Shown here: piece after piece, positions 1 to 64,000 of the stretch
Numbering within the stretch: position 1 is the stretch's first letter
Layout: each line of letters begins with the position of its first letter
Made by a program: the position numbers and the translations under genes
Notes under the pieces: generated by a model
Databases searched by the model: none
Seen by the model: the letters and a program-made list of their open reading frames with translations, nothing else
Told to the model about the DNA's origin: nothing
Source of the DNA: Fodinibius salinus
GTDB taxonomy: Bacteria; Bacteroidota; Rhodothermia; Balneolales; Balneolaceae
Direction: 5' to 3'
Length of the DNA stretch: 64,000 nt
Assembly: GCF_008124865.1 (NCBI RefSeq)
Contig: NZ_VNHY01000001.1
Span: 744,001-808,000, forward strand

Positions 1-1
1 C

Positions 2-1393
2 AAAGTTTCCGAAAGCGTCAGCGGATATGTTGCCGGCGATCGGAGTATGAATCTGCTTATACTGTATTTTGTGATGGGCGCTTCTGTCTTCTCCTCCTTT
101 GCTTTTCTGGGCGGACCGGGTTGGGCTTACTCTCGCGGTGCCGCTGCTTTCTATATCATTGCCTATGGCACTACTGGTATGATTCCCATTTACTTCTTCG
201 GACCAAAAGTGCGGCGGCTGGGTAAAAAATTTGGCTTTGTCACTCAGGCCGAGATTTTGGAAGATCGCTTTAACAACAAATATTTATCAGTCCTGCTAGC
301 AATCCTCAGCATCATTGTATTCATTCCTTATCTGACATTGCAAATGAAAGGAGCCGGATACGTCATAACCACCATCAGTGAAGGTGTTATTCCTCAATGG
401 CTGGGAGCCGGCATCGCCTATCTCGTAGTACTGCTATATGTTTTTTATAGTGGCGTGATGGGCGTGGGATGGACGAATACCTTCCAGGGTATTTTTATGA
501 TGGTTATCGCCTGGTTTCTGGGGCTATATCTGCCCTACAAACTTTTTGGAGGTGTAGGTGAAATGTTTACCCAAATTGCTCAATCTGATATGTCGGCCAT
601 GTTAAAAGCTCCCGGACTTAACGCCGCCGGAGAACCCTGGAGCTGGTGGGGATACAGTTCGTCTGTGGTCGTTTCTGCCGTGGGACTTTCGGTATGGCCA
701 CACTTGTTTATGCGTTCCTTTGCTGCTGACAGTGACCGCACGATGAAACTTACTGCAGTACTGTACCCCACATTTCAACTATTTTTAATTCCCATTTTGA
801 TTATCGGGTTTACCGCCGTACTCGCTTATCCCGGTGTTACCCCGGCTGACAGTATTTTGCCCCACGTTTTAACCCAGCTTGAACTGCCCGTCACTATCAT
901 TGGACTGGTTTGTGCTGGAACGCTGGCTGCCTCAATGTCTTCAGGAGATGCTATTCTCCATTCCGCCGCCTCCATTGGAGTGCGGGATGGACTATCACAC
1001 ATATTGCCTGAACGACTGAAGACTGACAAAAAAGAACGGTATCACATCCGTATATTAGTAATCATCATCAGCGTAATTGCCTACTATTTTGCAGTCATCT
1101 CGGACGTGCCGATTGTAAATCTGCTACTTGGTTCCTATGGCGGGGTGGCACAAATATTTCCTCTTGTTTTCTGTATGTTTTACTGGCGCAGGGCTACGGG
1201 TTACGGTGCAGTTGCAGGACTTCTCGGCGGTATCATCATAACCATATTATTTCTGTTATATCCCGACTTGCGGCCCCTGCCAATGCACGAAGGCATATAT
1301 GGATTAATAGTTAACATTGCGCTGATCGTTGGCGTCAGTCTTTCTACTGAACCGGAATCTCAAGAACGTATTGAGCAATATTTTAACGCATAA
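2..1393 (+). CDS. Sodium:solute symporter family transporter (5' partial)
   Basis: Multi-pass inner-membrane Na+-coupled transporter of the SSS family; the substrate cannot be told from sequence. The frame is open to the window edge, and the residues before the first ATG (base 47) read VAGDRSMN, which fits the usual N-terminal loop xxGRSxxx of this family. The true start therefore lies outside the window and the ATG at 47 is probably internal. Hydrophobic segments cover nearly the whole length, and a serine/glycine-rich stretch (AASMSSGDAILHSAAS, about residue 285 counting from the ATG) matches the family signature. Its stop overlaps the ATG of the next gene (TAATG), so the two are probably translationally coupled. 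Confidence 0.85.
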   Translation, partial: KVSESVSGYVAGDRSMNLLILYFVMGASVFSSFAFLGGPGWAYSRGAAAFYIIAYGTTGMIPIYFFGPKVRRLGKKFGFVTQAEILEDRFNNKYLSVLLAILSIIVFIPYLTLQMKGAGYVITTISEGVIPQWLGAGIAYLVVLLYVFYSGVMGVGWTNTFQGIFMMVIAWFLGLYLPYKLFGGVGEMFTQIAQSDMSAMLKAPGLNAAGEPWSWWGYSSSVVVSAVGLSVWPHLFMRSFAADSDRTMKLTAVLYPTFQLFLIPILIIGFTAVLAYPGVTPADSILPHVLTQLELPVTIIGLVCAGTLAASMSSGDAILHSAASIGVRDGLSHILPERLKTDKKERYHIRILVIIISVIAYYFAVISDVPIVNLLLGSYGGVAQIFPLVFCMFYWRRATGYGAVAGLLGGIIITILFLLYPDLRPLPMHEGIYGLIVNIALIVGVSLSTEPESQERIEQYFNA

Positions 1394-2082
1394 TGAACGT
1401 AACACACACTAATCCCGAGCTACCAATTATCTTTGAGGATGACCATCTGCTTGTCATTGAAAAACCGGCGGGGGTTTTATCACAAGAAGACCATACTGGT
1501 GACCCTGATGTGCTAAACCTTTGTAAACAGCATCTTTCTCAATCAACAAAAAACCCATACGTGGGACTCGTACACCGGCTGGACCGTCCGGTGGGTGGAC
1601 TTATGATATTAGCTAAAACATCTTCTTCGGCCAATGCCCTTTCGCAACAAATGCGCGACCGTACCATGCAAAAAACATACTGGGCCGTAACCCAAGGTCA
1701 TCCGCCTCAAAATGGAATGCTTACCCATCATCTCAGCAAAAACAGGGATACCAATATTGTAACCGTGGTATCCGGCAATCAGAAAAAAGGCAAAGAAGCA
1801 ATCCTTTCATTCGCTAAAATGGAAGAAGTCGGGAATCTGCATTTACTGTCGGTGCACCTACAAACGGGTCGACCACATCAAATTCGCGTGCAGCTGGCTC
1901 ATGAGGACTATCCTATCTGGGGCGATTACAAATACGGGAAAAACCAGCCCGACGGGCGTGATATTGCACTGAGAGCAGTAGAGCTAATTTTTGAACATCC
2001 AACATTGGGACACGAACTACAATTTGAGCTAGCTCCACCCAATATCGAACCTTGGCAACATTTTTCAATTGCTCAATCATAA
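1393..2082 (+). CDS. RluA-family pseudouridine synthase
   Basis: Isomerises uridine to pseudouridine in rRNA or tRNA. The 229-residue protein has the RluA-family active site HRLDRPVGG (residues 61-69), with the catalytic aspartate at about residue 64, and the later RPHQIRVQLAH motif that closes the fold. There is no N-terminal S4 domain, so it resembles the short TruC/RluA-like members; which base it modifies cannot be decided. The ATG overlaps the stop codon of the upstream symporter gene by one base, which fixes the start and suggests co-translation. Confidence 0.88.
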   Translation: MNVTHTNPELPIIFEDDHLLVIEKPAGVLSQEDHTGDPDVLNLCKQHLSQSTKNPYVGLVHRLDRPVGGLMILAKTSSSANALSQQMRDRTMQKTYWAVTQGHPPQNGMLTHHLSKNRDTNIVTVVSGNQKKGKEAILSFAKMEEVGNLHLLSVHLQTGRPHQIRVQLAHEDYPIWGDYKYGKNQPDGRDIALRAVELIFEHPTLGHELQFELAPPNIEPWQHFSIAQS

Positions 2083-2111
2083 GAATATCGATCTTCTATT
2101 AAACAAATAAA

Positions 2112-2996
2112 ATGAAAGCTGATCAGCTGAGCCAGACCGCTACTTTTATCGCCATTAAATTCTACGGGCTTACACGTATAGACGACTTCCAAACACTTTT
2201 TGATGCTTCAACCATCAAATTCTATGATAAGTTGGTTACTTCACTTCCCGCTCCACTTAGCTATTATCATTACTGGTTACAATTAGGATGGATTCGCAAA
2301 CTGTATATTTGGTCAGAGGAGTTGCTACTGCCTGGCGACCTGTTGCATATCATGGGGCGAAAATGGATTATCGGGCATATTCTAGAAAATCTAGTTGATG
2401 AAGGATATGAACAAATTATTGTACTTGGGGCGGGTTTTGATCATTTGTCGCATAAATATATGCAACAAGATGTTTCGTGTATAGAACTGGATACCCCTCA
2501 TATGGCCGAACTTAAGCGAAGATTTTTAGACGAATATTATCCCAATAGCCGACGGCCGAGAATTCTGGATGTTCATCTGCCCAATGATAACATTGACACC
2601 ATTTTTTCTAATGAGCAACAGATCAATCCCCATAAAAAAACCATTATAGTAGCCGAAGGTTTTTTTGATTACCTGTCTTCTGAAACCGTCAGCCTTTTGT
2701 TACAACAGATCGGAAATTATTTTACCGCTCCTCCTAAACTTGTAGGTACTCATTTTGCACTGGATGAGCTTTCAGCCTTTCGGCGCACCGTATTTACCCG
2801 CAGTGTACAGATAGTAGGCGAAAAACTGAGTTTTAACACTTCAGTAACTGAATTCCGACAACTCTTGCAGGATAACAACTATCAAATTCAGCTGATGCAA
2901 GGGGCAAAAGATATTCGGCAAAGGATTGTGCAACATGTAGATACAGACTTACCAATACTGCCCGGATTTTATATTTTTAAAGCGCAAAAAAAATGA
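2112..2996 (+). CDS. Class I SAM-dependent methyltransferase, leucine carboxyl methyltransferase-like
   Basis: Soluble 294-residue methyltransferase. The SAM-binding loop is IIVLGAGFDH (about residues 112-121), followed by an acidic residue in CIELDTP at the end of strand 2. This arrangement is typical of the LCMT/PPM1/TcmP family (PF04072), whose bacterial members mostly have unknown acceptors. It follows the pseudouridine synthase by 29 bp on the same strand and could share its transcript. The substrate is not predictable from what is visible. Confidence 0.72.
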   Translation: MKADQLSQTATFIAIKFYGLTRIDDFQTLFDASTIKFYDKLVTSLPAPLSYYHYWLQLGWIRKLYIWSEELLLPGDLLHIMGRKWIIGHILENLVDEGYEQIIVLGAGFDHLSHKYMQQDVSCIELDTPHMAELKRRFLDEYYPNSRRPRILDVHLPNDNIDTIFSNEQQINPHKKTIIVAEGFFDYLSSETVSLLLQQIGNYFTAPPKLVGTHFALDELSAFRRTVFTRSVQIVGEKLSFNTSVTEFRQLLQDNNYQIQLMQGAKDIRQRIVQHVDTDLPILPGFYIFKAQKK

Positions 2997-3121
2997 ATCA
3001 CCTAATATAGATCTATAAAAAATTATAGTCATTTGGAACACTCGGTATAACCACAATGTTGGGATAGCAGGATTACACATCCAAACACTACAGCGACCAG
3101 CACACAATCATTTTATAACTC

Positions 3122-4027
3122 ATGAGCAAACACAATCTTACAAAAGTAGAAGCATTAAAACTTATCGTTCCCGTTGTGGACGGAGAAGCTACTGCTGATG
3201 AACGGCAGGCATTTATGGATTTTATTGCGGATCATCCAGATGTCCGTAATAAATATGAATCCATGAAAAATACGAAATCGCTGTTGTCTTCCCGGTGTCC
3301 ATGCGAAACAGCTCCCGACTCTCTTAAAAAATTTGTAAATAAGGTGTGTAACAAATCGTCTGCTGAAAAGGAGACCGAGAACTCCATTTCTAACATGCCG
3401 GATCGCGATCCGAAACAACCTTCTTCAAAATCCTACTCCTCTTCTGATGGAAATCTCAAGAAACTTATTTTTGGCGTAGCTGCATCAGTGCTCTTCCTTA
3501 TAGCAGGGTGGCAACTTTTCTCCTTTTTTAATTCTTCTCCCCAACAGCCCTCCTATAATATTGAAGAATATGCGTACCGTCATTTTAACAAGCACAACGG
3601 TAACTATGTAGAACCTACCATAAACACAGCAAGTTTAGGAAATGCAGAAATTACGCTGGCTGCGGATTATAATATGCCAATGACCATCCCTTCACTGAAA
3701 AATGCTTCGTTTAAGGGTATTGTATACAATGAGTTTGTACCCAATTTTAAAGCACCAATGCTGGAATATCATCTCCCCTCTGCGGATGAATATATCTATA
3801 TTTTTGCTTTTAAAATTAAGCAGTTAAAAGCATTTAAAAAGCTCTTCAGAAATCAGGAAGCAGTAAATACCTGTGATAGGCCCAAAGATTTTCACGTAAG
3901 GGAAGTCGAAGGCAAGCATATTGTTTCATGGAAATGGAACAACGTATGGTATGCCGCTATATCAAACCACAATGGTGATAAATTGGCCTCCCTGGTAAAA
4001 CCATTGCAATTTTCTTCTAGGAAGTAA
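3122..4027 (+). CDS. Anti-sigma-factor-like single-pass membrane protein
   Basis: The N-terminus (residues 10-55, containing VVDGEATADERQAF and a helical tail) resembles the helical anti-sigma domain of zf-HC2-type proteins, though the HxxxCxxC zinc motif is not intact: only CPC is seen near residue 59. A low-complexity Ser/Lys linker follows, then one membrane helix (about 112-136) and a roughly 160-residue periplasmic C-terminal domain I do not recognise. The role inferred is holding a sigma factor at the membrane, but no sigma gene is adjacent. It converges with the next gene, the two stop codons being one base apart. Confidence 0.5.
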   Translation: MSKHNLTKVEALKLIVPVVDGEATADERQAFMDFIADHPDVRNKYESMKNTKSLLSSRCPCETAPDSLKKFVNKVCNKSSAEKETENSISNMPDRDPKQPSSKSYSSSDGNLKKLIFGVAASVLFLIAGWQLFSFFNSSPQQPSYNIEEYAYRHFNKHNGNYVEPTINTASLGNAEITLAADYNMPMTIPSLKNASFKGIVYNEFVPNFKAPMLEYHLPSADEYIYIFAFKIKQLKAFKKLFRNQEAVNTCDRPKDFHVREVEGKHIVSWKWNNVWYAAISNHNGDKLASLVKPLQFSSRK

Positions 4028-4028
4028 T

Positions 4029-4619
4029 TTACAGCTGAACCTTAGCGGTCAACATTGGCGCCACTTTGCGATTCACTGTTGTAGAGTTAAATCCCAGTGA
4101 TATGGTGGACTGGTTATACTCTGTTACCGATTTTTGTACCGTGATAATATTGTAGGCGATACTTCCCAAGACGAGTAATTCACCGATTAAAATTTTAGTA
4201 TCCGTCAGCGAAACTTCTTTATCATCAACAGTAAGCGCATCAGCAAAGTCATTTCCAAATATTTCGCGGGTCGCATCCACCATCAAAATAGCACCCGTTG
4301 TACGAGCCGCCAAACCAATAAATCCGCGGCGAAAATCTTTCGCATAAAAATTTCCCGTCGAAGGTCCCGCAACTAAGCCATATACTGCCAACATAGCTCC
4401 GGAGGTTTCCAGCGTATTATTTTCAGTAATCGCTACCGTGCCAATACCCGCCCCAAGCGAGCTAAAAGTATTAACCAAGGATATATTTCGAGCTTTAGAA
4501 ACACTCTTTGTCGATCCTTCATCGGTATTGACAGAAATAGAACTGCCTTGGGCATACACTTGCGTTGTTAGAATTACAATGCAAAAAAGAAGACTGATAG
4601 ATTGTAGAATATTTTTCAT
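4029..4619 (-). CDS. Exported protein of unknown function
   Basis: About 196 residues when started at the ATG at 4619, which puts a good signal peptide at the very N-terminus (MKNILQSISLLFCIVILTT, then cleavage after VYAQ). An in-frame ATG 17 codons further upstream would bury the signal and is less likely. The mature part is glycine/alanine-rich with alternating hydrophobic stretches (for instance GLAARTTGAILMVDATREI), possibly membrane-associated in the outer membrane or periplasm. I recognise no domain. Its stop sits one base from that of the convergent anti-sigma-like gene. Confidence 0.55.
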   Translation of the reverse strand: MKNILQSISLLFCIVILTTQVYAQGSSISVNTDEGSTKSVSKARNISLVNTFSSLGAGIGTVAITENNTLETSGAMLAVYGLVAGPSTGNFYAKDFRRGFIGLAARTTGAILMVDATREIFGNDFADALTVDDKEVSLTDTKILIGELLVLGSIAYNIITVQKSVTEYNQSTISLGFNSTTVNRKVAPMLTAKVQL

Positions 4620-4830
4620 AAGGGCTGAATATGAAAAGCTTAACTGATAAATGAAAAGGTTAGTTTTCAACTATTATAAAAACAATAACAAATCATATTG
4701 TTGGATTACTTTAATTGTCGTTATGCTCTTCGCTGACAATGATTGCACCTATTTAAAATAATGAGAATCATGGCCGTGATTCTCATCTGTCATAAAACAG
4801 AGAAGAAATCTCACCGAATGAGGTATAATA

Positions 4831-6213
4831 CTACCCCTCTTCCAGTCCTTCAGACTCCGCTCCATTCTGTTCCCCCAGCTGATGCGGATCACTTAAATCA
4901 GTCGGTAAACTTTTATTTGTATCGGCTCCCAACTCTTTCAACATTTCGGCCTGACGCACCAAGTTTCCACGTCCTTCAGAAAGTTGACCTAAAGCATCAT
5001 CATAACTTTTTTGAGCCTGCTCAATACGATCGCCAATTTCTAATAAACTCCTTGTAAATACCTCAAACTTATCATAAAGCTGTCCGCCACGGTAAGCAAT
5101 CTTCTGTGCATTTTTATTCTGATACTCTTGCTTCCAAACGCTGTCAATCGTGGCCAGAGTAGCCAACAGTGTCGAGGGACTCACAATCACAATATTTTGT
5201 TCAAAGGCCTCATAATAAAGGTTACTATCGTACTGCAGAGCCACCCCAAAAGCCGACTCAATCGGCACAAACATCAACACAAAATCAGGACTTTTACCAC
5301 TGTAAAGCTGTTCATAATTTTTACTGCTAAGTTTCTTTACATGCGTTCGTAGTGAACTCACATGCTCTTTAAGGGCCTGCTCCCGCTCACCCTCATCATC
5401 GGCTGAACTCATCCGCTCGTAAGCCTTCAACGATACTTTGGAGTCAATCACGAGCCGCTTTTCATCAGGCAGATATACCACCACATCCGGCTGCAGGCGA
5501 CGTCCTTCGTCGGTCGTATGACTTTCCTGTATTTCGTATTCTCGTTCTTCGGTAAGTCCCGATTTTTCGAGGATCCGCTGCAGGATCACCTCCCCCCAAC
5601 TGCCCTGCGTCTTGGTATCTCCTTTCAGTGCCTTCGTCAAGTCCTTGGTCTCTTTAGCCATCTGTTGATTCATCTCTTTCAGATGTTCCAGGTGCTGCTT
5701 CAGCGAACTTCGTCCCTCTATATCTTCTTTATGCGTTTTTTCTACCTTCTTCTTAAACTCCTCCATCTTTTCGCCCAATGGTTTCAGCAGCTGATCCAAC
5801 TTCTCCTTGTTCTGTTCGGTAAACTTCTTGGACTTCTTTTCCAGTATCTTGTTGGCCAGATTCTCAAACTCGTCTTTAAACTTTTCCTGCAGATTTTGCA
5901 TCTCTTCTTTCTGCTCACTGAGCCGTTCTTTCAGATTGCGGTAATTGGCGTTGAGCTCGGCCAGCTGTTTTTCGGCCTCATTAGCGCGCTGTTCGGCCTT
6001 TTTTTCTTCCTGCTGGGTTTCTTCTAACTGCGCAGACAAATTCTGGTTGCGCTCTTCGAGTCGTGAAACCTGTTGCAAAGTCTGCTCTCGCTCGGCCTCC
6101 AGCGCATCGGCCTCTTCTTTGGTCAAAGCCTGGCTGCTTTTGTTTTTGAAATGAGCAATAGCATAGCCGGCGGCAATGCCTATCAGAATAAATAAAATTG
6201 AAATCAGTTCCAT
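4831..6213 (-). CDS. rmuC: DNA recombination protein RmuC family
   Basis: 460-residue protein with an N-terminal membrane helix (residues 3-20, LISILFILIGIAAGYAIA), a long Glu/Lys/Gln-rich coiled coil (about 30-190), then the conserved RmuC core (KGDTKTQGSWGEVILQRIL, LPDEKRLVIDSKVSLKAY, PDFVLMFVPIESAF, IVIVSPSTLLATLATID). RmuC proteins carry a PD-(D/E)XK-like nuclease fold and limit inverted-repeat recombination in E. coli. The DSK and preceding acidic residues are the likely active-site strand. It stands alone, with about 160 bp downstream and over 500 bp of non-coding DNA upstream. Confidence 0.92.
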   Translation of the reverse strand: MELISILFILIGIAAGYAIAHFKNKSSQALTKEEADALEAEREQTLQQVSRLEERNQNLSAQLEETQQEEKKAEQRANEAEKQLAELNANYRNLKERLSEQKEEMQNLQEKFKDEFENLANKILEKKSKKFTEQNKEKLDQLLKPLGEKMEEFKKKVEKTHKEDIEGRSSLKQHLEHLKEMNQQMAKETKDLTKALKGDTKTQGSWGEVILQRILEKSGLTEEREYEIQESHTTDEGRRLQPDVVVYLPDEKRLVIDSKVSLKAYERMSSADDEGEREQALKEHVSSLRTHVKKLSSKNYEQLYSGKSPDFVLMFVPIESAFGVALQYDSNLYYEAFEQNIVIVSPSTLLATLATIDSVWKQEYQNKNAQKIAYRGGQLYDKFEVFTRSLLEIGDRIEQAQKSYDDALGQLSEGRGNLVRQAEMLKELGADTNKSLPTDLSDPHQLGEQNGAESEGLEEG

Positions 6214-6738
6214 TTTTTGTTGTTAGATTCTAGATACTTACTGATCACTGGATACTAGTTAACCATGGCTAATATCATAGTTCTGCTATCCAGTTTCCAG
6301 TTTAGAAAAAAGATAGGAATGCAAAGTGACAACATGGTGGCAGGTTGAACAATTTCGCTGCTATATTTATCACTCTTCAACCTATCGGATGTTTATTATT
6401 CGTAATAAGGCTATACAATTAACAGTTACAATCATTGACTACTTATAAATGTACAATCTTGATCCAGTAATTAAGATATAGCAAACCATGAGTGAAATAT
6501 CAGTGGCAGATTAGAATAGTTTTTAGTTTTTCTCCCTACCAACTGGGGATACCTCTATTATTTTCAAACAGCAGCAGAACTACGGTGCTAGATCCCAACA
6601 TATATAGATACTGGTACTAAAAAAGGCTTTAGGGACAAATGTATAAAAAAATACAAGCCTCCTTTTCATTTGCACATCCGATTATCAAATATCAACTTGG
6701 GGAGACATTGAATCTTCATCCCAATAAAAATACTACTC
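6214..6738. other. Non-coding stretch between rmuC and the zinc ribbon gene
   Basis: About 525 bp without a credible ORF. It begins with degenerate short iterations of the GATACT type (about 6228-6300). It also holds an inverted repeat AGGTTGAA/TTCAACCT (near 6342-6380) whose arms are about 28 bp apart, too far to be a confident terminator. The two divergent promoters for rmuC and the zinc ribbon gene should lie here, but I see no clear TAnnTTTG element. Confidence 0.4.
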
Positions 6739-6948
6739 ATGGAATACCTTAACTGGCAATGTCCCAAATGTGAGAACAGTCATTACGAAACTGATCAGCT
6801 TACCGCTACCGGCGGCGGATTCACCAAGTTCTTTAATGTACAAAGTAAAAAATTTACGACCGTCACCTGCAGCAAATGCCGATACACTGAGCTGTACAAA
6901 GAAGAAACAAGTACGCTGGGCAACGTGCTCGATTTCTTCGGCAACTAG
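6739..6948 (+). CDS. Small zinc-ribbon nucleic-acid-binding protein (COG3478-like)
   Basis: 69 residues with two CxxC knuckles (CPKCEN near residue 8 and CSKCRY near residue 45) separated by a Gly-Gly-Phe turn and a FFNVQSKKF strand. This is the layout of the small predicted nucleic-acid-binding zinc ribbon proteins of COG3478 (YpzJ-like). The role is unknown. It is a monocistron that converges with the antiporter gene on the opposite strand, 16 bp away. Confidence 0.75.
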   Translation: MEYLNWQCPKCENSHYETDQLTATGGGFTKFFNVQSKKFTTVTCSKCRYTELYKEETSTLGNVLDFFGN

Positions 6949-6964
6949 CAGCCCATTAGTTCAT

Positions 6965-7999
6965 CTAAGCAGGCAACGACGGAATAGAGTCAATAATGGC
7001 AAAATTCTCGAGGGCCATCCAGAGCAAAAACAATACATATGCTATGATCAGCGTTACCGATTCTTTTCGATTGAGAAGCATATCGGTGCGCATGAAGCTG
7101 AATAACAGTAACGTCGCCAGTGTCAATGCTCCCATTAGCGGAGCTGCTATACTGAAATTAATAACAGTAGCCCCAGCTATAAGTACCCCCATCGGGATAC
7201 AAACCAACAGGTCAAAAATATTACTGCCTAGCACATTGGCCAGTGCAGTTACCGCATCTCTTTTGCGAGCTTTGCGGACACTCACAAAAGCATCCGGGAT
7301 GCTAGTTCCTGCAGCAACAACCGAAATGCCCCACAAGAATGATGGAGTCCCAAGGATATTTCCAAAATTAATGGCCGCCCGAACCAGCAGTTCTACCCCA
7401 ATTACAATAATTACCAAGCTGGCTGCTAACATACCCCACTGTTTTAAGGGATTGATCTCAGTCGGATCCATATCAGATTCGTAATCCATCGTATCCTGAT
7501 ACTGAATAAATATATAAAACCCATAAAGCAGAAGCGGTAACAAAGCCAACGTGCGGTTCATTTCACCAAGTATGATCCTCTCCCCTCCGTCGGCAACAGG
7601 ATTAAAAATTGCTGCAAACGAAAAGGTGATAATTAGCACAGCTACCGAAATGATATAAAACTGTGCCTCTTTATATACCAAATCCCGATTAGATTCAAGT
7701 GGATTCTTGGTTACTATTCCCGCTGCAGCGGGAATAATCAGGATATTGAAAATTGCCGATCCTACGATCGCAGCCAGCCCCAGATCAAATTCTCCGTGCA
7801 GTAGGGTCGAAAGTACGACCGTAGAGAATTCTGGAAAGCTGGAGCCGATAGCCACAACCAGCGCACCCTGTACAATATCAGGCAATTCGTAATACGTAGA
7901 AAGTCCTTCGCTGGCATGCTCAAGCCAGTCGCTGCCCTTCCAAAGAATAGCCGTAGCGATGATCGCAACAACCGTCCAAACAAGCAAGGAAATGATCAT
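6965..7999 (-). CDS. Calcium/sodium antiporter of the CaCA family
   Basis: Inner-membrane cation exchanger, 344 residues with about ten hydrophobic helices. The two inverted alpha repeats are clear: GSSFPEFSTVVLST with GSAIFNILIIPA in the first half, and GTSIPDAFVSVRKA with GSNIFDLLVCIP in the second. These hold the conserved acidic and GSNIFN-type ion-binding residues of YrbG/NCX-like proteins. Direction and ion specificity (Na+/Ca2+ or K+-dependent) cannot be settled from sequence. The start is an ATG at 7999; no operon partner. Confidence 0.88.
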   Translation of the reverse strand: MIISLLVWTVVAIIATAILWKGSDWLEHASEGLSTYYELPDIVQGALVVAIGSSFPEFSTVVLSTLLHGEFDLGLAAIVGSAIFNILIIPAAAGIVTKNPLESNRDLVYKEAQFYIISVAVLIITFSFAAIFNPVADGGERIILGEMNRTLALLPLLLYGFYIFIQYQDTMDYESDMDPTEINPLKQWGMLAASLVIIVIGVELLVRAAINFGNILGTPSFLWGISVVAAGTSIPDAFVSVRKARKRDAVTALANVLGSNIFDLLVCIPMGVLIAGATVINFSIAAPLMGALTLATLLLFSFMRTDMLLNRKESVTLIIAYVLFLLWMALENFAIIDSIPSLPA

Positions 8000-8374
8000 G
8001 AGTAAGAATATTGTTTAGCAGAAATCAGTATGATTAAATGAAGAATATCCTGATCAAGAAAGCAACAATATATATTGGTTAAATTTTGGTGCTAGGACCA
8101 TTTTCGAACTGTAATAACTTTAAAACAAAGATAATACCGTTATATGCCCAATGGGAGCGGGTTTATTGCATGAGGTTTCTAGATAAATATTTGGAATCTG
8201 ATTGGGGAGACCGTTTCAGTCGGCTTGCAATAACTACCAGTCATCATCAATTACGGAAAATAATAGCAGCAGGGATTAGGGATGAGGAGTATAGCATAAC
8301 GCAAATCAATGAATTATTTGTTGTATCTTTTGTTTATTCAAATGACACACAAAATCTAACCAATTTGATATCCA
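8000..8374. other. Divergent intergenic region, antiporter to frnE-like gene
   Basis: About 375 bp between divergent genes. A 7/8 match to the Bacteroidota -7 element (TATCTTTT, 8324-8331) lies about 44 bp before the frnE-like ATG. No matching TTG is seen at the expected upstream distance, so it is only a candidate. An open frame over 8086-8439 runs into the frnE-like gene in another frame and is not believed to be coding. Confidence 0.35.
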
Positions 8375-9082
8375 ATGAAAGTAGAAATATGGTCCGACGT
8401 GGTCTGCCCTTTTTGCTATATCGGCAAACGGCGGTTTGAAGAAGCACTCGCTGAATTTGAATATACTGATGAGCTGGAAATTCAGTGGCGCAGTTTTCAG
8501 CTTAATCCCGATTTAAAAACCAATCCCGAAGCCAATATTAATGAGCACTTGGCCGATGCTAAAGGCTGGTCACCCGAGCAGACCAAACAAATGATGCGCC
8601 ACGTGACAGACATGGCCAGTGAGGTGGGACTTGAATACGAAATGGATCGCACGATCGTAGCCAACTCATTTGATGCACAACGACTTATTCAATTTGCCAA
8701 ATCGCATAATAAGGGACAGCAGGCAGAAGAAGTGCTATTTGAAGCATATTTCACCAACGGCCAAAATATTGATAACATTGATACACTTGTTAATCTGGCC
8801 ACGCAGCTTGATCTGGACGCTCAAGATACAAAATCAGTTTTACAAAGTGATCAGTTTACAAATACCGTTAAACATGACATTCAAACGGCCAACGGAATGG
8901 GTATTAGCGGGGTACCATTCTTTTTATTTAATCGAAAATATGCTGTATCCGGGGCACGGGGATCAGAAATATTTCTAAAAGCGCTCAAACAATCCTGGAA
9001 TGAGTGGATGGAGAATCAACCTATGGAAATAGAAGAGCCAAGCAATAATAGTACTACTTGCACATCTGATGACAATTGTTAG
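8375..9082 (+). CDS. DsbA-family oxidoreductase, FrnE-like
   Basis: 235-residue cytoplasmic thioredoxin-fold protein with no signal peptide. The CxxC site is CPFC (residues 11-14) directly after the first strand (MKVEIWSDVV), and the long helical insertion and the cis-Pro loop GISGVPFFLFN place it in the FrnE/DsbA 2-hydroxychromene isomerase-like family. Members act as disulfide reductases or isomerases, often linked to oxidative stress. The last residues are rich in Ser/Thr/Cys (TTCTSDDNC), giving extra C-terminal cysteines as in FrnE of Deinococcus. A monocistron. Confidence 0.88.
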   Translation: MKVEIWSDVVCPFCYIGKRRFEEALAEFEYTDELEIQWRSFQLNPDLKTNPEANINEHLADAKGWSPEQTKQMMRHVTDMASEVGLEYEMDRTIVANSFDAQRLIQFAKSHNKGQQAEEVLFEAYFTNGQNIDNIDTLVNLATQLDLDAQDTKSVLQSDQFTNTVKHDIQTANGMGISGVPFFLFNRKYAVSGARGSEIFLKALKQSWNEWMENQPMEIEEPSNNSTTCTSDDNC

Positions 9083-9145
9083 CGTTTTATTTCGTTCTAC
9101 TTTACTAGGCTAACATATTTTTACGCTATTAAACGGCTATATACG

Positions 9146-9172
9146 TTGACACCAATCCAATTTTTTTATAAA
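9146..9172 (+). promoter_or_regulatory. Possible promoter before the lytic transglycosylase gene
   Basis: TTGACA at 9146-9151, a 15 bp AT-rich spacer, then TATAAA at 9167-9172, about 40 bp before the chosen ATG. It matches a generic sigma-70 consensus rather than the Bacteroidota TAnnTTTG pattern, and the spacer is short, so support is weak. Confidence 0.3.
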
Positions 9173-9210
9173 TGTAATAATAACAATGTGCCATTAAACG
9201 GTTGTTTCGA

Positions 9211-10050
9211 ATGATATATGCACGTAGCGTCATATTATTGTTAATAGTTCTCTTTAGCTGGGAAAGCTTCGGAGTCTCATCTGCAACAGCCAAAAGTGTA
9301 ATTCTTGATCCTCTCCAAGAATTACCTTCGCAGAAAAAAAATCATTCTGATCCATCACCGGAATTTGATAAAGAGCTAAATTCGCTGATTCATATCCTTA
9401 AAAAAGAGGGCTTCGATATCAAAAAACTGCTCGAAGATCCACGCTTTGAGCTATATAATAACATCGCCGATCGATTCCGAAAATCAGCCGAACGGAAATC
9501 ACACAGTCTATCATCCTATAAACAAGTACTCGGTTTTAAGGATAAAGGAGAGCAAATTGTTTACTTCCTCGAGGATTACCAAAAACAACTCGACAAGGCT
9601 GAATCACAATACAATATTTCAAGATATGTAATTGCCGCTATTATTGGCATAGAATCAGACTTTGGCAATAACGTAGGAACCTATAATCCCTTTAACGCCT
9701 ACGTTTCGATGTATGTAGAAAAGTATCGCCAGCAGTTTGCCAAGGCTCAAATCAAAGAACTTTTAGAGTTTGTTAACCGAAAAAATATTGATGTTTATGA
9801 GCTTAAATCTAGCTATGCTGGCGCTATGGCTTTTGCACAGTTCATCCCCTACTCATTAAACAAATGGTTTGTCGGCGACGATATTTTCGATATGAATAAT
9901 AATATTATGTCGGTGGCCAATTATTTGCGCTATTTCAAACAAAAAACCAACAACATAGAAACAGCCGTACTCCGCTATAACCCCAGCAGTATGTATAAAC
10001 AGGCGGTGATGGACTTGGCTCAGCTGGCAGAAAAGCAACATAGAAATTAA
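9211..10050 (+). CDS. Lytic murein transglycosylase (MltB/SLT_2-like)
   Basis: Cleaves peptidoglycan glycan strands in the periplasm with anhydromuropeptide formation. Choosing the ATG at 9211 rather than the in-frame TTG at 9202 puts the signal peptide at the N-terminus (RSVILLLIVLFSWESFG). The catalytic region has AAIIGIESDFGNNVGTYN, with the catalytic glutamate in IESDFG, followed by SSYAGAMAFAQFIP and MSVANYLRYF, the standard MltB order. The protein is shorter than E. coli MltB and lacks the lipobox. It is followed after 68 bp by an exported metalloprotease-like gene. Confidence 0.85.
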   Translation: MIYARSVILLLIVLFSWESFGVSSATAKSVILDPLQELPSQKKNHSDPSPEFDKELNSLIHILKKEGFDIKKLLEDPRFELYNNIADRFRKSAERKSHSLSSYKQVLGFKDKGEQIVYFLEDYQKQLDKAESQYNISRYVIAAIIGIESDFGNNVGTYNPFNAYVSMYVEKYRQQFAKAQIKELLEFVNRKNIDVYELKSSYAGAMAFAQFIPYSLNKWFVGDDIFDMNNNIMSVANYLRYFKQKTNNIETAVLRYNPSSMYKQAVMDLAQLAEKQHRN

Positions 10051-10118
10051 TTTTTGTAATTTTATTATACAGAATTATTTTTGGGGAAATCAATTCATCT
10101 TGATCTTAATTCCGTACT

Positions 10119-11045
10119 GTGAGCAAACAACTTATCTCTTTCATAGTCTTTATTGGCCTTGCTATAACTTTTGTAATCTTTTTTAGCACCATCTCATCTG
10201 GTACAAATCCGATACCTTGTCAAGAACCATTAACCTACCGCATCGCTTCAATTGATCCTCGGTTTGATACTGATCGTAAAACGATCCAAACAGTCATGGA
10301 AGATGTAGAAGCACTCTGGAAAACCGCACTTGATAAAGAAGTCCTAGAATATCGTCCCGAAGAAGGATTAGTAGATATACATATCGTTTTTGGGAAGGAG
10401 CAACAACGTACTAAGAAGGAAAAACAACTTTCGCAGCGAGTTCAACGGTTAAAAAAACAAATTTTGACTCGTAAGGAGAACCTGGAACGGTTGAGAAAAA
10501 CCTATGAAAAACGTAAGCGAGATTTTGATAAAAACAGAAATGCTTATTTAGTAGCAATCAAGAGTTTTAATACCCAGATAGAACAATGGAACAAACAAAG
10601 AGGCGGTATTCCTCCGGGCAAAAAAAAAGAAGTCAAACAAATGGAACGTGATATAAAACGGCTTGAAAGGAAAGTAAAACGTAAAAGGCAGAATACAGAA
10701 ATGATGAGGAAACGAGTGAATAACAAACTTGAACAAGTAAATAGACTCGTTAAAAAACAGAAAAATACTATTGACGAATATAAAAAACGATTTTCTGAAG
10801 CCCGTAAATTTAACCAGGGACAGTTTATCGCAAAAAAGGATGAACTACGAATCAATATTTACCAGTACCGTAACCGGGCAGAACTTAAAACGGTATTGGC
10901 ACATGAAGCAGGCCATGCTATGGGAATTCGGCATGTTGACAATCCCAAAGCACTTATGAATGACATGTTGGATGAACAAGATATTTTCAATCTCAAGTTA
11001 ACACAAGACGATGTATCCGCACTTGCAAAACAATGCGACCAATAA
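10119..11045 (+). CDS. Matrixin-like zinc metalloprotease with a long coiled-coil insertion
   Basis: 308 residues, GTG start; an N-terminal membrane helix or uncleaved signal (about 4-24) targets it to the envelope. The C-terminal zinc motif HEAGHAMGIRH (about 262-272) is the HExxHxxGxxH site of metzincins, followed by a met-turn-like ALMNDM. Residues about 95-235 are an extremely Lys/Arg/Glu-rich coiled coil placed inside the protease domain, between the early strand (VDIHIVFG) and the strand just before the zinc helix (ELRINIYQYRN). Such an insertion is unusual for matrixins. The peptidase role is inferred; the substrate is unknown. Confidence 0.7.
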   Translation: MSKQLISFIVFIGLAITFVIFFSTISSGTNPIPCQEPLTYRIASIDPRFDTDRKTIQTVMEDVEALWKTALDKEVLEYRPEEGLVDIHIVFGKEQQRTKKEKQLSQRVQRLKKQILTRKENLERLRKTYEKRKRDFDKNRNAYLVAIKSFNTQIEQWNKQRGGIPPGKKKEVKQMERDIKRLERKVKRKRQNTEMMRKRVNNKLEQVNRLVKKQKNTIDEYKKRFSEARKFNQGQFIAKKDELRINIYQYRNRAELKTVLAHEAGHAMGIRHVDNPKALMNDMLDEQDIFNLKLTQDDVSALAKQCDQ

Positions 11046-11121
11046 TCCGCTTTGTCTTTATCGGTGGGAATGTTAATTTGAAAAGTAACATCTTTAATAA
11101 AAAGGATGAAAGTATTCAATT

Positions 11122-11472
11122 ATGGCTCAGAAAAAAATAGATCCCGGTGAAGTTGTTAACCTTTACTCTCTGGACGAGGATATGCCTGAGGATACTACTC
11201 TGGCCCTCATGAAAACATCGGATATGGAAGTAATCCGAATGGTTCTGCCCAAAGACAAAGAAATTACTGAACACAGTGTAGACGGTGAAATATCAGTTCA
11301 GTGCCTGGAAGGAACCACAGCTTTTGATGTGGGGGAACAAACACACATTCTTTCAGAAGGTGACTGGTTGTATTTGGGCCGTAAGCAGCGCCACTCTCTG
11401 CGCGTGTTAGAAGATTCTGTTTTGTTGGTCACCATTCTGTTTATCAGGAACTCTGCTAAAGAAGAAGAGTAA
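11122..11472 (+). CDS. Cupin-fold protein
   Basis: 116 residues forming one small beta-barrel cupin domain (MVLPKDKEITEHSVDGEISVQ, then GDWLYLGRKQRHSLRVLED). Of the usual metal ligands, one histidine (EHSV) and the second-motif histidine (QRHSL) are present, so metal binding is possible. No catalytic assignment can be made; such stand-alone cupins often act in stress or sugar-related pathways. It lies 77 bp after the protease gene on the same strand. Confidence 0.7.
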   Translation: MAQKKIDPGEVVNLYSLDEDMPEDTTLALMKTSDMEVIRMVLPKDKEITEHSVDGEISVQCLEGTTAFDVGEQTHILSEGDWLYLGRKQRHSLRVLEDSVLLVTILFIRNSAKEEE

Positions 11473-11529
11473 TTCACCAACTGTCCGAATAATCTATATC
11501 ATAAATATTACGATATAGGACATACAATC

Positions 11530-11561
11530 TTTCGCAGAGATCCACAGAATCACTATCTTTA
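11530..11561 (+). promoter_or_regulatory. Possible Bacteroidota-type promoter
   Basis: TATCTTTA at 11554-11561 matches the TAnnTTTG -7 element in 7 of 8 positions, with a TTTCG at about 11530 some 20 bp upstream in place of the usual -33 TTG. It precedes the DUF457-type gene by about 33 bp. Weak evidence. Confidence 0.3.
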
Positions 11562-11593
11562 CGGACATTCGATTTTGAACCGAACTTTCTGCG

Positions 11594-12616
11594 ATGGATC
11601 CCGTTACTCACGGACTCATTGGCGCCACAGCCACACAGTCAACCCTCTCCACTAATACCGACATCCATCGTTCTGCTGCTATTGTTGGGCTTTTAGCTGC
11701 AATGACGGCCGACCTCGATGTTCTGATCAGTAATGCCAATGACCCACTGCTTAACCTGGAGATACACCGTCAATTTTCGCATTCCCTCATTTTTATCCCC
11801 GTTGGTGCACTCATCGTTGCATCACTGCTCTGGTTTTTTATGCGTAACAGGCTATCCTTTAAACAACTATATACCTTTAGTTTCATTGGGTATGGCACAG
11901 CTGGCCTGGCGGATATGTTTACCAGCTATGGTACAAAACTACTCTGGCCTTTTCTGGATGAACGGTTTTCCTGGAATATAATTTCGGTATTCGATCCCCT
12001 CTTTTCGCTGGGTATTATTCTTGCTGCAGGCTTTGCGTTCTATTATCGAAACCCTAAAACGGCGTGGCTGAGTTGTGGATGGATTCTGCTCTACCTCCTC
12101 TTTGGATTCATCCAACACGAACGTGCAGAAACAGTGGCACAGAAACTTGCTTATAACCAAAATCATCAAGTTAATCGGATGGTGATTAAACCGACTATTG
12201 CCAATACGCTGCTATGGAGTATTCGCTACGAAACCGGGGACACACTTTATGCTCATGGCGTGCAACTTACTCCCTTCGCAGATCCAGTTATTTATGAAGG
12301 AGAATCCGCTGGTATCCTAGACTGGCAAAAACAATATGCGCCTTACAAGGGCAGCGTAGTTTATGAAGATATTAAACGTTTCGACCAGCTTTCTGAGGGG
12401 TATTTAATCCGGCATCCCAAACATGAGGATGTCATTGGCGATGGAAGATACGCCATGATACCCACTAAAATGAGTCCTTTATGGGGCATCCAAGTGGATA
12501 CCTCACATGCGGATCAACATGTATCGTTTCAAACCTTCCGAAATTCAACAGCTGACCTAAGAACCAAATTTTTAAACATGGTTTTTGGCCAATTCTTAGA
12601 AATAGAAGCAAAATAG
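11594..12616 (+). CDS. Membrane-bound metal-dependent hydrolase-like protein (YdjM/DUF457 family)
   Basis: 340 residues starting MDPVTHGLIGATATQS, the conserved opening of the DUF457/YdjM family in which the histidine and later IHRQFSHSL residues are the putative metal ligands. Four or so transmembrane helices follow (about 65-170), then a soluble C-terminal half (about 180-340). The family was named for sequence similarity to hydrolases; no reaction is established. YdjM is LexA-regulated in E. coli, but I see no LexA box here. Confidence 0.8.
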   Translation: MDPVTHGLIGATATQSTLSTNTDIHRSAAIVGLLAAMTADLDVLISNANDPLLNLEIHRQFSHSLIFIPVGALIVASLLWFFMRNRLSFKQLYTFSFIGYGTAGLADMFTSYGTKLLWPFLDERFSWNIISVFDPLFSLGIILAAGFAFYYRNPKTAWLSCGWILLYLLFGFIQHERAETVAQKLAYNQNHQVNRMVIKPTIANTLLWSIRYETGDTLYAHGVQLTPFADPVIYEGESAGILDWQKQYAPYKGSVVYEDIKRFDQLSEGYLIRHPKHEDVIGDGRYAMIPTKMSPLWGIQVDTSHADQHVSFQTFRNSTADLRTKFLNMVFGQFLEIEAK

Positions 12617-12696
12617 AACAGCAAACAATTGGGGAATCAACATAAAGGACGTTATTTTAACGATTCACTTTTTCCCATCTTTTACACTACTCACCA

Positions 12697-13539
12697 ATGT
12701 TGAATCTCGGAACTTTTCAAACGCTCAACGTAGCACGACAAACCGATCATGGCTACTATCTGCAAAACACCTCCCACAAAGGTGACGATGAAGTACTACT
12801 TCCCACTTCTCTTGCAGACCGAGAGCTACAAAAAGGAGAAAATGTACGCGTTTTTCTGTATAAAGATGGCGAAGAGCGGCTTACTGCCACCATGCAACAA
12901 CCCAAAATTACCCGGGACAGTATAGCCTTTCTGCGGGTTAAAGAAGTGAATAAAATTGGGGCATTTTTAGACTGGGGGCTTGATAAAGATCTTTTCGTAC
13001 CCCACAGCGAGCAACTGGACTCCATGAACGAAAATCAATCATACCTCGTCTGGATGTATCTCGATGAAAAGACAGATCGGCTGGTTGCCTCAGAAAAACT
13101 TGATCACTTTCTGGATAACAGCGAAATCACCGTTGAAGAACATGAAGAAGTTAATCTATGGATACGAAAGAAAACTGATCTGGGATATAAAGTAGTGATC
13201 AATGAAAAATACGATGGACTTATCTATCACAATGAGTTCTACCGAGATGTACATTACGGCGACAAAACCACAGGCTATATCAAGCAGATTCGTTCTGATA
13301 ACAAAATTGATGTTACACTACGTCCCATTGGATATGACAAGGTAGAACCCAACGCCCAACATATTCTTGATCGACTACAACAAGTAGGCGGCTATCTGGA
13401 TTTGCATGACAAAAGTGATCCCGACGAGATTCAAAATCGTCTGGAGATGAGTAAAAAAACATTCAAAAAAGCAATCGGACGACTCTATAAAAAAGAGATT
13501 ATCCGTATTGAAGATGATGGAATATACCTTCAAGATTAA
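12697..13539 (+). CDS. S1-domain RNA-binding protein, CvfB/YitL family
   Basis: 280 residues with the CvfB arrangement of S1 domains and a C-terminal winged helix. Visible are VKEVNKIGAFLDWGLDKDLFVPHSEQ (typical S1 strand order, about residues 71-96), a third domain with GYKVVINEKYDGLIYHNE, and a C-terminal winged helix (RLEMSKKTFKKAIGRLYK) that ends the family. CvfB proteins bind RNA and affect virulence and gene expression in Gram-positives. The gene is followed by a palindrome that may be its terminator. Confidence 0.85.
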   Translation: MLNLGTFQTLNVARQTDHGYYLQNTSHKGDDEVLLPTSLADRELQKGENVRVFLYKDGEERLTATMQQPKITRDSIAFLRVKEVNKIGAFLDWGLDKDLFVPHSEQLDSMNENQSYLVWMYLDEKTDRLVASEKLDHFLDNSEITVEEHEEVNLWIRKKTDLGYKVVINEKYDGLIYHNEFYRDVHYGDKTTGYIKQIRSDNKIDVTLRPIGYDKVEPNAQHILDRLQQVGGYLDLHDKSDPDEIQNRLEMSKKTFKKAIGRLYKKEIIRIEDDGIYLQD

Positions 13540-13562
13540 GCTAAAATTATCAATTTTTAGCT
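13539..13562 (+). terminator. Possible terminator hairpin after the cvfB-like gene
   Basis: AGCTAAAA (13539-13546) and TTTTAGCT (13555-13562) form an 8 bp perfect stem with an 8-base loop, overlapping the last base of the stop codon. The run of T lies inside the 3' arm rather than after it, and the stem is AT-rich, so termination is plausible but unproven. Confidence 0.3.
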
Positions 13563-13879
13563 GAGTATTTTTCCGGTTTCCAGCTCTCCTCTTTTAGGAA
13601 TCGGACCTGGAATGTAATCTAAAACCCTTCCTCATCTTTGGTCTCTATACTATCCCTCAAAATAACAACTAGCCTTTTCTATAAAGGCTACAACATAGGG
13701 TTCTAAAACAGTCTTTTTCTCATAAAAAACTTCATTTTCTCCTTCCCTTGAAGTTGCTAGTACTAAAATAAAAGGGGGATAAAATAAATATTTTTAAAAA
13801 AGTGCTGATGTCTCGGAACTTTTAATATTGACTGGACTATAAAGGGTACACTCAAAATATATTTTCGGAGGTACTCAAA
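13563..13879. other. Non-coding stretch before the 48-codon ORF
   Basis: No credible gene. A perfect 8 bp hairpin TAGCCTTT/AAAGGCTA (13670-13690, 5-base loop) is present without a T-tract. The leader of the small ORF contains TTGACTGGACTATAAAGGG (about 13830-13850), which could be part of a promoter, but spacing fits neither the sigma-70 nor the Bacteroidota consensus well. Confidence 0.35.
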
Positions 13880-14026
13880 ATGATTGAACAGTACATACAT
13901 ATCGTAATGAGCTACTTGGAAATGGGCATCGAAATTGCGGGCTCTTACCTGATAACATTCGAAGGAATGATAGGATTATTTTTCGGTCTTTTTTTAGTTG
14001 GGATAATCTCAGAAATCCGCTCATAA
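13880..14026 (+). CDS. 48-residue predicted single-pass membrane protein
   Basis: Small ORF not similar to anything I recognise. It starts MIEQYIHIVMSYLEMG and has one strong hydrophobic helix with a glycine zipper-like pattern (GMIGLFFGLFLVGIIS, about residues 29-44), followed by a short charged tail EIRS. The reason to believe it is coding is a near-consensus Shine-Dalgarno GGAGGT at 13867-13872, 7 bases before the ATG, rare in this window. It sits alone in a 1 kb gene-poor region. Function unknown. Confidence 0.55.
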   Translation: MIEQYIHIVMSYLEMGIEIAGSYLITFEGMIGLFFGLFLVGIISEIRS

Positions 14027-14565
14027 CAAGTTTTTATTAGACCCAATAAGCATATAGTAAATCTTCTTGGCTTTCACCCTTTATGACCATCTACTTCTCT
14101 TGTCAAACAAACTAAAGTTGAAGACAGTATAACTGATATCCATCCCGATTGGTCTAATATATCTGCTATTGCCTCAATACCTATAATAGTTATTATCTAA
14201 TACAATCTAAGTTATTGTATCACAGTAACTTATAATATTCTATGTGATAAGTATTCTATATTACAACTGGTATGAATACTTAATTTTAAGTCAAATAAAA
14301 ACAATAACTTATGGGAATTTATGTTTTTAACCTTAATCTTTCCCTTTATTGCGGTTATTGAAACTTTTTACGGATGGATTAAAATTTAAGAAAGCAGTGA
14401 TTTTACTCTATTTCTGATCTTTACAATCCACCAAATATTATCTGTTCCCTACCCTTTTATTGACTAAATAAATTTCCTTATTCTGTTTTCTCTTATTTGG
14501 TTGGTATCTTAGCAATCTTGTAAAAAGTTACCGATACGTTTATCCTCACTAAATTACTGTCGATT
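14027..14565. other. AT-rich non-coding stretch before the UPF0182 gene
   Basis: About 540 bp with no convincing gene. It contains an imperfect repeat area with ATACAAT/ATTGTAT (near 14200-14221). A 22-codon hydrophobic frame beginning about 14322 (MFLTLIFPFIAVIE) lacks a ribosome binding site and is not called. The promoter of the UPF0182 gene should lie at the right end; TATCTTAG near 14506 is a 7/8 match to TAnnTTTG. Confidence 0.35.
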
Positions 14566-17283
14566 ATGGGCAATGGTATTACTAAAAAAATTTACTGGAT
14601 TCTTATTCCTTTCCTCATCCTATTAGGTTTGGTGGGCATATCTTCTGACTGGATCGTAGAATTACTCTGGCTCGAGAATCTTGGCTTCAGTCAGGTTTTC
14701 TGGACAATAAAAATTACGCAGGTATTACTGCTTGGTGCTGCTCTTGTTGTATCGCTTCTTTATGTACTACCGAACATGAGGACGCTGGGTAACAATTTCA
14801 GCACCATGCATTTTGGGCAGTCTCCGCTGGCACAGCTCAAACTTGATGAAGTTAATCCTCAAAAAATAAAAAACACATTCTACAGTGTTGGTGCAGTTAT
14901 CAGCGGTTTCTTTTCACTGGCCTTTTTTATGCGCTGGGATACATACTTCCGCTTCCACTGGAATGAAACAGTAGGACAGCTTGACCCGATTTTTGGCCAT
15001 GACATTGGCTTTTACTTGTTTCGCCTTCCCTTTATTGAGCTTATCCAGACCAGCCTTACCTCCCTGGTATTTTTTGTGACAATTGCCACTATTATTCTAT
15101 ACGTATATGCAGGTGCGCTATCGATAAGTTCTGGCAAAACCATAACAGCACCTGCAAACATTAAAAAGCATATTAGCATCAATTTGGGTGTTTGGCTGCT
15201 GTTGCTCAGCTGGGGATACTACCTGGAGCGGTACAACCTGCTCTACAACAGCAATGGAGCCGTCTATGGAGCCGGATACATCGATATTAATGTACGGATG
15301 CCGGTGTTGTGGATTCTATCTGCTCTATGCTTCATTTTAGCAGTTTTTGCTTTTTACCAACTCTACAAAAACCGTATCAAATGGCTACTTGTTGGTGGTA
15401 TTACCACCATAATCATTGGTGTAGTCGGAAGTGGTTTACTTCCCGGGATGATACAGCAATTTGTAGTAGAACCCAGTGAGCTTCAGCTTGAGAAGCCATA
15501 TATCAAACACAGTATCTCTCAAACCCGCAAGGCTTATAAGCTGGACGAAATGAAAACACAATCATATAGCGGGCAACCGGCCAAGAAGATGAGCTGGCCA
15601 ACCATCCAAAAAAATGAACAAATTATTGAGAATATCCGGCTCTGGGATCCACGGCTGCTTATACAAACCTATCGACAACTGCAGGAAATTCGACTTTATT
15701 ACCAGTTCTTTAATGTTGATGTAGATCGTTATCAAACCGATGAGGGGTATATGCAAATGATGGTAGCAGCTCGTGAGCTCTCGGAAGAGCTACCGGAACA
15801 AGCCAATACATGGGTTAACCGGCGACTGCAATATACTCACGGCTACGGACTGGTTATGAGTCCCGTAGCACAGGAAGGCTCACAAGGTGGTGACCCTCGG
15901 CTTACCATCAAAGATATTCCCCCGGTAAGCGATATGGGACTCAATGTTGATAAACCTGCTATCTATTTTGGTGAACACAATGCTGATTATAAAATTGTAA
16001 ACACCAATGTGCGTGAGCTTGACTATCCACAGGGAGATAAAAATGTGTATGCCAATTACCAAGGAAGCAGCGGCGTAAATATCGGCAGCTTTTTCTCCAA
16101 ACTGCTTTTTGCCTGGCATTTTGGAGACATGAATATCCTATTTACTGATTATATCAATGATAACAGTAAGGTAATCTTCTGGAAACGTATTCAGGATCGT
16201 GTAAAACGTATTGCGCCCTTCCTGCGGCTCGAGGATAACCCCTACATTGTGCTCGATAACGGCAAATTATACTGGATGCAGGATGCTTATACCACTTCTG
16301 CGGATTATCCATATTCCGAACCTTACAACAACGATTATAACTATATCCGCAACTCTGTAAAAGTTGTGGTAGATGCCTATAACGGCTCGGTTGACTTTTA
16401 TGTATCCAATGAGGAAGATCCTGTACTAAATGTCTATCGCGATATTTTCCCGGAGATGTTTAAACCGATGTCCGAAATGCCCGGCACACTCAAGCAGCAT
16501 GTACGCTATCCTATTCATTATTTTAAAGCACAAATCGAAAAGTATAATGAATATCATATGACCGAACCGCAGGTATTTTACAATAACGAAGATCTGTGGA
16601 CGCGTCCCAATGAAAAGTACGGCGGCAGCTCCATCAAGATGGAACCCTACTATGTACTTACCAAATTGCCTGGCCAACAGGAGCTTCAGTACCTTCTTAT
16701 CAGTCCCCTTACTCCAAATAACCGGGACAATATGATTGGCTGGATGGCAGCAAATTCTGATGATCCGAATTATGGAGAAGTATCGGTATATCAACTACCT
16801 AAAGAACGTCTTATACTGGGTCCGGCCCAAATTGAAGCACGGATCGACCAAGATACCGAAATCTCTCGTCAGCTAGCACTTTGGGATCAGCGTGGATCGC
16901 GTGTAATACGCGGCAACCTGATGGTCATTCCTATCGAAAATTCATTCATCTATGTAGAGCCGGTCTTTCTTATTGCCGAAGGTGTAGATATACCCCAACT
17001 ACAGCGGGTCATCGCCACCTCCGGAGATAAGATTGCCATGCAACCTACGCTTTGGGAATCGATTGAGGCCTTGTACGGCAAAAAGCGACAACGTATTGCT
17101 GCTGCACCTGTTGACACAGCTGCCAGCCGGCCTGCACAATCTGTATCCTCTGCATCGGCCGAAACAATTTCGAAACTTCAGCAATTGTGGGATGAAGCGC
17201 GACAGGCACTACAAAATGGTGACTGGGAAAAGTATGGCAGTACAATGAAAGAGATGGAAGACCTTCTTAGCGAGCAGAACTGA
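14566..17283 (+). CDS. UPF0182 family large membrane protein
   Basis: 905 residues. The N-terminal third has about seven transmembrane helices (for instance IYWILIPFLILLGLVGISS, and segments near 50, 105, 170, 205, 245 and 280). The C-terminal two thirds form a large extracytoplasmic domain with family hallmarks such as YVVEPSELQLEKPYI-like QQFVVEPSEL, WDPRLL, TYRQLQEIRLYY, QYTHGYG and NPYIVLDNGKLYW. The family is widespread but uncharacterised. The last approximately 60 residues (SAETISKLQQLWDEARQALQ) form a short helical tail. Its end overlaps the end of the convergent histidine kinase gene by 17 bp. Confidence 0.92.
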   Translation: MGNGITKKIYWILIPFLILLGLVGISSDWIVELLWLENLGFSQVFWTIKITQVLLLGAALVVSLLYVLPNMRTLGNNFSTMHFGQSPLAQLKLDEVNPQKIKNTFYSVGAVISGFFSLAFFMRWDTYFRFHWNETVGQLDPIFGHDIGFYLFRLPFIELIQTSLTSLVFFVTIATIILYVYAGALSISSGKTITAPANIKKHISINLGVWLLLLSWGYYLERYNLLYNSNGAVYGAGYIDINVRMPVLWILSALCFILAVFAFYQLYKNRIKWLLVGGITTIIIGVVGSGLLPGMIQQFVVEPSELQLEKPYIKHSISQTRKAYKLDEMKTQSYSGQPAKKMSWPTIQKNEQIIENIRLWDPRLLIQTYRQLQEIRLYYQFFNVDVDRYQTDEGYMQMMVAARELSEELPEQANTWVNRRLQYTHGYGLVMSPVAQEGSQGGDPRLTIKDIPPVSDMGLNVDKPAIYFGEHNADYKIVNTNVRELDYPQGDKNVYANYQGSSGVNIGSFFSKLLFAWHFGDMNILFTDYINDNSKVIFWKRIQDRVKRIAPFLRLEDNPYIVLDNGKLYWMQDAYTTSADYPYSEPYNNDYNYIRNSVKVVVDAYNGSVDFYVSNEEDPVLNVYRDIFPEMFKPMSEMPGTLKQHVRYPIHYFKAQIEKYNEYHMTEPQVFYNNEDLWTRPNEKYGGSSIKMEPYYVLTKLPGQQELQYLLISPLTPNNRDNMIGWMAANSDDPNYGEVSVYQLPKERLILGPAQIEARIDQDTEISRQLALWDQRGSRVIRGNLMVIPIENSFIYVEPVFLIAEGVDIPQLQRVIATSGDKIAMQPTLWESIEALYGKKRQRIAAAPVDTAASRPAQSVSSASAETISKLQQLWDEARQALQNGDWEKYGSTMKEMEDLLSEQN

Positions 17284-19762
17284 AATCAACATCTTTCTCA
17301 AGCTCAAATTCAAGCATAAACCGCGAGCCGGTTTCTCTCTTTTCATCAAACCAAACCTCGGCATCAATTTGGGTAGATAAAGTATTAATTAGCTGAAATC
17401 CAAGAGACTGTCCTTTATCTAGTCCCACATTCTCGGGCATGCCACTACCATCATCTTCTACGGAAAGAACTATATTCTCTCCGTCAAGATGGATAGAAAC
17501 CTTAATATTACCCTCCTCTTGATCTATAAAAGCATGTTTGTAAGCATTCGTAATAGTCTCATTTAAAATAAGACCACAAGGTATAGCTTGACCGATTGTC
17601 ATATTAATGGGATCAGCATCAATCGTAACAGAAACATCTACTGGTTCATCATCAACAGAAGCCAAAATTTCGTCAACAAGTTCTTCTAAATATTCCCCAA
17701 AAGATATTTCAGATAAGTTTTCGTTTTGATAAAGTTTTTCATGGATCAGGCCAATGGAATTGACCCTCATCTGGCTAGCTTTTAGCACGTGCGATGCATC
17801 AGCTGATTCTGTATTATAGGCTTGCAACTCCAGCAAACCGGTGATCACAGCTAAATTATTTTTTACACGATGGTGAATTTCAGATAACAAGACTTCCTTT
17901 TCTTTGAGGGATTTTTTGACCTTTTCTTCAGCCTCCTTACGATCTGTGATATCTACGTAAATACCATAAATAGCAATAGTATTATCATCTACATTTACTG
18001 GTACTCCATAAATCAATACATCCAGCAGGCTACCATCTTTGTGCACTCGCTTGCCCGTATGGAAGGCCGCTTCTCCCTGAAATATTTCCTCTGAAATACC
18101 TTCCGCAGTCTTCCGCTCTTGTTCCGGAACGATAACTGTATCAATGTTTTTCCCTTTTATCTCTTCGGTACTAAATCCAAACGTTTCTTGAAAGGAGGTA
18201 TTAACTTTTCTAACCTCCTGGTTTTTGTCCATCAAGGCAATGGAGATAGGCGCATTTTGGAATAACTGCCGGAACATTTCTTCATTCTTTCGCAGCTCTT
18301 CTTCGGCATTATACCTATAACTGATATCACGGGCGATAGTAATAACAACATCTTCACCAAAATAGGTACCGGGATTAGCAACAACCTCTTTCGGAAATAT
18401 TTCACCGTCTTTTCGCTTACCCCACCACTTAAAACTTTGGGGAGTTCCATTTAACGCCTTCTGAATATGATTTTGCGTTTTTACCAGATCCACCTTACCG
18501 GGCGCGGCCAACACTTCAGGCGTTTTACCGATATAGAATGATTCCTCATAGCCATACATATCCACTGCACCCTGATTTACTTCCAAGAAGCGACCCTCCT
18601 CATCCTGTATATAAATCGCATCGCTTATGGAGTCAAACAAATCTTGGAAAGTCTCAAGGCTCGCGCGATAATTGCGCATCACCTCTTTATTCTTGGTAAT
18701 ATCAATAAGGGTTCCTACGATAGCATCATCCCCCCGGTACTTAATTTTGGAACCGTAAAGATTCATATCAATTTCACGGCCTTCTTTGGTAATACCCTTA
18801 ATTTCATACTCATTATCCAGGGGATTGCCATTTGTCTCTTCTACAATATTACGCTTTAGTGAACTTCGATCATTAGGATGGATAAGATCAAAAGGCGTTA
18901 CATCATCAATAATTTCCTGTTGCTCATATCCAAAGATATCAGCAAACCGAGGATTCACATGCAAAAAATGATTGTCCTGTATTAAAAAGACTCCCACCAA
19001 CGTCTTTTCGGATAATGTACGGAACAGCTCCTGCGACTCTTTATGCCTGCTTACATCCGTAATAAGTGACTGCACGGAGGATAAATTACCATCTCCATCA
19101 TAAATGAGAGAATTGTACCATTTACTATTAAGTACTTCTCCGTTCTTGGTTACGACTTTACCTTCAGAAGTATATGAACTTTTGTGTTCTTTTGCCGCAG
19201 TCTCAATTTTATTACGTGCTATCTCTAACTCTTCGGGATAAACCAGTTTTTTAAAAAAGTCTCCCTTTCCAATCACTTCGCCTTTTGACCATCCCAATAG
19301 CTCTTCGGCTTTCTCTGACCAGTTGCGAACAGTCAAATCTGAATCCCACGTAATCTTTGCCAGCGGTGAGGAGCCCTGATATGCAAATATTTTCGGGTAC
19401 TTTGTTCGTCGCTCTTCTTTTTTCTCAATTTGAGAGGCAACATCATGTGCCACAGCTAGTGTTACGGGACTTCCCTGATAACTAAAAACGTGAGAGGTAA
19501 ATTGTATAAATAATTTATCGCCTTCTTTGCTCTCATGCACCCATATATCATCACGGCTCGATGAGCCATTTTCTTGGTTACCTAATAACTCATAGCGTTG
19601 TGTTTTTCCGCCCAGGTCACTTAAATTCATTTCGCAAAGCTCATCCCGGGAATAGCCATAAAGCTCAACTGCAGAATTGTTGGCATCGAGGATGTCATGA
19701 GAATTATAGTCTAAGATAAATATGGGCTGATCGTCAAAAAAAGAAATGTCCTTCTTGTTCAT
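17267..19762 (-). CDS. Multi-PAS sensor histidine kinase (HisKA_2 type)
   Basis: 831 residues, no transmembrane segment, so a cytoplasmic sensor. Five consecutive PAS/PAC units are readable (about 8-120, 130-240, 245-360, 365-485, 495-612), with repeated features such as ILDYNSHDILDANNSAVELY, FADIFGYEQQEI and AVDMYGYEESF. The kinase core begins EIHHRVKNNLAVITGLLELQ (phospho-acceptor His about 628) and continues with a HATPase domain (NETITNAYKHAF; DDGSGMPENVG). This H-box defines the HisKA_2/HWE-like class found in light and stress sensors. No response regulator is adjacent. The ligand or cofactor of the PAS units is not apparent. Confidence 0.88.
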   Translation of the reverse strand: MNKKDISFFDDQPIFILDYNSHDILDANNSAVELYGYSRDELCEMNLSDLGGKTQRYELLGNQENGSSSRDDIWVHESKEGDKLFIQFTSHVFSYQGSPVTLAVAHDVASQIEKKEERRTKYPKIFAYQGSSPLAKITWDSDLTVRNWSEKAEELLGWSKGEVIGKGDFFKKLVYPEELEIARNKIETAAKEHKSSYTSEGKVVTKNGEVLNSKWYNSLIYDGDGNLSSVQSLITDVSRHKESQELFRTLSEKTLVGVFLIQDNHFLHVNPRFADIFGYEQQEIIDDVTPFDLIHPNDRSSLKRNIVEETNGNPLDNEYEIKGITKEGREIDMNLYGSKIKYRGDDAIVGTLIDITKNKEVMRNYRASLETFQDLFDSISDAIYIQDEEGRFLEVNQGAVDMYGYEESFYIGKTPEVLAAPGKVDLVKTQNHIQKALNGTPQSFKWWGKRKDGEIFPKEVVANPGTYFGEDVVITIARDISYRYNAEEELRKNEEMFRQLFQNAPISIALMDKNQEVRKVNTSFQETFGFSTEEIKGKNIDTVIVPEQERKTAEGISEEIFQGEAAFHTGKRVHKDGSLLDVLIYGVPVNVDDNTIAIYGIYVDITDRKEAEEKVKKSLKEKEVLLSEIHHRVKNNLAVITGLLELQAYNTESADASHVLKASQMRVNSIGLIHEKLYQNENLSEISFGEYLEELVDEILASVDDEPVDVSVTIDADPINMTIGQAIPCGLILNETITNAYKHAFIDQEEGNIKVSIHLDGENIVLSVEDDGSGMPENVGLDKGQSLGFQLINTLSTQIDAEVWFDEKRETGSRFMLEFELEKDVDFSSAR

Positions 19763-19891
19763 ATATTATTTGATATATGTAAAACTAATCCCAAGCCATT
19801 GAATTAAGAGTCGCTGTAAATCTATAATTCTTAAATTAATAATTAAAATATTTTTAAAATTTAAGTTTTTTCACCTACTAAATTTTACCTG

Positions 19892-19919
19892 TTGGTATCC
19901 ACTTATTTTTTTATATTTA
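19892..19919 (+). promoter_or_regulatory. Candidate promoter of the thrS-infC transcript
   Basis: TTG at 19892-19894, 17 bp, then TATATTTA at 19912-19919, a 7/8 match to the Bacteroidota TAnnTTTG -7 element. The spacing is slightly short of the usual 19-21 bp. It lies about 44 bp before the thrS ATG. No T-box-like leader is visible. Confidence 0.4.
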
Positions 19920-19962
19920 CAAGCTTTTCTCACAATTCCTCATTACTATTATTTAACTGTTA

Positions 19963-21903
19963 ATGCCTGAACAAATTACAATAACTTTTCCCGACGGTAG
20001 CGAAAAAGAATATCCCAAAGGAACAACGGGGCGAGCGGTGGCTGAGTCTATCTCTAAAGGACTAGCCCGCGAAGCACTGAGCATTACGCTTGATGATGAA
20101 ATTATGGATTTAAGCCGCCCTATTGAACAGGACGGTACTATCACCATTAATACATGGGATACCGAAGATGGCAAATATACGTTCTGGCATTCCTCCGCAC
20201 ATGTGCTGGCAGAGGCTGTACAAGCACTTTATCCCGATGCAAAGTTTGGCATTGGCCCGCCCATCGAAGACGGTTTTTATTATGACATTGATTTTGGTGA
20301 CCAGACGGTAGGCGAAGATGATCTCGAAGAGATTGAAGACAAGATGATTGAAATGGCGCGCAAGAAGTCAACATTCGAACGCCGCCCAGTATCAAAAGAA
20401 GAAGCCCTAAAATTTTATAAAGACACGGGCAATGAATATAAAATTGATCTGATAAGCGAACTTGAAGACGGCAACATTACTTTTTACGAACAGGGTGATT
20501 TTACCGACCTTTGTCGCGGACCGCATATTCCTGATACCGGACGTATTAAAGCGGTAAAACTTACCAGCCTTGCCGGCGCTTACTGGCGGGGAGATGAAGA
20601 AAATGAACAGCTTACTCGTATTTACGGCATCTCTTTTCCCAAGCAGAAACTACTAAAACAATATATTAAGCGCGTTGAAGAAGCTAAAAAACGCGACCAC
20701 AAAAAGCTGGGCAAAGAGCTCGATATTTATATGATCGATTCTATGGTCGGCAAAGGACTACCCGTTTGGTTGCCCAATGGTACTACTCTGCGCCGAACAC
20801 TGGAAGCTTTTTTGCGAGAGGAACAGAAAAAACGAGGATATAAGGAAGTAATTACCCCTCATATTGGTAACTTGGATCTCTATCGTACATCGGGGCACTA
20901 TCCTTATTACCGAGAGTCGCAGTATAATCCCATTGACGTTGATGATGAGGGCTACCTGCTAAAACCAATGAATTGCCCGCATCATCATAGGATTTACTCG
21001 AACAAACTGCACAGCTATCGCGATCTGCCATTGCGACTGGCAGAGTTTGGTAGTGTATATCGCTACGAACAATCAGGCGAATTGAACGGGCTGTCACGAG
21101 TGCGCGGATTTACACAAGACGATGCACATATTTATTGTACGCACGATCAACTCAAAAGCGAAATCGAAAATTGTATCGACCTCACGGAATTTGTGTTTGG
21201 TACTTTTGAGATGCCAGTTGATATTCGTCTTTCTTTCCGTGACGACAACGAGGAAAAATATGGTGGCGATACCGAATATTGGGATCGAGCAGAAAAAGAG
21301 ATTAAAGAAGTAGCTGACGAGATGGATCTTGACTACACCATTGCCCGCGGCGAAGCTAGCTTTTATGGGCCCAAGATCGACTTTATTATTCGTGATGCTA
21401 TAGGACGAAAATGGCAGCTGGGAACCGTTCAAGTAGATTATGTAATGCCTGAGCGTTTTGATTTAACCTATATAGGATCTGATAACAGTGAACATCGACC
21501 GGTCATCATTCACCGTGCACCTTTCGGATCGATGGAGCGATTTACCAGCATATTAATCGAACATTTTGCCGGTGATTTTCCGGTCTGGCTGGCACCTAAA
21601 CAGGTACAGATTATTCCTATTTCTGATGATTTTAATGAATACGCCTACGAGTGTGCCTCTGCATTGAAAAAGCACGATGTGCGTGTAGAGGTTGATACAC
21701 GAAGCGAACAAGTGGGCGGAAAAATCCGAGATGCTGAAACGAGTAAAATTCCTTATATGTTAATAGTAGGTGAAGATGAACAAACGACCGATACTGTTTC
21801 GGTTCGCCGCCATAAAGAAGGCGATATTGGCACCTTTGATTTTTCTGAATTTATTTCTAATCTCACTGATGAGATTGATAACAAAGATTTACCGAACCAC
21901 TAG
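19963..21903 (+). CDS. thrS: Threonine--tRNA ligase
   Basis: Charges tRNA-Thr. At 646 residues it is full length. In order: TGS domain (1-60, ITITFPDGSEKEYPKGTTG), the second additional/editing domain (about 62-225, with FWHSSAHVLAEAV giving HxxxH and the later CRGPHIP cysteine-histidine pair), class II catalytic core with motif 2 RLAEFGSVYRYEQSGELNGLSRVRGFTQDD-type residues and motif 3 HRAPFGSMERF, and a C-terminal anticodon-binding domain (QVQIIPISDDFNEYA to the end). It is the first gene of a translation cluster; infC starts 31 bp downstream. Confidence 0.97.
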   Translation: MPEQITITFPDGSEKEYPKGTTGRAVAESISKGLAREALSITLDDEIMDLSRPIEQDGTITINTWDTEDGKYTFWHSSAHVLAEAVQALYPDAKFGIGPPIEDGFYYDIDFGDQTVGEDDLEEIEDKMIEMARKKSTFERRPVSKEEALKFYKDTGNEYKIDLISELEDGNITFYEQGDFTDLCRGPHIPDTGRIKAVKLTSLAGAYWRGDEENEQLTRIYGISFPKQKLLKQYIKRVEEAKKRDHKKLGKELDIYMIDSMVGKGLPVWLPNGTTLRRTLEAFLREEQKKRGYKEVITPHIGNLDLYRTSGHYPYYRESQYNPIDVDDEGYLLKPMNCPHHHRIYSNKLHSYRDLPLRLAEFGSVYRYEQSGELNGLSRVRGFTQDDAHIYCTHDQLKSEIENCIDLTEFVFGTFEMPVDIRLSFRDDNEEKYGGDTEYWDRAEKEIKEVADEMDLDYTIARGEASFYGPKIDFIIRDAIGRKWQLGTVQVDYVMPERFDLTYIGSDNSEHRPVIIHRAPFGSMERFTSILIEHFAGDFPVWLAPKQVQIIPISDDFNEYAYECASALKKHDVRVEVDTRSEQVGGKIRDAETSKIPYMLIVGEDEQTTDTVSVRRHKEGDIGTFDFSEFISNLTDEIDNKDLPNH

Positions 21904-21934
21904 CATTAATTTGAATAAAAGATAGAGGTCACTT

Positions 21935-22498
21935 ATCGCAAGAAACAGAAGAAGACGACGACCACGGGGCAACGATGATCGGCCCAATTCTAATGAAGAA
22001 ATACGAGCATCAAAAGTACGGGTTATTTACCCTGAGGATGCCGATAAAGAACACGAAGTTGTACCTATAGAACGTGCCTTAGAAATTGCCGAATCATACG
22101 GGCTCGACCTTGTTGAGGTAGCACCCAATGCAAACCCTCCTGTTTGCAAAGTGCTGGATTTCGGCAAGTATATGTACAAAAAGAAAAAGAAAGAAAAAGA
22201 AGCCAAGAAGAAGCAGCACACCGTTGAGGTAAAAGAGCTTCGATTTCGTCCTAATACGGATGATCATGACCTTGAGTTTAAAACACGTCATGCCCGTGAA
22301 TTTTTAGAGGGCGGTGACAAAGTAAAAGCTACGGTTCAATTTAGAGGACGAGATATGCTTTATACCGAACGCGGTGAAGAGCTTCTGCAAGATCTGGCCG
22401 AAGAGCTGGATGATGTCAGCGAAATTGAGACAAAACCCAATATGGAAGGCCGCCGTATGATTATGATGCTGGCTCCTATGGGTAAAGGTTCATCATAA
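21935..22498 (+). CDS. infC: Translation initiation factor IF-3, non-canonical ATC start
   Basis: Prevents premature 30S-50S joining and proofreads start codons. Homology extends well upstream of the first in-frame ATG (22151): the IF-3 N-terminal domain reads ASKVRVIYPEDADKEHEVVP and SYGLDLVEVAPNANPPVCK, all before or across it. Between the in-frame TAG at 21923 and 22151 there is no ATG, GTG or TTG. The ATC at 21935 is preceded 5 bases upstream by AGAGGT (21924-21929). An AUC start fits the known habit of infC genes (AUU in E. coli), which makes IF-3 discriminate against its own mRNA. The protein is 187 residues with a basic Arg-rich N-terminal extension. Confidence 0.93.
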   Translation: MARNRRRRRPRGNDDRPNSNEEIRASKVRVIYPEDADKEHEVVPIERALEIAESYGLDLVEVAPNANPPVCKVLDFGKYMYKKKKKEKEAKKKQHTVEVKELRFRPNTDDHDLEFKTRHAREFLEGGDKVKATVQFRGRDMLYTERGEELLQDLAEELDDVSEIETKPNMEGRRMIMMLAPMGKGSS

Positions 22499-22510
22499 GA
22501 TCTATATTAT

Positions 22511-22542
22511 GTGATGTCATCATTTTGAAGTGATGACATCAC
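22511..22542 (+). terminator. Perfect 12-bp hairpin between infC and rpmI
   Basis: GTGATGTCATCA (22511-22522) and TGATGACATCAC (22531-22542) form a perfect 12 bp stem with an 8-base loop, starting 12 bases after the infC stop. No long T run follows, so it may be a partial terminator, a processing site, or a regulatory hairpin. Confidence 0.55.
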
Positions 22543-22560
22543 ATTTACCTGCATTTTAGA

Positions 22561-22592
22561 GTTTAATATTCAAGCTCAAATGCTTATCTTTG
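22561..22592 (+). promoter_or_regulatory. Probable promoter for rpmI-rplT
   Basis: TATCTTTG at 22585-22592 is a perfect match to the Bacteroidota -7 consensus TAnnTTTG, about 41 bp before the rpmI ATG. The -33 region is only loosely matched (GTTT at about 22561). Its position just after the infC hairpin supports a separate transcript for the two ribosomal proteins. Confidence 0.5.
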
Positions 22593-22632
22593 CATCCATT
22601 AAATTCGAAGAAATTTTATTAGGTATTGTATT

Positions 22633-22830
22633 ATGCCAAAAATGAAAACACACAGTGGGGCTAAAAAGCGCTTCAAAAAAACCGCTTCCGGTAAAATTAA
22701 GCGCAAGAAGGCTGGTAAAAGCCATATTCTCACTAAAAAACGAAGTAAAAGAAAGCGTAAACTCGGCAAACCTACGAAAGTAGACAAAACGAAGAAGAAA
22801 GATGTCGAGCAAATGCTTCCTAATAGCTAA
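22633..22830 (+). CDS. rpmI: 50S ribosomal protein L35
   Basis: 65 residues, highly basic, beginning [19 protein letters not shown] after the initiator Met, the conserved start of bL35, and continuing [16 protein letters not shown]. It is of normal family length. It stands between infC and rplT in the classic infC-rpmI-rplT order, with its own candidate promoter upstream. Confidence 0.97.
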
Positions 22831-22866
22831 TTACACCGTAATTTTAACTTTTAAACATTAGACAAA

Positions 22867-23214
22867 ATGCCACGATCACGAAATAAGGTGGCTTCCCGTC
22901 GCCGTCGCCGAAAAATTTTGAAACAGGCGAAAGGTTACTGGGGCAAGCGGAAAAATGTTTATCGTTTTGCGAAAAACACGGTCGAAAAAGGTATGCTTTA
23001 TCAATACCGCGACCGTAAAGTTCGAAAACGAGAATTCAGAAAACTCTGGATCACACGCATTAATGCTGCTGCCCGTCAGAATGATTCTACTTATTCTCGA
23101 CTGATGGGAGCCTTAAACAAGAAAGATATTGAGATCAACCGCAAGGTACTTGCTGACCTTGCCGTCAATGATCCGGATACGTTTACCGCTATTGTCGAAG
23201 AAGCACAACAATAA
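22867..23214 (+). CDS. rplT: 50S ribosomal protein L20
   Basis: 115 residues with the bL20 signature: a basic N-terminal extension ([19 protein letters not shown]), [16 protein letters not shown] and [15 protein letters not shown]. It binds 23S rRNA early in assembly and in many bacteria represses its own operon. It follows rpmI by 36 bp and is followed by a good intrinsic terminator, ending the ribosomal part of the cluster. Confidence 0.97.
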
Positions 23215-23234
23215 TTTACGGTACGTAGATATTT

Positions 23235-23275
23235 AGCCGGTCCCCTGTTCATTCAGGTGGATCGGCTTTTTATTT
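23235..23275 (+). terminator. Intrinsic terminator after rplT
   Basis: AGCCGGTCCCCTG (from 23235) pairs with CAGGTGGATCGGCT (up to about 23267) around a short TTCATT loop, with a few internal mismatches and wobble pairs, and is followed by TTTTTATTTT. This is a well-formed rho-independent terminator separating rplT from pheS. Confidence 0.75.
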
Positions 23276-23342
23276 TCATTGAAGGATTAACACGAATTAA
23301 ATAGATTCCACCTTCACAAAAGTTTGGACTGATTCACACTTC

Positions 23343-24353
23343 ATGATCGACGATATAGAATCCCTAGAAGAAAAAATTAAACAATATTCCATCGATAATG
23401 AGGATGAACTAGAGTCTTTTAGGCTGGAGTTTTTATCCCGGAATGGAAAAATCCAGGAAATGTTTTCACGGATTAGCGAAGTTCCCAACGAGCAAAAGGC
23501 TCAGGTTGGCAAAGCCATGAACAGTGTGAAAAACCTGGCGCAGGAAACTTTCGATACTGCTGAAAAAAAACTAAAACAGCAAGAAGCATCTGCTATTAAT
23601 GCTACCGATGATGTAACGCTGCCTGCCCCGCCCTATCCTTCCGGCTCATTCCATCCCCTTACACAGACAATGGAAGAGATGAAGAATATTTTTTATCGAC
23701 TGGGATTTTCAATAGCGGATGGTCCGGAAATTGAAGACGACTTCCACAACTTCACAGCATTAAACTTCCCTCCCAATCATCCGGCAAGAGATGAACAAGA
23801 CACTTTCTTTGTCGAAAAAAATGAGGACGATCAGGACTTGGTACTCCGCACACACACCTCTCCTGTTCAAATTCGGCTAATGCAGCAACAGGAACCGCCG
23901 ATACGAGCTATTATGCCGGGAAGGGTGTATCGCAATGAGGCCGTATCTCCAAAATCATATTTCCTCTTTCATCAAGTTGAAGCTCTATATATTGATACTG
24001 ATGTGAGCGTTGCAGAACTTAAGGAAACGCTCATCAGCTTTGTCAAACTCATGTTTGGCAAAGAGGTTAAATATCGTCTGCGGCCGGGCTACTTCCCTTT
24101 TACAGAGCCCAGCCTTGAAATGGATATCTGGTGGGATAATCCCAATAATGACAAGGATGGAAAATGGCTCGAAATTCTAGGATCCGGAATGGTCGATCCC
24201 AATGTCTTAAAAGCAGTAGATATCGATCCCGAAGAATATACCGGCTTTGCCTGGGGCATGGGCGTTGAACGCATTGCGCTGCTTCGGCATCAGATTGATG
24301 ATATTCGCATCTTTTACCAAAATGATGTGCGCTTTTTAGAGCAATTTCACTAA
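23343..24353 (+). CDS. pheS: Phenylalanine--tRNA ligase alpha subunit
   Basis: 336 residues. An N-terminal coiled-coil tRNA-binding region (1-90) is followed by the class II catalytic domain: HPLTQTMEEMKNIFYRLGF, DFHNFTALNFPPNHPARDEQDTFF-type substrate loop, RTHTSPVQIR, and motif 3 GFAWGMGVERIALLRH. It pairs with PheT to form the alpha2-beta2 enzyme. pheT follows 110 bp downstream on the same strand, as usual. Confidence 0.97.
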   Translation: MIDDIESLEEKIKQYSIDNEDELESFRLEFLSRNGKIQEMFSRISEVPNEQKAQVGKAMNSVKNLAQETFDTAEKKLKQQEASAINATDDVTLPAPPYPSGSFHPLTQTMEEMKNIFYRLGFSIADGPEIEDDFHNFTALNFPPNHPARDEQDTFFVEKNEDDQDLVLRTHTSPVQIRLMQQQEPPIRAIMPGRVYRNEAVSPKSYFLFHQVEALYIDTDVSVAELKETLISFVKLMFGKEVKYRLRPGYFPFTEPSLEMDIWWDNPNNDKDGKWLEILGSGMVDPNVLKAVDIDPEEYTGFAWGMGVERIALLRHQIDDIRIFYQNDVRFLEQFH

Positions 24354-24463
24354 TATTTTAAATAAAACGCAGATAATACGGACTGGGCTGATAATCACCT
24401 GAAATACCTGTGGAAATCTGCCGCATCAGCCTACCCGTGTTCCACTTAAATTATTTGTAGCTA

Positions 24464-26872
24464 ATGAAGATTTCATATAACTGGCTTAACGAATTTATCG
24501 ATCTTGATTTATCGCCTGAAGAGACCGCCGAAAAGCTTACGCTTATTGGGCTTGAAGTAGAAGAGATAACATCCCACGGCAGTCAGCTTGAAGGCGTAGT
24601 TGTGGGCGAAATCAATGAAGTAAAGGAGCATTCCAATGCCGACCGGCTGCAAGTCTGTACAGTCGATACAGGCTCTGAGACCGTACAAATTGTCTGTGGA
24701 GCTGATAATGTAGCTGCAGGACAAAAAGTACCGGTAGCCACGGTTGGCACTACCTTGCCAATTGAAACCGAAAATGGTGAACCCTTTACCATTCGAGAAG
24801 CCAAACTTCGGGGAGAGGAATCCAAAGGGATGATCTGTGCCGAAGATGAGATTGGCATAAGTGATGACCATGAAGGCATTATGGTGCTTGATCAAAATAC
24901 AGAAGTTGGTATTCCCCTCAATGAAGCTATCGATCTTTATGAGGATTCGGTAATTGAAATTGAAATCACCCCTAACCGTCCGGATGCAACCTGTCACCTG
25001 GGCGTGGCACGCGATCTTGCTGCCGCACTGGACTTGGAATTAAACAAACCATTTGATACTGATTTTGATAATCAAGAACCACTCGAAGAAATAAAAATTG
25101 ATATTAAAGCGCCCAAAAAGTGCCATCGCTATGTGGGCAAAATGGTAAAAGGTATAACCGTCCAGGAATCACCCTCTTGGCTCAAAAACAAATTGCGTGC
25201 AATTGGTGTACGTCCCGTTAACAACATCGTTGATATTACTAATTATGTAATGTTTGAACTGGGGCAACCCTTACACGCCTTTGATGCCGATACTATTAAA
25301 GGTGACAAAATTATAGTCAAAGATTATGCAGAAGCAATAGAGTTTGAAACACTTGATCATATTGAGCGAACATGCTCACCGGGCACTTTATTTATCTGTG
25401 ATGCTGAAGAGCCTGTTGCCATCGCAGGCGTGATGGGCGGCGTAGATTCAGAGGTGAGCGATGAAACCGCTAATGTACTTATCGAAAGTGCTTATTTTGA
25501 TCCCGCAACAACACGAAAGACTGCCAAAGAACAGGTATTGCAAAGCGATGCTTCCTACCGGTTCGAACGGGGCGTTGATCCACAACTGCAGCGTATTGCT
25601 GCCGAACGTGCCGCTGAACTTATTGCAGAACTTGGCAACGGTAGTATTGTAGAAAGATGCACAGACCAACATCCGGTAAAGGCAGAGTCCCATGAACTTC
25701 GATTGCGTAAATCATACGTTAACCGATTGCTGGGCACTGAATTTTCTATAAACGAAATTGAGGATATATTGGATGGCTTGGAACTCACCACTGTAGAAAA
25801 AGACGAGGCCGAAATTGTGTACTCCATCCCTACTTTTCGTCCCGATCTTCAGCGCGAAGTTGATCTTATTGAAGAGGTAGGTCGTCTGTTTGATTATAAC
25901 AACATTCCAAGTCCTAAACACGGCAAGTTTACTTCTCCCGAACCCCTCACAGAGTGGGAGCAGTTACTCTCTAAGGCGAAAGAAACTGCCAAAAGCCTAC
26001 AGTTTCGCGAAATCTACTCCAACTCTCTTATGCCCGAAGCAGACGCAGAACTGCTGGGAGACCTGGACTATATGATCCATACTCTAAATCCGATCTCTAC
26101 GGATATGACAACCTTACGTCCCTCACTGCAATATGGCTTCCTTACTTCTGTTGCCTACAACTTCAATCGGAATATAGATCAACTCCGCTTCTTCGAGGTT
26201 GGTAATGTATTCAACAAAGCAGATGAAGGGACTTATCACTCCAATATTAAAGAGGAAACAAACATCCTCTTTGGTTTGGCGGGATTCAAAACAACAGAAC
26301 ACTGGAAAACTGACGCTAAACATTTTGAAGTTTTTGATCTTAAAGCACCTGTTAAAACTTTTCTGGAACAACTGGAAGTTTATGATTCCCTGGAAACAAC
26401 TGCTACTGATGCAAACGAGCTAAAATACCTGTATGAAGAGCTTGAAGTAGGTAGGATATATAAAATTAGTGATGAGCTGCGCAACCATTACGAAATTGAA
26501 TATCCTGCATTTGTAGCTGAATTCTCACTTTCACAAATTTATAACATTCGGCAAGAGATTTCACCGCAAAAATATGAACCTGTTTCGAAATTCCCCTCTT
26601 TTGAGTTCGATTTTGCTGTTATCGTGGATAGCACTATTACAGCCGGCACACTCTTAAACGATATCGAAGAGACAGCCGGAACATCGCTAAAACACTTAGA
26701 AGTATTTGACGTTTTTGAGGATGAATCACTTGGTGAGAATAAAAAAAGTATTGCGTTCCGATTGTCTTTTCTCAATAAAAATAAAACATTGACTATCAAC
26801 GATGTAGAACCTATAATTAATAAAATTATAAGGGTTCTTGAGAAAAACCATTCAGCTGAACTTCGATCATAA
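24464..26872 (+). CDS. pheT: Phenylalanine--tRNA ligase beta subunit
   Basis: 802 residues, normal length. Domains in order: B1/EMAP-type tRNA-binding domain (about 40-150, VVVGEINEVKEHSNADRLQVC), B3/B4 editing domain (VRPVNNIVDITNYVMFELGQPLHA-type residues, about 245-270), B5 (about 400-475), class II-like core and the C-terminal ferredoxin-fold anticodon-binding domain (KYEPVSKFPSFEFDFAVIVD to the end). It forms the beta part of PheRS. It is followed after 9 bp by a small coiled-coil gene, so the transcript likely continues. Confidence 0.97.
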   Translation: MKISYNWLNEFIDLDLSPEETAEKLTLIGLEVEEITSHGSQLEGVVVGEINEVKEHSNADRLQVCTVDTGSETVQIVCGADNVAAGQKVPVATVGTTLPIETENGEPFTIREAKLRGEESKGMICAEDEIGISDDHEGIMVLDQNTEVGIPLNEAIDLYEDSVIEIEITPNRPDATCHLGVARDLAAALDLELNKPFDTDFDNQEPLEEIKIDIKAPKKCHRYVGKMVKGITVQESPSWLKNKLRAIGVRPVNNIVDITNYVMFELGQPLHAFDADTIKGDKIIVKDYAEAIEFETLDHIERTCSPGTLFICDAEEPVAIAGVMGGVDSEVSDETANVLIESAYFDPATTRKTAKEQVLQSDASYRFERGVDPQLQRIAAERAAELIAELGNGSIVERCTDQHPVKAESHELRLRKSYVNRLLGTEFSINEIEDILDGLELTTVEKDEAEIVYSIPTFRPDLQREVDLIEEVGRLFDYNNIPSPKHGKFTSPEPLTEWEQLLSKAKETAKSLQFREIYSNSLMPEADAELLGDLDYMIHTLNPISTDMTTLRPSLQYGFLTSVAYNFNRNIDQLRFFEVGNVFNKADEGTYHSNIKEETNILFGLAGFKTTEHWKTDAKHFEVFDLKAPVKTFLEQLEVYDSLETTATDANELKYLYEELEVGRIYKISDELRNHYEIEYPAFVAEFSLSQIYNIRQEISPQKYEPVSKFPSFEFDFAVIVDSTITAGTLLNDIEETAGTSLKHLEVFDVFEDESLGENKKSIAFRLSFLNKNKTLTINDVEPIINKIIRVLEKNHSAELRS

Positions 26873-26881
26873 TTAGGTGCC

Positions 26882-27148
26882 GTGCTTTCAAATCAAAGTC
26901 CATATCAGGAACAATTTCACAGCTTATTAGATCAGCTGCGGGATGAAATTGATGCGCTGAAAGATGAAATAGAAGAACTGAACGCAGAAAATAAGCAGTT
27001 GCGATCTAAGCTCGAAGAAATCAAAGATGGCCAGACGGATATCTATTCAGCCATTTCTGAATCCGAGCGGCTTTCGATGCGACATCAGGTATTGGGACTG
27101 ATTGCAAAAATTGACAATCATCTTGAGCAAGAAACCGAAGAATCATGA
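26882..27148 (+). CDS. Small coiled-coil protein upstream of zapA (possible ZapB-like partner)
   Basis: 88 residues, GTG start 9 bp after pheT. Residues 8-50 are an acidic heptad coiled coil (LLDQLRDEIDALKDEIEELN, KQLRSKLEEIK), followed by a short helical tail (MRHQVLGLIAKIDNHLEQE). It overlaps the zapA ATG by four bases (ATGA). Position and coiled-coil nature suggest a cell-division partner of ZapA, but sequence alone does not show homology to E. coli ZapB. Confidence 0.6.
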   Translation: MLSNQSPYQEQFHSLLDQLRDEIDALKDEIEELNAENKQLRSKLEEIKDGQTDIYSAISESERLSMRHQVLGLIAKIDNHLEQETEES

Positions 27149-27438
27149 AATCAATTAAAGTAACCATACTGGGCAAACAGTATCCCCTGAAAGTTGATGA
27201 GTCTGAAGAAGAGGCTATGCGACGTATAGCGCAGTATGTTGACGAAAAGTTTCGCCAATATAAAAAAGAGCTGAAGAAACAGCCCGATACTACTGTCATG
27301 ACACTGGCGGCGCTCAGTATTTCAGAAGAACTTTTTGAAGAACGAAAACGAAATCGCGAGCTTAGCCAACAAGAAGATAAGGTATTGAAAGATGTAAATG
27401 CCTCACTTGAAGAGTTCATCGACGAGATCAAGAGTTAG
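27145..27438 (+). CDS. zapA: Cell division protein ZapA
   Basis: 97 residues with the ZapA layout: an N-terminal beta-hairpin (SIKVTILGKQYPLKVDESEE), the YVDEKFRQYKKE helix, the MTLAALSISEELFEER helix and a C-terminal coiled coil. ZapA binds and bundles FtsZ at the Z-ring. It overlaps the upstream coiled-coil gene by four bases (ATGA), indicating coupling. The 90 bp after it are too short to judge whether a 6S RNA gene is present; I see none. Confidence 0.85.
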   Translation: MKSIKVTILGKQYPLKVDESEEEAMRRIAQYVDEKFRQYKKELKKQPDTTVMTLAALSISEELFEERKRNRELSQQEDKVLKDVNASLEEFIDEIKS

Positions 27439-27528
27439 CCAATTTCAGTTCTGAGAACATCGTTATTTTCCTTACCTTTATCGCTTCTAAATAATAACAG
27501 AGCTTTTATACGCTAATTCTTATAAAGC

Positions 27529-28353
27529 ATGTCAAAAGATCTCATAAATATTCTTTTTATCGGCGATATTGTCGGTGAACCCGGTCTGAGCCTCCTTGAC
27601 ACGATCCTGCCCAGCCTTATTGAAAAACACGAAGCTGATTTCGTAATTGCCAACGGTGAAAATTCGCATAAAGGCAAAGGCATTAACCGGTCAATTATAA
27701 AACGGCTTTACGACCTTGGAGTGCATGTTATTACCGGCGGGAACCATTCATTTGCCAAATATAAAGTCTTCGACTACATGAAAGAAGATGGCAACATTCT
27801 TCGCCCTATGAATTACCCCAAGGGAAATCCCGGTTATGGCTTCGGGGTTTATGACATCCCTAGTACTGATAAAAAAATTGGCGTATTGAACCTGCAAGGG
27901 CGTACTTTTATGCAGCCTATCGATGACCCTTTTACGACGGCAGAATGGGTTTTAGATCGGATGAAGGATGATGGGGCTGATATCTTCTTTATTGATTTCC
28001 ATGCTGAAGCTACAGCCGAAAAACTAGCAATGGCCTGGGACCTGGACGGCGAAATATCGGTCTTTGTAGGCACTCATACCCATATTCCCACACACGATGC
28101 ACGAATTTTCCCGCAAGGAATGGGATATATTAGTGATGTAGGCATGACCGGTTCCTTTGACTCTGTACTGGGCATGGATAAAAATACTTCGATGAATCGT
28201 TTTAAGCTGGCTACCCCTCACCGCTACCGATTGGCCGAAGGTAACAATCATCTCTGTGGAATTCTTGCAAAGGTGGATACAGAAACGGCAAATTGTGAAC
28301 ATATTGAACCTATCATTTACCCTGCCTTTAATTCCAGCAATCTCGAAAGCTAA
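27529..28353 (+). CDS. YmdB-like metallophosphoesterase (TIGR00282 family)
   Basis: 274 residues with the calcineurin-like di-metal site: LFIGDIVGEPG (Asp), VIANGENSHKGKGI (Asn-Glu), TGGNHSF (Asn-His), IDFHAEATAEK, and GTHTHIPTHDAR. This set and the length match the YmdB family, whose B. subtilis member hydrolyses 2',3'-cyclic AMP and affects motility/biofilm choice. It lies between zapA and lolD; in many genomes ymdB follows rny (RNase Y), which is not present here. Confidence 0.9.
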   Translation: MSKDLINILFIGDIVGEPGLSLLDTILPSLIEKHEADFVIANGENSHKGKGINRSIIKRLYDLGVHVITGGNHSFAKYKVFDYMKEDGNILRPMNYPKGNPGYGFGVYDIPSTDKKIGVLNLQGRTFMQPIDDPFTTAEWVLDRMKDDGADIFFIDFHAEATAEKLAMAWDLDGEISVFVGTHTHIPTHDARIFPQGMGYISDVGMTGSFDSVLGMDKNTSMNRFKLATPHRYRLAEGNNHLCGILAKVDTETANCEHIEPIIYPAFNSSNLES

Positions 28354-28359
28354 TCTCTG

Positions 28360-29043
28360 ATGTCTATTATTTTAGAAGGCAACGATATTACTAAAAGGTT
28401 CGACAGTAAGTCTGGCAATGAGAAGCTTACTATCCTTAATAGTACCAATATTCAAATTGAAAAAGGCTCTGTTGTTACAGTTGTAGGTGCCAGCGGATGC
28501 GGAAAAAGTACGCTTCTGCATATTTTAGGCGGACTGGATCAACCTGATGAAGGAAGCGTATCATGGAACGGACAATCAATTTATGAAATGGATAAAAAGG
28601 CACTGGCCGAATTCCGAAACACTAAGCTGGGATTTGTCTTTCAGTTTCATCATCTACTACCAGAGTTTACGGCTCTGGAAAATATTATGATGCCGAGCCT
28701 TATTCGTGGAAATACAGCAGATGAAACTGAAAAACGGGCACGGGGTTTGTTAGAAGACTTTGGCATACCCGGTCGTGCTGAACACCGCCCTACTCAACTT
28801 TCCGGCGGCGAACAGCAGCGGGTAGCCATGGCACGGGCACTGATCAATAATCCCGATTTAATTTTGGCGGACGAACCTACCGGCAATCTTGATGAAGAAA
28901 ATACTGAAATACTATTGAAACTACTTTTTGACCTTCGTGAGGAAGAAGACGTCAGTCTGCTTTTAATTACTCATGAGAAGGATATTGCCCGACGTTCTGA
29001 CATTATTTATGAACTTTCAAAAGGTCAGCTGCACGAACTTTAA
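28360..29043 (+). CDS. lolD: ABC transporter ATP-binding protein, LolD-like
   Basis: 227-residue ATPase with Walker [10 protein letters not shown] (about 45-53), Q-loop [12 protein letters not shown], signature [15 protein letters not shown] and Walker [16 protein letters not shown]. The [13 protein letters not shown] stretch and the overall MacB/LolD-like pattern fit the lipoprotein-releasing system LolCDE, which moves lipoproteins from the inner membrane to LolA. The partner permease is not adjacent. It starts 6 bp after the phosphoesterase gene. A related MacB/FtsE-like role cannot be fully excluded. Confidence 0.82.
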
Positions 29044-29112
29044 ATTTTGCTATCAAGCAAAACCAATGATATTTTCATCTACTTCGAAAAACAAGATTAA
29101 CAAAGTGTTACT

Positions 29113-29799
29113 ATGAGTAAAAAACAGGTAAAAGAGGAATTAGAGCACGATATTCTGCTTGATACATTTTCTAAAGCACAAAGTTTTTATGATCAAAATC
29201 GCTCAGCAATAATTGGTGCTGCTGTTGCAATTCTCTTAATAATCGGAGGTTCAATAGGATATTATTATTATACCTCTGCCCAAGAAGCTGAAGCACAGCA
29301 GCTAATGACTAACCCAACAAAAGCCTATTTAAACCAAGATTACCAAACGGCATTAACGGGGTCAGAACAGGATTTTACTGTTGGTTTTAAGCAAATTATT
29401 GACAACTACAGTATCACTGATGCAGCAAATCTGGCACGATATTATGCTGCCGTTTGTGAATTCAATCTTGGAAATCCCCAAAATGCTTTAACCTATCTTG
29501 AAAATTACGAAGTGCCACAAGGGATTATGGGCGTTGGACCTATTTCGTTTCGAGGCGTTGTACTGACGGACATTGGGAATCACAGCCAAGCCGCTGATAC
29601 CTATGTGAAAGCTGCCGAGTGGAATGTGAATGATGCCACGACCCCTTACAATTATCTTGAAGCAGCTAAGGCTTTTCAAAAAGCCGGTAATAATGCCAAA
29701 GCAAAAGAATATGCTCAAAAAGTTATATCTGAGTACAGTAACAGCTCACAAGTTGCTGATGCCCAGAAAGTGCTGGGAATGCTGGCAACTGCTAAGTAA
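29113..29799 (+). CDS. Single-pass membrane TPR protein (YfgM-like)
   Basis: 228 residues: a short cytoplasmic N-terminus (KQVKEELEHDILLDTFSKAQ), one membrane helix (about 34-52, AIIGAAVAILLIIGGSIGYYYY), then TPR-like helical repeats on the outer face (ARYYAAVCEFNLGNPQNALTYL, NYLEAAKAFQKAGNNAKAKEYA, SQVADAQKVLGML). This matches the Bacteroidota relatives of YfgM, an ancillary factor of the SecYEG/PpiD periplasmic chaperone network. That function is inferred from architecture only. Confidence 0.75.
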   Translation: MSKKQVKEELEHDILLDTFSKAQSFYDQNRSAIIGAAVAILLIIGGSIGYYYYTSAQEAEAQQLMTNPTKAYLNQDYQTALTGSEQDFTVGFKQIIDNYSITDAANLARYYAAVCEFNLGNPQNALTYLENYEVPQGIMGVGPISFRGVVLTDIGNHSQAADTYVKAAEWNVNDATTPYNYLEAAKAFQKAGNNAKAKEYAQKVISEYSNSSQVADAQKVLGMLATAK

Positions 29800-29968
29800 G
29801 GATTATTGTATAGCCTAAAAATTTCTCAGGAGATCAAAAATCGTTTGAAGATCTATCATCATAACGATCAGACTGAGACAAACCCTACTCCACCGAAATA
29901 GCTTAGGCTATATAGGCTGAACAAACACCCGATCCACGATGACAGGATAGGTTGGCAAACTTATCCTG

Positions 29969-32900
29969 TTACATATTTCTGCGATACTGCCCACCGACTT
30001 CATAAAGCGCATCAGAGATTTCTCCCAGTGAAGCAACTTTCACCGTTTCCATAAGCTCTTTAAAGGTATTTCCATTTTCGCGCGCCACTTTTTTGAGCCG
30101 TGCTATTGCTTCTTCAGACTCATCCTTATTTCGCTCCCAGAACGCCTCCAGGCTTTCAATCTGCTGCTCTTTTTCTTCTTTGGTAGAGCGAATCAGGTCA
30201 ACGTCTTTCTCTTCTTCCTGTTCTTCGGCATCCTCATTGATGAAGGTATTAACGCCGATAATTGGTTTTTCTCCACTGTGCTTTTTGGATTCGTAATGCA
30301 GGCTTTCATCCTGAATTTTGCCCCGCTGGTACATATTTTCCATTGCTCCAAGCACACCGCCGCGCTCAGTCAGGCGGTCAAATTCAGTGAGAATGGCTTC
30401 TTCAACCAAATCCGTTAGCTCTTCAATAAAATAGGAACCCTGGTTAATATTTTCATTTTTAGCAGGCCCCATCTCCTTGTTGATAATCAGCTGTATGGCC
30501 AATGCACGCCGTACAGACTCTTCGGTAGGCGTGGTGATAGCCTCATCATATGCATTGGTATGCAACGAGTTACAATTGTCATAAATCGCCATCAGCGCCT
30601 GTAGGGTCGTTCGAATATCATTAAATTGAATGTCTTGAGCGTGTAGCGAGCGACCGCTTGTTTGAATATGATATTTTAGTTTTTGAGAACGTCTATTGGC
30701 ACCGTACTTCTCGCGCATAGCCACTGCCCAGATGCGTCGCGCCACTCTTCCGATTACTGCATACTCGGGATCAAGTCCATTGCTGAAAAAGAATGACAAG
30801 TTGTGTGCAAAAGTGTCAATATCCATTCCACGGGACAGATAATACTCCACATAAGTAAAGCCATTGGCCAAGGTAAAAGCAGCCTGTGTAATGGGATTTG
30901 CACCTGCCTCAGCAATATGGTAACCCGATATTGATACCGAATAGTAATTACGCACCTTGTGATCCGTAAAGTACTGCTGGATATCACCCATCATCTTCAA
31001 GGCAAATTCAGTAGAAAAAATACAGGTATTTTGCGCCTGGTCTTCTTTCAAGATATCGGCCTGTACTGTGCCCCGTACTACCGACATCGCCTCCTCTTTA
31101 ATACGGTTATAGGTCTCTTCGTCAACGAGCTGGTCGCCGGTAATACCAAGCAAACCCAATCCGAACTCATCGTTATTTTCAGGCAGTTCAGCATTATATT
31201 CCGGAGCTTCTACCCCCTTTTCATCGAAATATTCTTTTATCTTCTTCTTAGCTTCTTCCCACTCTCCGTTTTCTTTTAGATAACGTTCAACTTCCTGATC
31301 AATAGCCGTATTCATAAACATCGCCAAGATCATGGGAGCCGGACCGTTAATGGTCATAGAAACAGATGTCTTTCGAGAGGTAAGCTCAAAACCCGAATAC
31401 AATTTCTTCATGTCATCAAGTGTACAAATGCTGACACCTGAATTCCCAACTTTCCCATAAATATCGGGGCGATGATCAGGATCTTCACCGTACAGCGTCA
31501 CTGAATCAAAAGCTGTAGAAAGTCGAGCTGCCGGCATACCTTCACTCAAATAGTGGAACCGTTTGTTGGTCCGCTCGGGTGTACCTTCACCGGCAAACAT
31601 CCGTGTTGGATCTTCGCCTTCGCGCTTAAATTCAAAGACCCCGGCCGTAAAAGGATAGTAGCCGGGTAAGTTTTCTTTGAGTGCAAACTTCAGCTGCTCT
31701 CCTTTATGGTCAGTTTTGGGAAGAGCAACTCGGGGAATATCCAATCCACTAAGCGATTCACGAAACATTTTGTTCTTAAATGTCTTGTCCCGCACCTGTA
31801 CTTCCACATACTCTTGCCGGTACTCTTCGTACAGATCGTCCCATTCTTCCAAGATTTTCTTGCAGCGGGCATCCAGCTTGTCTGCCCAGTGTTCTTCCAT
31901 GCTTTCGAGTGTACCTTCCATGTCCTCCTGATTATCCGGTGACCACTGTTCCAGCTGGTCAAGTGTCCCCGATACCTGATCAAGCTTAGCGGCTATTTCT
32001 GACTGTCTTTCAGCCCATTCATGATAATCACGTATGGACTCGGATATTTCTGACAGATATCGCTTACGCTTTCCGGGAATGATGGCTTGAGCCTGTATAT
32101 CCTCAGCAGGTTCGGGACTGGTATAAAGCTGTGTCTCCCAACTCAAGCTGTAGTGCGAATTGACTGTATCTACCAAGGATTTAAATAGCCTGTTTACCCC
32201 CTCATCATTAAATTGAGCGGCAATAGTAGGATATACCGGCATCTGGTCAGGATCTGCGTTCCACGCCCCTCGATTACGCTTCATCTGTTTACGCACATCA
32301 CGGAGCGCATCCAATGACCCTTTCTTTTCAAACTTATTGAGCACAACGATTTCAGCCAGATCCAGCATATTAATTTTTTCCAGCTGGGTAGCCGCACCGT
32401 ACTCGCTGGTCATAACATACAGGGGGATATCCGTGATGTTGACAATTTCAGTATCGCTTTGACCAATACCGCTGGTCTCCACAATAACCAAGTCAAAACC
32501 GGCGGTCTTACAAACTTCAATAGCTCCTTTTATAGACTTACTTGTTGTTCTATTACTTGCACGTGTAGCAAGACTGCGCATAAATACTCGCTCGGGATCC
32601 AGACTATTCATACGAATCCGATCTCCCAGCAATGCACCACCAGTACGGACCTTGGAGGGATCAATAGAAATGATCGCAATATTCATGTCCTCAAACTCAG
32701 TCAGAAATCGGCGGACAAGCTCATCGGTCAGCGAACTTTTGCCCGCCCCACCGGTACCGGTAATCCCAATAAGAGGAATAGGATGGCCATTTTTTCGGGA
32801 TTCAATCAAATTGCCATCACCATCAAAAAGCTGATCGTCATCAAAAGAAATGATCTCATCGTGGTCGTTTTCAAGAGCAGAGATACAGCGTGCAAGCGTC

Positions 32901-33460
32901 TTGGGATTACGATCAGTAATTTCACGTGCATTTACTGATTCAACATCTGCTGTGTCGAAATCACATTTCTCAAGCATATAGTTGATCATCCCCTGCAGCC
33001 CCATTTCGCTACCGTCTTCGACGGAGAAAATGCGCGACACTCCTGCCTCGTGCAGTTCTTTAATCTCGTCTTCCACAATCACTCCGCCACCGCCGCCAAA
33101 CACGTTGATGTGAGAGGCACCTCGCTCATCCAGCAGCTCAATCATATATTTAAAATACTCCATGTGTCCGCCCTGATATGAGCTTACTGCGATACCCTGT
33201 ACATCTTCCTGAATAGCACAATCAACAATCTCTTGCACCGAACGGTTATGCCCCAGGTGAATAACCTCAGCTCCGCTACTCTGCAAAATGCGCCGCATGA
33301 TATTAATGCTGGCATCATGACCATCAAAAAGACTTGCTGCAGTCACAAAGCGAATATTATGCTCCGACTCATAGACCTCTGGAGTGGCAGAACTTCCTGT
33401 GCTGGTATCGTTATCCGTAGCAGCTTTTGTTGTTTGAGAAGTAGTTGAATCGTCAGACAT
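29969..33460 (-). CDS. icmF: Fused isobutyryl-CoA mutase / G-protein chaperone IcmF
   Basis: 1163 residues carrying a whole B12-dependent mutase on one chain. In order: cobalamin-binding domain (about 30-165, with the base-off motif region [17 protein letters not shown] and GGGGGVI), MeaB-type GTPase (about 225-450, Walker [13 protein letters not shown], then NKFEKKGS), a linker, and the TIM-barrel substrate domain (about 560-1110, with [40 protein letters not shown] and [14 protein letters not shown]). IcmF interconverts isobutyryl- and n-butyryl-CoA (some also pivalyl/isovaleryl-CoA), while the GTPase loads and protects the cofactor. It lies downstream of mprF on the minus strand with a 112 bp gap. 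Confidence 0.95.
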
Positions 33461-33572
33461 GGTAAAATCTTTTGAGGGTGATAATTCTCACTCTTTAATG
33501 TACAAAATTTGAGCCATTTTTTTCAGCCATCTGTAAGTGGTTTGCCGATGCTGTTTTATATAACCGACTTAC

Positions 33573-36140
33573 TCAAAACTTTCGCTCATCACTGTTAATC
33601 ACCAGCTTCGAAAATCCGCCGGAAACTACATTAGTAAGGTTAGATATAATACGAGGAAGGGCTAAACCACCGGGACAAACTAAATATTTGGACTGCCAAT
33701 TGGGATTAAACTGATTTTTGTACGCGCGTACTTTCTTAAACCCATAAAAGTTTTCGCCGTATCTATATACCAAGCTGGCCAAGTTACTCCATCCCGGGGA
33801 AAAATCATGCATCTCCATCCCCGATAGTGGTGCCATACCCAAATTAAAGTGCTGATATCCTTCGGCCTTGCCCCATTGCATTATATTAACAAGCAGATAG
33901 TCGACAATACCATGGCCAATATTGGGATCATACCGAAACAAATCAGTTGCCAACTCGTGGCGGTCTGCACTGCCTATGAGATTTGAAAACGCCAATATCT
34001 CGCCATCTTTTTGTACTGTAGCAATCGGAAAATGCTGCAAAAACTGCTCGTCAAATCGTCCCACAGAAAAGCCGACGTCCTCCCTGTTTTGGGCATCCAA
34101 ACATGCATCAGAGATCATTTTAAGTTCAGACATTTTTTCCCGTAATGAAGCCCCGGATAGTATTTGATACTCAAAACCTGAATCTTTAAAATCCGAATAA
34201 TTTCTTACAACTGTATCTGCAGTATCGTTTTGATAATCAAAAGTATGCAATGGAATTTGAGCCTGTTCCCCCAACTTAAATAAGGTCAGTCCCAGGTCAA
34301 TATAATAGTCCAGCAAACGATCGTCCGTCAGATAAAAAACGGGATGCCACCCTTTTTGTATACAAGTGTCATAAAACGCCCAAATCATATCTTCATCTTT
34401 TTCTTCCGGTCCCACAGGGTCACCAAGCGTAATGCGGCACTGCCCCTCCGACTTATACATGATAAAAGCATCATTGGAACCGTTAATAAACAATTCTTTA
34501 TCCCCCAATAATACCAGCTGGGAAAGAGAAGAGTGACTTTTTTGGGCGATATCTGATGCTATCTGTAGCTGTTCCTCATCCGGCTTTGGCTTTTGCTTCG
34601 GACTTGGTTTCAGCAGCTTTGCTAATCCCATAAGAACAGCAAACCCCATGGCAGCAACGGTAGCCCGCAAATAGCGGGGAGCGTCTCCCATCAGGCTAAA
34701 CTTCCACCACAGTTCTTGCTGGTACTCCACGTTTCGGTATGAGAAAACCCCCAGCCACACCGCAGCAACTAGTACCATAAGGATGAGCGTAAGCCACCGT
34801 GCCGAAAATTTTTGATCAACGATAGATGCTTTTCGGTGAAACTCATCCCGACATGGGATAAGCCCAACCAACATTACAGCCAGTATGGATGCTTCCTCAT
34901 AATCAGCTCCCTTAAGAAGAGTAAAGATAATCCCGAAAACCAGTAACCCTATGGTAATGTGATAGGCCCCATCGATACGGCGCTGCAGTGCACTGGCCAA
35001 TACCAACATAGCAGCCCCTACCAAGCTGGCTAAAAAGTGGGACATTTCAATAACCGGAAGAGGTACAAAGTGTTGTAACCACTGTATGCGGGGTACCTCG
35101 GACGGTACGGCTCCAGAAAACAATAGGATAGCACCACCAATAAATATCGAAAAACTCATTACCTGTGGTATCACTCGAGGCACCCAGCTGGTCGCCTTAT
35201 CTTTAAACCGCTGTACGCGATGTCGATTCACCAAATATTCTTGGTATGCCAACACCACCAAGGCGCCCAATAATGGAAGGATATAATAAATAATACGATA
35301 TACAACCAGGATACTCAGTACCTGTGAGCCCGGCATAAAATTAGAAAGATACAACAACATGACAGACTCAAATACGCCCAGTCCGCCGGGCACCTGGCTA
35401 AATAATCCTATAATCTGAGCCAGCATAAACACACCCAAAAACCCGAAAAAGTTAATCCCCACATCCGGCAGCAGCACAAACAAGACAGAAGCCATCAACA
35501 GCCAGTCTACCGAGGCAATAGCAACTTGTTTAAGCGCCAGTGTTAAATCAGGAAAAGTAAACGACCAATTTCTAAACGTCAGCTCTTTGGTAAATTTAGC
35601 ACTGGCCCATACGTATCCAACGACCATCACCAGCAGTATGCCGCCCAATACCCGCAGTGAAACAAAGGGGACAACTACATCCGCGGGTAAGTCGGGTGTA
35701 GCCAGAAGCAACGCCAACCCCGCTACAGTACAGAATCCTATCCATAAGGTAAAAGCGCTGAATGCCACAATTTGAGTTACCTGCATGCCCGAAAACCCCC
35801 AGGCCGAGTAAATACGATAACGAATAGATCCGCCGGTAATTAATGCCAGTCCAATATTATGGCTAAAGGCATAGCCAACATAACCGGCCCGCACGATCTT
35901 ACTGGTCTCCAGTGATTCACCAATATAATCAACACCAAGCGCATCATATCCCGTAAGCAACAAATAACTAAAAAAACAAAGTACTAATGAAAGTAATATA
36001 TACAGATTGGGAATTTGGTGGAGCTGCGCCATAATTTCGGCAAGCTCATATTCCTGTAGCTTTTGGTCTAAGAACCAGAGAGCTACACAAAAAAAGATGA
36101 TGCTAATAAAAGGAGTTAGCTTTTTAAGTACCTTCTTCAT
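33573..36140 (-). CDS. mprF: Phosphatidylglycerol lysyltransferase/flippase MprF
   Basis: 855 residues. The N-terminal half is a flippase/LPG-synthase membrane domain with about 14 helices (residues 10-500; LITGGSIRYRIYSAWG and SQVPGGLGVFESVML are family motifs). The C-terminal part (about 540-850) is the cytosolic DUF2156/GNAT-like aminoacyl-transferase (ITLGDPVGPEE, WHPVFYLTDD, GMAPLSGMEMHDF, YGFKKVRAYKNQFNPNW). The enzyme adds an amino acid from aminoacyl-tRNA to phosphatidylglycerol and flips the product, lowering envelope negative charge. Which amino acid is used is not visible. It starts 21 bp after the lipoprotein gene. Confidence 0.9.
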   Translation of the reverse strand: MKKVLKKLTPFISIIFFCVALWFLDQKLQEYELAEIMAQLHQIPNLYILLSLVLCFFSYLLLTGYDALGVDYIGESLETSKIVRAGYVGYAFSHNIGLALITGGSIRYRIYSAWGFSGMQVTQIVAFSAFTLWIGFCTVAGLALLLATPDLPADVVVPFVSLRVLGGILLVMVVGYVWASAKFTKELTFRNWSFTFPDLTLALKQVAIASVDWLLMASVLFVLLPDVGINFFGFLGVFMLAQIIGLFSQVPGGLGVFESVMLLYLSNFMPGSQVLSILVVYRIIYYILPLLGALVVLAYQEYLVNRHRVQRFKDKATSWVPRVIPQVMSFSIFIGGAILLFSGAVPSEVPRIQWLQHFVPLPVIEMSHFLASLVGAAMLVLASALQRRIDGAYHITIGLLVFGIIFTLLKGADYEEASILAVMLVGLIPCRDEFHRKASIVDQKFSARWLTLILMVLVAAVWLGVFSYRNVEYQQELWWKFSLMGDAPRYLRATVAAMGFAVLMGLAKLLKPSPKQKPKPDEEQLQIASDIAQKSHSSLSQLVLLGDKELFINGSNDAFIMYKSEGQCRITLGDPVGPEEKDEDMIWAFYDTCIQKGWHPVFYLTDDRLLDYYIDLGLTLFKLGEQAQIPLHTFDYQNDTADTVVRNYSDFKDSGFEYQILSGASLREKMSELKMISDACLDAQNREDVGFSVGRFDEQFLQHFPIATVQKDGEILAFSNLIGSADRHELATDLFRYDPNIGHGIVDYLLVNIMQWGKAEGYQHFNLGMAPLSGMEMHDFSPGWSNLASLVYRYGENFYGFKKVRAYKNQFNPNWQSKYLVCPGGLALPRIISNLTNVVSGGFSKLVINSDERKF

Positions 36141-36161
36141 CGACAGTAAAAATTCTAAAAA

Positions 36162-37778
36162 CTATTGGAAGATGATCGTCAAATCGCCGGTCATTTTTTT
36201 TCGAACCGGTACCTTTTGCTGTATAAAATATGGTTCGGGTGCTTCAAATGGATCTACCTGCCCAAAATCCCATTTATTATTTCCATTCAAATCACGATAT
36301 GCAACTACTTTATAATTTAGAGGAGGCAAACGGTCTATCTCTACTTGCCCGTCAAAAAGGCTGTCGCGCCTGATATTTGACTCCTCATTGACAATTTGTA
36401 CCTCTACATCCTTGAGCGTAGAATCCTGGGTCACAATATTTAATGTTCCCATCTGCGTATCGTGCCAAAATTTGGGACTTAACTTTCGGTAATCCTTTAT
36501 AATAGGATCCCAGACACGAACCTCATAATTAACACCTTCTTTCCATCCCTCCTTGGCACTGAGCTGTAATTTATTTCGCCGCACCTTAACCCCCGACCAA
36601 TTCTTCGCCTCTTTGTTACCCTCTATAACAACCAGCGAATCAGTTATCACAGCGTTTTTAATAGGTTTTGCATATGTAACTTTAATCGTGTCATCAGGGA
36701 AATAGCCCGACACATTATTTCGTTCGATTATTCGCTGCTGCGTAGTATCTTTCTGTGCGGAACCGGTAAAAGAATTTGAAACTTCAGTCAGCTGATTATC
36801 AAAACCATCGACAATACCACGGACATCAAGATCATAAGTTGTGGAGGGGGATAAAGCATTTTTACTATGAGCAAATAATACAAACTGTTCATCGGGTTTA
36901 ATATATAAAGGGTATCCGCCCCCTACTTTTGTACCCGTGGAATCCGTTACAGCAATACGAGTACTATCGGTGAGCCTGATATTTTCACTGAATCGCAACC
37001 GTAATCGCTGAGATGAAAACAAGCCTACCCCCTGTAACGAAGGATTCGTTGTATCAACAGGGGTTTTAAAAATAGCAGCAATGGTATCGGTTTCTGCTTT
37101 ATCCAATGAGAAAAACTCTTTACCAAATGGCTGGGCCCGCTCCTGCTCCCGATCCCAAATTTTATTGCGATTGCGATCATTAACCCAAAAGGCTTTATAT
37201 CGTCCCTGCCGCAGATACGAAAACTGAAACTGTCCCGAAGTATCAGTAGAAGCAATATAGTTTGCCTGCTCACTTAAATCTACCGGCTCTCGATACAACA
37301 GGATTCGCTCACCATCCCTTCCCTTTCCGGTCTGGGCGTTGAGCACCCGACCAATTAAACTTCCCTCATCAATTTCGGGCCCCGTGGATACCGCCACTTT
37401 ATAAGGCTCAGCCATGCTGTTGCCCTTTACGTCTTTGAACTCTGTATTAACTGTCAAAATTAAGGTAGTAGAATCCGGTAAAGCCTCATCAAATTCTACA
37501 GCCACAGATTTTCGTCCCCAGTCCAGCTCATAATTAATGCCTATTCCCGGCTCTATTACGATGGCCTGCTGAAGTGAGGAACGTTCAACAAACTCCGAAA
37601 AGTGCAGGATAATCCGTTGCTTATCAAAATTTGTGGTTCCTGTTTCTGGTTCAGTCCTTACAATTTTTGGTCCCTCTTCATCGGGCGGCCCACCTGTAGG
37701 TGACGAGGGCGTTGCACAACTAAAAACAACCAATAAAACTGACGCAGTGGCAAGGCCAAGTAATCTGCAATGTCTCAC
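36162..37778 (-). CDS. Lipoprotein with bacterial Ig-like domain(s)
   Basis: 538 residues with a GTG start and a lipoprotein signal (hydrophobic ATASVLLVVF then SC lipobox, Cys about 21), followed by a Pro/Gly-rich stretch (TPSSPTGGPPDEEGPKIV). Residues about 35-130 form a SbsA-type Ig-like domain (IVRTEPETGTTNFDKQRIIL); further on a carboxypeptidase-regulatory-like segment (GQFQFSYLRQGRYKAFWVND) and a second Ig-like half can be made out, and it ends with RDLNGNNKWDFG. Known in many Bacteroidota as an outer-membrane or surface lipoprotein of unknown role. Probably cotranscribed with mprF. Confidence 0.8.
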   Translation of the reverse strand: MRHCRLLGLATASVLLVVFSCATPSSPTGGPPDEEGPKIVRTEPETGTTNFDKQRIILHFSEFVERSSLQQAIVIEPGIGINYELDWGRKSVAVEFDEALPDSTTLILTVNTEFKDVKGNSMAEPYKVAVSTGPEIDEGSLIGRVLNAQTGKGRDGERILLYREPVDLSEQANYIASTDTSGQFQFSYLRQGRYKAFWVNDRNRNKIWDREQERAQPFGKEFFSLDKAETDTIAAIFKTPVDTTNPSLQGVGLFSSQRLRLRFSENIRLTDSTRIAVTDSTGTKVGGGYPLYIKPDEQFVLFAHSKNALSPSTTYDLDVRGIVDGFDNQLTEVSNSFTGSAQKDTTQQRIIERNNVSGYFPDDTIKVTYAKPIKNAVITDSLVVIEGNKEAKNWSGVKVRRNKLQLSAKEGWKEGVNYEVRVWDPIIKDYRKLSPKFWHDTQMGTLNIVTQDSTLKDVEVQIVNEESNIRRDSLFDGQVEIDRLPPLNYKVVAYRDLNGNNKWDFGQVDPFEAPEPYFIQQKVPVRKKMTGDLTIIFQ

Positions 37779-37978
37779 AAACGTAAAGATATCCTTCGGT
37801 TAAATTTTGGAACATAAAATACAAATTTTTTATCCCTCATTTTATTTTTATTGGATTGCAACAAATCCTTCTTTTCTATGAGACATCCTGCAGCTCACCG
37901 TAAATCCAAAAGAACGTTTCAATCTTCACCTATGTATTATGTATCTTACCAAATAATATTTTGAGACAATATATCCCA

Positions 37979-39406
37979 ATGAATCGGCAACATACCTACA
38001 ACCACACACTTTTTGAACGCCCTGCCCTGTACACTGATTTCTATGAACTTACCATGGCCCAGGGATACTTTCTATCCGGACGCAAAGATGATCAAGCTTG
38101 TTTCGATTATTTTTTCAGAGACCTGCCCTTCGATGGCGGATATGTAGTGTTTGCAGGCCTTTCTGACCTGTTGCAAATACTGGATGGATTCCAATTCTAC
38201 GAAGATGAACTTTCATATTTATCCGAACAGGGATTTAAGCCAGAATTCCTGAACTTTCTCAGAGATTTTCGGCTCAATGTTACTATTCATGCCGCCAAAG
38301 AAGGCGAAATTATATTTCCCCAAGAACCCGCACTACGGGTTGAAGGATCAATAATCCATACCCAGATTCTTGAAACCCTGCTGCTAAATATCCTGAATTT
38401 TGAATCGCTTATTGCCACCAAGGCTTTTCGGATGAAGTATGCAGCCGGTGATAAAAAAGTGCTTGATTTCGGATTGCGCCGCGCACAAGGATTCGGAGGC
38501 ATACAGGCCAGCAAAGCTGCTGCTATCGGCGGCATTGAGGCAACCTCCAACGTCTATTCAGCTTTCACGCAAGGACTTACCCCCAGTGGTACAATGGCAC
38601 ACTCCTGGATTCAGTCCTTCGAAGATGAACATACTGCTTTCCGAAAATATGCCCGGTATTATCCCGACAACTGCATCTTACTGGTTGATACCTATGATAC
38701 CCTCAACAGCGGCATACCCAACGCCATAAAAGTGGCAAAAGAGCTTGAGGAACAAGGACATAAGATGAAAGGCATCCGACTGGACAGCGGAGACCTAGCC
38801 TACTACTCCCGCAAAGCGCGGGCACAGCTCGACGAAGCAGGATTAGACTACGTAAAAATTGCTGTATCCAATCAGCTTGATGAGCGGCTTATCCAAAGCC
38901 TACTCAACCAGCGTGCCCCTATTGACCTGTTTGGCGTAGGCACACGCTTGGTTACCGGTCACGATACCCCTGCCCTGGATGGGGTGTACAAACTGGCGGC
39001 CGTCAACAAGCAGCCCAAGCTAAAGATTTCTGAAAATATTGAAAAAACCACCCTGCCCGGGCGTAAAAAAGTACTTCGGTACAGCAATGCAAGCGATACC
39101 TTTTTGGGCGATGGTATTGTACTTGCTCATGAAGAGGATCCTGCCATCATTTATCATCCCCATTATCCGGCCAAGCATACCGATGTAACTGAAATTCAGT
39201 CTGAACCTCTGCTCCAACCTTTTATCCGAAATGGAGAGCTGCTCAATACTCCTCCTTCGGTGGCCGAAAGCGCAAGCTACGCCCGACAGCGGTTTGAGCG
39301 ACTTAATGCCGAACATAAACGGTTCGAAAATCCTCATATCTACAAGATAGGTATTAGCAAAAAGCTGATGGACTTACGCGATAATCTTTCACAAAAAGTT
39401 AAATAA
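37979..39406 (+). CDS. pncB: Nicotinate phosphoribosyltransferase
   Basis: Makes nicotinate mononucleotide from nicotinate and PRPP in the Preiss-Handler NAD pathway. The ATG at 37979 is preferred over a TTG six codons upstream; this gives 475 residues. Family landmarks are PALYTDFYELTMAQGYF near the N-terminus, DFGLRRAQGFGG, ASNVYSAFTQGLTPSGTMAHS, LLVDTYDTLNSG and GIRLDSGDLAYYSRKAR. The enzyme order pncB-pncA, only 15 bp apart, makes a complete nicotinamide salvage pair. Confidence 0.93.
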   Translation: MNRQHTYNHTLFERPALYTDFYELTMAQGYFLSGRKDDQACFDYFFRDLPFDGGYVVFAGLSDLLQILDGFQFYEDELSYLSEQGFKPEFLNFLRDFRLNVTIHAAKEGEIIFPQEPALRVEGSIIHTQILETLLLNILNFESLIATKAFRMKYAAGDKKVLDFGLRRAQGFGGIQASKAAAIGGIEATSNVYSAFTQGLTPSGTMAHSWIQSFEDEHTAFRKYARYYPDNCILLVDTYDTLNSGIPNAIKVAKELEEQGHKMKGIRLDSGDLAYYSRKARAQLDEAGLDYVKIAVSNQLDERLIQSLLNQRAPIDLFGVGTRLVTGHDTPALDGVYKLAAVNKQPKLKISENIEKTTLPGRKKVLRYSNASDTFLGDGIVLAHEEDPAIIYHPHYPAKHTDVTEIQSEPLLQPFIRNGELLNTPPSVAESASYARQRFERLNAEHKRFENPHIYKIGISKKLMDLRDNLSQKVK

Positions 39407-39421
39407 ATAGATCTTATCCTT

Positions 39422-40036
39422 ATGGATGCATTGCTCATTGTTGATGTGCAAAATGATTTTTGCCCCGGCGGAGCGCTGGAAGTACCGCAGGGAGATCAGA
39501 TAGTGCCAACCATTAACGACTTATCCGCCACTTTTGATGTGGTCCTGCAAACGCAAGATTGGCATCCCGCCGGCCACTCCTCTTTTGCCTCCTCGCACGA
39601 TGGCAAAGAACCCTTTGAAACCACAGAAATGCCGTACGGCACACAAGTGCTCTGGCCGGACCACTGCATACAAGACAGCAGCGGCGCCGACTTTCATCCT
39701 GATCTGAATACCGATCCCTCACAACTGATCGTTCGAAAAGGATTTCGCAGGAATATCGACTCCTACTCGGCATTTTATGAAAATGATGATGAAACCGCGA
39801 CCGGCCTTACCGGGTATCTTAAGCAGCGCAATATTGACACCCTTTATACCGTAGGATTAGCAACGGACTTTTGTGTAAAATGGTCGGTGCTTGACGGACT
39901 CAAAGAAGGATTTGAGGTGCATGTGGTAGAAGATGCCGTAAAGGGTATAGACATTGAAGATTCGGTATCAGAAGCATGGACCGAAATGCTTGATGCCGGT
40001 GCACAAAAAGTTTCTTCCAAACAACTGCTCTCCTGA
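39422..40036 (+). CDS. pncA: Nicotinamidase
   Basis: 204-residue isochorismatase-fold amidase converting nicotinamide to nicotinate. The catalytic triad is readable: Asp in VDVQNDFCPGG (about residue 8), Lys in IVRKGF and Cys in GLATDFCVKW. Metal ligands appear in TQDWHPAGHSSF. It feeds the product to PncB encoded just upstream, so the pair works in series. The next gene begins at most three bases after the stop. Confidence 0.94.
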   Translation: MDALLIVDVQNDFCPGGALEVPQGDQIVPTINDLSATFDVVLQTQDWHPAGHSSFASSHDGKEPFETTEMPYGTQVLWPDHCIQDSSGADFHPDLNTDPSQLIVRKGFRRNIDSYSAFYENDDETATGLTGYLKQRNIDTLYTVGLATDFCVKWSVLDGLKEGFEVHVVEDAVKGIDIEDSVSEAWTEMLDAGAQKVSSKQLLS

Positions 40037-40039
40037 TTG

Positions 40040-41143
40040 ATGAACCATCAAACTGATTTTTGTATTCTCGGTGCCGGGCTGGCCGGCCTTTCACTGGCAA
40101 ATGTACTTCTTGAACACGATGTATCCGTTACGGTTATCGATAAAGATTCCGTAGCGGCCGGAGCCTCAGGTACTCCCGGCGGACTGGTAAACCCCGCTAC
40201 CGGACGACGTGCAAAAAAGTCGTGGAAAGCTGAACAATGCTACGAAGCGATTGCAGAAAACCTGGAGAAGATACAGCGCACCTCTGAAACCACCTTTTAC
40301 CAAAATAATGGGCTACTGCGCCCCGCCCTGCTGGAGAAAATGGCACGTAAGATGAAAGCCCAGCGCGAAAAAACCAGCTGGCCTGACGGCTGGTGCCAGT
40401 GGAAGACCGAAGATGAAATCAAAGATATTCACCCCGGTATCAGCTGCGTGGACGGCGGGCTGTGGTTACCCATTGGGCTCACCGTCAATGTCGGGCAATA
40501 TTTACAAGCGTACGCTGCCTACCTTAAGGATCAGGGTCTAAACCTTATCACCGGTGCTGCCCCCCGGAAAATATATCACGACGATTCCTGGAAGATCGAC
40601 CTCCCCCATTCCACTGTCTCTGCCCGACATATTTTTTTTGCAATGGGGCAGCATACCCACCAGACCAAATTTTGGGACTGGCTGCCGGTCAACCTCATCA
40701 AAGGACAGGTAGCGACATTCCGGTCTCCACAGAAACTGTCTTTTGACCATTCAATATCCAGCCTGGGATATATGGCCCGCCCGGACGATGAATATACCTT
40801 TGTGCAGGGCAGTACGTACGAACATGACTTTGACCACCTGAATCCCGATGAAGAGGGCGAACAATACCTGCGCAAACGCATGCGCAGGACGCTCCCACAG
40901 CTGGAAGAAACCGTCAAAACCATTGATCAATGGGCGGGTGTGCGAACCTCAACACCGAACTATAAACCTATTCTGGGTCCCCACCCCAAGCACCAAAACA
41001 TGCATGTGTTTACGGGACTGGGATCCAAAGGATTGCTGTACGGCAAATTTTTAGCTAATCATTACGGGGACTATCTTTTTAACAACACTTCACTTTTCCC
41101 CGACATTGATGTAGAACGGTGCTTATCAAATGCTAACCAATAA
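40040..41143 (+). CDS. FAD-dependent oxidoreductase (DAO family)
   Basis: 367 residues from the ATG at 40040 (a TTG sits just before it). The Rossmann dinucleotide motif is ILGAGLAGLSLA (GxGxxG, about residues 9-20), followed by VIDKDSVAAGASGTPGG, and the C-terminal FAD contact is FTGLGSKGLLYG. The fold is that of glycine/D-amino-acid oxidases and the C-terminal half of MnmC; there is no methyltransferase domain. The substrate is unknown. It directly follows pncA and may be part of the pncB-pncA operon. Confidence 0.8.
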   Translation: MNHQTDFCILGAGLAGLSLANVLLEHDVSVTVIDKDSVAAGASGTPGGLVNPATGRRAKKSWKAEQCYEAIAENLEKIQRTSETTFYQNNGLLRPALLEKMARKMKAQREKTSWPDGWCQWKTEDEIKDIHPGISCVDGGLWLPIGLTVNVGQYLQAYAAYLKDQGLNLITGAAPRKIYHDDSWKIDLPHSTVSARHIFFAMGQHTHQTKFWDWLPVNLIKGQVATFRSPQKLSFDHSISSLGYMARPDDEYTFVQGSTYEHDFDHLNPDEEGEQYLRKRMRRTLPQLEETVKTIDQWAGVRTSTPNYKPILGPHPKHQNMHVFTGLGSKGLLYGKFLANHYGDYLFNNTSLFPDIDVERCLSNANQ

Positions 41144-41244
41144 CCTGTCCGTTGTTGCAATTCCAAAAGCACCAATATCTTCTTTACCTTCTAACTAAAA
41201 TCAAGAGATTATTCGTCGTTTAATAAAATTAGGGCACACATTTT

Positions 41245-42039
41245 ATGTTTAGCAGTCATTCTGATCAGCCTTCGTCAATGACGCATCTTAAAAAACAGGT
41301 GCTGTTTCTTGTTTCACTGCTTTCGGCAAGTTTTATCCTCACTACTACGCTTTTTTGGATATACGAACAACACCAAGCTCAAATTACCAGCTTTATAGAT
41401 GTTGCCTGGTGGTGGTTTGTTACTTCCGCAACCGTCGGCTACGGCGATCTCGTGCCCTATTCCACAGCCGGACGCATAGCGGGCGTCATTGCAATTGTTA
41501 TCGGCTTATTCGGATATACCCATATTATCGGCCTCATTCTGCAGTTTATTCAGCATAAATTTGAAGAAGAAGAACGCGGGCGCGGCTCGGTGGACTTCCA
41601 GGATCACATCGTAATATGCGAATATACTGCCTTTGCCGATGAGCTGATCCAGGAGATTAAAGAAGATCGGCTCTTTCAAGACCGGGAAATCGTTATTGTC
41701 GGCTCCCTTGTTAACCGTACCCCTTATGCTGAACATTCTTTTATCTATGGGGAACCCATTAGTCCTGCTGTGCTACAGCGATCAAACATTAGCCAGGCGG
41801 GTGCTATTTTTGTCTTCTCAAATAATCGCTTTAGCGACCCTGATACCAAAACGCTACATGTGGTAAGCAGAATTAAAAAACTGAATCAGCATGCCCCACT
41901 CTATGTTGAACTGCACAATCCCGACCATCCGCTCCTGGATAAACTTGACGGAGAAATCACCGTCATGAAAAGTTCAGACATGCTGCACAATGCTATCAAG
42001 CATCAATTTATTGACGTTAACCAGTATTTAGAGGACTAA
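41245..42039 (+). CDS. Potassium channel with RCK/TrkA-N-like regulatory domain
   Basis: 264 residues. Two transmembrane helices (about 18-40 and 72-98) flank a pore helix and the selectivity filter TVGYGD (63-68), which defines a K+ channel. The C-terminal cytoplasmic part (about 115-260) resembles a TrkA-N/RCK Rossmann domain (HIVICEYTAFADELIQEI, REIVIVGS, AGAIFVFSNNRF), though the GxGxxG is altered, so nucleotide binding is uncertain. It is the last core gene before the cassette array. Confidence 0.88.
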   Translation: MFSSHSDQPSSMTHLKKQVLFLVSLLSASFILTTTLFWIYEQHQAQITSFIDVAWWWFVTSATVGYGDLVPYSTAGRIAGVIAIVIGLFGYTHIIGLILQFIQHKFEEEERGRGSVDFQDHIVICEYTAFADELIQEIKEDRLFQDREIVIVGSLVNRTPYAEHSFIYGEPISPAVLQRSNISQAGAIFVFSNNRFSDPDTKTLHVVSRIKKLNQHAPLYVELHNPDHPLLDKLDGEITVMKSSDMLHNAIKHQFIDVNQYLED

Positions 42040-42434
42040 TTACCCTTTCTGTATATCAAGCAGAAATTAGGAGTTAGCGGGAAAACCAATATCATCAAAT
42101 AAGCTTCCCGGCAAACACTTGCGACCATTCAGAAGATATACCGGGAATGAAGTGCTATAAGTAAGTTTAGGAATTGAGGTTCACAACGCTATTAATCCTC
42201 CCAACCTCTGGCTCTGGAAAAATAGAACCGTTTATTACTGGTGCTTTCAAGAGTAAGAGTGACGAGACTTACAAAAGAATATTATGTCAACATATTATAA
42301 CACAACATTATGAGCACTAACTGCAACATAACACTGGAGCATAATAAACATCTTGCACTTTGTGTCGTTGTTTAAGACACTATACTATTGAAACATCAAT
42401 ATTTATACTATCCCCTAGGTGAGATAATTAATAG
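42040..42434. other. AT-rich non-coding junction between core genome and cassette array
   Basis: About 395 bp without any ORF worth calling and without an integrase gene. The only structure noticed is a short hairpin GTGTC/GACAC (about 42362-42380) and runs of CAACATA/TAACA. This is where attI and a divergent intI would be expected in a complete integron; neither is recognisable. Confidence 0.45.
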
Positions 42435-42441
42435 GTTAGGC
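42435..42441 (+). other. Candidate first recombination core (GTTAGGC)
   Basis: A GTTRRRY heptamer at the left edge of the array, where an attI or the R' core of a lost cassette would sit. It is 6/7 complementary to ACCTAAC at the end of the first cassette (43420-43426). The bases before it show no attC-like inner repeat, so it could be an attI remnant or chance. Confidence 0.35.
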
Positions 42442-42498
42442 TGCCTTGAATATTTTTTTCGCTTGATAACTTTTAATTAAATAGACTATTCATTAATT

Positions 42499-42741
42499 AT
42501 GCCGACAGATGAAAAAGGAAATCAATTTGTAGAAGTCTCAAATGTTAGAGTAACTTACGTTTCTAAAAAATCTCGAAAAGGAATTAAAGATTGGTCAAAG
42601 GGAGATGTTCTTAGAATCCAAGCATATAGAGGAAATGGCAATGCTTTGCATCAAGGTCCAGAATTAGATCTTAAAGAGCCTGATACAATTCTCGAATTAA
42701 TAGAAGCTCTTTCTAGATTGATTCGTGGAAAAGAAAATTAA
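42499..42741 (+). CDS. Cassette 1: small hypothetical protein
   Basis: 80 residues, soluble, no known domain. It has a basic first half (VRVTYVSKKSRKGIKDWSKG) and a helical end (LDLKEPDTILELIEALSRLI). It begins 64 bp after the candidate array start, and its end overlaps the longer open frame of the next ORF by 17 bp. Codon use is AT-rich like the other cassette ORFs. Function unknown. Confidence 0.5.
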   Translation: MPTDEKGNQFVEVSNVRVTYVSKKSRKGIKDWSKGDVLRIQAYRGNGNALHQGPELDLKEPDTILELIEALSRLIRGKEN

Positions 42742-42799
42742 CACAAATTCTTTTATCCTGTTCATTAATTTACTCAAACCCCAATCATATCAAAATATT

Positions 42800-43180
42800 A
42801 TGAAATTTAAATTTCTACTATTCTCAATAATATTACTTCCCTTTAGCTCTGTTTTCGGACAAGAATGGGAAACTGTTGAAAACTTTTCAGGAAGTGGCAT
42901 AAAGAATACTGCTGCTTTTACAATTAATAAAAGTGAATGGAGAATAAAATATAAGTCAGAAGGTAATTCATTTGTAGATGAGACTGGAGCAGGTCATGTA
43001 TTACAATTATTTTTGCTAAAGCCTGGTGAAAATTTAAGTGAAGGAGAAATTCTTGTAAATCAAGTTAATAAACCCAAAATTTCTGGTGATACATATTTAT
43101 ATAAAACAGGCAGATTTTATATCAAGTCAAATTCTGCCAATGGAGATTGGGAAATACTAGTGCAAGTTCGAAAAGAATAA
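42800..43180 (+). CDS. Cassette 1: exported protein of unknown function
   Basis: 126 residues from the ATG at 42800, chosen because it places a clean signal peptide at the N-terminus (MKFKFLLFSIILLPFSSVFG, cleavage before QEW). The open frame extends 25 codons further upstream, but that would bury the signal. The mature part is a small beta-rich domain (TAAFTINKSEWRIKYKSEG, YIKSNSANGDWEILVQVRKE), reminiscent of secreted single-domain proteins. I do not recognise a named family. Confidence 0.6.
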   Translation: MKFKFLLFSIILLPFSSVFGQEWETVENFSGSGIKNTAAFTINKSEWRIKYKSEGNSFVDETGAGHVLQLFLLKPGENLSEGEILVNQVNKPKISGDTYLYKTGRFYIKSNSANGDWEILVQVRKE

Positions 43181-43201
43181 TCTAAAAACTATTAACTCAT
43201 T

Positions 43202-43417
43202 ATGTCTAAACCATCAAAAACAAAATATTATAGCTACCTGACTGTACTAATTATATTTATCATAATTTGTATATTTTATTTTACTCATATGCTAACGCAA
43301 ATTGAACATGGGACTAGAGAAGAAATGAGTACTAGTATTGGCCTTTTTGTAATTTTAATAGTTGTTACTTATTCAATAAATGGGCGTGTTAAACAAATTA
43401 AGGAAGACTTAAAATAG
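43202..43417 (+). CDS. Cassette 1: two-helix membrane protein
   Basis: 71 residues with two hydrophobic helices (about 10-30, SYLTVLIIFIIICIFYF, and 46-60, TSIGLFVILIVVTYS) and a basic tail (GRVKQIKEDLK). Its stop is two bases from the ACCTAAC core of the following attC site, as is typical for a cassette ORF. Function unknown; the last ORF of the first cassette. Confidence 0.55.
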   Translation: MSKPSKTKYYSYLTVLIIFIIICIFYFTHMLTQIEHGTREEMSTSIGLFVILIVVTYSINGRVKQIKEDLK

Positions 43418-43419
43418 CC

Positions 43420-43546
43420 ACCTAACTAGCGTATTTAGCGTACATACCTCGCCAATTCTTTGCCATTCTTGGTTTTGAGTCTTGTCTTTCGTTAGTTGCT
43501 ATTTCATCATCAATTCATGTACAGCTTATGCGTAAGGTCGTTAGGT
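43420..43546 (+). repeat. attC site 1 (127 bp)
   Basis: R'' ACCTAAC (43420-43426) and R' GTTAGGT (43540-43546) are perfect reverse complements. The right arm (CTTATGCGTAAGGTC before R') recurs in other sites of the array. Recombination point expected between G 43540 and T 43541. Confidence 0.85.
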
Positions 43547-43632
43547 AAAATTACTGCTTTACTGAAGAAGTAAACATCTTAAACAATAATTATAGAAAGA
43601 GATCAAATTTTAATAATCATCGAGGAGAATTT

Positions 43633-44349
43633 ATGTGTAAAATAATTTCAAAATCTACTCTACCCCTGTTTTTTCTTTTAGCTTTTTGTCTTAGCAACAA
43701 TTTATTATTTGCCCAAGCTTCTTTAGATGAACAGCAAATTGAATTACACAATATCAGTAAAATTGCTTGTTCAAATTACAATGAGGCTAAAAATGACATT
43801 AAGAAAAGTGAAGTTTTTAATCAGGTCAATGAAGAAAAAAGAAAATTTGCTCAAAGTTTAAATTGGGAGGTTACAAATTGGCGCGGTAATATAATGTCCA
43901 TCTCAACTAACGAAGGTGGTGATTATGCAGATGTAGAAATTACTACCGTATATGATGATATTGAAATTAGCTTTGAAGATGAACGCCCATTTGGTGTAGG
44001 AAGTGGTGGTGTATCTAATAGTGAGTCAGTATTCAATGACCTAAGTAATTTAAAAGAAGGAAATGCCGTAATTTTCAGTGGAAAGCTTTACAAGGGCAAA
44101 AAAGGAATTGAAGAAATGAGCATAACTGAACATGGTAGTATTTGTGCTCCAGAGTTCAATTTTGATCTTACTAGTGTCAAACTTAATCCAAACGGCAAAT
44201 TTAAAACTAGTGATGCAAAAGAAATTGCAGAAGGAGTATCTTCTATAATTGGAGTTTTGGAGTGGATTGGAGAAAACTGGGTGATGGTAATAATTATTAT
44301 GGGAATTTTAGGCATACTAAGCGGCTTGGGCAAAAGTCAACAAAATTAA
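43633..44349 (+). CDS. Cassette 2: exported, C-terminally anchored protein of unknown function
   Basis: 238 residues. Signal peptide (STLPLFFLLAFCLSNNLLFA, then QAS), an alpha/beta soluble domain (about 30-205) and a C-terminal membrane helix (about 213-231, WVMVIIIMGILGILSGLG). A Shine-Dalgarno-like GAGGAG lies about 7-12 bases before the ATG. The central part, with GNIMSISTNEGGDYADVEI and LKEGNAVIFSGKLYKG, looks like a beta-barrel binding domain (possibly OB-like). No family assigned. Confidence 0.6.
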   Translation: MCKIISKSTLPLFFLLAFCLSNNLLFAQASLDEQQIELHNISKIACSNYNEAKNDIKKSEVFNQVNEEKRKFAQSLNWEVTNWRGNIMSISTNEGGDYADVEITTVYDDIEISFEDERPFGVGSGGVSNSESVFNDLSNLKEGNAVIFSGKLYKGKKGIEEMSITEHGSICAPEFNFDLTSVKLNPNGKFKTSDAKEIAEGVSSIIGVLEWIGENWVMVIIIMGILGILSGLGKSQQN

Positions 44350-44369
44350 ATCCAGCGTATTACAATTTT

Positions 44370-44521
44370 ACCTAACCCCGCATTAAGTGGACGTTCCTTC
44401 CCCCTAAGCGCAAGGCTTTGGGGCGCAGGCCTCTACCCGTTTTGTTTTCCGGGTGCCAACTAGTAAACTGTAATCGCATTCACAGTAACCTGTGCGTCGC
44501 TTAAACACAACATCGTTATAG
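44370..44521 (+). repeat. attC site 2 (152 bp)
   Basis: R'' ACCTAAC (44370-44376), complementary to the TTAGGT that opens the same cassette at 43541; R' GTTATAG (44515-44521) belongs to the next cassette. The inner part contains CGTTTTGTTTTC, GGGTGCCAACTAGTAAACTG and TAATCGCATTCACA, shared with sites 4, 8 and 10. Confidence 0.87.
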
Positions 44522-44530
44522 CTACTTATT

Positions 44531-45055
44531 ATGAACTACTCAAAAGAAAAACACAGTCATAATTTTGCAATTTGGGCTGCTGCAAGAGCAACCCAAAGAG
44601 CTTTTACTTCTACAGAAAATTTAAAAAAAGCTCTTGAAGATTGTGGGATTTTAGATTTCATAAAAAATCCTGATAAAGCTTCTGAGTTCGACAATTTACA
44701 TAAAAAATGGTGTAACAGTATTTGCAAAGACCTTAAAAAAGAAGGTATCAATAAAGTTACATATGGGAGAGCTGCCAAATTGGTTAATTGCTACTTGAAG
44801 AGCAGATTAGTTCTTAAAAATTTAGAAAGTGAAGAAGCATATTATATCCATCCACCAATTGATAGGATTCTATTACAAAACCTATCTAAATCAGAAACTA
44901 TTAGTAAAGAAAAGAAAAAATGGCTAAAAGGTATCAATTGGACTCAATTGAATATGGAAGAATATTTTAGATTAATTAATTTCTTGAGAAAATTTAATGG
45001 AGATAAACCTTTCTGGATGATTGAGCGTCATTGGAAACCAGCTGGTAATACGTAG
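44531..45055 (+). CDS. Cassette 3: hypothetical soluble protein
   Basis: 174 residues, helical and basic, no signal or membrane segment. Features: HNFAIWAAARATQRAFTSTE at the N-terminus, FDNLHKKWCNSICKDLKKEG, YYIHPPIDRILLQNLSKSE and a C-terminal MIERHWKP. Proteins of this look are often annotated hypothetical beside restriction or phage genes, but I cannot assign a family. It begins only 10 bases after the R' core, leaving little room for a promoter, so it probably depends on read-through. Confidence 0.6.
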   Translation: MNYSKEKHSHNFAIWAAARATQRAFTSTENLKKALEDCGILDFIKNPDKASEFDNLHKKWCNSICKDLKKEGINKVTYGRAAKLVNCYLKSRLVLKNLESEEAYYIHPPIDRILLQNLSKSETISKEKKKWLKGINWTQLNMEEYFRLINFLRKFNGDKPFWMIERHWKPAGNT

Positions 45056-45186
45056 TAATAATTAGCGCACATTTAAGAGAGCGTACCTCGACTATTGGTT
45101 ATCCACTTTTGGCTTTTTCGCTCTCCGTTCGTTATTTAGCAAATCAACAGTAGTCCGTGCGCCGGTTAAGCGCAAGGTCGTTATAC
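45056..45186 (+). repeat. attC site 3 (about 131 bp, degenerate left core)
   Basis: R' GTTATAC (45180-45186) is clear and preceded by GCGCCGGTTAAGCGCAAGGTC. The left core is degenerate (TAATAAT at about 45056-45062, followed by TAGCGCA as in site 1). The middle has TGGCTTTTTCGCTCTCCGTT and CGTTATTTA, shared with sites 5, 7 and 11. Confidence 0.75.
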
Positions 45187-45215
45187 CTCATTTCAATCAA
45201 TAGCTTAAATAATTA

Positions 45216-46195
45216 ATGGAAACTTGGAAATGGATTAAAAAAAACTCAGCCACATCTTTTCTTTCATTGGGGTTGTTCTTACAGCTTATGCAATTTTTCA
45301 TGTTCCAGACTATGTAAAGGAATATCGTCAACAAAAAACAAGATCAGTTAATCAAGAACTAATTGAGCAAACCCAACAGTTAGTTTATAATGACCAAAAA
45401 ATCGATTCTGAAGATCTTCTGACCTTAATAAGAGGAAAAGAACTTCGATATAATATAGACTATCCTTATGGAGCCAATGAATTATTGATCCAAGTTCAGG
45501 AAAGTTTTCTTAGCAACAAGTTTATACCACTCGAAAAAAGAAAAAACATTGTAGAAGAAGTAGATTCAATTCGATCATCAATATATCCAACCCTTTCATC
45601 AGGTATTGATGACTCATTATCCTCCATCGTAGCTTCTTATGGTAAAAAAACAGAGTCTGAAAATGATTTAATCGCAACTATAATTGACATTCTTTCAATT
45701 ATAACTGCTCTAACTGCTTTAATTGTTGGTCTCTACAGCATCTTTTCAAAAGCAAAAGCAGAACAAGAAGCGGAAGTAGAAGAAAAAGTTGAGTCAAAAA
45801 AGGATGAAATTGAAGAAGGCTTCAGAAGAGCTTTTGACTTTGAAAACCTTGTTGGAAACATTCTAAAAAATGTTACTGATTTCGAAATAACTAGAACCAA
45901 CCCAAGAGAATATTTAACTGATTTTGAAATTAATTCTCCAAAAGGAAAAATTGGAGTTGAAGTAAAATATTCTGTACAAGACAGACTGATGGGAAATGTT
46001 GTACACCAGATAAAACATTATTCATCTCAATATGACTTAGGTATAATTGTTGTTTCTAATGTTCCCTTCTCCAATTATTCAAGGAAGCTATTCGAAAGTG
46101 AGGGAATTTTATTAGTCACAAGTGAGAATGAAGATGAGATAAAAGAAAAGATAAAAGAATCAATTAATAGAATAATGAATAAAAATGAGGTATAA
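45216..46195 (+). CDS. Cassette 4: membrane-anchored Mrr-like restriction endonuclease, read through a -1 frameshift
   Basis: The ATG at 45216 opens METWKWIKK, but zero frame stops at 45315. At A AAA AAC (45239-45245) a -1 shift enters the frame that continues without stop to 46195, giving about 325 residues. The joined protein has an N-terminal membrane helix (SFIGVVLTAYAIFHVPDYV), a second one (IIDILSIITALTALIVGLYSI), then a charged coil and a PD-(D/E)XK domain with FENLVGNIL, a DFEI strand and EVKYS (Glu-x-Lys). Either this is programmed frameshifting, or an indel in the run of eight A. The uninterrupted part begins with TTG at 45485. Mrr-like enzymes cut modified or foreign DNA; this role is inferred. 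Confidence 0.6.
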
Positions 46196-46342
46196 CCAAC
46201 GCTTCAACTTGGATCCCGACAGTGGTCGGGCCAGGCAGCACCTCGCCTGTTCCCTGCTCGTTTTGTTTTCTGGGTGCCAACTAGTAAACTGCAATCGCAT
46301 TCACACTAGCCTGTGCGCCGGTTATGCGCCAGGTCGTTAGGT
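46190..46342 (+). repeat. attC site 4 (153 bp)
   Basis: R'' GTATAAC (46190-46196) is exactly complementary to TTATAC, the start of the same cassette (45181). R' GTTAGGT at 46336-46342. The left arm reads CAACGCTTCAA; GGATCCCGACAGTGGTCGGG is shared with site 11, and GGGTGCCAACTAGTAAACTG with sites 2 and 10. R'' overlaps the stop of the cassette ORF. Confidence 0.9.
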
Positions 46343-46365
46343 AACTATTTAAAAATTCATTCATC

Positions 46366-47091
46366 ATGGAAATAAAAGAAATAATAGAGTTTTTAAACCA
46401 GAACAATGGTTTCTTTCTTGTTTTGTTAACCGCAGTATATGTTATTGCAACAATTATTACCGTCAGGAAGATGTCGAGGGCAAATGATTTAACTCAAAAA
46501 AATATTGAAGTTTTTACTGAACTTGAGAAGGATAAAAATAGACCTAGTTTAATTTTTACTATTGCCCCAGCTAAGTCCATTATTTTTGAAGCCAAAATCA
46601 AAAATATTGGTGCTTCAACAGCTCACAATATTTCTATAAATACCTCAACTGAGGTGAAAATTTTTAGCAGCGATAAAAATATAAAGTTTATTCAAGAAGG
46701 TATTCCATCATTGCCGCCTGGTGCTGAACTATCAACGATTGTAGGTTCTTTCGATGAGCTAAAGGATAATTTTGAAGATAGTAGTGTTTCAGGCTCTGTT
46801 AAATATGAAAGGTTAGATGGCAAAGTTTACAAAGAAGAATTTAATATTGATTTATCAGTATATGAGGGGCTTCAATCTATCCGAGAAAAAAGTATTCATG
46901 ATGTAGCCAAAGAATTGAAAAAAATTAGAAAACAGCTGCGACATGTAATTACTGGATTTAAGAAACCTCTAATTAGGACAATTAATGAAGAAACTTATAG
47001 AGAAGAGCAAAAGAAGCAGCATCAAAAAGCCGAAGAAAAACTAAAGCAGATGGTTCAAAATCAAGAAAGTGATCAAGACCAAGAAGAGTAA
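46366..47091 (+). CDS. Cassette 5: N-terminally anchored protein of unknown function
   Basis: 241 residues. One membrane helix (about 15-32, GFFLVLLTAVYVIATIITV), a beta-sandwich-like domain (about 60-165) with FEAKIKNIGASTAHNISI, a pattern usual in Ig-like or CARDB-like domains, and a charged helical tail (about 175-241) ending in a Glu/Gln-rich stretch. Similar one-helix proteins are common and functionally unassigned. The ATG follows the cassette start by 29 bp. Confidence 0.6.
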   Translation: MEIKEIIEFLNQNNGFFLVLLTAVYVIATIITVRKMSRANDLTQKNIEVFTELEKDKNRPSLIFTIAPAKSIIFEAKIKNIGASTAHNISINTSTEVKIFSSDKNIKFIQEGIPSLPPGAELSTIVGSFDELKDNFEDSSVSGSVKYERLDGKVYKEEFNIDLSVYEGLQSIREKSIHDVAKELKKIRKQLRHVITGFKKPLIRTINEETYREEQKKQHQKAEEKLKQMVQNQESDQDQEE

Positions 47092-47095
47092 ATAC

Positions 47096-47242
47096 ACCTA
47101 ACCCTTTAAAAAGGAAAATGTCAAGCAGACCCCGTCAAACGGGGCAGGCAGTCCTCCTCCCGATGCTTCGGGACCCCTTCTGGCTTTTCCCCTCTCCGTT
47201 CGTTATTTATAAACTCAATATTTATGCGCACTGTCGTTAGGT
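47096..47242 (+). repeat. attC site 5 (147 bp)
   Basis: R'' ACCTAAC (47096-47102) matches the TTAGGT start of the same cassette (46337); R' GTTAGGT (47236-47242). The inner part has CCTTTAAAAAGG, AAATGTCAAGCAGACCCCGT and CAAACGGGGCAGG, shared with site 7, and TCTGGCTTTT near the right side. Confidence 0.88.
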
Positions 47243-47258
47243 TGCCCAAAAGCTCATC

Positions 47259-47990
47259 ATGAAAATCAGAATTCTATATCCAGTTCTTTTTTTATTTATT
47301 ACCATGGGTGCGGTTCTTAGCTGCTCCTTTATAATCGACTTTGAAGTGACCGGAAAGATTAAAAACTATAACTCCGAAAAACATTCAGACCTGAAAGTCC
47401 AATTCAATTTTTATCAATCTTCAAAACCTACTGATACCTCGTACCAGCATAAGATAAGATCTGACGGTACTTTCAAAATTTTTGGATCTTTTCTCAACTC
47501 TTACCCGGATGGTCTAAGTTTCATTTCTGGTGATACCACTCTTGCCAGGTTTCATTTTCAAAAAGAGAAGAAAAGATTAGTTATGAGAAATCTCTTATCC
47601 AAAGATAAATATTTTGCTGAAAAGCAGGATACTATTCGTTTTGACAATATTAGTGTAGAGCTTATTGATGAAACCGATAAACTTTTAGCAATTAATTTTG
47701 ATGACCTGTTTAAGGGATTTCACATTGAGGTAAAAAAAGAAGAGATGACAATTCTCTTCAGCCAAAATCCACCCAAAAATACATCCATAAATATTCATGC
47801 TACCAAGGGATTTAAAGTAATTGAACAAAATATCCCTGTTACATCCGATACCCAGCATGTTAATATTGATAGGTTCGTAAAATCCTCTGGCAAAATTCAG
47901 ATGGATTGGATTGAATTAGTCACTCCTTATAATTGGACTAGGTTCTATAGTGTTTATGACTATAAATACGGATCAATTTTTCGGAATTAA
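47259..47990 (+). CDS. Cassette 6: predicted lipoprotein of unknown function
   Basis: 243 residues with a lipoprotein signal (PVLFLFITMGAVLSCS; LSC lipobox, Cys about 22). The mature protein is beta-rich with two domain-like halves (FEVTGKIKNYNSEKHSDLKV and FHIEVKKEEMTILFSQNPP); the C-terminal end has YNWTRFYSVYDYKYGS. No family recognised. It begins 17 bp after the R' core of site 5 and is followed by only the left half of an attC site, so the boundary to the next ORF has decayed. Confidence 0.6.
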   Translation: MKIRILYPVLFLFITMGAVLSCSFIIDFEVTGKIKNYNSEKHSDLKVQFNFYQSSKPTDTSYQHKIRSDGTFKIFGSFLNSYPDGLSFISGDTTLARFHFQKEKKRLVMRNLLSKDKYFAEKQDTIRFDNISVELIDETDKLLAINFDDLFKGFHIEVKKEEMTILFSQNPPKNTSINIHATKGFKVIEQNIPVTSDTQHVNIDRFVKSSGKIQMDWIELVTPYNWTRFYSVYDYKYGSIFRN

Positions 47991-48003
47991 AGAAACAGTG
48001 GCC

Positions 48004-48021
48004 TCATAACCAGCGCTTCAA
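48004..48021 (+). repeat. attC left-half remnant
   Basis: TCATAACCAGCGCTTCAA closely matches the left end of site 4 (TATAACCAACGCTTCAA), but the rest of the site and any R' core are missing; the next ORF begins 22 bp on. Interpreted as a deletion that fused two cassettes. Confidence 0.6.
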
Positions 48022-48042
48022 TAAATAATACATCCAATCACT

Positions 48043-48324
48043 ATGGATTTTACAAATTGGTTTTCCAGTGGAAGGTTAGATGAGAATGACGAATTTGTTA
48101 AACAGTTCAAAGATGCAGTTGGTAAAACTCCCACCGACTATATTAATCATCATAGAATTGAAGCATCAAAACAAATTCTATCTGATCCTGAATGTAAGGA
48201 AATACCAATTGCTGAAATAGCAAACGAGATTGGTTACAAAGATCCCGAAGAATTCTCCACCTTATTTTATATCAAAGTCGGAATAACTCCAGAAGAATAT
48301 CGGAAGCAACAGCTTTCCAAGTAA
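48043..48324 (+). CDS. Cassette 6b: short AraC-type helix-turn-helix protein
   Basis: 93 residues. The middle and end match the second half of an AraC/XylS DNA-binding domain: FKDAVGKTPTDYINHHRIEA, IPIAEIANEIGYKDPEEFST and YIKVGITPEEYRKQ. No effector domain and only a partial first helix-turn-helix, so it may be a truncated regulator or a stand-alone small DNA-binding protein. It lies on the far side of a broken attC site. Its stop is followed after 8 bases by the GTATAAC core of site 7. Confidence 0.65.
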   Translation: MDFTNWFSSGRLDENDEFVKQFKDAVGKTPTDYINHHRIEASKQILSDPECKEIPIAEIANEIGYKDPEEFSTLFYIKVGITPEEYRKQQLSK

Positions 48325-48332
48325 GTTGATAA

Positions 48333-48510
48333 GTATAACCCCTTTAAAAAGGGAAATGTCAAGCAGACCCCGTCAAACGGGGCAGACAGTCCTCCCTCCT
48401 ATGCTAAAGCTTCGGAGGACAAGCACCCACTATTCTGGCTTTTTCGCTTTCCGTTCGTTATTTAATAAATCATCATTCATCCATACCACCTTATGCCAAG
48501 ATCCTTAAGC
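48333..48510 (+). repeat. attC site 7 (about 178 bp, degenerate right core)
   Basis: R'' GTATAAC (48333-48339), then CCCTTTAAAAAGGGAAATGT and the CAAACGGGGCAG segment as in site 5, then TGGCTTTTTCGCTTTCCGTT. The right core is altered: CTTAAGC at about 48504-48510 in place of GTTRRRY, preceded by CCTTATGCCAAGAT. It may no longer recombine. Confidence 0.75.
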
Positions 48511-48547
48511 AGACGAAAATTTGTAATCCATACACAAGTTTATCCCA

Positions 48548-49111
48548 ATGAGTAACGACAAAGAAATACCCGATCGAGAAGATGTTCACAACAAAGTCAT
48601 CGATTTGATGTATTCAACCCATATTTTAAATAATTCACACCGTGGTGATGTTGCGGAGGCACTTGTTATGATGGCATTAGGAGATGAGTGGAATTTTGTT
48701 GGCTTGGGATGGCATCCCTGGGATTTGCAATATGGATCAGGACCAGACAGAATTAGAATTCAAGTCAAAAACATTGCACTTCAACAAATTTGGGGCGAAA
48801 CTAAGTCTCCAACTCTGGTCTTCGGATGGAAATCTAATCCACCAAGCTACTTCGAGAGAGATAATCCCGGAGTAGAAATCGAAGACGAAGGTTATTTTTG
48901 CGACCTCTTTGTCTTTTGTCTTCACCTCGTGTCAGATGAAGATAATGCTGACCAAGTTGACCCGCAGCAATGGAGTTTTTTAGTCATTCCGACAGAAGAT
49001 CTAAGATCAAAGCGAAAATCTATGGTTTTATCAAAGGCTTTGGATAAGTGGACTCCAATAAAATGGCCTGAATTAGCAGAAAAAGTTGAAGTGGTTGCAA
49101 ACCGACTATAA
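48548..49111 (+). CDS. Cassette 7: possible PD-(D/E)XK-type nuclease
   Basis: 187 residues, soluble. A restriction-endonuclease-like order is suggested by GDVAEALVMMALGDEW (Glu on a helix), HPWDLQYGSGPDRIRIQVKN (Asp, then Gln-x-Lys on the next strand) and a following PTLVFGWKSN strand. The Q-x-K in place of E-x-K occurs in real members of the superfamily. No restriction specificity domain or methylase is present. The assignment is an inference from motif spacing, not a family match. Confidence 0.5.
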   Translation: MSNDKEIPDREDVHNKVIDLMYSTHILNNSHRGDVAEALVMMALGDEWNFVGLGWHPWDLQYGSGPDRIRIQVKNIALQQIWGETKSPTLVFGWKSNPPSYFERDNPGVEIEDEGYFCDLFVFCLHLVSDEDNADQVDPQQWSFLVIPTEDLRSKRKSMVLSKALDKWTPIKWPELAEKVEVVANRL

Positions 49112-49136
49112 ATAATATTTAACAACGGAATCGTCA

Positions 49137-49255
49137 GCCAAAGCAACGCTTCAACAGGGACGCAGCCTGCCCGTTTTGATTTCTTTCTGCCAAATTATAA
49201 ACTGTAATCGCATTCACACTAATCCGCACGCCGGTTAAGCGCCGGGTCGTTAGGG
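49137..49255 (+). repeat. attC site 8 (about 119 bp, degenerate left core)
   Basis: Left core GCCAAAG (about 49137-49143) is altered; the adjacent CAACGCTTCAA is conserved with site 4. Right side CTGTAATCGCATTCACACTA and CGCCGGTTAAGCGCCGGGTC lead into R' GTTAGGG (49249-49255). Confidence 0.78.
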
Positions 49256-49283
49256 GTACTTTTTAATTTAACGTCTACAAAAA

Positions 49284-50006
49284 ATGAAATGCGAAAATTG
49301 CGGCGAAAATATTCCACTTTGGCAAACAGAATATAATCTGGATGGTATAACGGTTTGTTTCGATTGCTATAGCAATAATTACGAAGACATAAAGTATCGT
49401 GCTAAGCAAAAAGGAAAAACCAAAAAAAAGAAAGTTGTAACGACTAATTCTGAGAATGAAACCAATAGTTATTCAGATGACGATTTCTTTTCGACTAATG
49501 GTAGAATAAGAAGAAGCACCTACTTCTTTCGGACTCTCTTCTTAGCAATTCCTTTCACTATAATTTCATTAATTCCTCAAAGTTCGCAAGAACCAGGTCC
49601 AGCTATACTTTTCATTTTAGTAGCGATTGGATTTGGGATTTTGCAAATAATCCAAGCGATTAAAAGATTGCACGATATCGATTTAGGTGGAGAGTATATT
49701 TTACTCAGTTTCATTCCAATCGTCAATCTTATATTTGGACTTTATATTCTTTTTAAAGAAGGTACATCAGGTCCAAATCAGTATGGCGAAGATCCTAAAA
49801 AAAATGAAAGAACTTCAGAGAATAAACTGAATTCATCAGCCTCTAATCTTAAAGAAACCATTTCAAACAAAATGCAATCTTCAACAAATGAAAATACTCA
49901 AAACCATGGATTAGACGATCTTGAAAAATTAGCTGATTTAAAAGATAAAGGTATTATTACAGAAGAAGAGTTTGTTGCAAAGAAGAAACAAATATTAGGT
50001 TTGTAA
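49284..50006 (+). CDS. Cassette 8: zinc-module + DUF805 membrane domain + SHOCT protein
   Basis: 240 residues in three parts. Residues 1-40: zinc module with CxxC at 3/6 and 25/28 (MKCENCGE, GITVCFDCY). Residues about 68-165: DUF805-type membrane domain (FFSTNGRIRRSTYFF, then helices and LLSFIPIVNLIFGLYILFKE, ending GTSGPNQYGEDP). Residues about 212-240: a SHOCT motif (LEKLADLKDKGIITEEEFVA). The zinc module is shared with the last cassette protein. The combination suggests a membrane-tethered adaptor; the role is unknown. Confidence 0.75.
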   Translation: MKCENCGENIPLWQTEYNLDGITVCFDCYSNNYEDIKYRAKQKGKTKKKKVVTTNSENETNSYSDDDFFSTNGRIRRSTYFFRTLFLAIPFTIISLIPQSSQEPGPAILFILVAIGFGILQIIQAIKRLHDIDLGGEYILLSFIPIVNLIFGLYILFKEGTSGPNQYGEDPKKNERTSENKLNSSASNLKETISNKMQSSTNENTQNHGLDDLEKLADLKDKGIITEEEFVAKKKQILGL

Positions 50007-50030
50007 CCCTAGCGTAAGAATAAAAGTATC

Positions 50031-50145
50031 CCTAACAGCCATAAAGCGGCCAGTTCTTGCCAACCTCTCTTTTTATAGTTACTCTTTAATTTTAAACAAT
50101 ATTCAACACGTTGGCGCCTGCACCTTACGTATAATGCCGTTATAG
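50031..50145 (+). repeat. attC site 9 (115 bp)
   Basis: R'' CCCTAAC (50031-50037) is the exact complement of the TTAGGG opening the same cassette (49250). R' GTTATAG at 50139-50145, extended by GG. Inner sequence differs from the two common types (CCTTACGTATAATGCC before R'), so this cassette probably came from another source. Confidence 0.85.
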
Positions 50146-50158
50146 GGCTTTAAATAAA

Positions 50159-50803
50159 ATGGACCTAAATCAAGATATAGTTAACTTAATCATTGGGCTG
50201 AGTATTCTGGTCGGTGCACTACAGTGTTTCTTCGGCTATCGAATATTTAAATTCATTCTCGGGCTTACCGGGTTTTTGATTGGTGGTGTATTGGCGGGTG
50301 CGATGGGTTATTCATTTGCACAGGAAAAAGCCTTTGCCCTCTTAGCAGGCTTGGCCGGAGGATTTATCGGTGCAACGCTAATGGTTATGCTATACTACGT
50401 AGGCATATTCTTGATCGGCGCTCTCCTTGGTGGTTTTCTTGGAACTGTTCTTTACGCAGTTGCCGAAAGTAACCCAGAACCAGCGGTCTTGCTCATACTT
50501 GCTGTAATCACTGGAGTCATAGCTTTGATCTCCCAAAAATTAATGATAATTGTTTCGACGGGATTTGGTGGTGCATGGTTAGTGGTTATCGGAATTGCCT
50601 CTTTAACTACCGAAATTGTTGATTTAAGCAATTTTGACCAGATTTTCAGTTCGGGCGGCAGTTACTTGTATGCTATCATATTGTGTTGGCTTACGCTTGG
50701 GATCGTTGGTGTCATTGTGCAATACCGTTCAGAGCCCAAAAAGAAACCCCAACCATCTTTTGCACCCAACAGTGAAGAAGCGGCCGGACCTTACCTGCAT
50801 TAA
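50159..50803 (+). CDS. Cassette 9: multi-pass membrane protein (DUF4203/TMEM198-like)
   Basis: 214 residues with about six to seven transmembrane helices rich in Gly and Ala (IVNLIIGLSILVGALQCFFG, LGLTGFLIGGVLAGAMGYSF, LAGLAGGFIGATLMVML, GIFLIGALLGGFLGTVLYAV). The FGYRIFKFILGLTGFLIGG start is typical of DUF4203/TMEM198-like proteins. The C-terminus is short and Pro-rich. It is the first of two ORFs in a cassette, starting 13 bp after the core T of TTATAGGG. Function unknown. Confidence 0.68.
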   Translation: MDLNQDIVNLIIGLSILVGALQCFFGYRIFKFILGLTGFLIGGVLAGAMGYSFAQEKAFALLAGLAGGFIGATLMVMLYYVGIFLIGALLGGFLGTVLYAVAESNPEPAVLLILAVITGVIALISQKLMIIVSTGFGGAWLVVIGIASLTTEIVDLSNFDQIFSSGGSYLYAIILCWLTLGIVGVIVQYRSEPKKKPQPSFAPNSEEAAGPYLH

Positions 50804-50866
50804 TGAGTCGTGAAATTAGTAAAGAGTAGCCTAAACCGTTAAAATAATTTCTAATCCTAACAGACG

Positions 50867-51622
50867 ATGGACGATTTAGTCGCAGTTTTGTTGGTGTTAT
50901 TAGTAAGTGGTTTTGTTTGGCTAATTTCACTAATGCGTAAAAAAATATTGAGTCTATTCAGAGGTTGGTTTGGCGAAAAAAAGACTACTTTCTATCTGTG
51001 GCTATCGCTCAATTCGAAAGTATACCGAAAATTTCATGATATCATCATAAAAACAGAAAACGGTACAACTCAAATTGACCACCTTCTTGTATCACCATAT
51101 GGACTGTTCATAATTGAAACAAAGAATATAAAAGGGTGGATATTTGGAGCTGAGGATCAAAAAAGATGGACGCAGTCCCTTTATGGAAGTAATTATTCAT
51201 TCCAGAATCCGATAAGGCAAACCTTTAGGCAAAAAAAGGTTATTTCTGAATTTTTCGGGGTCAATGAATCAATCGTACATACTGTTATTTATTTCATCGG
51301 TGATTGTAAATTTAAAACAGAGTTGCCAGATAACGTTATAAACTCCCGGCTGGGCAAGCACATTAAACAGTTTAAGGATCGGGTTCTTTCATCTGAAGAA
51401 ATTGATCGCGTAGTCGGGGAAATTGAATACTACGTTTCTGAGTCTTCACTCACCACAAAAGACCATGTACAATCATTGCGTGAAAGGCATAATTCAACAA
51501 CAGTTTGCCCGAAATGCGGTTCGCAGTTAGTTGAGAGAACAGCGAAAAAAGGTCCTAATGCTGGTACAAAATTTTTAGGATGCGAAAACTACCCAAAATG
51601 TCGCTTTACAAAAGATATATAA
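50867..51622 (+). CDS. Cassette 9: NERD nuclease-domain protein with C-terminal topoisomerase-type zinc finger
   Basis: 251 residues. N-terminal membrane helix (about 5-23), NERD domain (about 38-150) with the PD-(D/E)XK-like site D71 ... E84-x-K86 in TQIDHLLVSPYGLFIIETKN, and a four-cysteine zinc ribbon at the end (VCPKCGSQL ... GCENYPKCRF), as in topoisomerase C-terminal fingers. NERD proteins are predicted nucleases found in DNA-processing and defence contexts. The gene lies 63 bp after the first cassette ORF with no attC site between, so both travel together. Confidence 0.82.
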   Translation: MDDLVAVLLVLLVSGFVWLISLMRKKILSLFRGWFGEKKTTFYLWLSLNSKVYRKFHDIIIKTENGTTQIDHLLVSPYGLFIIETKNIKGWIFGAEDQKRWTQSLYGSNYSFQNPIRQTFRQKKVISEFFGVNESIVHTVIYFIGDCKFKTELPDNVINSRLGKHIKQFKDRVLSSEEIDRVVGEIEYYVSESSLTTKDHVQSLRERHNSTTVCPKCGSQLVERTAKKGPNAGTKFLGCENYPKCRFTKDI

Positions 51623-51686
51623 TAGAATCTAAACTACATTAAAACGTATTTTGCTAGAGATAAAAAATAAACTGACATAAGGCTCC

Positions 51687-51814
51687 CTATAACCCGCATT
51701 TAGCAGATAGTCCTCCCTCCTTCTCCTGAATGCTATCGGGATTCGGGGTGCAGGCTTCCGCTCGTTTTGTTTTCTGGGTGCCAACTAGTAAACTCCAATC
51801 GCATTCACTAATCC
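51687..51814 (+). repeat. attC site 10 (right end truncated)
   Basis: Left core CTATAAC (51687-51693), preceded by CC, so that CCCTATAA is the exact complement of the TTATAGGG start of the cassette at 50140. The inner segment GGGTGCCAACTAGTAAACTC and AATCGCATTCACTAATCC follow, then the site stops; no GTTRRRY is found before the next ATG. Confidence 0.8.
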
Positions 51815-51831
51815 CTAATTAACTCTGCCTG

Positions 51832-52089
51832 ATGGACACTTGGTTTGTGTATATGATCCGCTGTACCGACGATAGCCTGTATACCGGAAGCACAAACGAT
51901 GTGATCCGCCGCTGGCATCAGCACCGAAAAGGCTATGGCGCCAAATACCTGCAAGCCCATACCCCGAAAGCCGTAGTGTTTGTTGAGCAGCACCCTGGGC
52001 GCTCCGAGGCTTGCAAGCGTGAACATGAGATCAAGCAATATTCTAGAGAGGAAAAGGAGTCATTAATTACAGAGGCTTATCAGTTTTAA
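51832..52089 (+). CDS. Cassette 10: GIY-YIG nuclease-domain protein (YhbQ/UPF0213-like)
   Basis: 85 residues, one GIY-YIG domain: WFVYMIRCTDDSLYTGSTND carries the V-Y and Y-T-G halves (the family GIY-YIG core), followed by the conserved Arg (VIRRWHQH), the GYGAKYLQAH motif and Glu-containing helix (ACKREHEIKQYS). This is the small stand-alone UPF0213 type, related to YhbQ, with weak DNA nuclease activity reported for some members. It is richer in G+C than the other cassette ORFs, hinting at a different source. It starts after the truncated site 10. Confidence 0.85.
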   Translation: MDTWFVYMIRCTDDSLYTGSTNDVIRRWHQHRKGYGAKYLQAHTPKAVVFVEQHPGRSEACKREHEIKQYSREEKESLITEAYQF

Positions 52090-52116
52090 GACGACGATAA
52101 AGCTAGTACATCTGCA

Positions 52117-52273
52117 GCAGCTCCAGCGCTTCAACGCGGATCCCGACAGTGGTCGGGACAGGCAGCACCTCGCCCTCCGAATGCTCGGGGCCCTTTCTGG
52201 CTTTTTAGCTTCTCGTTCATTATTTAACGGGTCAACCTTCATTCGCGTGCAGCTTATGCGCTAGATCTTAAGG
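52117..52273 (+). repeat. attC site 11 (about 157 bp, both cores degenerate)
   Basis: Left part CAGCGCTTCAA then GGATCCCGACAGTGGTCGGG as in site 4; middle TCTGGCTTTTTAGCTTCTCG as in site 3; right arm GCAGCTTATGCGCTAGAT as in site 1, ending CTTAAGG (52267-52273) in place of GTTRRRY. Likely inactive. Confidence 0.7.
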
Positions 52274-52299
52274 CTTACTAAAATAAACTTTAGCTATTT

Positions 52300-52851
52300 A
52301 TGAAATGTGATAACTGTGATAGAGAAACATCAATATGGGGTGGGAAAAGTCACTCCGTTGGTGATATGGAAGTATGTCCCGATTGTTTTAACAATAGTTA
52401 TGAAGAAGTCAAAGCCAAAGCTATGGATCCAAACTTTGAATCAGGATCTTCGAAAAAATCAAATTCTGGCTCAGATATTCATCCTGAAGATCTAGAAAAT
52501 ATCACCTTAACTACGGAAACCAACACAAAAGATTTAGAAATAGAAGAACGCTTAGCGGTCATAAGTTCTGAGTCAGCTCTAGGTATGAATATGTTTCGGG
52601 ACATCTTCACGAATATCAGAGATTTAGTTGGTGGTCAAAGTGTCTCAACACAAAAGATTCTCAAAAATTTAAAGTCAACTGTTTTTCAGGATATAAAAGA
52701 GCAAGCATACAAACTTGGAGCTGATGCAGTAGTCGCAATCGATTTAGATTATAGTGAATTTTCAGGTTCAGGAAAATCGATGTTATTCTTAGTTGCAACC
52801 GGTACGGCAGTCAAATTGAAAGAAGAAGATATAAATCAGGATCAAACGTAA
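52300..52851 (+). CDS. Cassette 11: zinc-module + YbjQ/UPF0145-domain protein
   Basis: 183 residues. Residues 1-42: a zinc module with CxxC at 3/6 and 26/29 (MKCDNCDR, MEVCPDCFNNSYEE), clearly related to the first 40 residues of the cassette 8 protein. Residues about 68-175: a YbjQ-type domain (LTTETNTKDLEIEERLAVIS, SALGMNMFRDIFTNIRDLVG, AYKLGADAVVAIDLDYSEF), a pentameric fold often called heavy-metal binding. A Ser/Lys linker joins them. Role unknown. Confidence 0.8.
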   Translation: MKCDNCDRETSIWGGKSHSVGDMEVCPDCFNNSYEEVKAKAMDPNFESGSSKKSNSGSDIHPEDLENITLTTETNTKDLEIEERLAVISSESALGMNMFRDIFTNIRDLVGGQSVSTQKILKNLKSTVFQDIKEQAYKLGADAVVAIDLDYSEFSGSGKSMLFLVATGTAVKLKEEDINQDQT

Positions 52852-52948
52852 GTCTAACCCGCGCAGACAGCCATCGGGACAGGCTTGGCAACCAATTTTC
52901 GCTGATCACGGTCGGACTACTATACCTGCGCTAAAACTTCAATAAACA
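52852..52948 (+). repeat. attC site 12 (terminal, partial)
   Basis: Left core GTCTAAC (52852-52858) directly overlaps the last ORF stop region and is followed by CCGCGCAGACAG. No right core is found; the sequence fades into CTGCGCTAAAAC and CTTCAATAAA before the tRNA. Marks the right end of the array. Confidence 0.55.
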
Positions 52949-53071
52949 GGCCCTATTTTTGCTCTTCAACAGATATGCATAATACATACTCTCTCTTTTT
53001 ACCTTGAAATGAAAAAGGCTTCACTAAACAAACACTTAAGTGCTTGCTCAACGAAACCTTGGCGTAGTTAT

Positions 53072-53160
<89 letters not shown>

Positions 53161-53204
53161 AAAGAAGAACGCAAATATAGCTTAATATCTCTGGGATATC
53201 AATG

Positions 53205-53888
53205 CTAAAATCCAAAGGTAAAGATCTGCTTACTGTATGCACGCACCGGCTTTCCATTTTTTTGTGCGGGACGAAATTTCCACTGCTGGGCAGCACTGAT
53301 TGTAGCTTCCATAATGCCATAACCAATGCTATCTACCAGTTTGGGACGGTTGCTGTCTTCCTCGTAAACTTTAATTGTAGCTATACTAACATCTTCTACT
53401 CTGCCATCGGTACCTACCAAAAAACTGACGGTTAATTCGGCCTTGATATCTGCTTTTTGAGCCGCATCCGGTGTATTAGCTTCGACAATACGTATTACGC
53501 TGGGCGGCTGCTGGGGACTGCTGGCAATATCGTCTGACCGGCCCATTGCTCCCCTCTTTGAAGTTGATAACGTATCAGAAAAATCCGATGGGTCGATGTT
53601 ATCAAAAGTGATGACTTTATCCCTAATAATCTCATCGTTTGGTACAGGAACAGGAATTTGTGGTTTGGGCGGAGCAGGCGGGCTGCTGGCTTGTTCGGTA
53701 ATCACCGCTTCCTCCATCATAACGACATCCTCGTTATAGGATACCGGCTCTTTTTTATTCTTGGTCTCATCGGTGGGCCATAAATTAAATACAGCAATAA
53801 AAATTAATTCAGCAACGACGATAGCCCCCAAAATACGCTGGCGATAAGCTATATTGGGCGATGCGTTATGATTTTGGGAGTGAGTCAA
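53205..53888 (-). CDS. Energy transducer TonB
   Basis: 227 residues, TTG start (no ATG, GTG or other better codon between it and an upstream stop). N-terminal membrane helix (about 19-37, ILGAIVVAELIFIAVFNLW), a Pro-rich periplasmic linker (ASSPPAPPKPQIPVPVPND) and the TonB C-terminal domain (about 140-227: AELTVSFLVGTDGRVEDVSI and AAQQWKFRPAQKNGKPVRA). It couples the proton motive force to outer-membrane TonB-dependent receptors. ExbB/ExbD genes are not adjacent. Confidence 0.9.
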   Translation of the reverse strand: MTHSQNHNASPNIAYRQRILGAIVVAELIFIAVFNLWPTDETKNKKEPVSYNEDVVMMEEAVITEQASSPPAPPKPQIPVPVPNDEIIRDKVITFDNIDPSDFSDTLSTSKRGAMGRSDDIASSPQQPPSVIRIVEANTPDAAQKADIKAELTVSFLVGTDGRVEDVSIATIKVYEEDSNRPKLVDSIGYGIMEATISAAQQWKFRPAQKNGKPVRAYSKQIFTFGF

Positions 53889-53904
53889 GTAGCAAAATAT
53901 TAGT

Positions 53905-54639
53905 TTATGTCATGGTTTTGCTGCGCATTGCAGACAGCTCTCTATTAAACAACACGCTAACTCTTTCTTTTATTTCACCGGCCGAATTAAACTCTGAGAC
54001 CTTAATAGGATCAAGCACTGATATTTCAAAATCTTGTTTGGGATTTATTTGCCAGCTGCCGGACGGCATAGCTTGATAACTGCCGTCAATTACAACAGGC
54101 AGTATATTGAAATCATACCGCTTTGCAAGCTTAAAAGCCCCATTTTTAAGCGACTGTATCTCTCCATTCTCAGTTCGGGTACCCTCGGGAAAAATCATGC
54201 CCGGTATGCCCTGCTCGATAGGTTCAACAAGAGTATCCATTTTCTTAAACGACCGCATACTTCTACGATCGATGGCAATATGGCCGGTTAGATAAATAAG
54301 CCATCCTAAAATTGGAATTTTAAATAGACTGCTTTTGGCTACCCATTTCATATTCCAGGGCAGTAAATACATCAACGGCATATCCAAAAAACTTTGATGA
54401 TTGGCCACCACAATTGTTGGCTGCGATACTTTTTGGGGCTCGTCTCCATTTATATCAAAAGACCAGCCAGGATTTACTTTCATCATCAGCCATCCCAATC
54501 CACTGAGTACCTGATTGGGCATTTTGTTGTAGGAATCAAAAGGAGCGGTAATGATATACAGCAATAAAACAATTATAAAAAAGACAATAATACACACCGC
54601 CCAATACATCCAAATAGCAATGCTGAAAATGGTTTTCAT
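53905..54639 (-). CDS. plsC: 1-acyl-sn-glycerol-3-phosphate acyltransferase
   Basis: 244-residue PlsC-family acyltransferase that makes phosphatidic acid in the inner membrane. An N-terminal membrane helix (about 10-31) precedes the HX4D motif HQSFLD (81-86) in VVANHQSFLDMPL, then KSSLFKIPILGWLIY and the FPEGTRTENG motif for glycerol-phosphate binding. Normal length. It starts 9 bp after murQ and is 16 bp from tonB, so murQ-plsC-tonB may be one transcript. Confidence 0.9.
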   Translation of the reverse strand: MKTIFSIAIWMYWAVCIIVFFIIVLLLYIITAPFDSYNKMPNQVLSGLGWLMMKVNPGWSFDINGDEPQKVSQPTIVVANHQSFLDMPLMYLLPWNMKWVAKSSLFKIPILGWLIYLTGHIAIDRRSMRSFKKMDTLVEPIEQGIPGMIFPEGTRTENGEIQSLKNGAFKLAKRYDFNILPVVIDGSYQAMPSGSWQINPKQDFEISVLDPIKVSEFNSAGEIKERVSVLFNRELSAMRSKTMT

Positions 54640-54648
54640 GATGCGACC

Positions 54649-55578
54649 TCAAGATTCAAGTTCTTGCAATGCTCTTCGGATAAATCCATTACTCTCTTTC
54701 AGCTTTTGTTCGGCCTCTACCTTATCCAAATCGCCCAGCGCCATCAATAGCGCCGTCTTAACGTGTCCACCGGAGGTCTCAAGATACTGCTCGGCTTTTT
54801 TATAATTAACATCAGCAAACATCATAATAATTCGCTTTGAGCGTTCCTCCAGCTTTTGATTTGAGAGCTGTAAGTCCACCATAACATTTTCATATACCTT
54901 TCCCCGGCGAATGTTGGCACCCGTCGTCAGCATGTTCAGTACCATCTTCTGTGCTGTTGCACTTTTCATGCGTGTACTCCCCATAATAACCTCCGGTCCC
55001 ACGGGAATATCAATAAGTACATCCACATCAATAGTAATTTGCGATCCCGGAACGGTAGTCACAAAAATGGTATGACACCCCTGTTCTCTTGCCAATTTTA
55101 GTGCTCCGTGCACGTAGGGCGTACGTCCACTGGCTGCCAGTCCACATACAATATCAGCGGCTGTTAAATCAACTTCCTTTAGTGCCTCCCTCCCATTTTC
55201 CTCGTAATCCTCAGCTCCCTCCTGGGCTTCAAACACCGCCTCTTTTCCGCCGGCAATAAGTCCCATTACTTGACCGGGATCCGATCCAAAAGTGGGTGGA
55301 CATTCGGCGGCATCCAAAATACCTAAACGGCCGCTGGTTCCGGCACCAACGTAAATAAGCCTCCCTCCTGCATCAAAGGCTTCCTTTACAAGGTCAATGG
55401 CTTCGGCAATTTCGTCGAGCTTTTTTTCGACTTCACCGGCAACTTTTTGATCCTCGGCATTGATAAGACCGGCAATTTCACGAGAATCTGCCAAATCTAT
55501 TTTTCTTGTGGATGGGTTACGCTGCTCGGTATCTAACTTTTTAAGCTGCGAAAACAGTGAATCGTCTTTTTTTTCCAC
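54649..55578 (-). CDS. murQ: N-acetylmuramic acid 6-phosphate etherase
   Basis: 309 residues, GTG start. Cleaves the lactyl ether of MurNAc-6-P to GlcNAc-6-P during cell-wall recycling. The SIS domain shows GRLIYVGAGTSGRLGILDAAE (sugar-phosphate binding), CPPTFGSDP, LAASGRTPYVHGAL and GPEVIMGSTRMKSATAQKMV, all conserved in MurQ. The C-terminal helix bundle (KTALLMALGDLDKVEAEQKL) is complete. AnmK and NagZ are not nearby. Confidence 0.95.
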   Translation of the reverse strand: MEKKDDSLFSQLKKLDTEQRNPSTRKIDLADSREIAGLINAEDQKVAGEVEKKLDEIAEAIDLVKEAFDAGGRLIYVGAGTSGRLGILDAAECPPTFGSDPGQVMGLIAGGKEAVFEAQEGAEDYEENGREALKEVDLTAADIVCGLAASGRTPYVHGALKLAREQGCHTIFVTTVPGSQITIDVDVLIDIPVGPEVIMGSTRMKSATAQKMVLNMLTTGANIRRGKVYENVMVDLQLSNQKLEERSKRIIMMFADVNYKKAEQYLETSGGHVKTALLMALGDLDKVEAEQKLKESNGFIRRALQELES

Positions 55579-55665
55579 TTCTATACCTGTTGATTAACAC
55601 TCCCAGTAACGGTAAGGTAAAGAATTGCAATTTTACTTTTAATTGCATCCGACAAATAAAAGATA

Positions 55666-57174
55666 CTATCGATTCCGCCGGTTCCACCATTCAGAACTTA
55701 CACCACCATTGGTGGTAGCCTGTCTTGTGTGTTCGGTATCTTCAGAACCGTCTTCTTCCTGTTTTAACAACGTGGCAGCTAATGCTTTGACGTTATCATT
55801 ATCAGTAATAGAATTATCTAATTTCTCTCTGCCAAAGTGATCCGGAACGAAATGAGTATCATAGTTACCTGATGTAAATGACTCGTGATTAAGCACATAT
55901 TTACAAAATGGAATAGTCGTGCGACATCCCGCAATTTCATATTCATCGAGTGCGCGCAACATCCGTTTGATAGCATGGTCACGGTCGTTACCATAGGTGC
56001 ACAGTTTCGAAATCATCGGATCATAATTGATCGTCACCTCTTGCCCTTCCTCAACACCGGAATCCACGCGAACCCCATTACCTGACGGTATGCGGTGCTT
56101 ATGAAGCGTTCCGGTACTCGGCAGAAAGTTATCCCGCGGATCTTCAGCATAAATTCGACATTCCACGGCGTGACCATCCATGGTGACATCCTCCTGCTCA
56201 ATAGGAAGTTCTTTTCCTTCGGCTACTAAAATTTGAAGCGCTACCAAATCCAATCCTGTAATCAGCTCTGTAACCGGATGTTCAACCTGCAGACGTGTAT
56301 TCATCTCCAGGAAATAAAAATTACGGTCGGCATCCACCAGAAATTCAATTGTGCCTGCACCAACATAATCCACCGCTTCAGCTGCGTCAATAGCGGCTTC
56401 AGCCATTTCTGCACGCAGGTCATCCGTTAAAATAGAGCATGGAGCTTCTTCAATAACTTTCTGGTGCCTCCGCTGTATAGAACATTCGCGATCAAAAATG
56501 TGGAGCGTATTCCCATGTTCATCCGCCAAGATCTGGAATTCAACATGTCGCGGTTCAACCAAATATTTTTCAATATAAACACGGTCATCCCCAAAGGCAT
56601 TGCGAGCCTCTGATTTAGCTGCTTTAATACCCGACTCAAACTCTTCTTTGTTATCTACAATACGCATCCCTTTACCGCCACCGCCGGCCGCGGCTTTTAC
56701 GAGGACAGGGTATCCAATGTCATCGGCAATTTTTTCTGCTTCATTAATGTCTTTAAGCTCTTTTTTGGTCCCGGGCGGAAAAGGGACATTAGCTTTACTC
56801 ATAATTTCCCGGGCTGCCGTTTTATCTCCCATAGACTTTATGGCGTGGGCATCCGGACCAATAAAAATGATGCCCTCTTCTTTACATCGCTCAGAGAAAT
56901 CGCCGTTTTCACTTAAAAAACCGTAGCCCGGATGAATAGCATCGGCCCCCGTATCCTTAGCTGCCTGAATAATCTTGTCAACTACCAGGTAACTTTCGGC
57001 TGAAGAAGCCGGACCAATATGCACTGATTCATCAGCTTGCAGTACATGCGGGGCATCGGCATCAGGCGTAGAATAAACAGCCACCGTTTCTTTACCCAAT
57101 TCTTTACAGCTTCTAATGACCCGCAGTGCAATTTCACCGCGGTTGGCAATCAAAATTTTGTTAATCTCTGGCAT
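55666..57174 (-). CDS. accC: Biotin carboxylase subunit (AccC-type)
   Basis: 502 residues. Carboxylates biotin with bicarbonate and ATP. Domains in order: biotin-carboxylase N domain (1-110, KILIANRGEIALRVIRSCKE), ATP-grasp (115-310; AAAGGGGKGMRIVDN, FLEMNTRLQVEHPVTELI) and C-terminal domain (335-445; ECRIYAEDPRDNFLPSTG). The last approximately 40 residues are a Lys/Glu/Ser-rich tail beyond the usual AccC length (about 445-450). No accB is adjacent, so it could serve acetyl-CoA or another acyl-CoA carboxylase. The esterase-like gene starts upstream, 6 bp away. Confidence 0.88.
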   Translation of the reverse strand: MPEINKILIANRGEIALRVIRSCKELGKETVAVYSTPDADAPHVLQADESVHIGPASSAESYLVVDKIIQAAKDTGADAIHPGYGFLSENGDFSERCKEEGIIFIGPDAHAIKSMGDKTAAREIMSKANVPFPPGTKKELKDINEAEKIADDIGYPVLVKAAAGGGGKGMRIVDNKEEFESGIKAAKSEARNAFGDDRVYIEKYLVEPRHVEFQILADEHGNTLHIFDRECSIQRRHQKVIEEAPCSILTDDLRAEMAEAAIDAAEAVDYVGAGTIEFLVDADRNFYFLEMNTRLQVEHPVTELITGLDLVALQILVAEGKELPIEQEDVTMDGHAVECRIYAEDPRDNFLPSTGTLHKHRIPSGNGVRVDSGVEEGQEVTINYDPMISKLCTYGNDRDHAIKRMLRALDEYEIAGCRTTIPFCKYVLNHESFTSGNYDTHFVPDHFGREKLDNSITDNDNVKALAATLLKQEEDGSEDTEHTRQATTNGGVSSEWWNRRNR

Positions 57175-57180
57175 AACTAA

Positions 57181-57891
57181 CTATATAATATGTGTTTTTA
57201 GCATGTTTGACCATAATTCCCATTCATCCCCCTCGAGATCCCAGATATCCAGATCATGTTCAATATATTTCATCCGTAACACATCACTCATTCGGTCCGC
57301 ATAGTGCTTACGATCGTCATTCTCATAGCTAACCAATCGAAAGTCAACGTCACGAATATTATCGAGTGTTGATTGTTGATTTAGATTTGGGATAAAATCG
57401 GTGGGATTGTTGTAATATACGTTATCATCATAAAAATCATCCATCCACGGCGTTATATCATAAATGCCGCTCATTCCAATTGCTTTACCAAACAATTTTG
57501 GGTGCTTTAATGCGATTGAGACGGCATGATATCCTCCAAAATCGGTACCGGCTATAATGATATAATTAATGTTACTTTGTTCTTTTACATAAGGAACGAC
57601 CTCTTCAACCAAGTACGATTCGTACTGTTGATGGCGAACCAGTCGTTGTTTAGGAGAGGTATTAGAATTACAAAAGCTTTCTCCATCAACCGAAGAGAGG
57701 CAAAAAAGCTGGTTAAACCCATTTTCGAGCTGATATGAAATAGCATCTACCATCCCATATTCTTCCCACTGGCTAGAATCGGCTTCTCTTGTCGGCAGTG
57801 CTATAAGCGGTGTCCCTGAAGTACCATACGTAGTTAACTTCATGTCCTTGCCAAGACTAGGACTCCGCCATTCCGTTGTCTCTTTATTCAT
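57181..57891 (-). CDS. Alpha/beta-hydrolase (esterase-D-like) with Asp at the nucleophile position
   Basis: 236 residues from the ATG at 57891; a second ATG seven codons upstream is also possible. The sequence follows the esterase family (EWRSPSLGKDMKLTTYGTSG at the N-terminus, YESYLVEEVVPYV, then the nucleophile elbow and GIYDITPWMDDF). The elbow is GTDFGG, not GxSxG: aspartate replaces the usual serine. Asp nucleophiles occur in dehalogenases and epoxide hydrolases, or the protein may be inactive. It stands 6 bp upstream of accC on the minus strand, so likely cotranscribed. Confidence 0.7.
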   Translation of the reverse strand: MNKETTEWRSPSLGKDMKLTTYGTSGTPLIALPTREADSSQWEEYGMVDAISYQLENGFNQLFCLSSVDGESFCNSNTSPKQRLVRHQQYESYLVEEVVPYVKEQSNINYIIIAGTDFGGYHAVSIALKHPKLFGKAIGMSGIYDITPWMDDFYDDNVYYNNPTDFIPNLNQQSTLDNIRDVDFRLVSYENDDRKHYADRMSDVLRMKYIEHDLDIWDLEGDEWELWSNMLKTHII

Positions 57892-57973
57892 TTTTTTACT
57901 ATTCAGATACAAATAAATTGGATAGAATATAACAGTTCGACACCTTTTCTGTAAACGTCAAACCAAAATTTAT

Positions 57974-58951
57974 CTACCCACTCTCGGATCTCATTTTAAA
58001 GTATGCACTGGGAAGGATGGAAAGCTTCTCTGTGGTATTCAAATAGGCTCTCCTCTCAAAGACATTATATTCGTTTTCCTCAATTTTGTCGAGGATCCGG
58101 CTGTAATTTTGGCGGGCTAAATATACAGGCAATCGACTATCACGGGCAAGCAGCGCAATTCCTATGTCCGATCGATTATAATAGCGGCGGGTACGATCAA
58201 TCTGGAATGCCAGTAAGTCTTTTACTGACTCGTCAAGCGAGTAATTAAACAGATCTTGCTCGCTCACGTCAAATCTAGCTAAATCTTCTTGGGGAATATA
58301 TATCCGGTTTCGGCGTAGATCCTCTCCCACGTCACGTAAAATATTCGTGAGCTGCATAGCAATCCCCAAATCTACAGCATACCCTAAGGCTTCTTTGGAT
58401 TCATAGCCAAATACACGGCTGGTCATTAATCCCACTATAGAGGCAACTTTAAAAGAGTAATCATATAGCTCTTCAAATGTCTGATAGCGATTTTTAAAAA
58501 GATCTACACATACTCCTTCCATCAGCTCGAATGGTAATTCAATGGGGATATGATGCCGCTTCAGAATATCTGAAAAGGCAATAAGTATGGCATTATCATG
58601 AGCACGCCCTTCATAAGTATCCTGCAGTTTTTTCTTCCAGTTGTCCAGCCGTCTTCGTATATCTGCTTCCGCAAGCTCTTCTTTTTCCAGTAAGTCTTCC
58701 GCTTCATCAACCAAATCATCGATATAGCGACAAAGACTATAAATTGCAAAGATGCCCCGTTGCTTGTAATTAGGTAAAAATCGCGTAGCCATGTAAAAAG
58801 TCTTTGCATGGTGACGCGTAATTTCTCTACACTCGCTATAAGCCTCTTTAAGATGCTCTTCGTCAAGCTCATCAATAACGGATCGGTGCATCGAAGTCCG
58901 CTGGTAAATCGGCTTTATGAGTGCATACGGTATGCGAAGAAGGTCAGTCAT
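57974..58951 (-). CDS. Squalene/phytoene synthase family protein
   Basis: 325 residues from the ATG at 58951 (an upstream TTG three codons earlier is possible). Catalyses head-to-head condensation of two prenyl diphosphates, most likely GGPP to phytoene in carotenoid synthesis. The two aspartate motifs are CRYIDDLVDEAED (about residues 75-87) and LTNILRDVGEDLRRNRIYIP, both intact. No desaturase or cyclase gene lies near it, so phytoene rather than squalene is only the more usual guess. It is followed by the esterase gene after about 80 bp. Confidence 0.85.
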   Translation of the reverse strand: MTDLLRIPYALIKPIYQRTSMHRSVIDELDEEHLKEAYSECREITRHHAKTFYMATRFLPNYKQRGIFAIYSLCRYIDDLVDEAEDLLEKEELAEADIRRRLDNWKKKLQDTYEGRAHDNAILIAFSDILKRHHIPIELPFELMEGVCVDLFKNRYQTFEELYDYSFKVASIVGLMTSRVFGYESKEALGYAVDLGIAMQLTNILRDVGEDLRRNRIYIPQEDLARFDVSEQDLFNYSLDESVKDLLAFQIDRTRRYYNRSDIGIALLARDSRLPVYLARQNYSRILDKIEENEYNVFERRAYLNTTEKLSILPSAYFKMRSESG

Positions 58952-59145
58952 CCAGGGCAAACACCACTTAACTCTTTATTTAATTATAGGTCTTCCTACT
59001 TACCTAAGTCATGATTCTTCCAAATAGTTCCCGATAATAAGTTAACTATATAAATTTCCGAATAACTTTAAGTTTTAAATTTCAATTCTTCCAAACTTTT
59101 TCAGATTTTTCTATTCACCTTTTATTCGAAATAATAATTAATTCT

Positions 59146-60111
59146 GTGAGTTCAACAGCCATCGATTCTGCCGCGCTTAAAAACTGCATTACTGAAACCA
59201 ATGTACCCGGTTATGAAAATCCATACCGTGGTAAAGTACGAGATGTTTATAATATAGAGGATGATAAACTTGGTATAGTAGCCAGCGATCGCATCTCGGC
59301 TTTCGACCACATTATGAAGCAAGCGATTCCCTATAAGGGACAAATTTTAAATTCGCTTGCTGCCTTTTCATTCAACCATGTGGATGATGTAGTAGACACT
59401 CATGTTGTTGACGTTCCCCACCCCAATGTCACTATTGCTAAAAAGTGTGAGCCTATTCCCATTGAAGTAGTCATTCGGGCATGTTTAACAGGACATGCAG
59501 CACGGGTGTATAATTCCGGCAAGCGTACACTCTGCGGCGTTGAACTGCCGGATGGAATGCTTATCAACCAAAAGTTTGAACAGCCTATCTTAACCCCGGC
59601 TACTAAAGCCGAAGAGGGGCATGATGAAGATATTTCTGAACAAGAAATCCTTGAACAAAATATTGTAGATCCTAAAATCTGGGAAGAAGTTCGGAATAAG
59701 GCATTTAAAGTTTTTGAACGGGGGCAAAAAATTGCTAATGAGCAGGGGCTCATCCTGGTTGATACGAAATACGAATTCGGACTTTACAATGGCAAAGTCA
59801 CGCTCATTGACGAAGTGCATACTGCCGACTCTTCACGTTATTTTTACGCGGATGGATATGAGGAACGTTTAAAAAATGAAGAGCCACAAAAACAATTATC
59901 CAAAGAATTTTTACGTGAATGGCTGATGGACCACGACTTTCAGGGTAAAGAAGGGCAAACACTGCCAAACCTGCCGGATGACTTTCGCATCAAGGTATAT
60001 AAACGCTACACCGAATTGTTTGAAAAGCTTACCGGCAATTCATTCGAGCCTACAGCACTATCTATGGATACATTCAATCAAGAACTGAAAGATATATTCG
60101 ACCAATATTAA
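59146..60111 (+). CDS. purC: Phosphoribosylaminoimidazole-succinocarboxamide synthase
   Basis: 321 residues, GTG start. Joins CAIR and aspartate with ATP (step 7 of de novo purine synthesis). SAICAR synthetase motifs: YRGKVRDVYNIEDDKLGIVA, SDRISAFDHIM, IPIEVVIRACLTGHAARVY and LVDTKYEFGLYNGKVTLIDE with the later HTADSSRYFY. The length suits the longer eukaryote-like/bacterial form of about 300. It is the only plus-strand gene in this part of the window, with no other pur gene adjacent. Confidence 0.95.
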   Translation: MSSTAIDSAALKNCITETNVPGYENPYRGKVRDVYNIEDDKLGIVASDRISAFDHIMKQAIPYKGQILNSLAAFSFNHVDDVVDTHVVDVPHPNVTIAKKCEPIPIEVVIRACLTGHAARVYNSGKRTLCGVELPDGMLINQKFEQPILTPATKAEEGHDEDISEQEILEQNIVDPKIWEEVRNKAFKVFERGQKIANEQGLILVDTKYEFGLYNGKVTLIDEVHTADSSRYFYADGYEERLKNEEPQKQLSKEFLREWLMDHDFQGKEGQTLPNLPDDFRIKVYKRYTELFEKLTGNSFEPTALSMDTFNQELKDIFDQY

Positions 60112-60190
60112 CTAAGGTCTAATCGGAGGCTTGAAATAATTTTAAAAGACAGACGATTATCAGAGCGACTGACTACGATTAGATTTTTTA

Positions 60191-60403
60191 TTACGCTGTC
60201 ACAGAAGGCACTTCAATTTTATCCGAAAATTGGGCTAATACCTTCTTGCCCTGTCTAGCCTTTTTAGCAAAAACTTTTTCCTTTTCGTTTTGAGCAAGGT
60301 ATTCTTCAAATGAAGATTGCTCAGCGCTATCCAAATTTCCATCCAAATAATCAGTCAAAAAATCGGTGAGTACGGTATCACGGTCAAATGCAGTAGTATC
60401 CAT
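60191..60403 (-). CDS. Small anti-sigma-like protein downstream of the ECF sigma factor
   Basis: 70 residues. A helical region (TDFLTDYLDGNLDSAEQSSF, then EEYLAQNEKEKVFAKKARQG) resembles the N-terminal helices of zf-HC2-type anti-sigma factors but has no cysteine or histidine, so it cannot bind zinc that way, and no membrane helix. It lies 63 bp after the sigma gene on the same strand. Function inferred: a cytoplasmic partner of the sigma factor. Confidence 0.55.
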   Translation of the reverse strand: MDTTAFDRDTVLTDFLTDYLDGNLDSAEQSSFEEYLAQNEKEKVFAKKARQGKKVLAQFSDKIEVPSVTA

Positions 60404-60466
60404 AAATAAGAGGGTAATAGATTATATAACAAGTTCAAAACAACTATCTATTACCCTCTTACTGAA

Positions 60467-61081
60467 TTATGCGGATTTTGTTTCCGGATAAACATAATTT
60501 TCTAATTGTTCTTGTAATTTAGCACGTCCACGGTTAATACGAGACTTTACGGTACCCATCGGCAAGTCAGCTATTTCGGAAATTTCTTCATACGAAAGCT
60601 GCTGTAAATCCCGAAGCACCACTACTTCCCTAAAATCATCACTCAACTCCATTAGAGCATCTTCAAGCTCATCAACACACATTTTTTCGTGGAGGGAATC
60701 ATCGGGCAGAATACCGTTATCTTCCAATTTCATCGGACGATCTTCGGAATCATCAGGATCTTTATGAATCGTCACCTTTGTCATGCGTTTTTTCTTCTTG
60801 TATAAGCTTTTCGCCAAATTTACCGCGATGGTATACATCCATGTAGAAAATTTGGCTATGGGCTTATAAGAATGGCGACTTCGAAATACCCGGAAGAAGG
60901 TCTCTTGTACCAAATCTTCAGAATCTTGGTGATCATGCGTATAACCGTATAAAAAATTGTGTAATCGATCCTGATATCGTTCAACCAATAAATTAAACGC
61001 TTCTTCATACCCGGACTGAAATTTGGCCATCAAATCCTCATCCGACATATTCTTAAACTCAACTTTGGATACAGCTTGCAT
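60467..61081 (-). CDS. ECF-type RNA polymerase sigma factor
   Basis: 204 residues with sigma region 2 (FNLLVERYQDRLHNFLYGYT, EDLVQETFFRVFRSRHSY, FSTWMYTIAVNLAKSLYKKK) and region 4 (LMELSDDFREVVVLRDLQQL, YEEISEIADLPMGTVKSRINRGRAKL), without region 1 or 3. The linker is long and acidic (DPDDSEDRPMKLEDNG). This is a group IV (RpoE-like) factor. The small gene after it is a likely partner. Regulon unknown. Confidence 0.9.
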   Translation of the reverse strand: MQAVSKVEFKNMSDEDLMAKFQSGYEEAFNLLVERYQDRLHNFLYGYTHDHQDSEDLVQETFFRVFRSRHSYKPIAKFSTWMYTIAVNLAKSLYKKKKRMTKVTIHKDPDDSEDRPMKLEDNGILPDDSLHEKMCVDELEDALMELSDDFREVVVLRDLQQLSYEEISEIADLPMGTVKSRINRGRAKLQEQLENYVYPETKSA

Positions 61082-61143
61082 ATAGACCCCTGTTTCTTAT
61101 TTGCGATTCGTGGAGTCATCAGCCTTCTGTATCGCATCACATA

Positions 61144-62202
61144 CTAGCTGATGATCCGCTTAATCAACAGGAGAAATATTGTCGGGGGATCCATCTTGGT
61201 AAAGCCTTTTGATGCTCGATCGGCATCCAAGAGCGCTTCAAAGATTCTGGGCATTTCGGCCAGCTTAAAAGCTGAAGCATCTTCCCAAAGCTTATTGAAG
61301 TACCAGTTGTTACTGATACCCAAGGTGTTTTGAACTTGTTGCTTGGAACTACCCTGTCCAGCTAACCGGCGAATTTGCCAGATGTTTGAAAACACATTAT
61401 AAAAGAACCCCACGGAACGAATAATTTCTCCCGTGTTCGCTTTAGAATGTTGCAACATCTGTTCCGCTATGAACAAGGCTTCTTCCAAGTTACGCTCAAT
61501 TACGGCGTCTTTAAGCTCAAACACCGAATATTCGCGATAAAGACCAATTACTTTTTTTATATGACTCTCTTTGATGGTTTCTGAAGTGTCCATAAAAGTA
61601 CACACTTTATCTATTTCTGTGGACAGTAGCTTCAGATTATTACCCACATATTGCGACAGCATTTGTGCCGCAGGCGGAGCTATCTTTTTGCCATGCTGAT
61701 CTCGTGCCCATGCAATGATCCAGTCAGGAAGGCGGTAGTCAGGCACTTCTTCAAATTCATGAAAGCCGGCATGTTTTTTAAAGGCTTTGCCAATCTTTGA
61801 TCGGCCGGAGGGTTTTTGGGTATCAATGCAAACAAATAATGTGGTAGGATTGGGCTGCTCCAGGTATGGGATCAGATCATTAACTTCACCCTCATACCCT
61901 TCATCCGTGGCGGCATAGCTCTTCAACTCGCTAAAATTACGCAAAATAACAATACGTTGATCTGCCATCATGGGATAGCTGCGAATAATAGAAAGCACCT
62001 TTTCAGGGGAAACATCACGCCCATAAAGCAGATCAAAATTAAAATCTTTCTGATCTTCGGGGATTAATTCTTCAACCGCCTCCTGCAGCTTGTCCAGAAA
62101 GAACTCCTCATCTCCATAGAAAAAATACACCGGTTTCCGCTCTTCCGAATGAAGCTCATCCAGAATTTCTGAGTAAAGCTCTATACTGGTTTTTTTGGCC
62201 AC
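61144..62202 (-). CDS. holA: DNA polymerase III subunit delta
   Basis: 352 residues, GTG start. Part of the clamp loader that opens the sliding clamp. Features: N-terminal RKPVYFFYGDEEFFLDKLQE, SYPMMADQRIVILRNF, WIIAWARDQHGKKIAPPAAQ, QYVGNNLKLLSTEIDKVCTF and the C-terminal collar domain (IIRSVGFFYNVFSNIWQIRR). The P-loop is absent, as is normal for delta. It stands between asnS and the sigma gene. Confidence 0.88.
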   Translation of the reverse strand: MAKKTSIELYSEILDELHSEERKPVYFFYGDEEFFLDKLQEAVEELIPEDQKDFNFDLLYGRDVSPEKVLSIIRSYPMMADQRIVILRNFSELKSYAATDEGYEGEVNDLIPYLEQPNPTTLFVCIDTQKPSGRSKIGKAFKKHAGFHEFEEVPDYRLPDWIIAWARDQHGKKIAPPAAQMLSQYVGNNLKLLSTEIDKVCTFMDTSETIKESHIKKVIGLYREYSVFELKDAVIERNLEEALFIAEQMLQHSKANTGEIIRSVGFFYNVFSNIWQIRRLAGQGSSKQQVQNTLGISNNWYFNKLWEDASAFKLAEMPRIFEALLDADRASKGFTKMDPPTIFLLLIKRIIS

Positions 62203-62270
62203 TTTGTTATTGGTTATTTGTTAATGGTTATTAGGTAAAAACCCAATAACCAATAACGATTAACAATAAA
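62203..62270. repeat. Inverted repeat between asnS and holA
   Basis: The 68 bp are almost wholly made of TTATTGGTTATT-type units on the left and AATAACCAATAAC units on the right. The strongest stem is GGTTATT (62226-62232) with AATAACC (62245-62251) around ACC/GGT; read on the minus strand it could end asnS transcription. A low-complexity intergenic repeat also seen in other bacteria of this lineage. Confidence 0.45.
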
Positions 62271-63767
62271 CTACGGACTAAGTCGTCCCATCATACGGGG
62301 AAATGGAATAGTCTCTCTAACATGATCCAGACCACAAAGCCAGGCCACCGTTCGTTCCAGCCCCAATCCAAAACCCGAATGGGGCACAGATCCATACTGG
62401 CGCAAGTCTAAATACCACTGGAAAATATCTTCCGGCAAATTATGCTCTTCTACCCGTTTTTGGATCGTTTCCAAGTCATCTTCGCGCTCACTACCGCCGA
62501 TAATTTCACCGTAGCCTTCAGGAGCCAGCATATCACATGCCATTGCTAGCTTTTCATCCTCAGGATCACGCTTCATATAAAAAGCCTTAATGTCAGCCGG
62601 AAAACGATGTACTAAAATGGGCGTATCGTATTTCATTGTCAGCAGCGTTTCGTCACTCCCACCAAAATCTTCGCCCCACTCAAAGTTGAGGGCCGATTCG
62701 CGCCAGTCGGGGATATTGCGCAAATCTTCTTCAATCTGATCGAGCCTATTACCGATTTCTTTCACTCGCTGATCGATCTGTGCTTTGCGCCACTTCTTGG
62801 CCTGCCCTTTTTCTTTTTTAATCTCTTCGCGCTCTTCTTTAAGCTCTTCGATTTCCTGTTTGCGATCTTCCACCATCTGGTCCAACATAGCGGCCATATC
62901 ATCGCTCTTAAGCTGTTCTACAGCTTCGGTATATGATATGCGGGGAAACTCTCCTTCTACCGTTTTACGTAGCTTTTCAGTATCACGTTCAAGAGCATTA
63001 AGCTCTTTGGGACATCGATCAAGCACGCGCTTAACAATAAATGTGACAAAATCTTCGGCCAGATCCATATTGTCAACCAAATCATAAAAAGCCATTTCCG
63101 GCTCAATCATCCAAAACTCGGTAAGGTGGCGTCGTGTTTTGCTCTTTTCAGCCCGAAAAGTTGGTCCGAATGTATAAATCAATCCATGTGCCATGGCCAT
63201 CGCTTCACCATACAGCTGACCGGACTGCGTAAGATAAGCCTGGTCATCAAAGTATTCGGTCTCAAAAAGATTAGTTGTACCCTCAGCGGCATTGCCGGTA
63301 AAGATGGGGGCATCCATTTGTATAAAACCACGTTCTTGGAAAAAAGTATGGATAGCATAGATTATCTCGTTACGCACACGCATCGCCGCCCACTGACGCT
63401 TGCTGCGTAACCACAGGTGTCGGTTTTCCATCAGAAAATCAACACCGTGCTCTTTGGGCGTAATGGGATAATCCTCAGCAACCTGGTAAATTTCCAAATC
63501 GGTAACCTGCAGCTCATGTCCGCCGATACTGCGCTCATCTTCAACGACCGTTCCAGTAATTTTAAGCGAACTTTCCTGCCGGAGTGCTTCTGTCTGCTCC
63601 CAAGCTTCATCACTGACAGCATCTTGCGCCACTACGCATTGACAAATGCCGGAACCGTCACGCATTTCAACAAAATAAAGACTTCCACTGCTGCGATAAT
63701 TATATACCCAGCCTTTTAACGTTACTTCTTCATCAACGTGGTCAGATAAATTGCTGATGTAAACCAT
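62271..63767 (-). CDS. asnS: Asparagine--tRNA ligase
   Basis: 498 residues. N-terminal OB-fold anticodon-binding domain ([20 protein letters not shown], about 14-110) and class II catalytic domain: motif 1 near [22 protein letters not shown], motif 2 [20 protein letters not shown] and motif 3 [20 protein letters not shown]. Between motifs 2 and 3 sits a highly charged coiled-coil insertion (about residues 300-348, [20 protein letters not shown]) that makes it longer than the usual 465. It charges tRNA-Asn directly. Confidence 0.95.
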
Positions 63768-63855
63768 GCTTCTACAAATAATTTTGGTGAATATTTTGAA
63801 TACGTAAAGAGCTCGAATCTAACCATTTCTGACCAGACTCGAAATGAATCAACAG

Positions 63856-64000
63856 TTATTCTTCGGGCAATAAAACTGCCTCGGAAAATACGTCACTGTC
63901 AAAGAAATTCTGTGCAAATAATTGTATTTCTTCCGATGTCACACTATCAATTTTTTGAATGAGTTCATCCAGTGTAACAAACCGGTCATAATAAATTTCA
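63856..64000 (-). CDS. C-terminal end of an M16 (insulinase-like) peptidase, partial
   Basis: The stop TAA is at 63856-63858 on the minus strand and the frame is open to the window edge, giving about 47 residues: YYDRFVTLDELIQKIDSVTS, then EEIQLFAQNFFDSDVFSEAV and LLPEE. This ending is usual for M16 zinc peptidases of the PqqL/processing-peptidase type. The catalytic HxxEH lies outside the window, so activity cannot be checked. asnS lies about 90 bp downstream of it. Confidence 0.7.
   Translation of the reverse strand, partial: EIYYDRFVTLDELIQKIDSVTSEEIQLFAQNFFDSDVFSEAVLLPEE

Follow-up and report, generated by a model that had tools for sequence, protein, structure and literature searches.

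Genes stored in integron cassettes can lose their reading frame, as in Halorhodospira halochloris, where a cassette gene carries a one-nucleotide deletion (PMC7923331). Runs of A at such positions are also known from recoding. In IS1, A6C is used for -1 frameshifting, and a 2025 study of this element found the rate from A6C alone to be effectively very low (PMC12428005). According to Sharma et al. (2014), high frameshifting in bacteria requires that the last three letters of the site be all purine or all pyrimidine; the same paper includes one proven A_AAA_AAC cluster of IS elements for which no stimulator is established, and some proven bacterial sites without downstream structure (PMC4066793). 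For transcriptional slippage, Baranov et al. (2005) placed the limit usually at nine A and inferred productive slippage on eight A in some IS elements (PMC1088944), and C. rodentium tssM is restored via transcriptional slippage on 11 A (PMC4256274). In the searched text of a recoding review, the heptamer A AAA AAC was not found (PMC5009743).

Here, we describe a cassette gene that appears to start in one frame and to continue in another. It lies in a window of 64,000 nucleotides (the whole stretch analysed, C1:744001-808000; all positions below refer to it unless stated otherwise) of a 2.86 Mb genome in nine contigs. As in the HicA cassette of H. halochloris, a single gene between attC sites seems to have lost its frame; unlike in that cassette, the cargo is an orphan nuclease-type protein for which no intact relative was found (PMC7923331). 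The locus shares with IS1 the same heptamer in the same phase, but there is no transposase, no structure was detected downstream, and the shift, instead of linking two domains, would attach an N-terminus of nine residues to the body (PMC12428005). As in the cases of poly-A slippage, the frames of a disrupted gene meet at a run of A, here of eight against the usual limit of nine and the 11 of tssM (PMC1088944, PMC4256274). Our preferred explanation, to which we give about an even chance, is that the gene was recently disrupted by a one-nucleotide lesion in the genome.

Table 1. Features of the cassette and of its frame-disrupted gene (window positions)
Feature	Position	Strand	Basis
Integron cassette carrying the gene	45181..46336	+	Core GTTATAC, its G at 45180; next junction G at 46336
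Frame-0 ORF, presumed N-terminus followed by out-of-frame reading	45216..45317	+	ATG at +36 from the junction, like neighbouring cassette genes
A8 run and C with in-phase heptamer A AAA AAC	45237..45245	+	Heptamer at 45239-45245
-1 frame, gene body	45239..46195	+	Length far above that in simulated cassettes
T/C-rich stretch, where the frame change may equally well lie	45255..45263	+	Codon change-point maximum at 45264
PD-(D/E)XK-type C-terminal domain (predicted), residues 191-318 of the -1 frame	45809..46192	+	Model and fold comparison
attC site of the cassette	46190..46339 (limits approximate)	+	R'' core 46190-46196; R' end in the 46336-46342 region; repeat families D1, D2 and D5 with the cores

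Re-reading of the sequence confirmed the coordinates, frames and heptamer phase given in a preliminary description of this locus. On the plus strand, frame 0 encodes 33 aa between ATG 45216 and TAA 45315-45317. In the -1 frame, TAA 45236-45238 is followed by 318 stop-free codons starting at 45239, and the next stop is TAA 46193-46195; the first ATG, GTG or TTG within this open stretch is TTG 45485. The run consists of eight A (45237-45244) followed by C 45245, and A AAA AAC sits in X XXY YYZ phase relative to the upstream frame. The length of the -1 frame is not due to chance: among 3000 simulated cassettes of the same dinucleotide make-up, none had a plus-strand open frame of 318 codons, and the longest reached 183. 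We rejected the idea that the 33-aa ORF is an independent product, its codon score past 45266 lying 2.8 and 5.8 nats under that of the -1 frame.

Complementary cores and neighbouring cassettes with related attC ends upheld the earlier reading of the locus as a cassette. An exact complement of the core GTTATAC (45180-45186) is found at 46190-46196 (GTATAAC); this attC R'' core also contains the stop codon of the -1 frame. Repeats resembling attC (D1-D5) recur from about 43.5 to 52.3 kb of the window. Across three arrays, 13 segments are delimited by junctions on both sides, two of them long and each holding more than one gene. Ten of the 13 contain an exact complementary core pair, and in 12 the leading long frame starts +6 to +93 from the junction. 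The sole exception is the cassette described here, in which the first start of the long frame lies at +305 and ATG 45216, at +36, is in the other frame. This pattern indicates that the N-terminus and the body of one gene occupy two frames. A pattern search for R' ends gave 12 exact sites, which cluster in arrays, and 36 sites at up to two mismatches; a reversed control gave 32 with equally many mismatches allowed, so little weight can be put on the loose matches. An integron integrase (TIGR02249, 440 bits) is encoded about 200 kb from the cassette (G000:C1:583917-584858), and this family scored above its cut-off in 11 of 12 genomes of the genus.

The product predicted from the -1 frame would carry a PD-(D/E)XK nuclease domain at its C-terminus and is putatively membrane-anchored, the anchoring being suggested by putative transmembrane helices judged by eye. 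A single-sequence structure model had a mean pLDDT of 49.9 overall; it was poor through residue 188, and the C-terminal blocks had means of 54-83. The modelled C-terminal part has an alpha-beta-beta-beta-alpha-beta core, on which D228 and E241-x-K243 were read on neighbouring strands (D-x12-E-x-K), as the PD-(D/E)XK fold expects. Comparison by VIA-align with solved PD-(D/E)XK proteins returned VC1899 (Z 12.4), Can2-type (11.7 and 11.4) and Cdn1 (11.3 and 10.6) structures, followed by Bax1 (9.4) and AF1548 (8.3), in a list where unrelated folds score about 7 to 7.7. A Foldseek search with the model gave no match at E 0.001 or less (best 2.1e-3). Pfam, NCBIfam and PADLOC families gave none at the curated cut-off, the sce7726 family scoring 19.5 bits (E 7e-4) against a cut-off of 70, and a phmmer search of solved structures produced no useful match (best E 0.026). 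Thus, of the "Mrr-like membrane nuclease" proposed earlier, the model supports the fold, and membership of the sequence family did not reach any cut-off. The modelled C-terminal fold resembles those of the Can2/Card1/Cdn1, VC1899, Bax1 and Mrr/MspJI nucleases; unlike these, the protein has putative transmembrane helices (by eye), no recognised sensor domain and no family at cut-off.

The gene is present in a single copy in its own genome, and searches of overlapping genome sets yielded no convincing relative. At E 0.001 or less, neither a set of 146 relatives, which included the genome itself, nor one of 394 genomes from the phylum contained another match. A search up to E 5 across 244 genomes of the class gave matches in 28, the gene's own genome among them, and the best of the others had E 0.028. 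Around another phylum member, 6 of 395 genomes matched at E 0.01 or less (best 7e-4); a further search around another phylum member gave 0 of 390 at E 0.001, an empty result that, with no known positive, is uninformative. Searches of the plasmid, phage and viral-contig collections, and two scans of genome contigs seeded by exact 8-residue peptides, returned no homologue. Four of the weak-match neighbourhoods (L011, L017, L044 and L045) were inspected and rejected: by eye, two of the proteins are small heat-shock proteins, one is of a metal-binding type and one is a large protein of a sensor type, so we regard these four matches as noise.

We sought to place the frame change by codon scores. 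These hardly vary between 45237 and about 45270; the maximum lies at 45264 in the T/C-rich stretch, and a change placed in the A-run scores 0.6 to 2.0 nats below this maximum. An early change is preferred: postponing it until the final codon lowers the score by 3.1 or 5.8 nats in two models, the second of which had cassette genes, among them the 3' part of this gene, in its training set. The curve is too flat to choose between the A-run and the T/C-rich stretch, and if the change lies in the latter, the heptamer is irrelevant.

The arrangement is best explained, in our view, by a one-nucleotide insertion or deletion near the start codon that would have cost the gene its frame, most plausibly through replication slippage in the A8 run. 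Translation begun at ATG 45216 would then terminate after 33 codons, and the full product would be absent or present at background level only. Of the options raised in the preliminary description, the "inactivating indel" is the best supported. Within a single bounded cassette whose ends match, start and body of the gene are in different frames. That the break exists in the living genome is our reading of the assembly. The loss would be recent, since 318 stop-free codons and the nuclease-type residues have been kept. Several observations count against a lesion: no intact relative was found that would show the ancestral frame, the rest of the gene is without decay, as would equally be expected of an assembly error or of functional recoding, and the codon change-point does not favour the A-run, where we presume the break to lie, over the T/C-rich stretch. 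If a lesion is responsible, the locus is one more indication that function can be lost in stored integron cassettes, and its annotation should read "disrupted gene" rather than "recoding signal".

A scan for frame breaks across 277 coding segments flagged four (infC and a wzz-type gene, both probably with non-standard starts, a trivial case in recA and a kinase with an in-frame TAG), the scan being blind to most mid-gene breaks and to AT-rich cassette genes like the present one. The kinase, a HisKA_2 histidine kinase (L037, 10637-11497 on the minus strand and upstream), is another broken gene, open on both sides of the TAG, and its existence counts in favour of a lesion. In another cassette region (L043, about 9590-10200), a membrane-protein gene appeared by eye to be spread over three frames; from a motif, it looks like a membrane protease. 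It had neither Pfam support nor a relative in 57 other genomes.

The main rival, which we consider unlikely but deserving of serious weight, is a sequencing or assembly error, in which the gene would be uninterrupted in the living genome and the length of the homopolymer miscalled. Eight-letter runs are where homopolymer length errors fall, and the body of the gene is otherwise intact. Against this, none of the 36 A/T runs of at least eight letters in 464 kb (20 stretches and the window) showed a coding-to-coding frame switch; 20 of the 36 fall within open coding segments, and for three of these 20 the stop is within 13 codons. The counts, from one-sided tests whose thresholds would miss this gene itself, speak mildly against systematic homopolymer errors. 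They also imply that slips of the kind proposed for the preferred lesion are not frequent in this genome.

Recoding, by RNA polymerase slippage on A8 or by -1 ribosomal frameshifting on A AAA AAC, would yield some full-length protein in a leaky or regulated way, and we regard it as an improbable, minority explanation. It is suggested by the position of the in-phase heptamer and the A8 run near the start codon and by the precedents of A6C in IS1, slippage on eight A in IS elements, the 11 A of tssM and the stimulator-less A_AAA_AAC cluster (PMC12428005, PMC1088944, PMC4256274, PMC4066793). The rule on the last three letters, the low rate from A6C alone and the nine-A limit point the other way (PMC4066793, PMC12428005, PMC1088944). 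The heptamer is, moreover, not special in this genome. AAAAAAC occurs 42 times in the window, against 29.8 (s.d. 5.6) in shuffled sequences, of which 2 of 100 reach 42, so it is, if anything, slightly over-represented; A/T runs of at least eight letters number 10, against about 13 simulated. In phase, A AAA AA(A/C/G) is found 13 times in 36 window genes and A AAA AAN 11 times in 2340 cassette codons, and open coding segments of the 464-kb sample contain nine in-phase AAAAAAC and 32 AAAAAAG. AAAAAAC is in phase once more in the same gene, at 45541, and with local codon use Lys-Lys-Asn would be written A AAA AAC 14% of the time.

The RNA 3' of the heptamer gave no sign of a stimulator either. 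In a fold model without pseudoknots, three downstream stretches were no more stable than shuffles (z-scores of -0.26, -0.69 and -0.05). With no stimulator detected, a heptamer that is not special and no homologue with the same arrangement, evidence for the programmed -1 frameshift suggested there is weak. By analogy with the slippage inferred on eight A in IS elements, some leaky full-length product is possible. We give only a slim chance to regulated recoding, in which slippage on A8 or A6C would hold a membrane-anchored PD-(D/E)XK nuclease, harmful if fully expressed, at a low level. If recoding is true, a mobile cassette carries its own dosage limiter; if it is shown, this would be the first integron cassette known to us to limit its own nuclease by such a mechanism, as judged from a limited literature search beyond which earlier reports may exist.

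A separate start of the nuclease in the -1 frame, at TTG 45485 or at a non-standard ATC or ATT codon, with the 33-aa ORF as a leader or as nothing, is very unlikely: TTG 45485 would leave 236 aa including the nuclease domain, and infC (21926-22498), which has no ATG, GTG or TTG before its conserved domain and probably starts at ATC, offers a local parallel, but this start drops 57 codons (45314-45484) that score +3.8 and +6.7 nats as coding (the second model being part-trained on this gene), and the other cassette genes begin near the junction, where ATG 45216 is the start at hand. A rare start codon is known for infC elsewhere. The infC gene (IF-3) of the window follows thrS. In the Wzz-type gene (L034, 6291-7502, minus strand), the coding score begins before any ATG, GTG or TTG, and the start is possibly CTG.

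Nuclease-type genes also occur in nearby cassettes (48548-52089), with NERD and zinc-ribbon domains at 50867 and GIY-YIG at 51832; the gene at 48548, without a Pfam match, has by eye a possible PD-(D/E)XK-like motif. On the minus strand, 0.35 kb from intI, the N-terminal (core-binding) part of an integron integrase stands on its own, with 103 aa counted from ATG (G000:C1:583277-583570; L024, 8274-8585). Pieces that match TIGR02249 at about positions 1-98 and lie in open frames of 109-136 codons are present in 10 of the 12 genus genomes, in one case with an internal TAG; in three of these 10 they are within 0.5 kb of intI. Such a conserved integrase-like DNA-binding fragment could act as a regulator.
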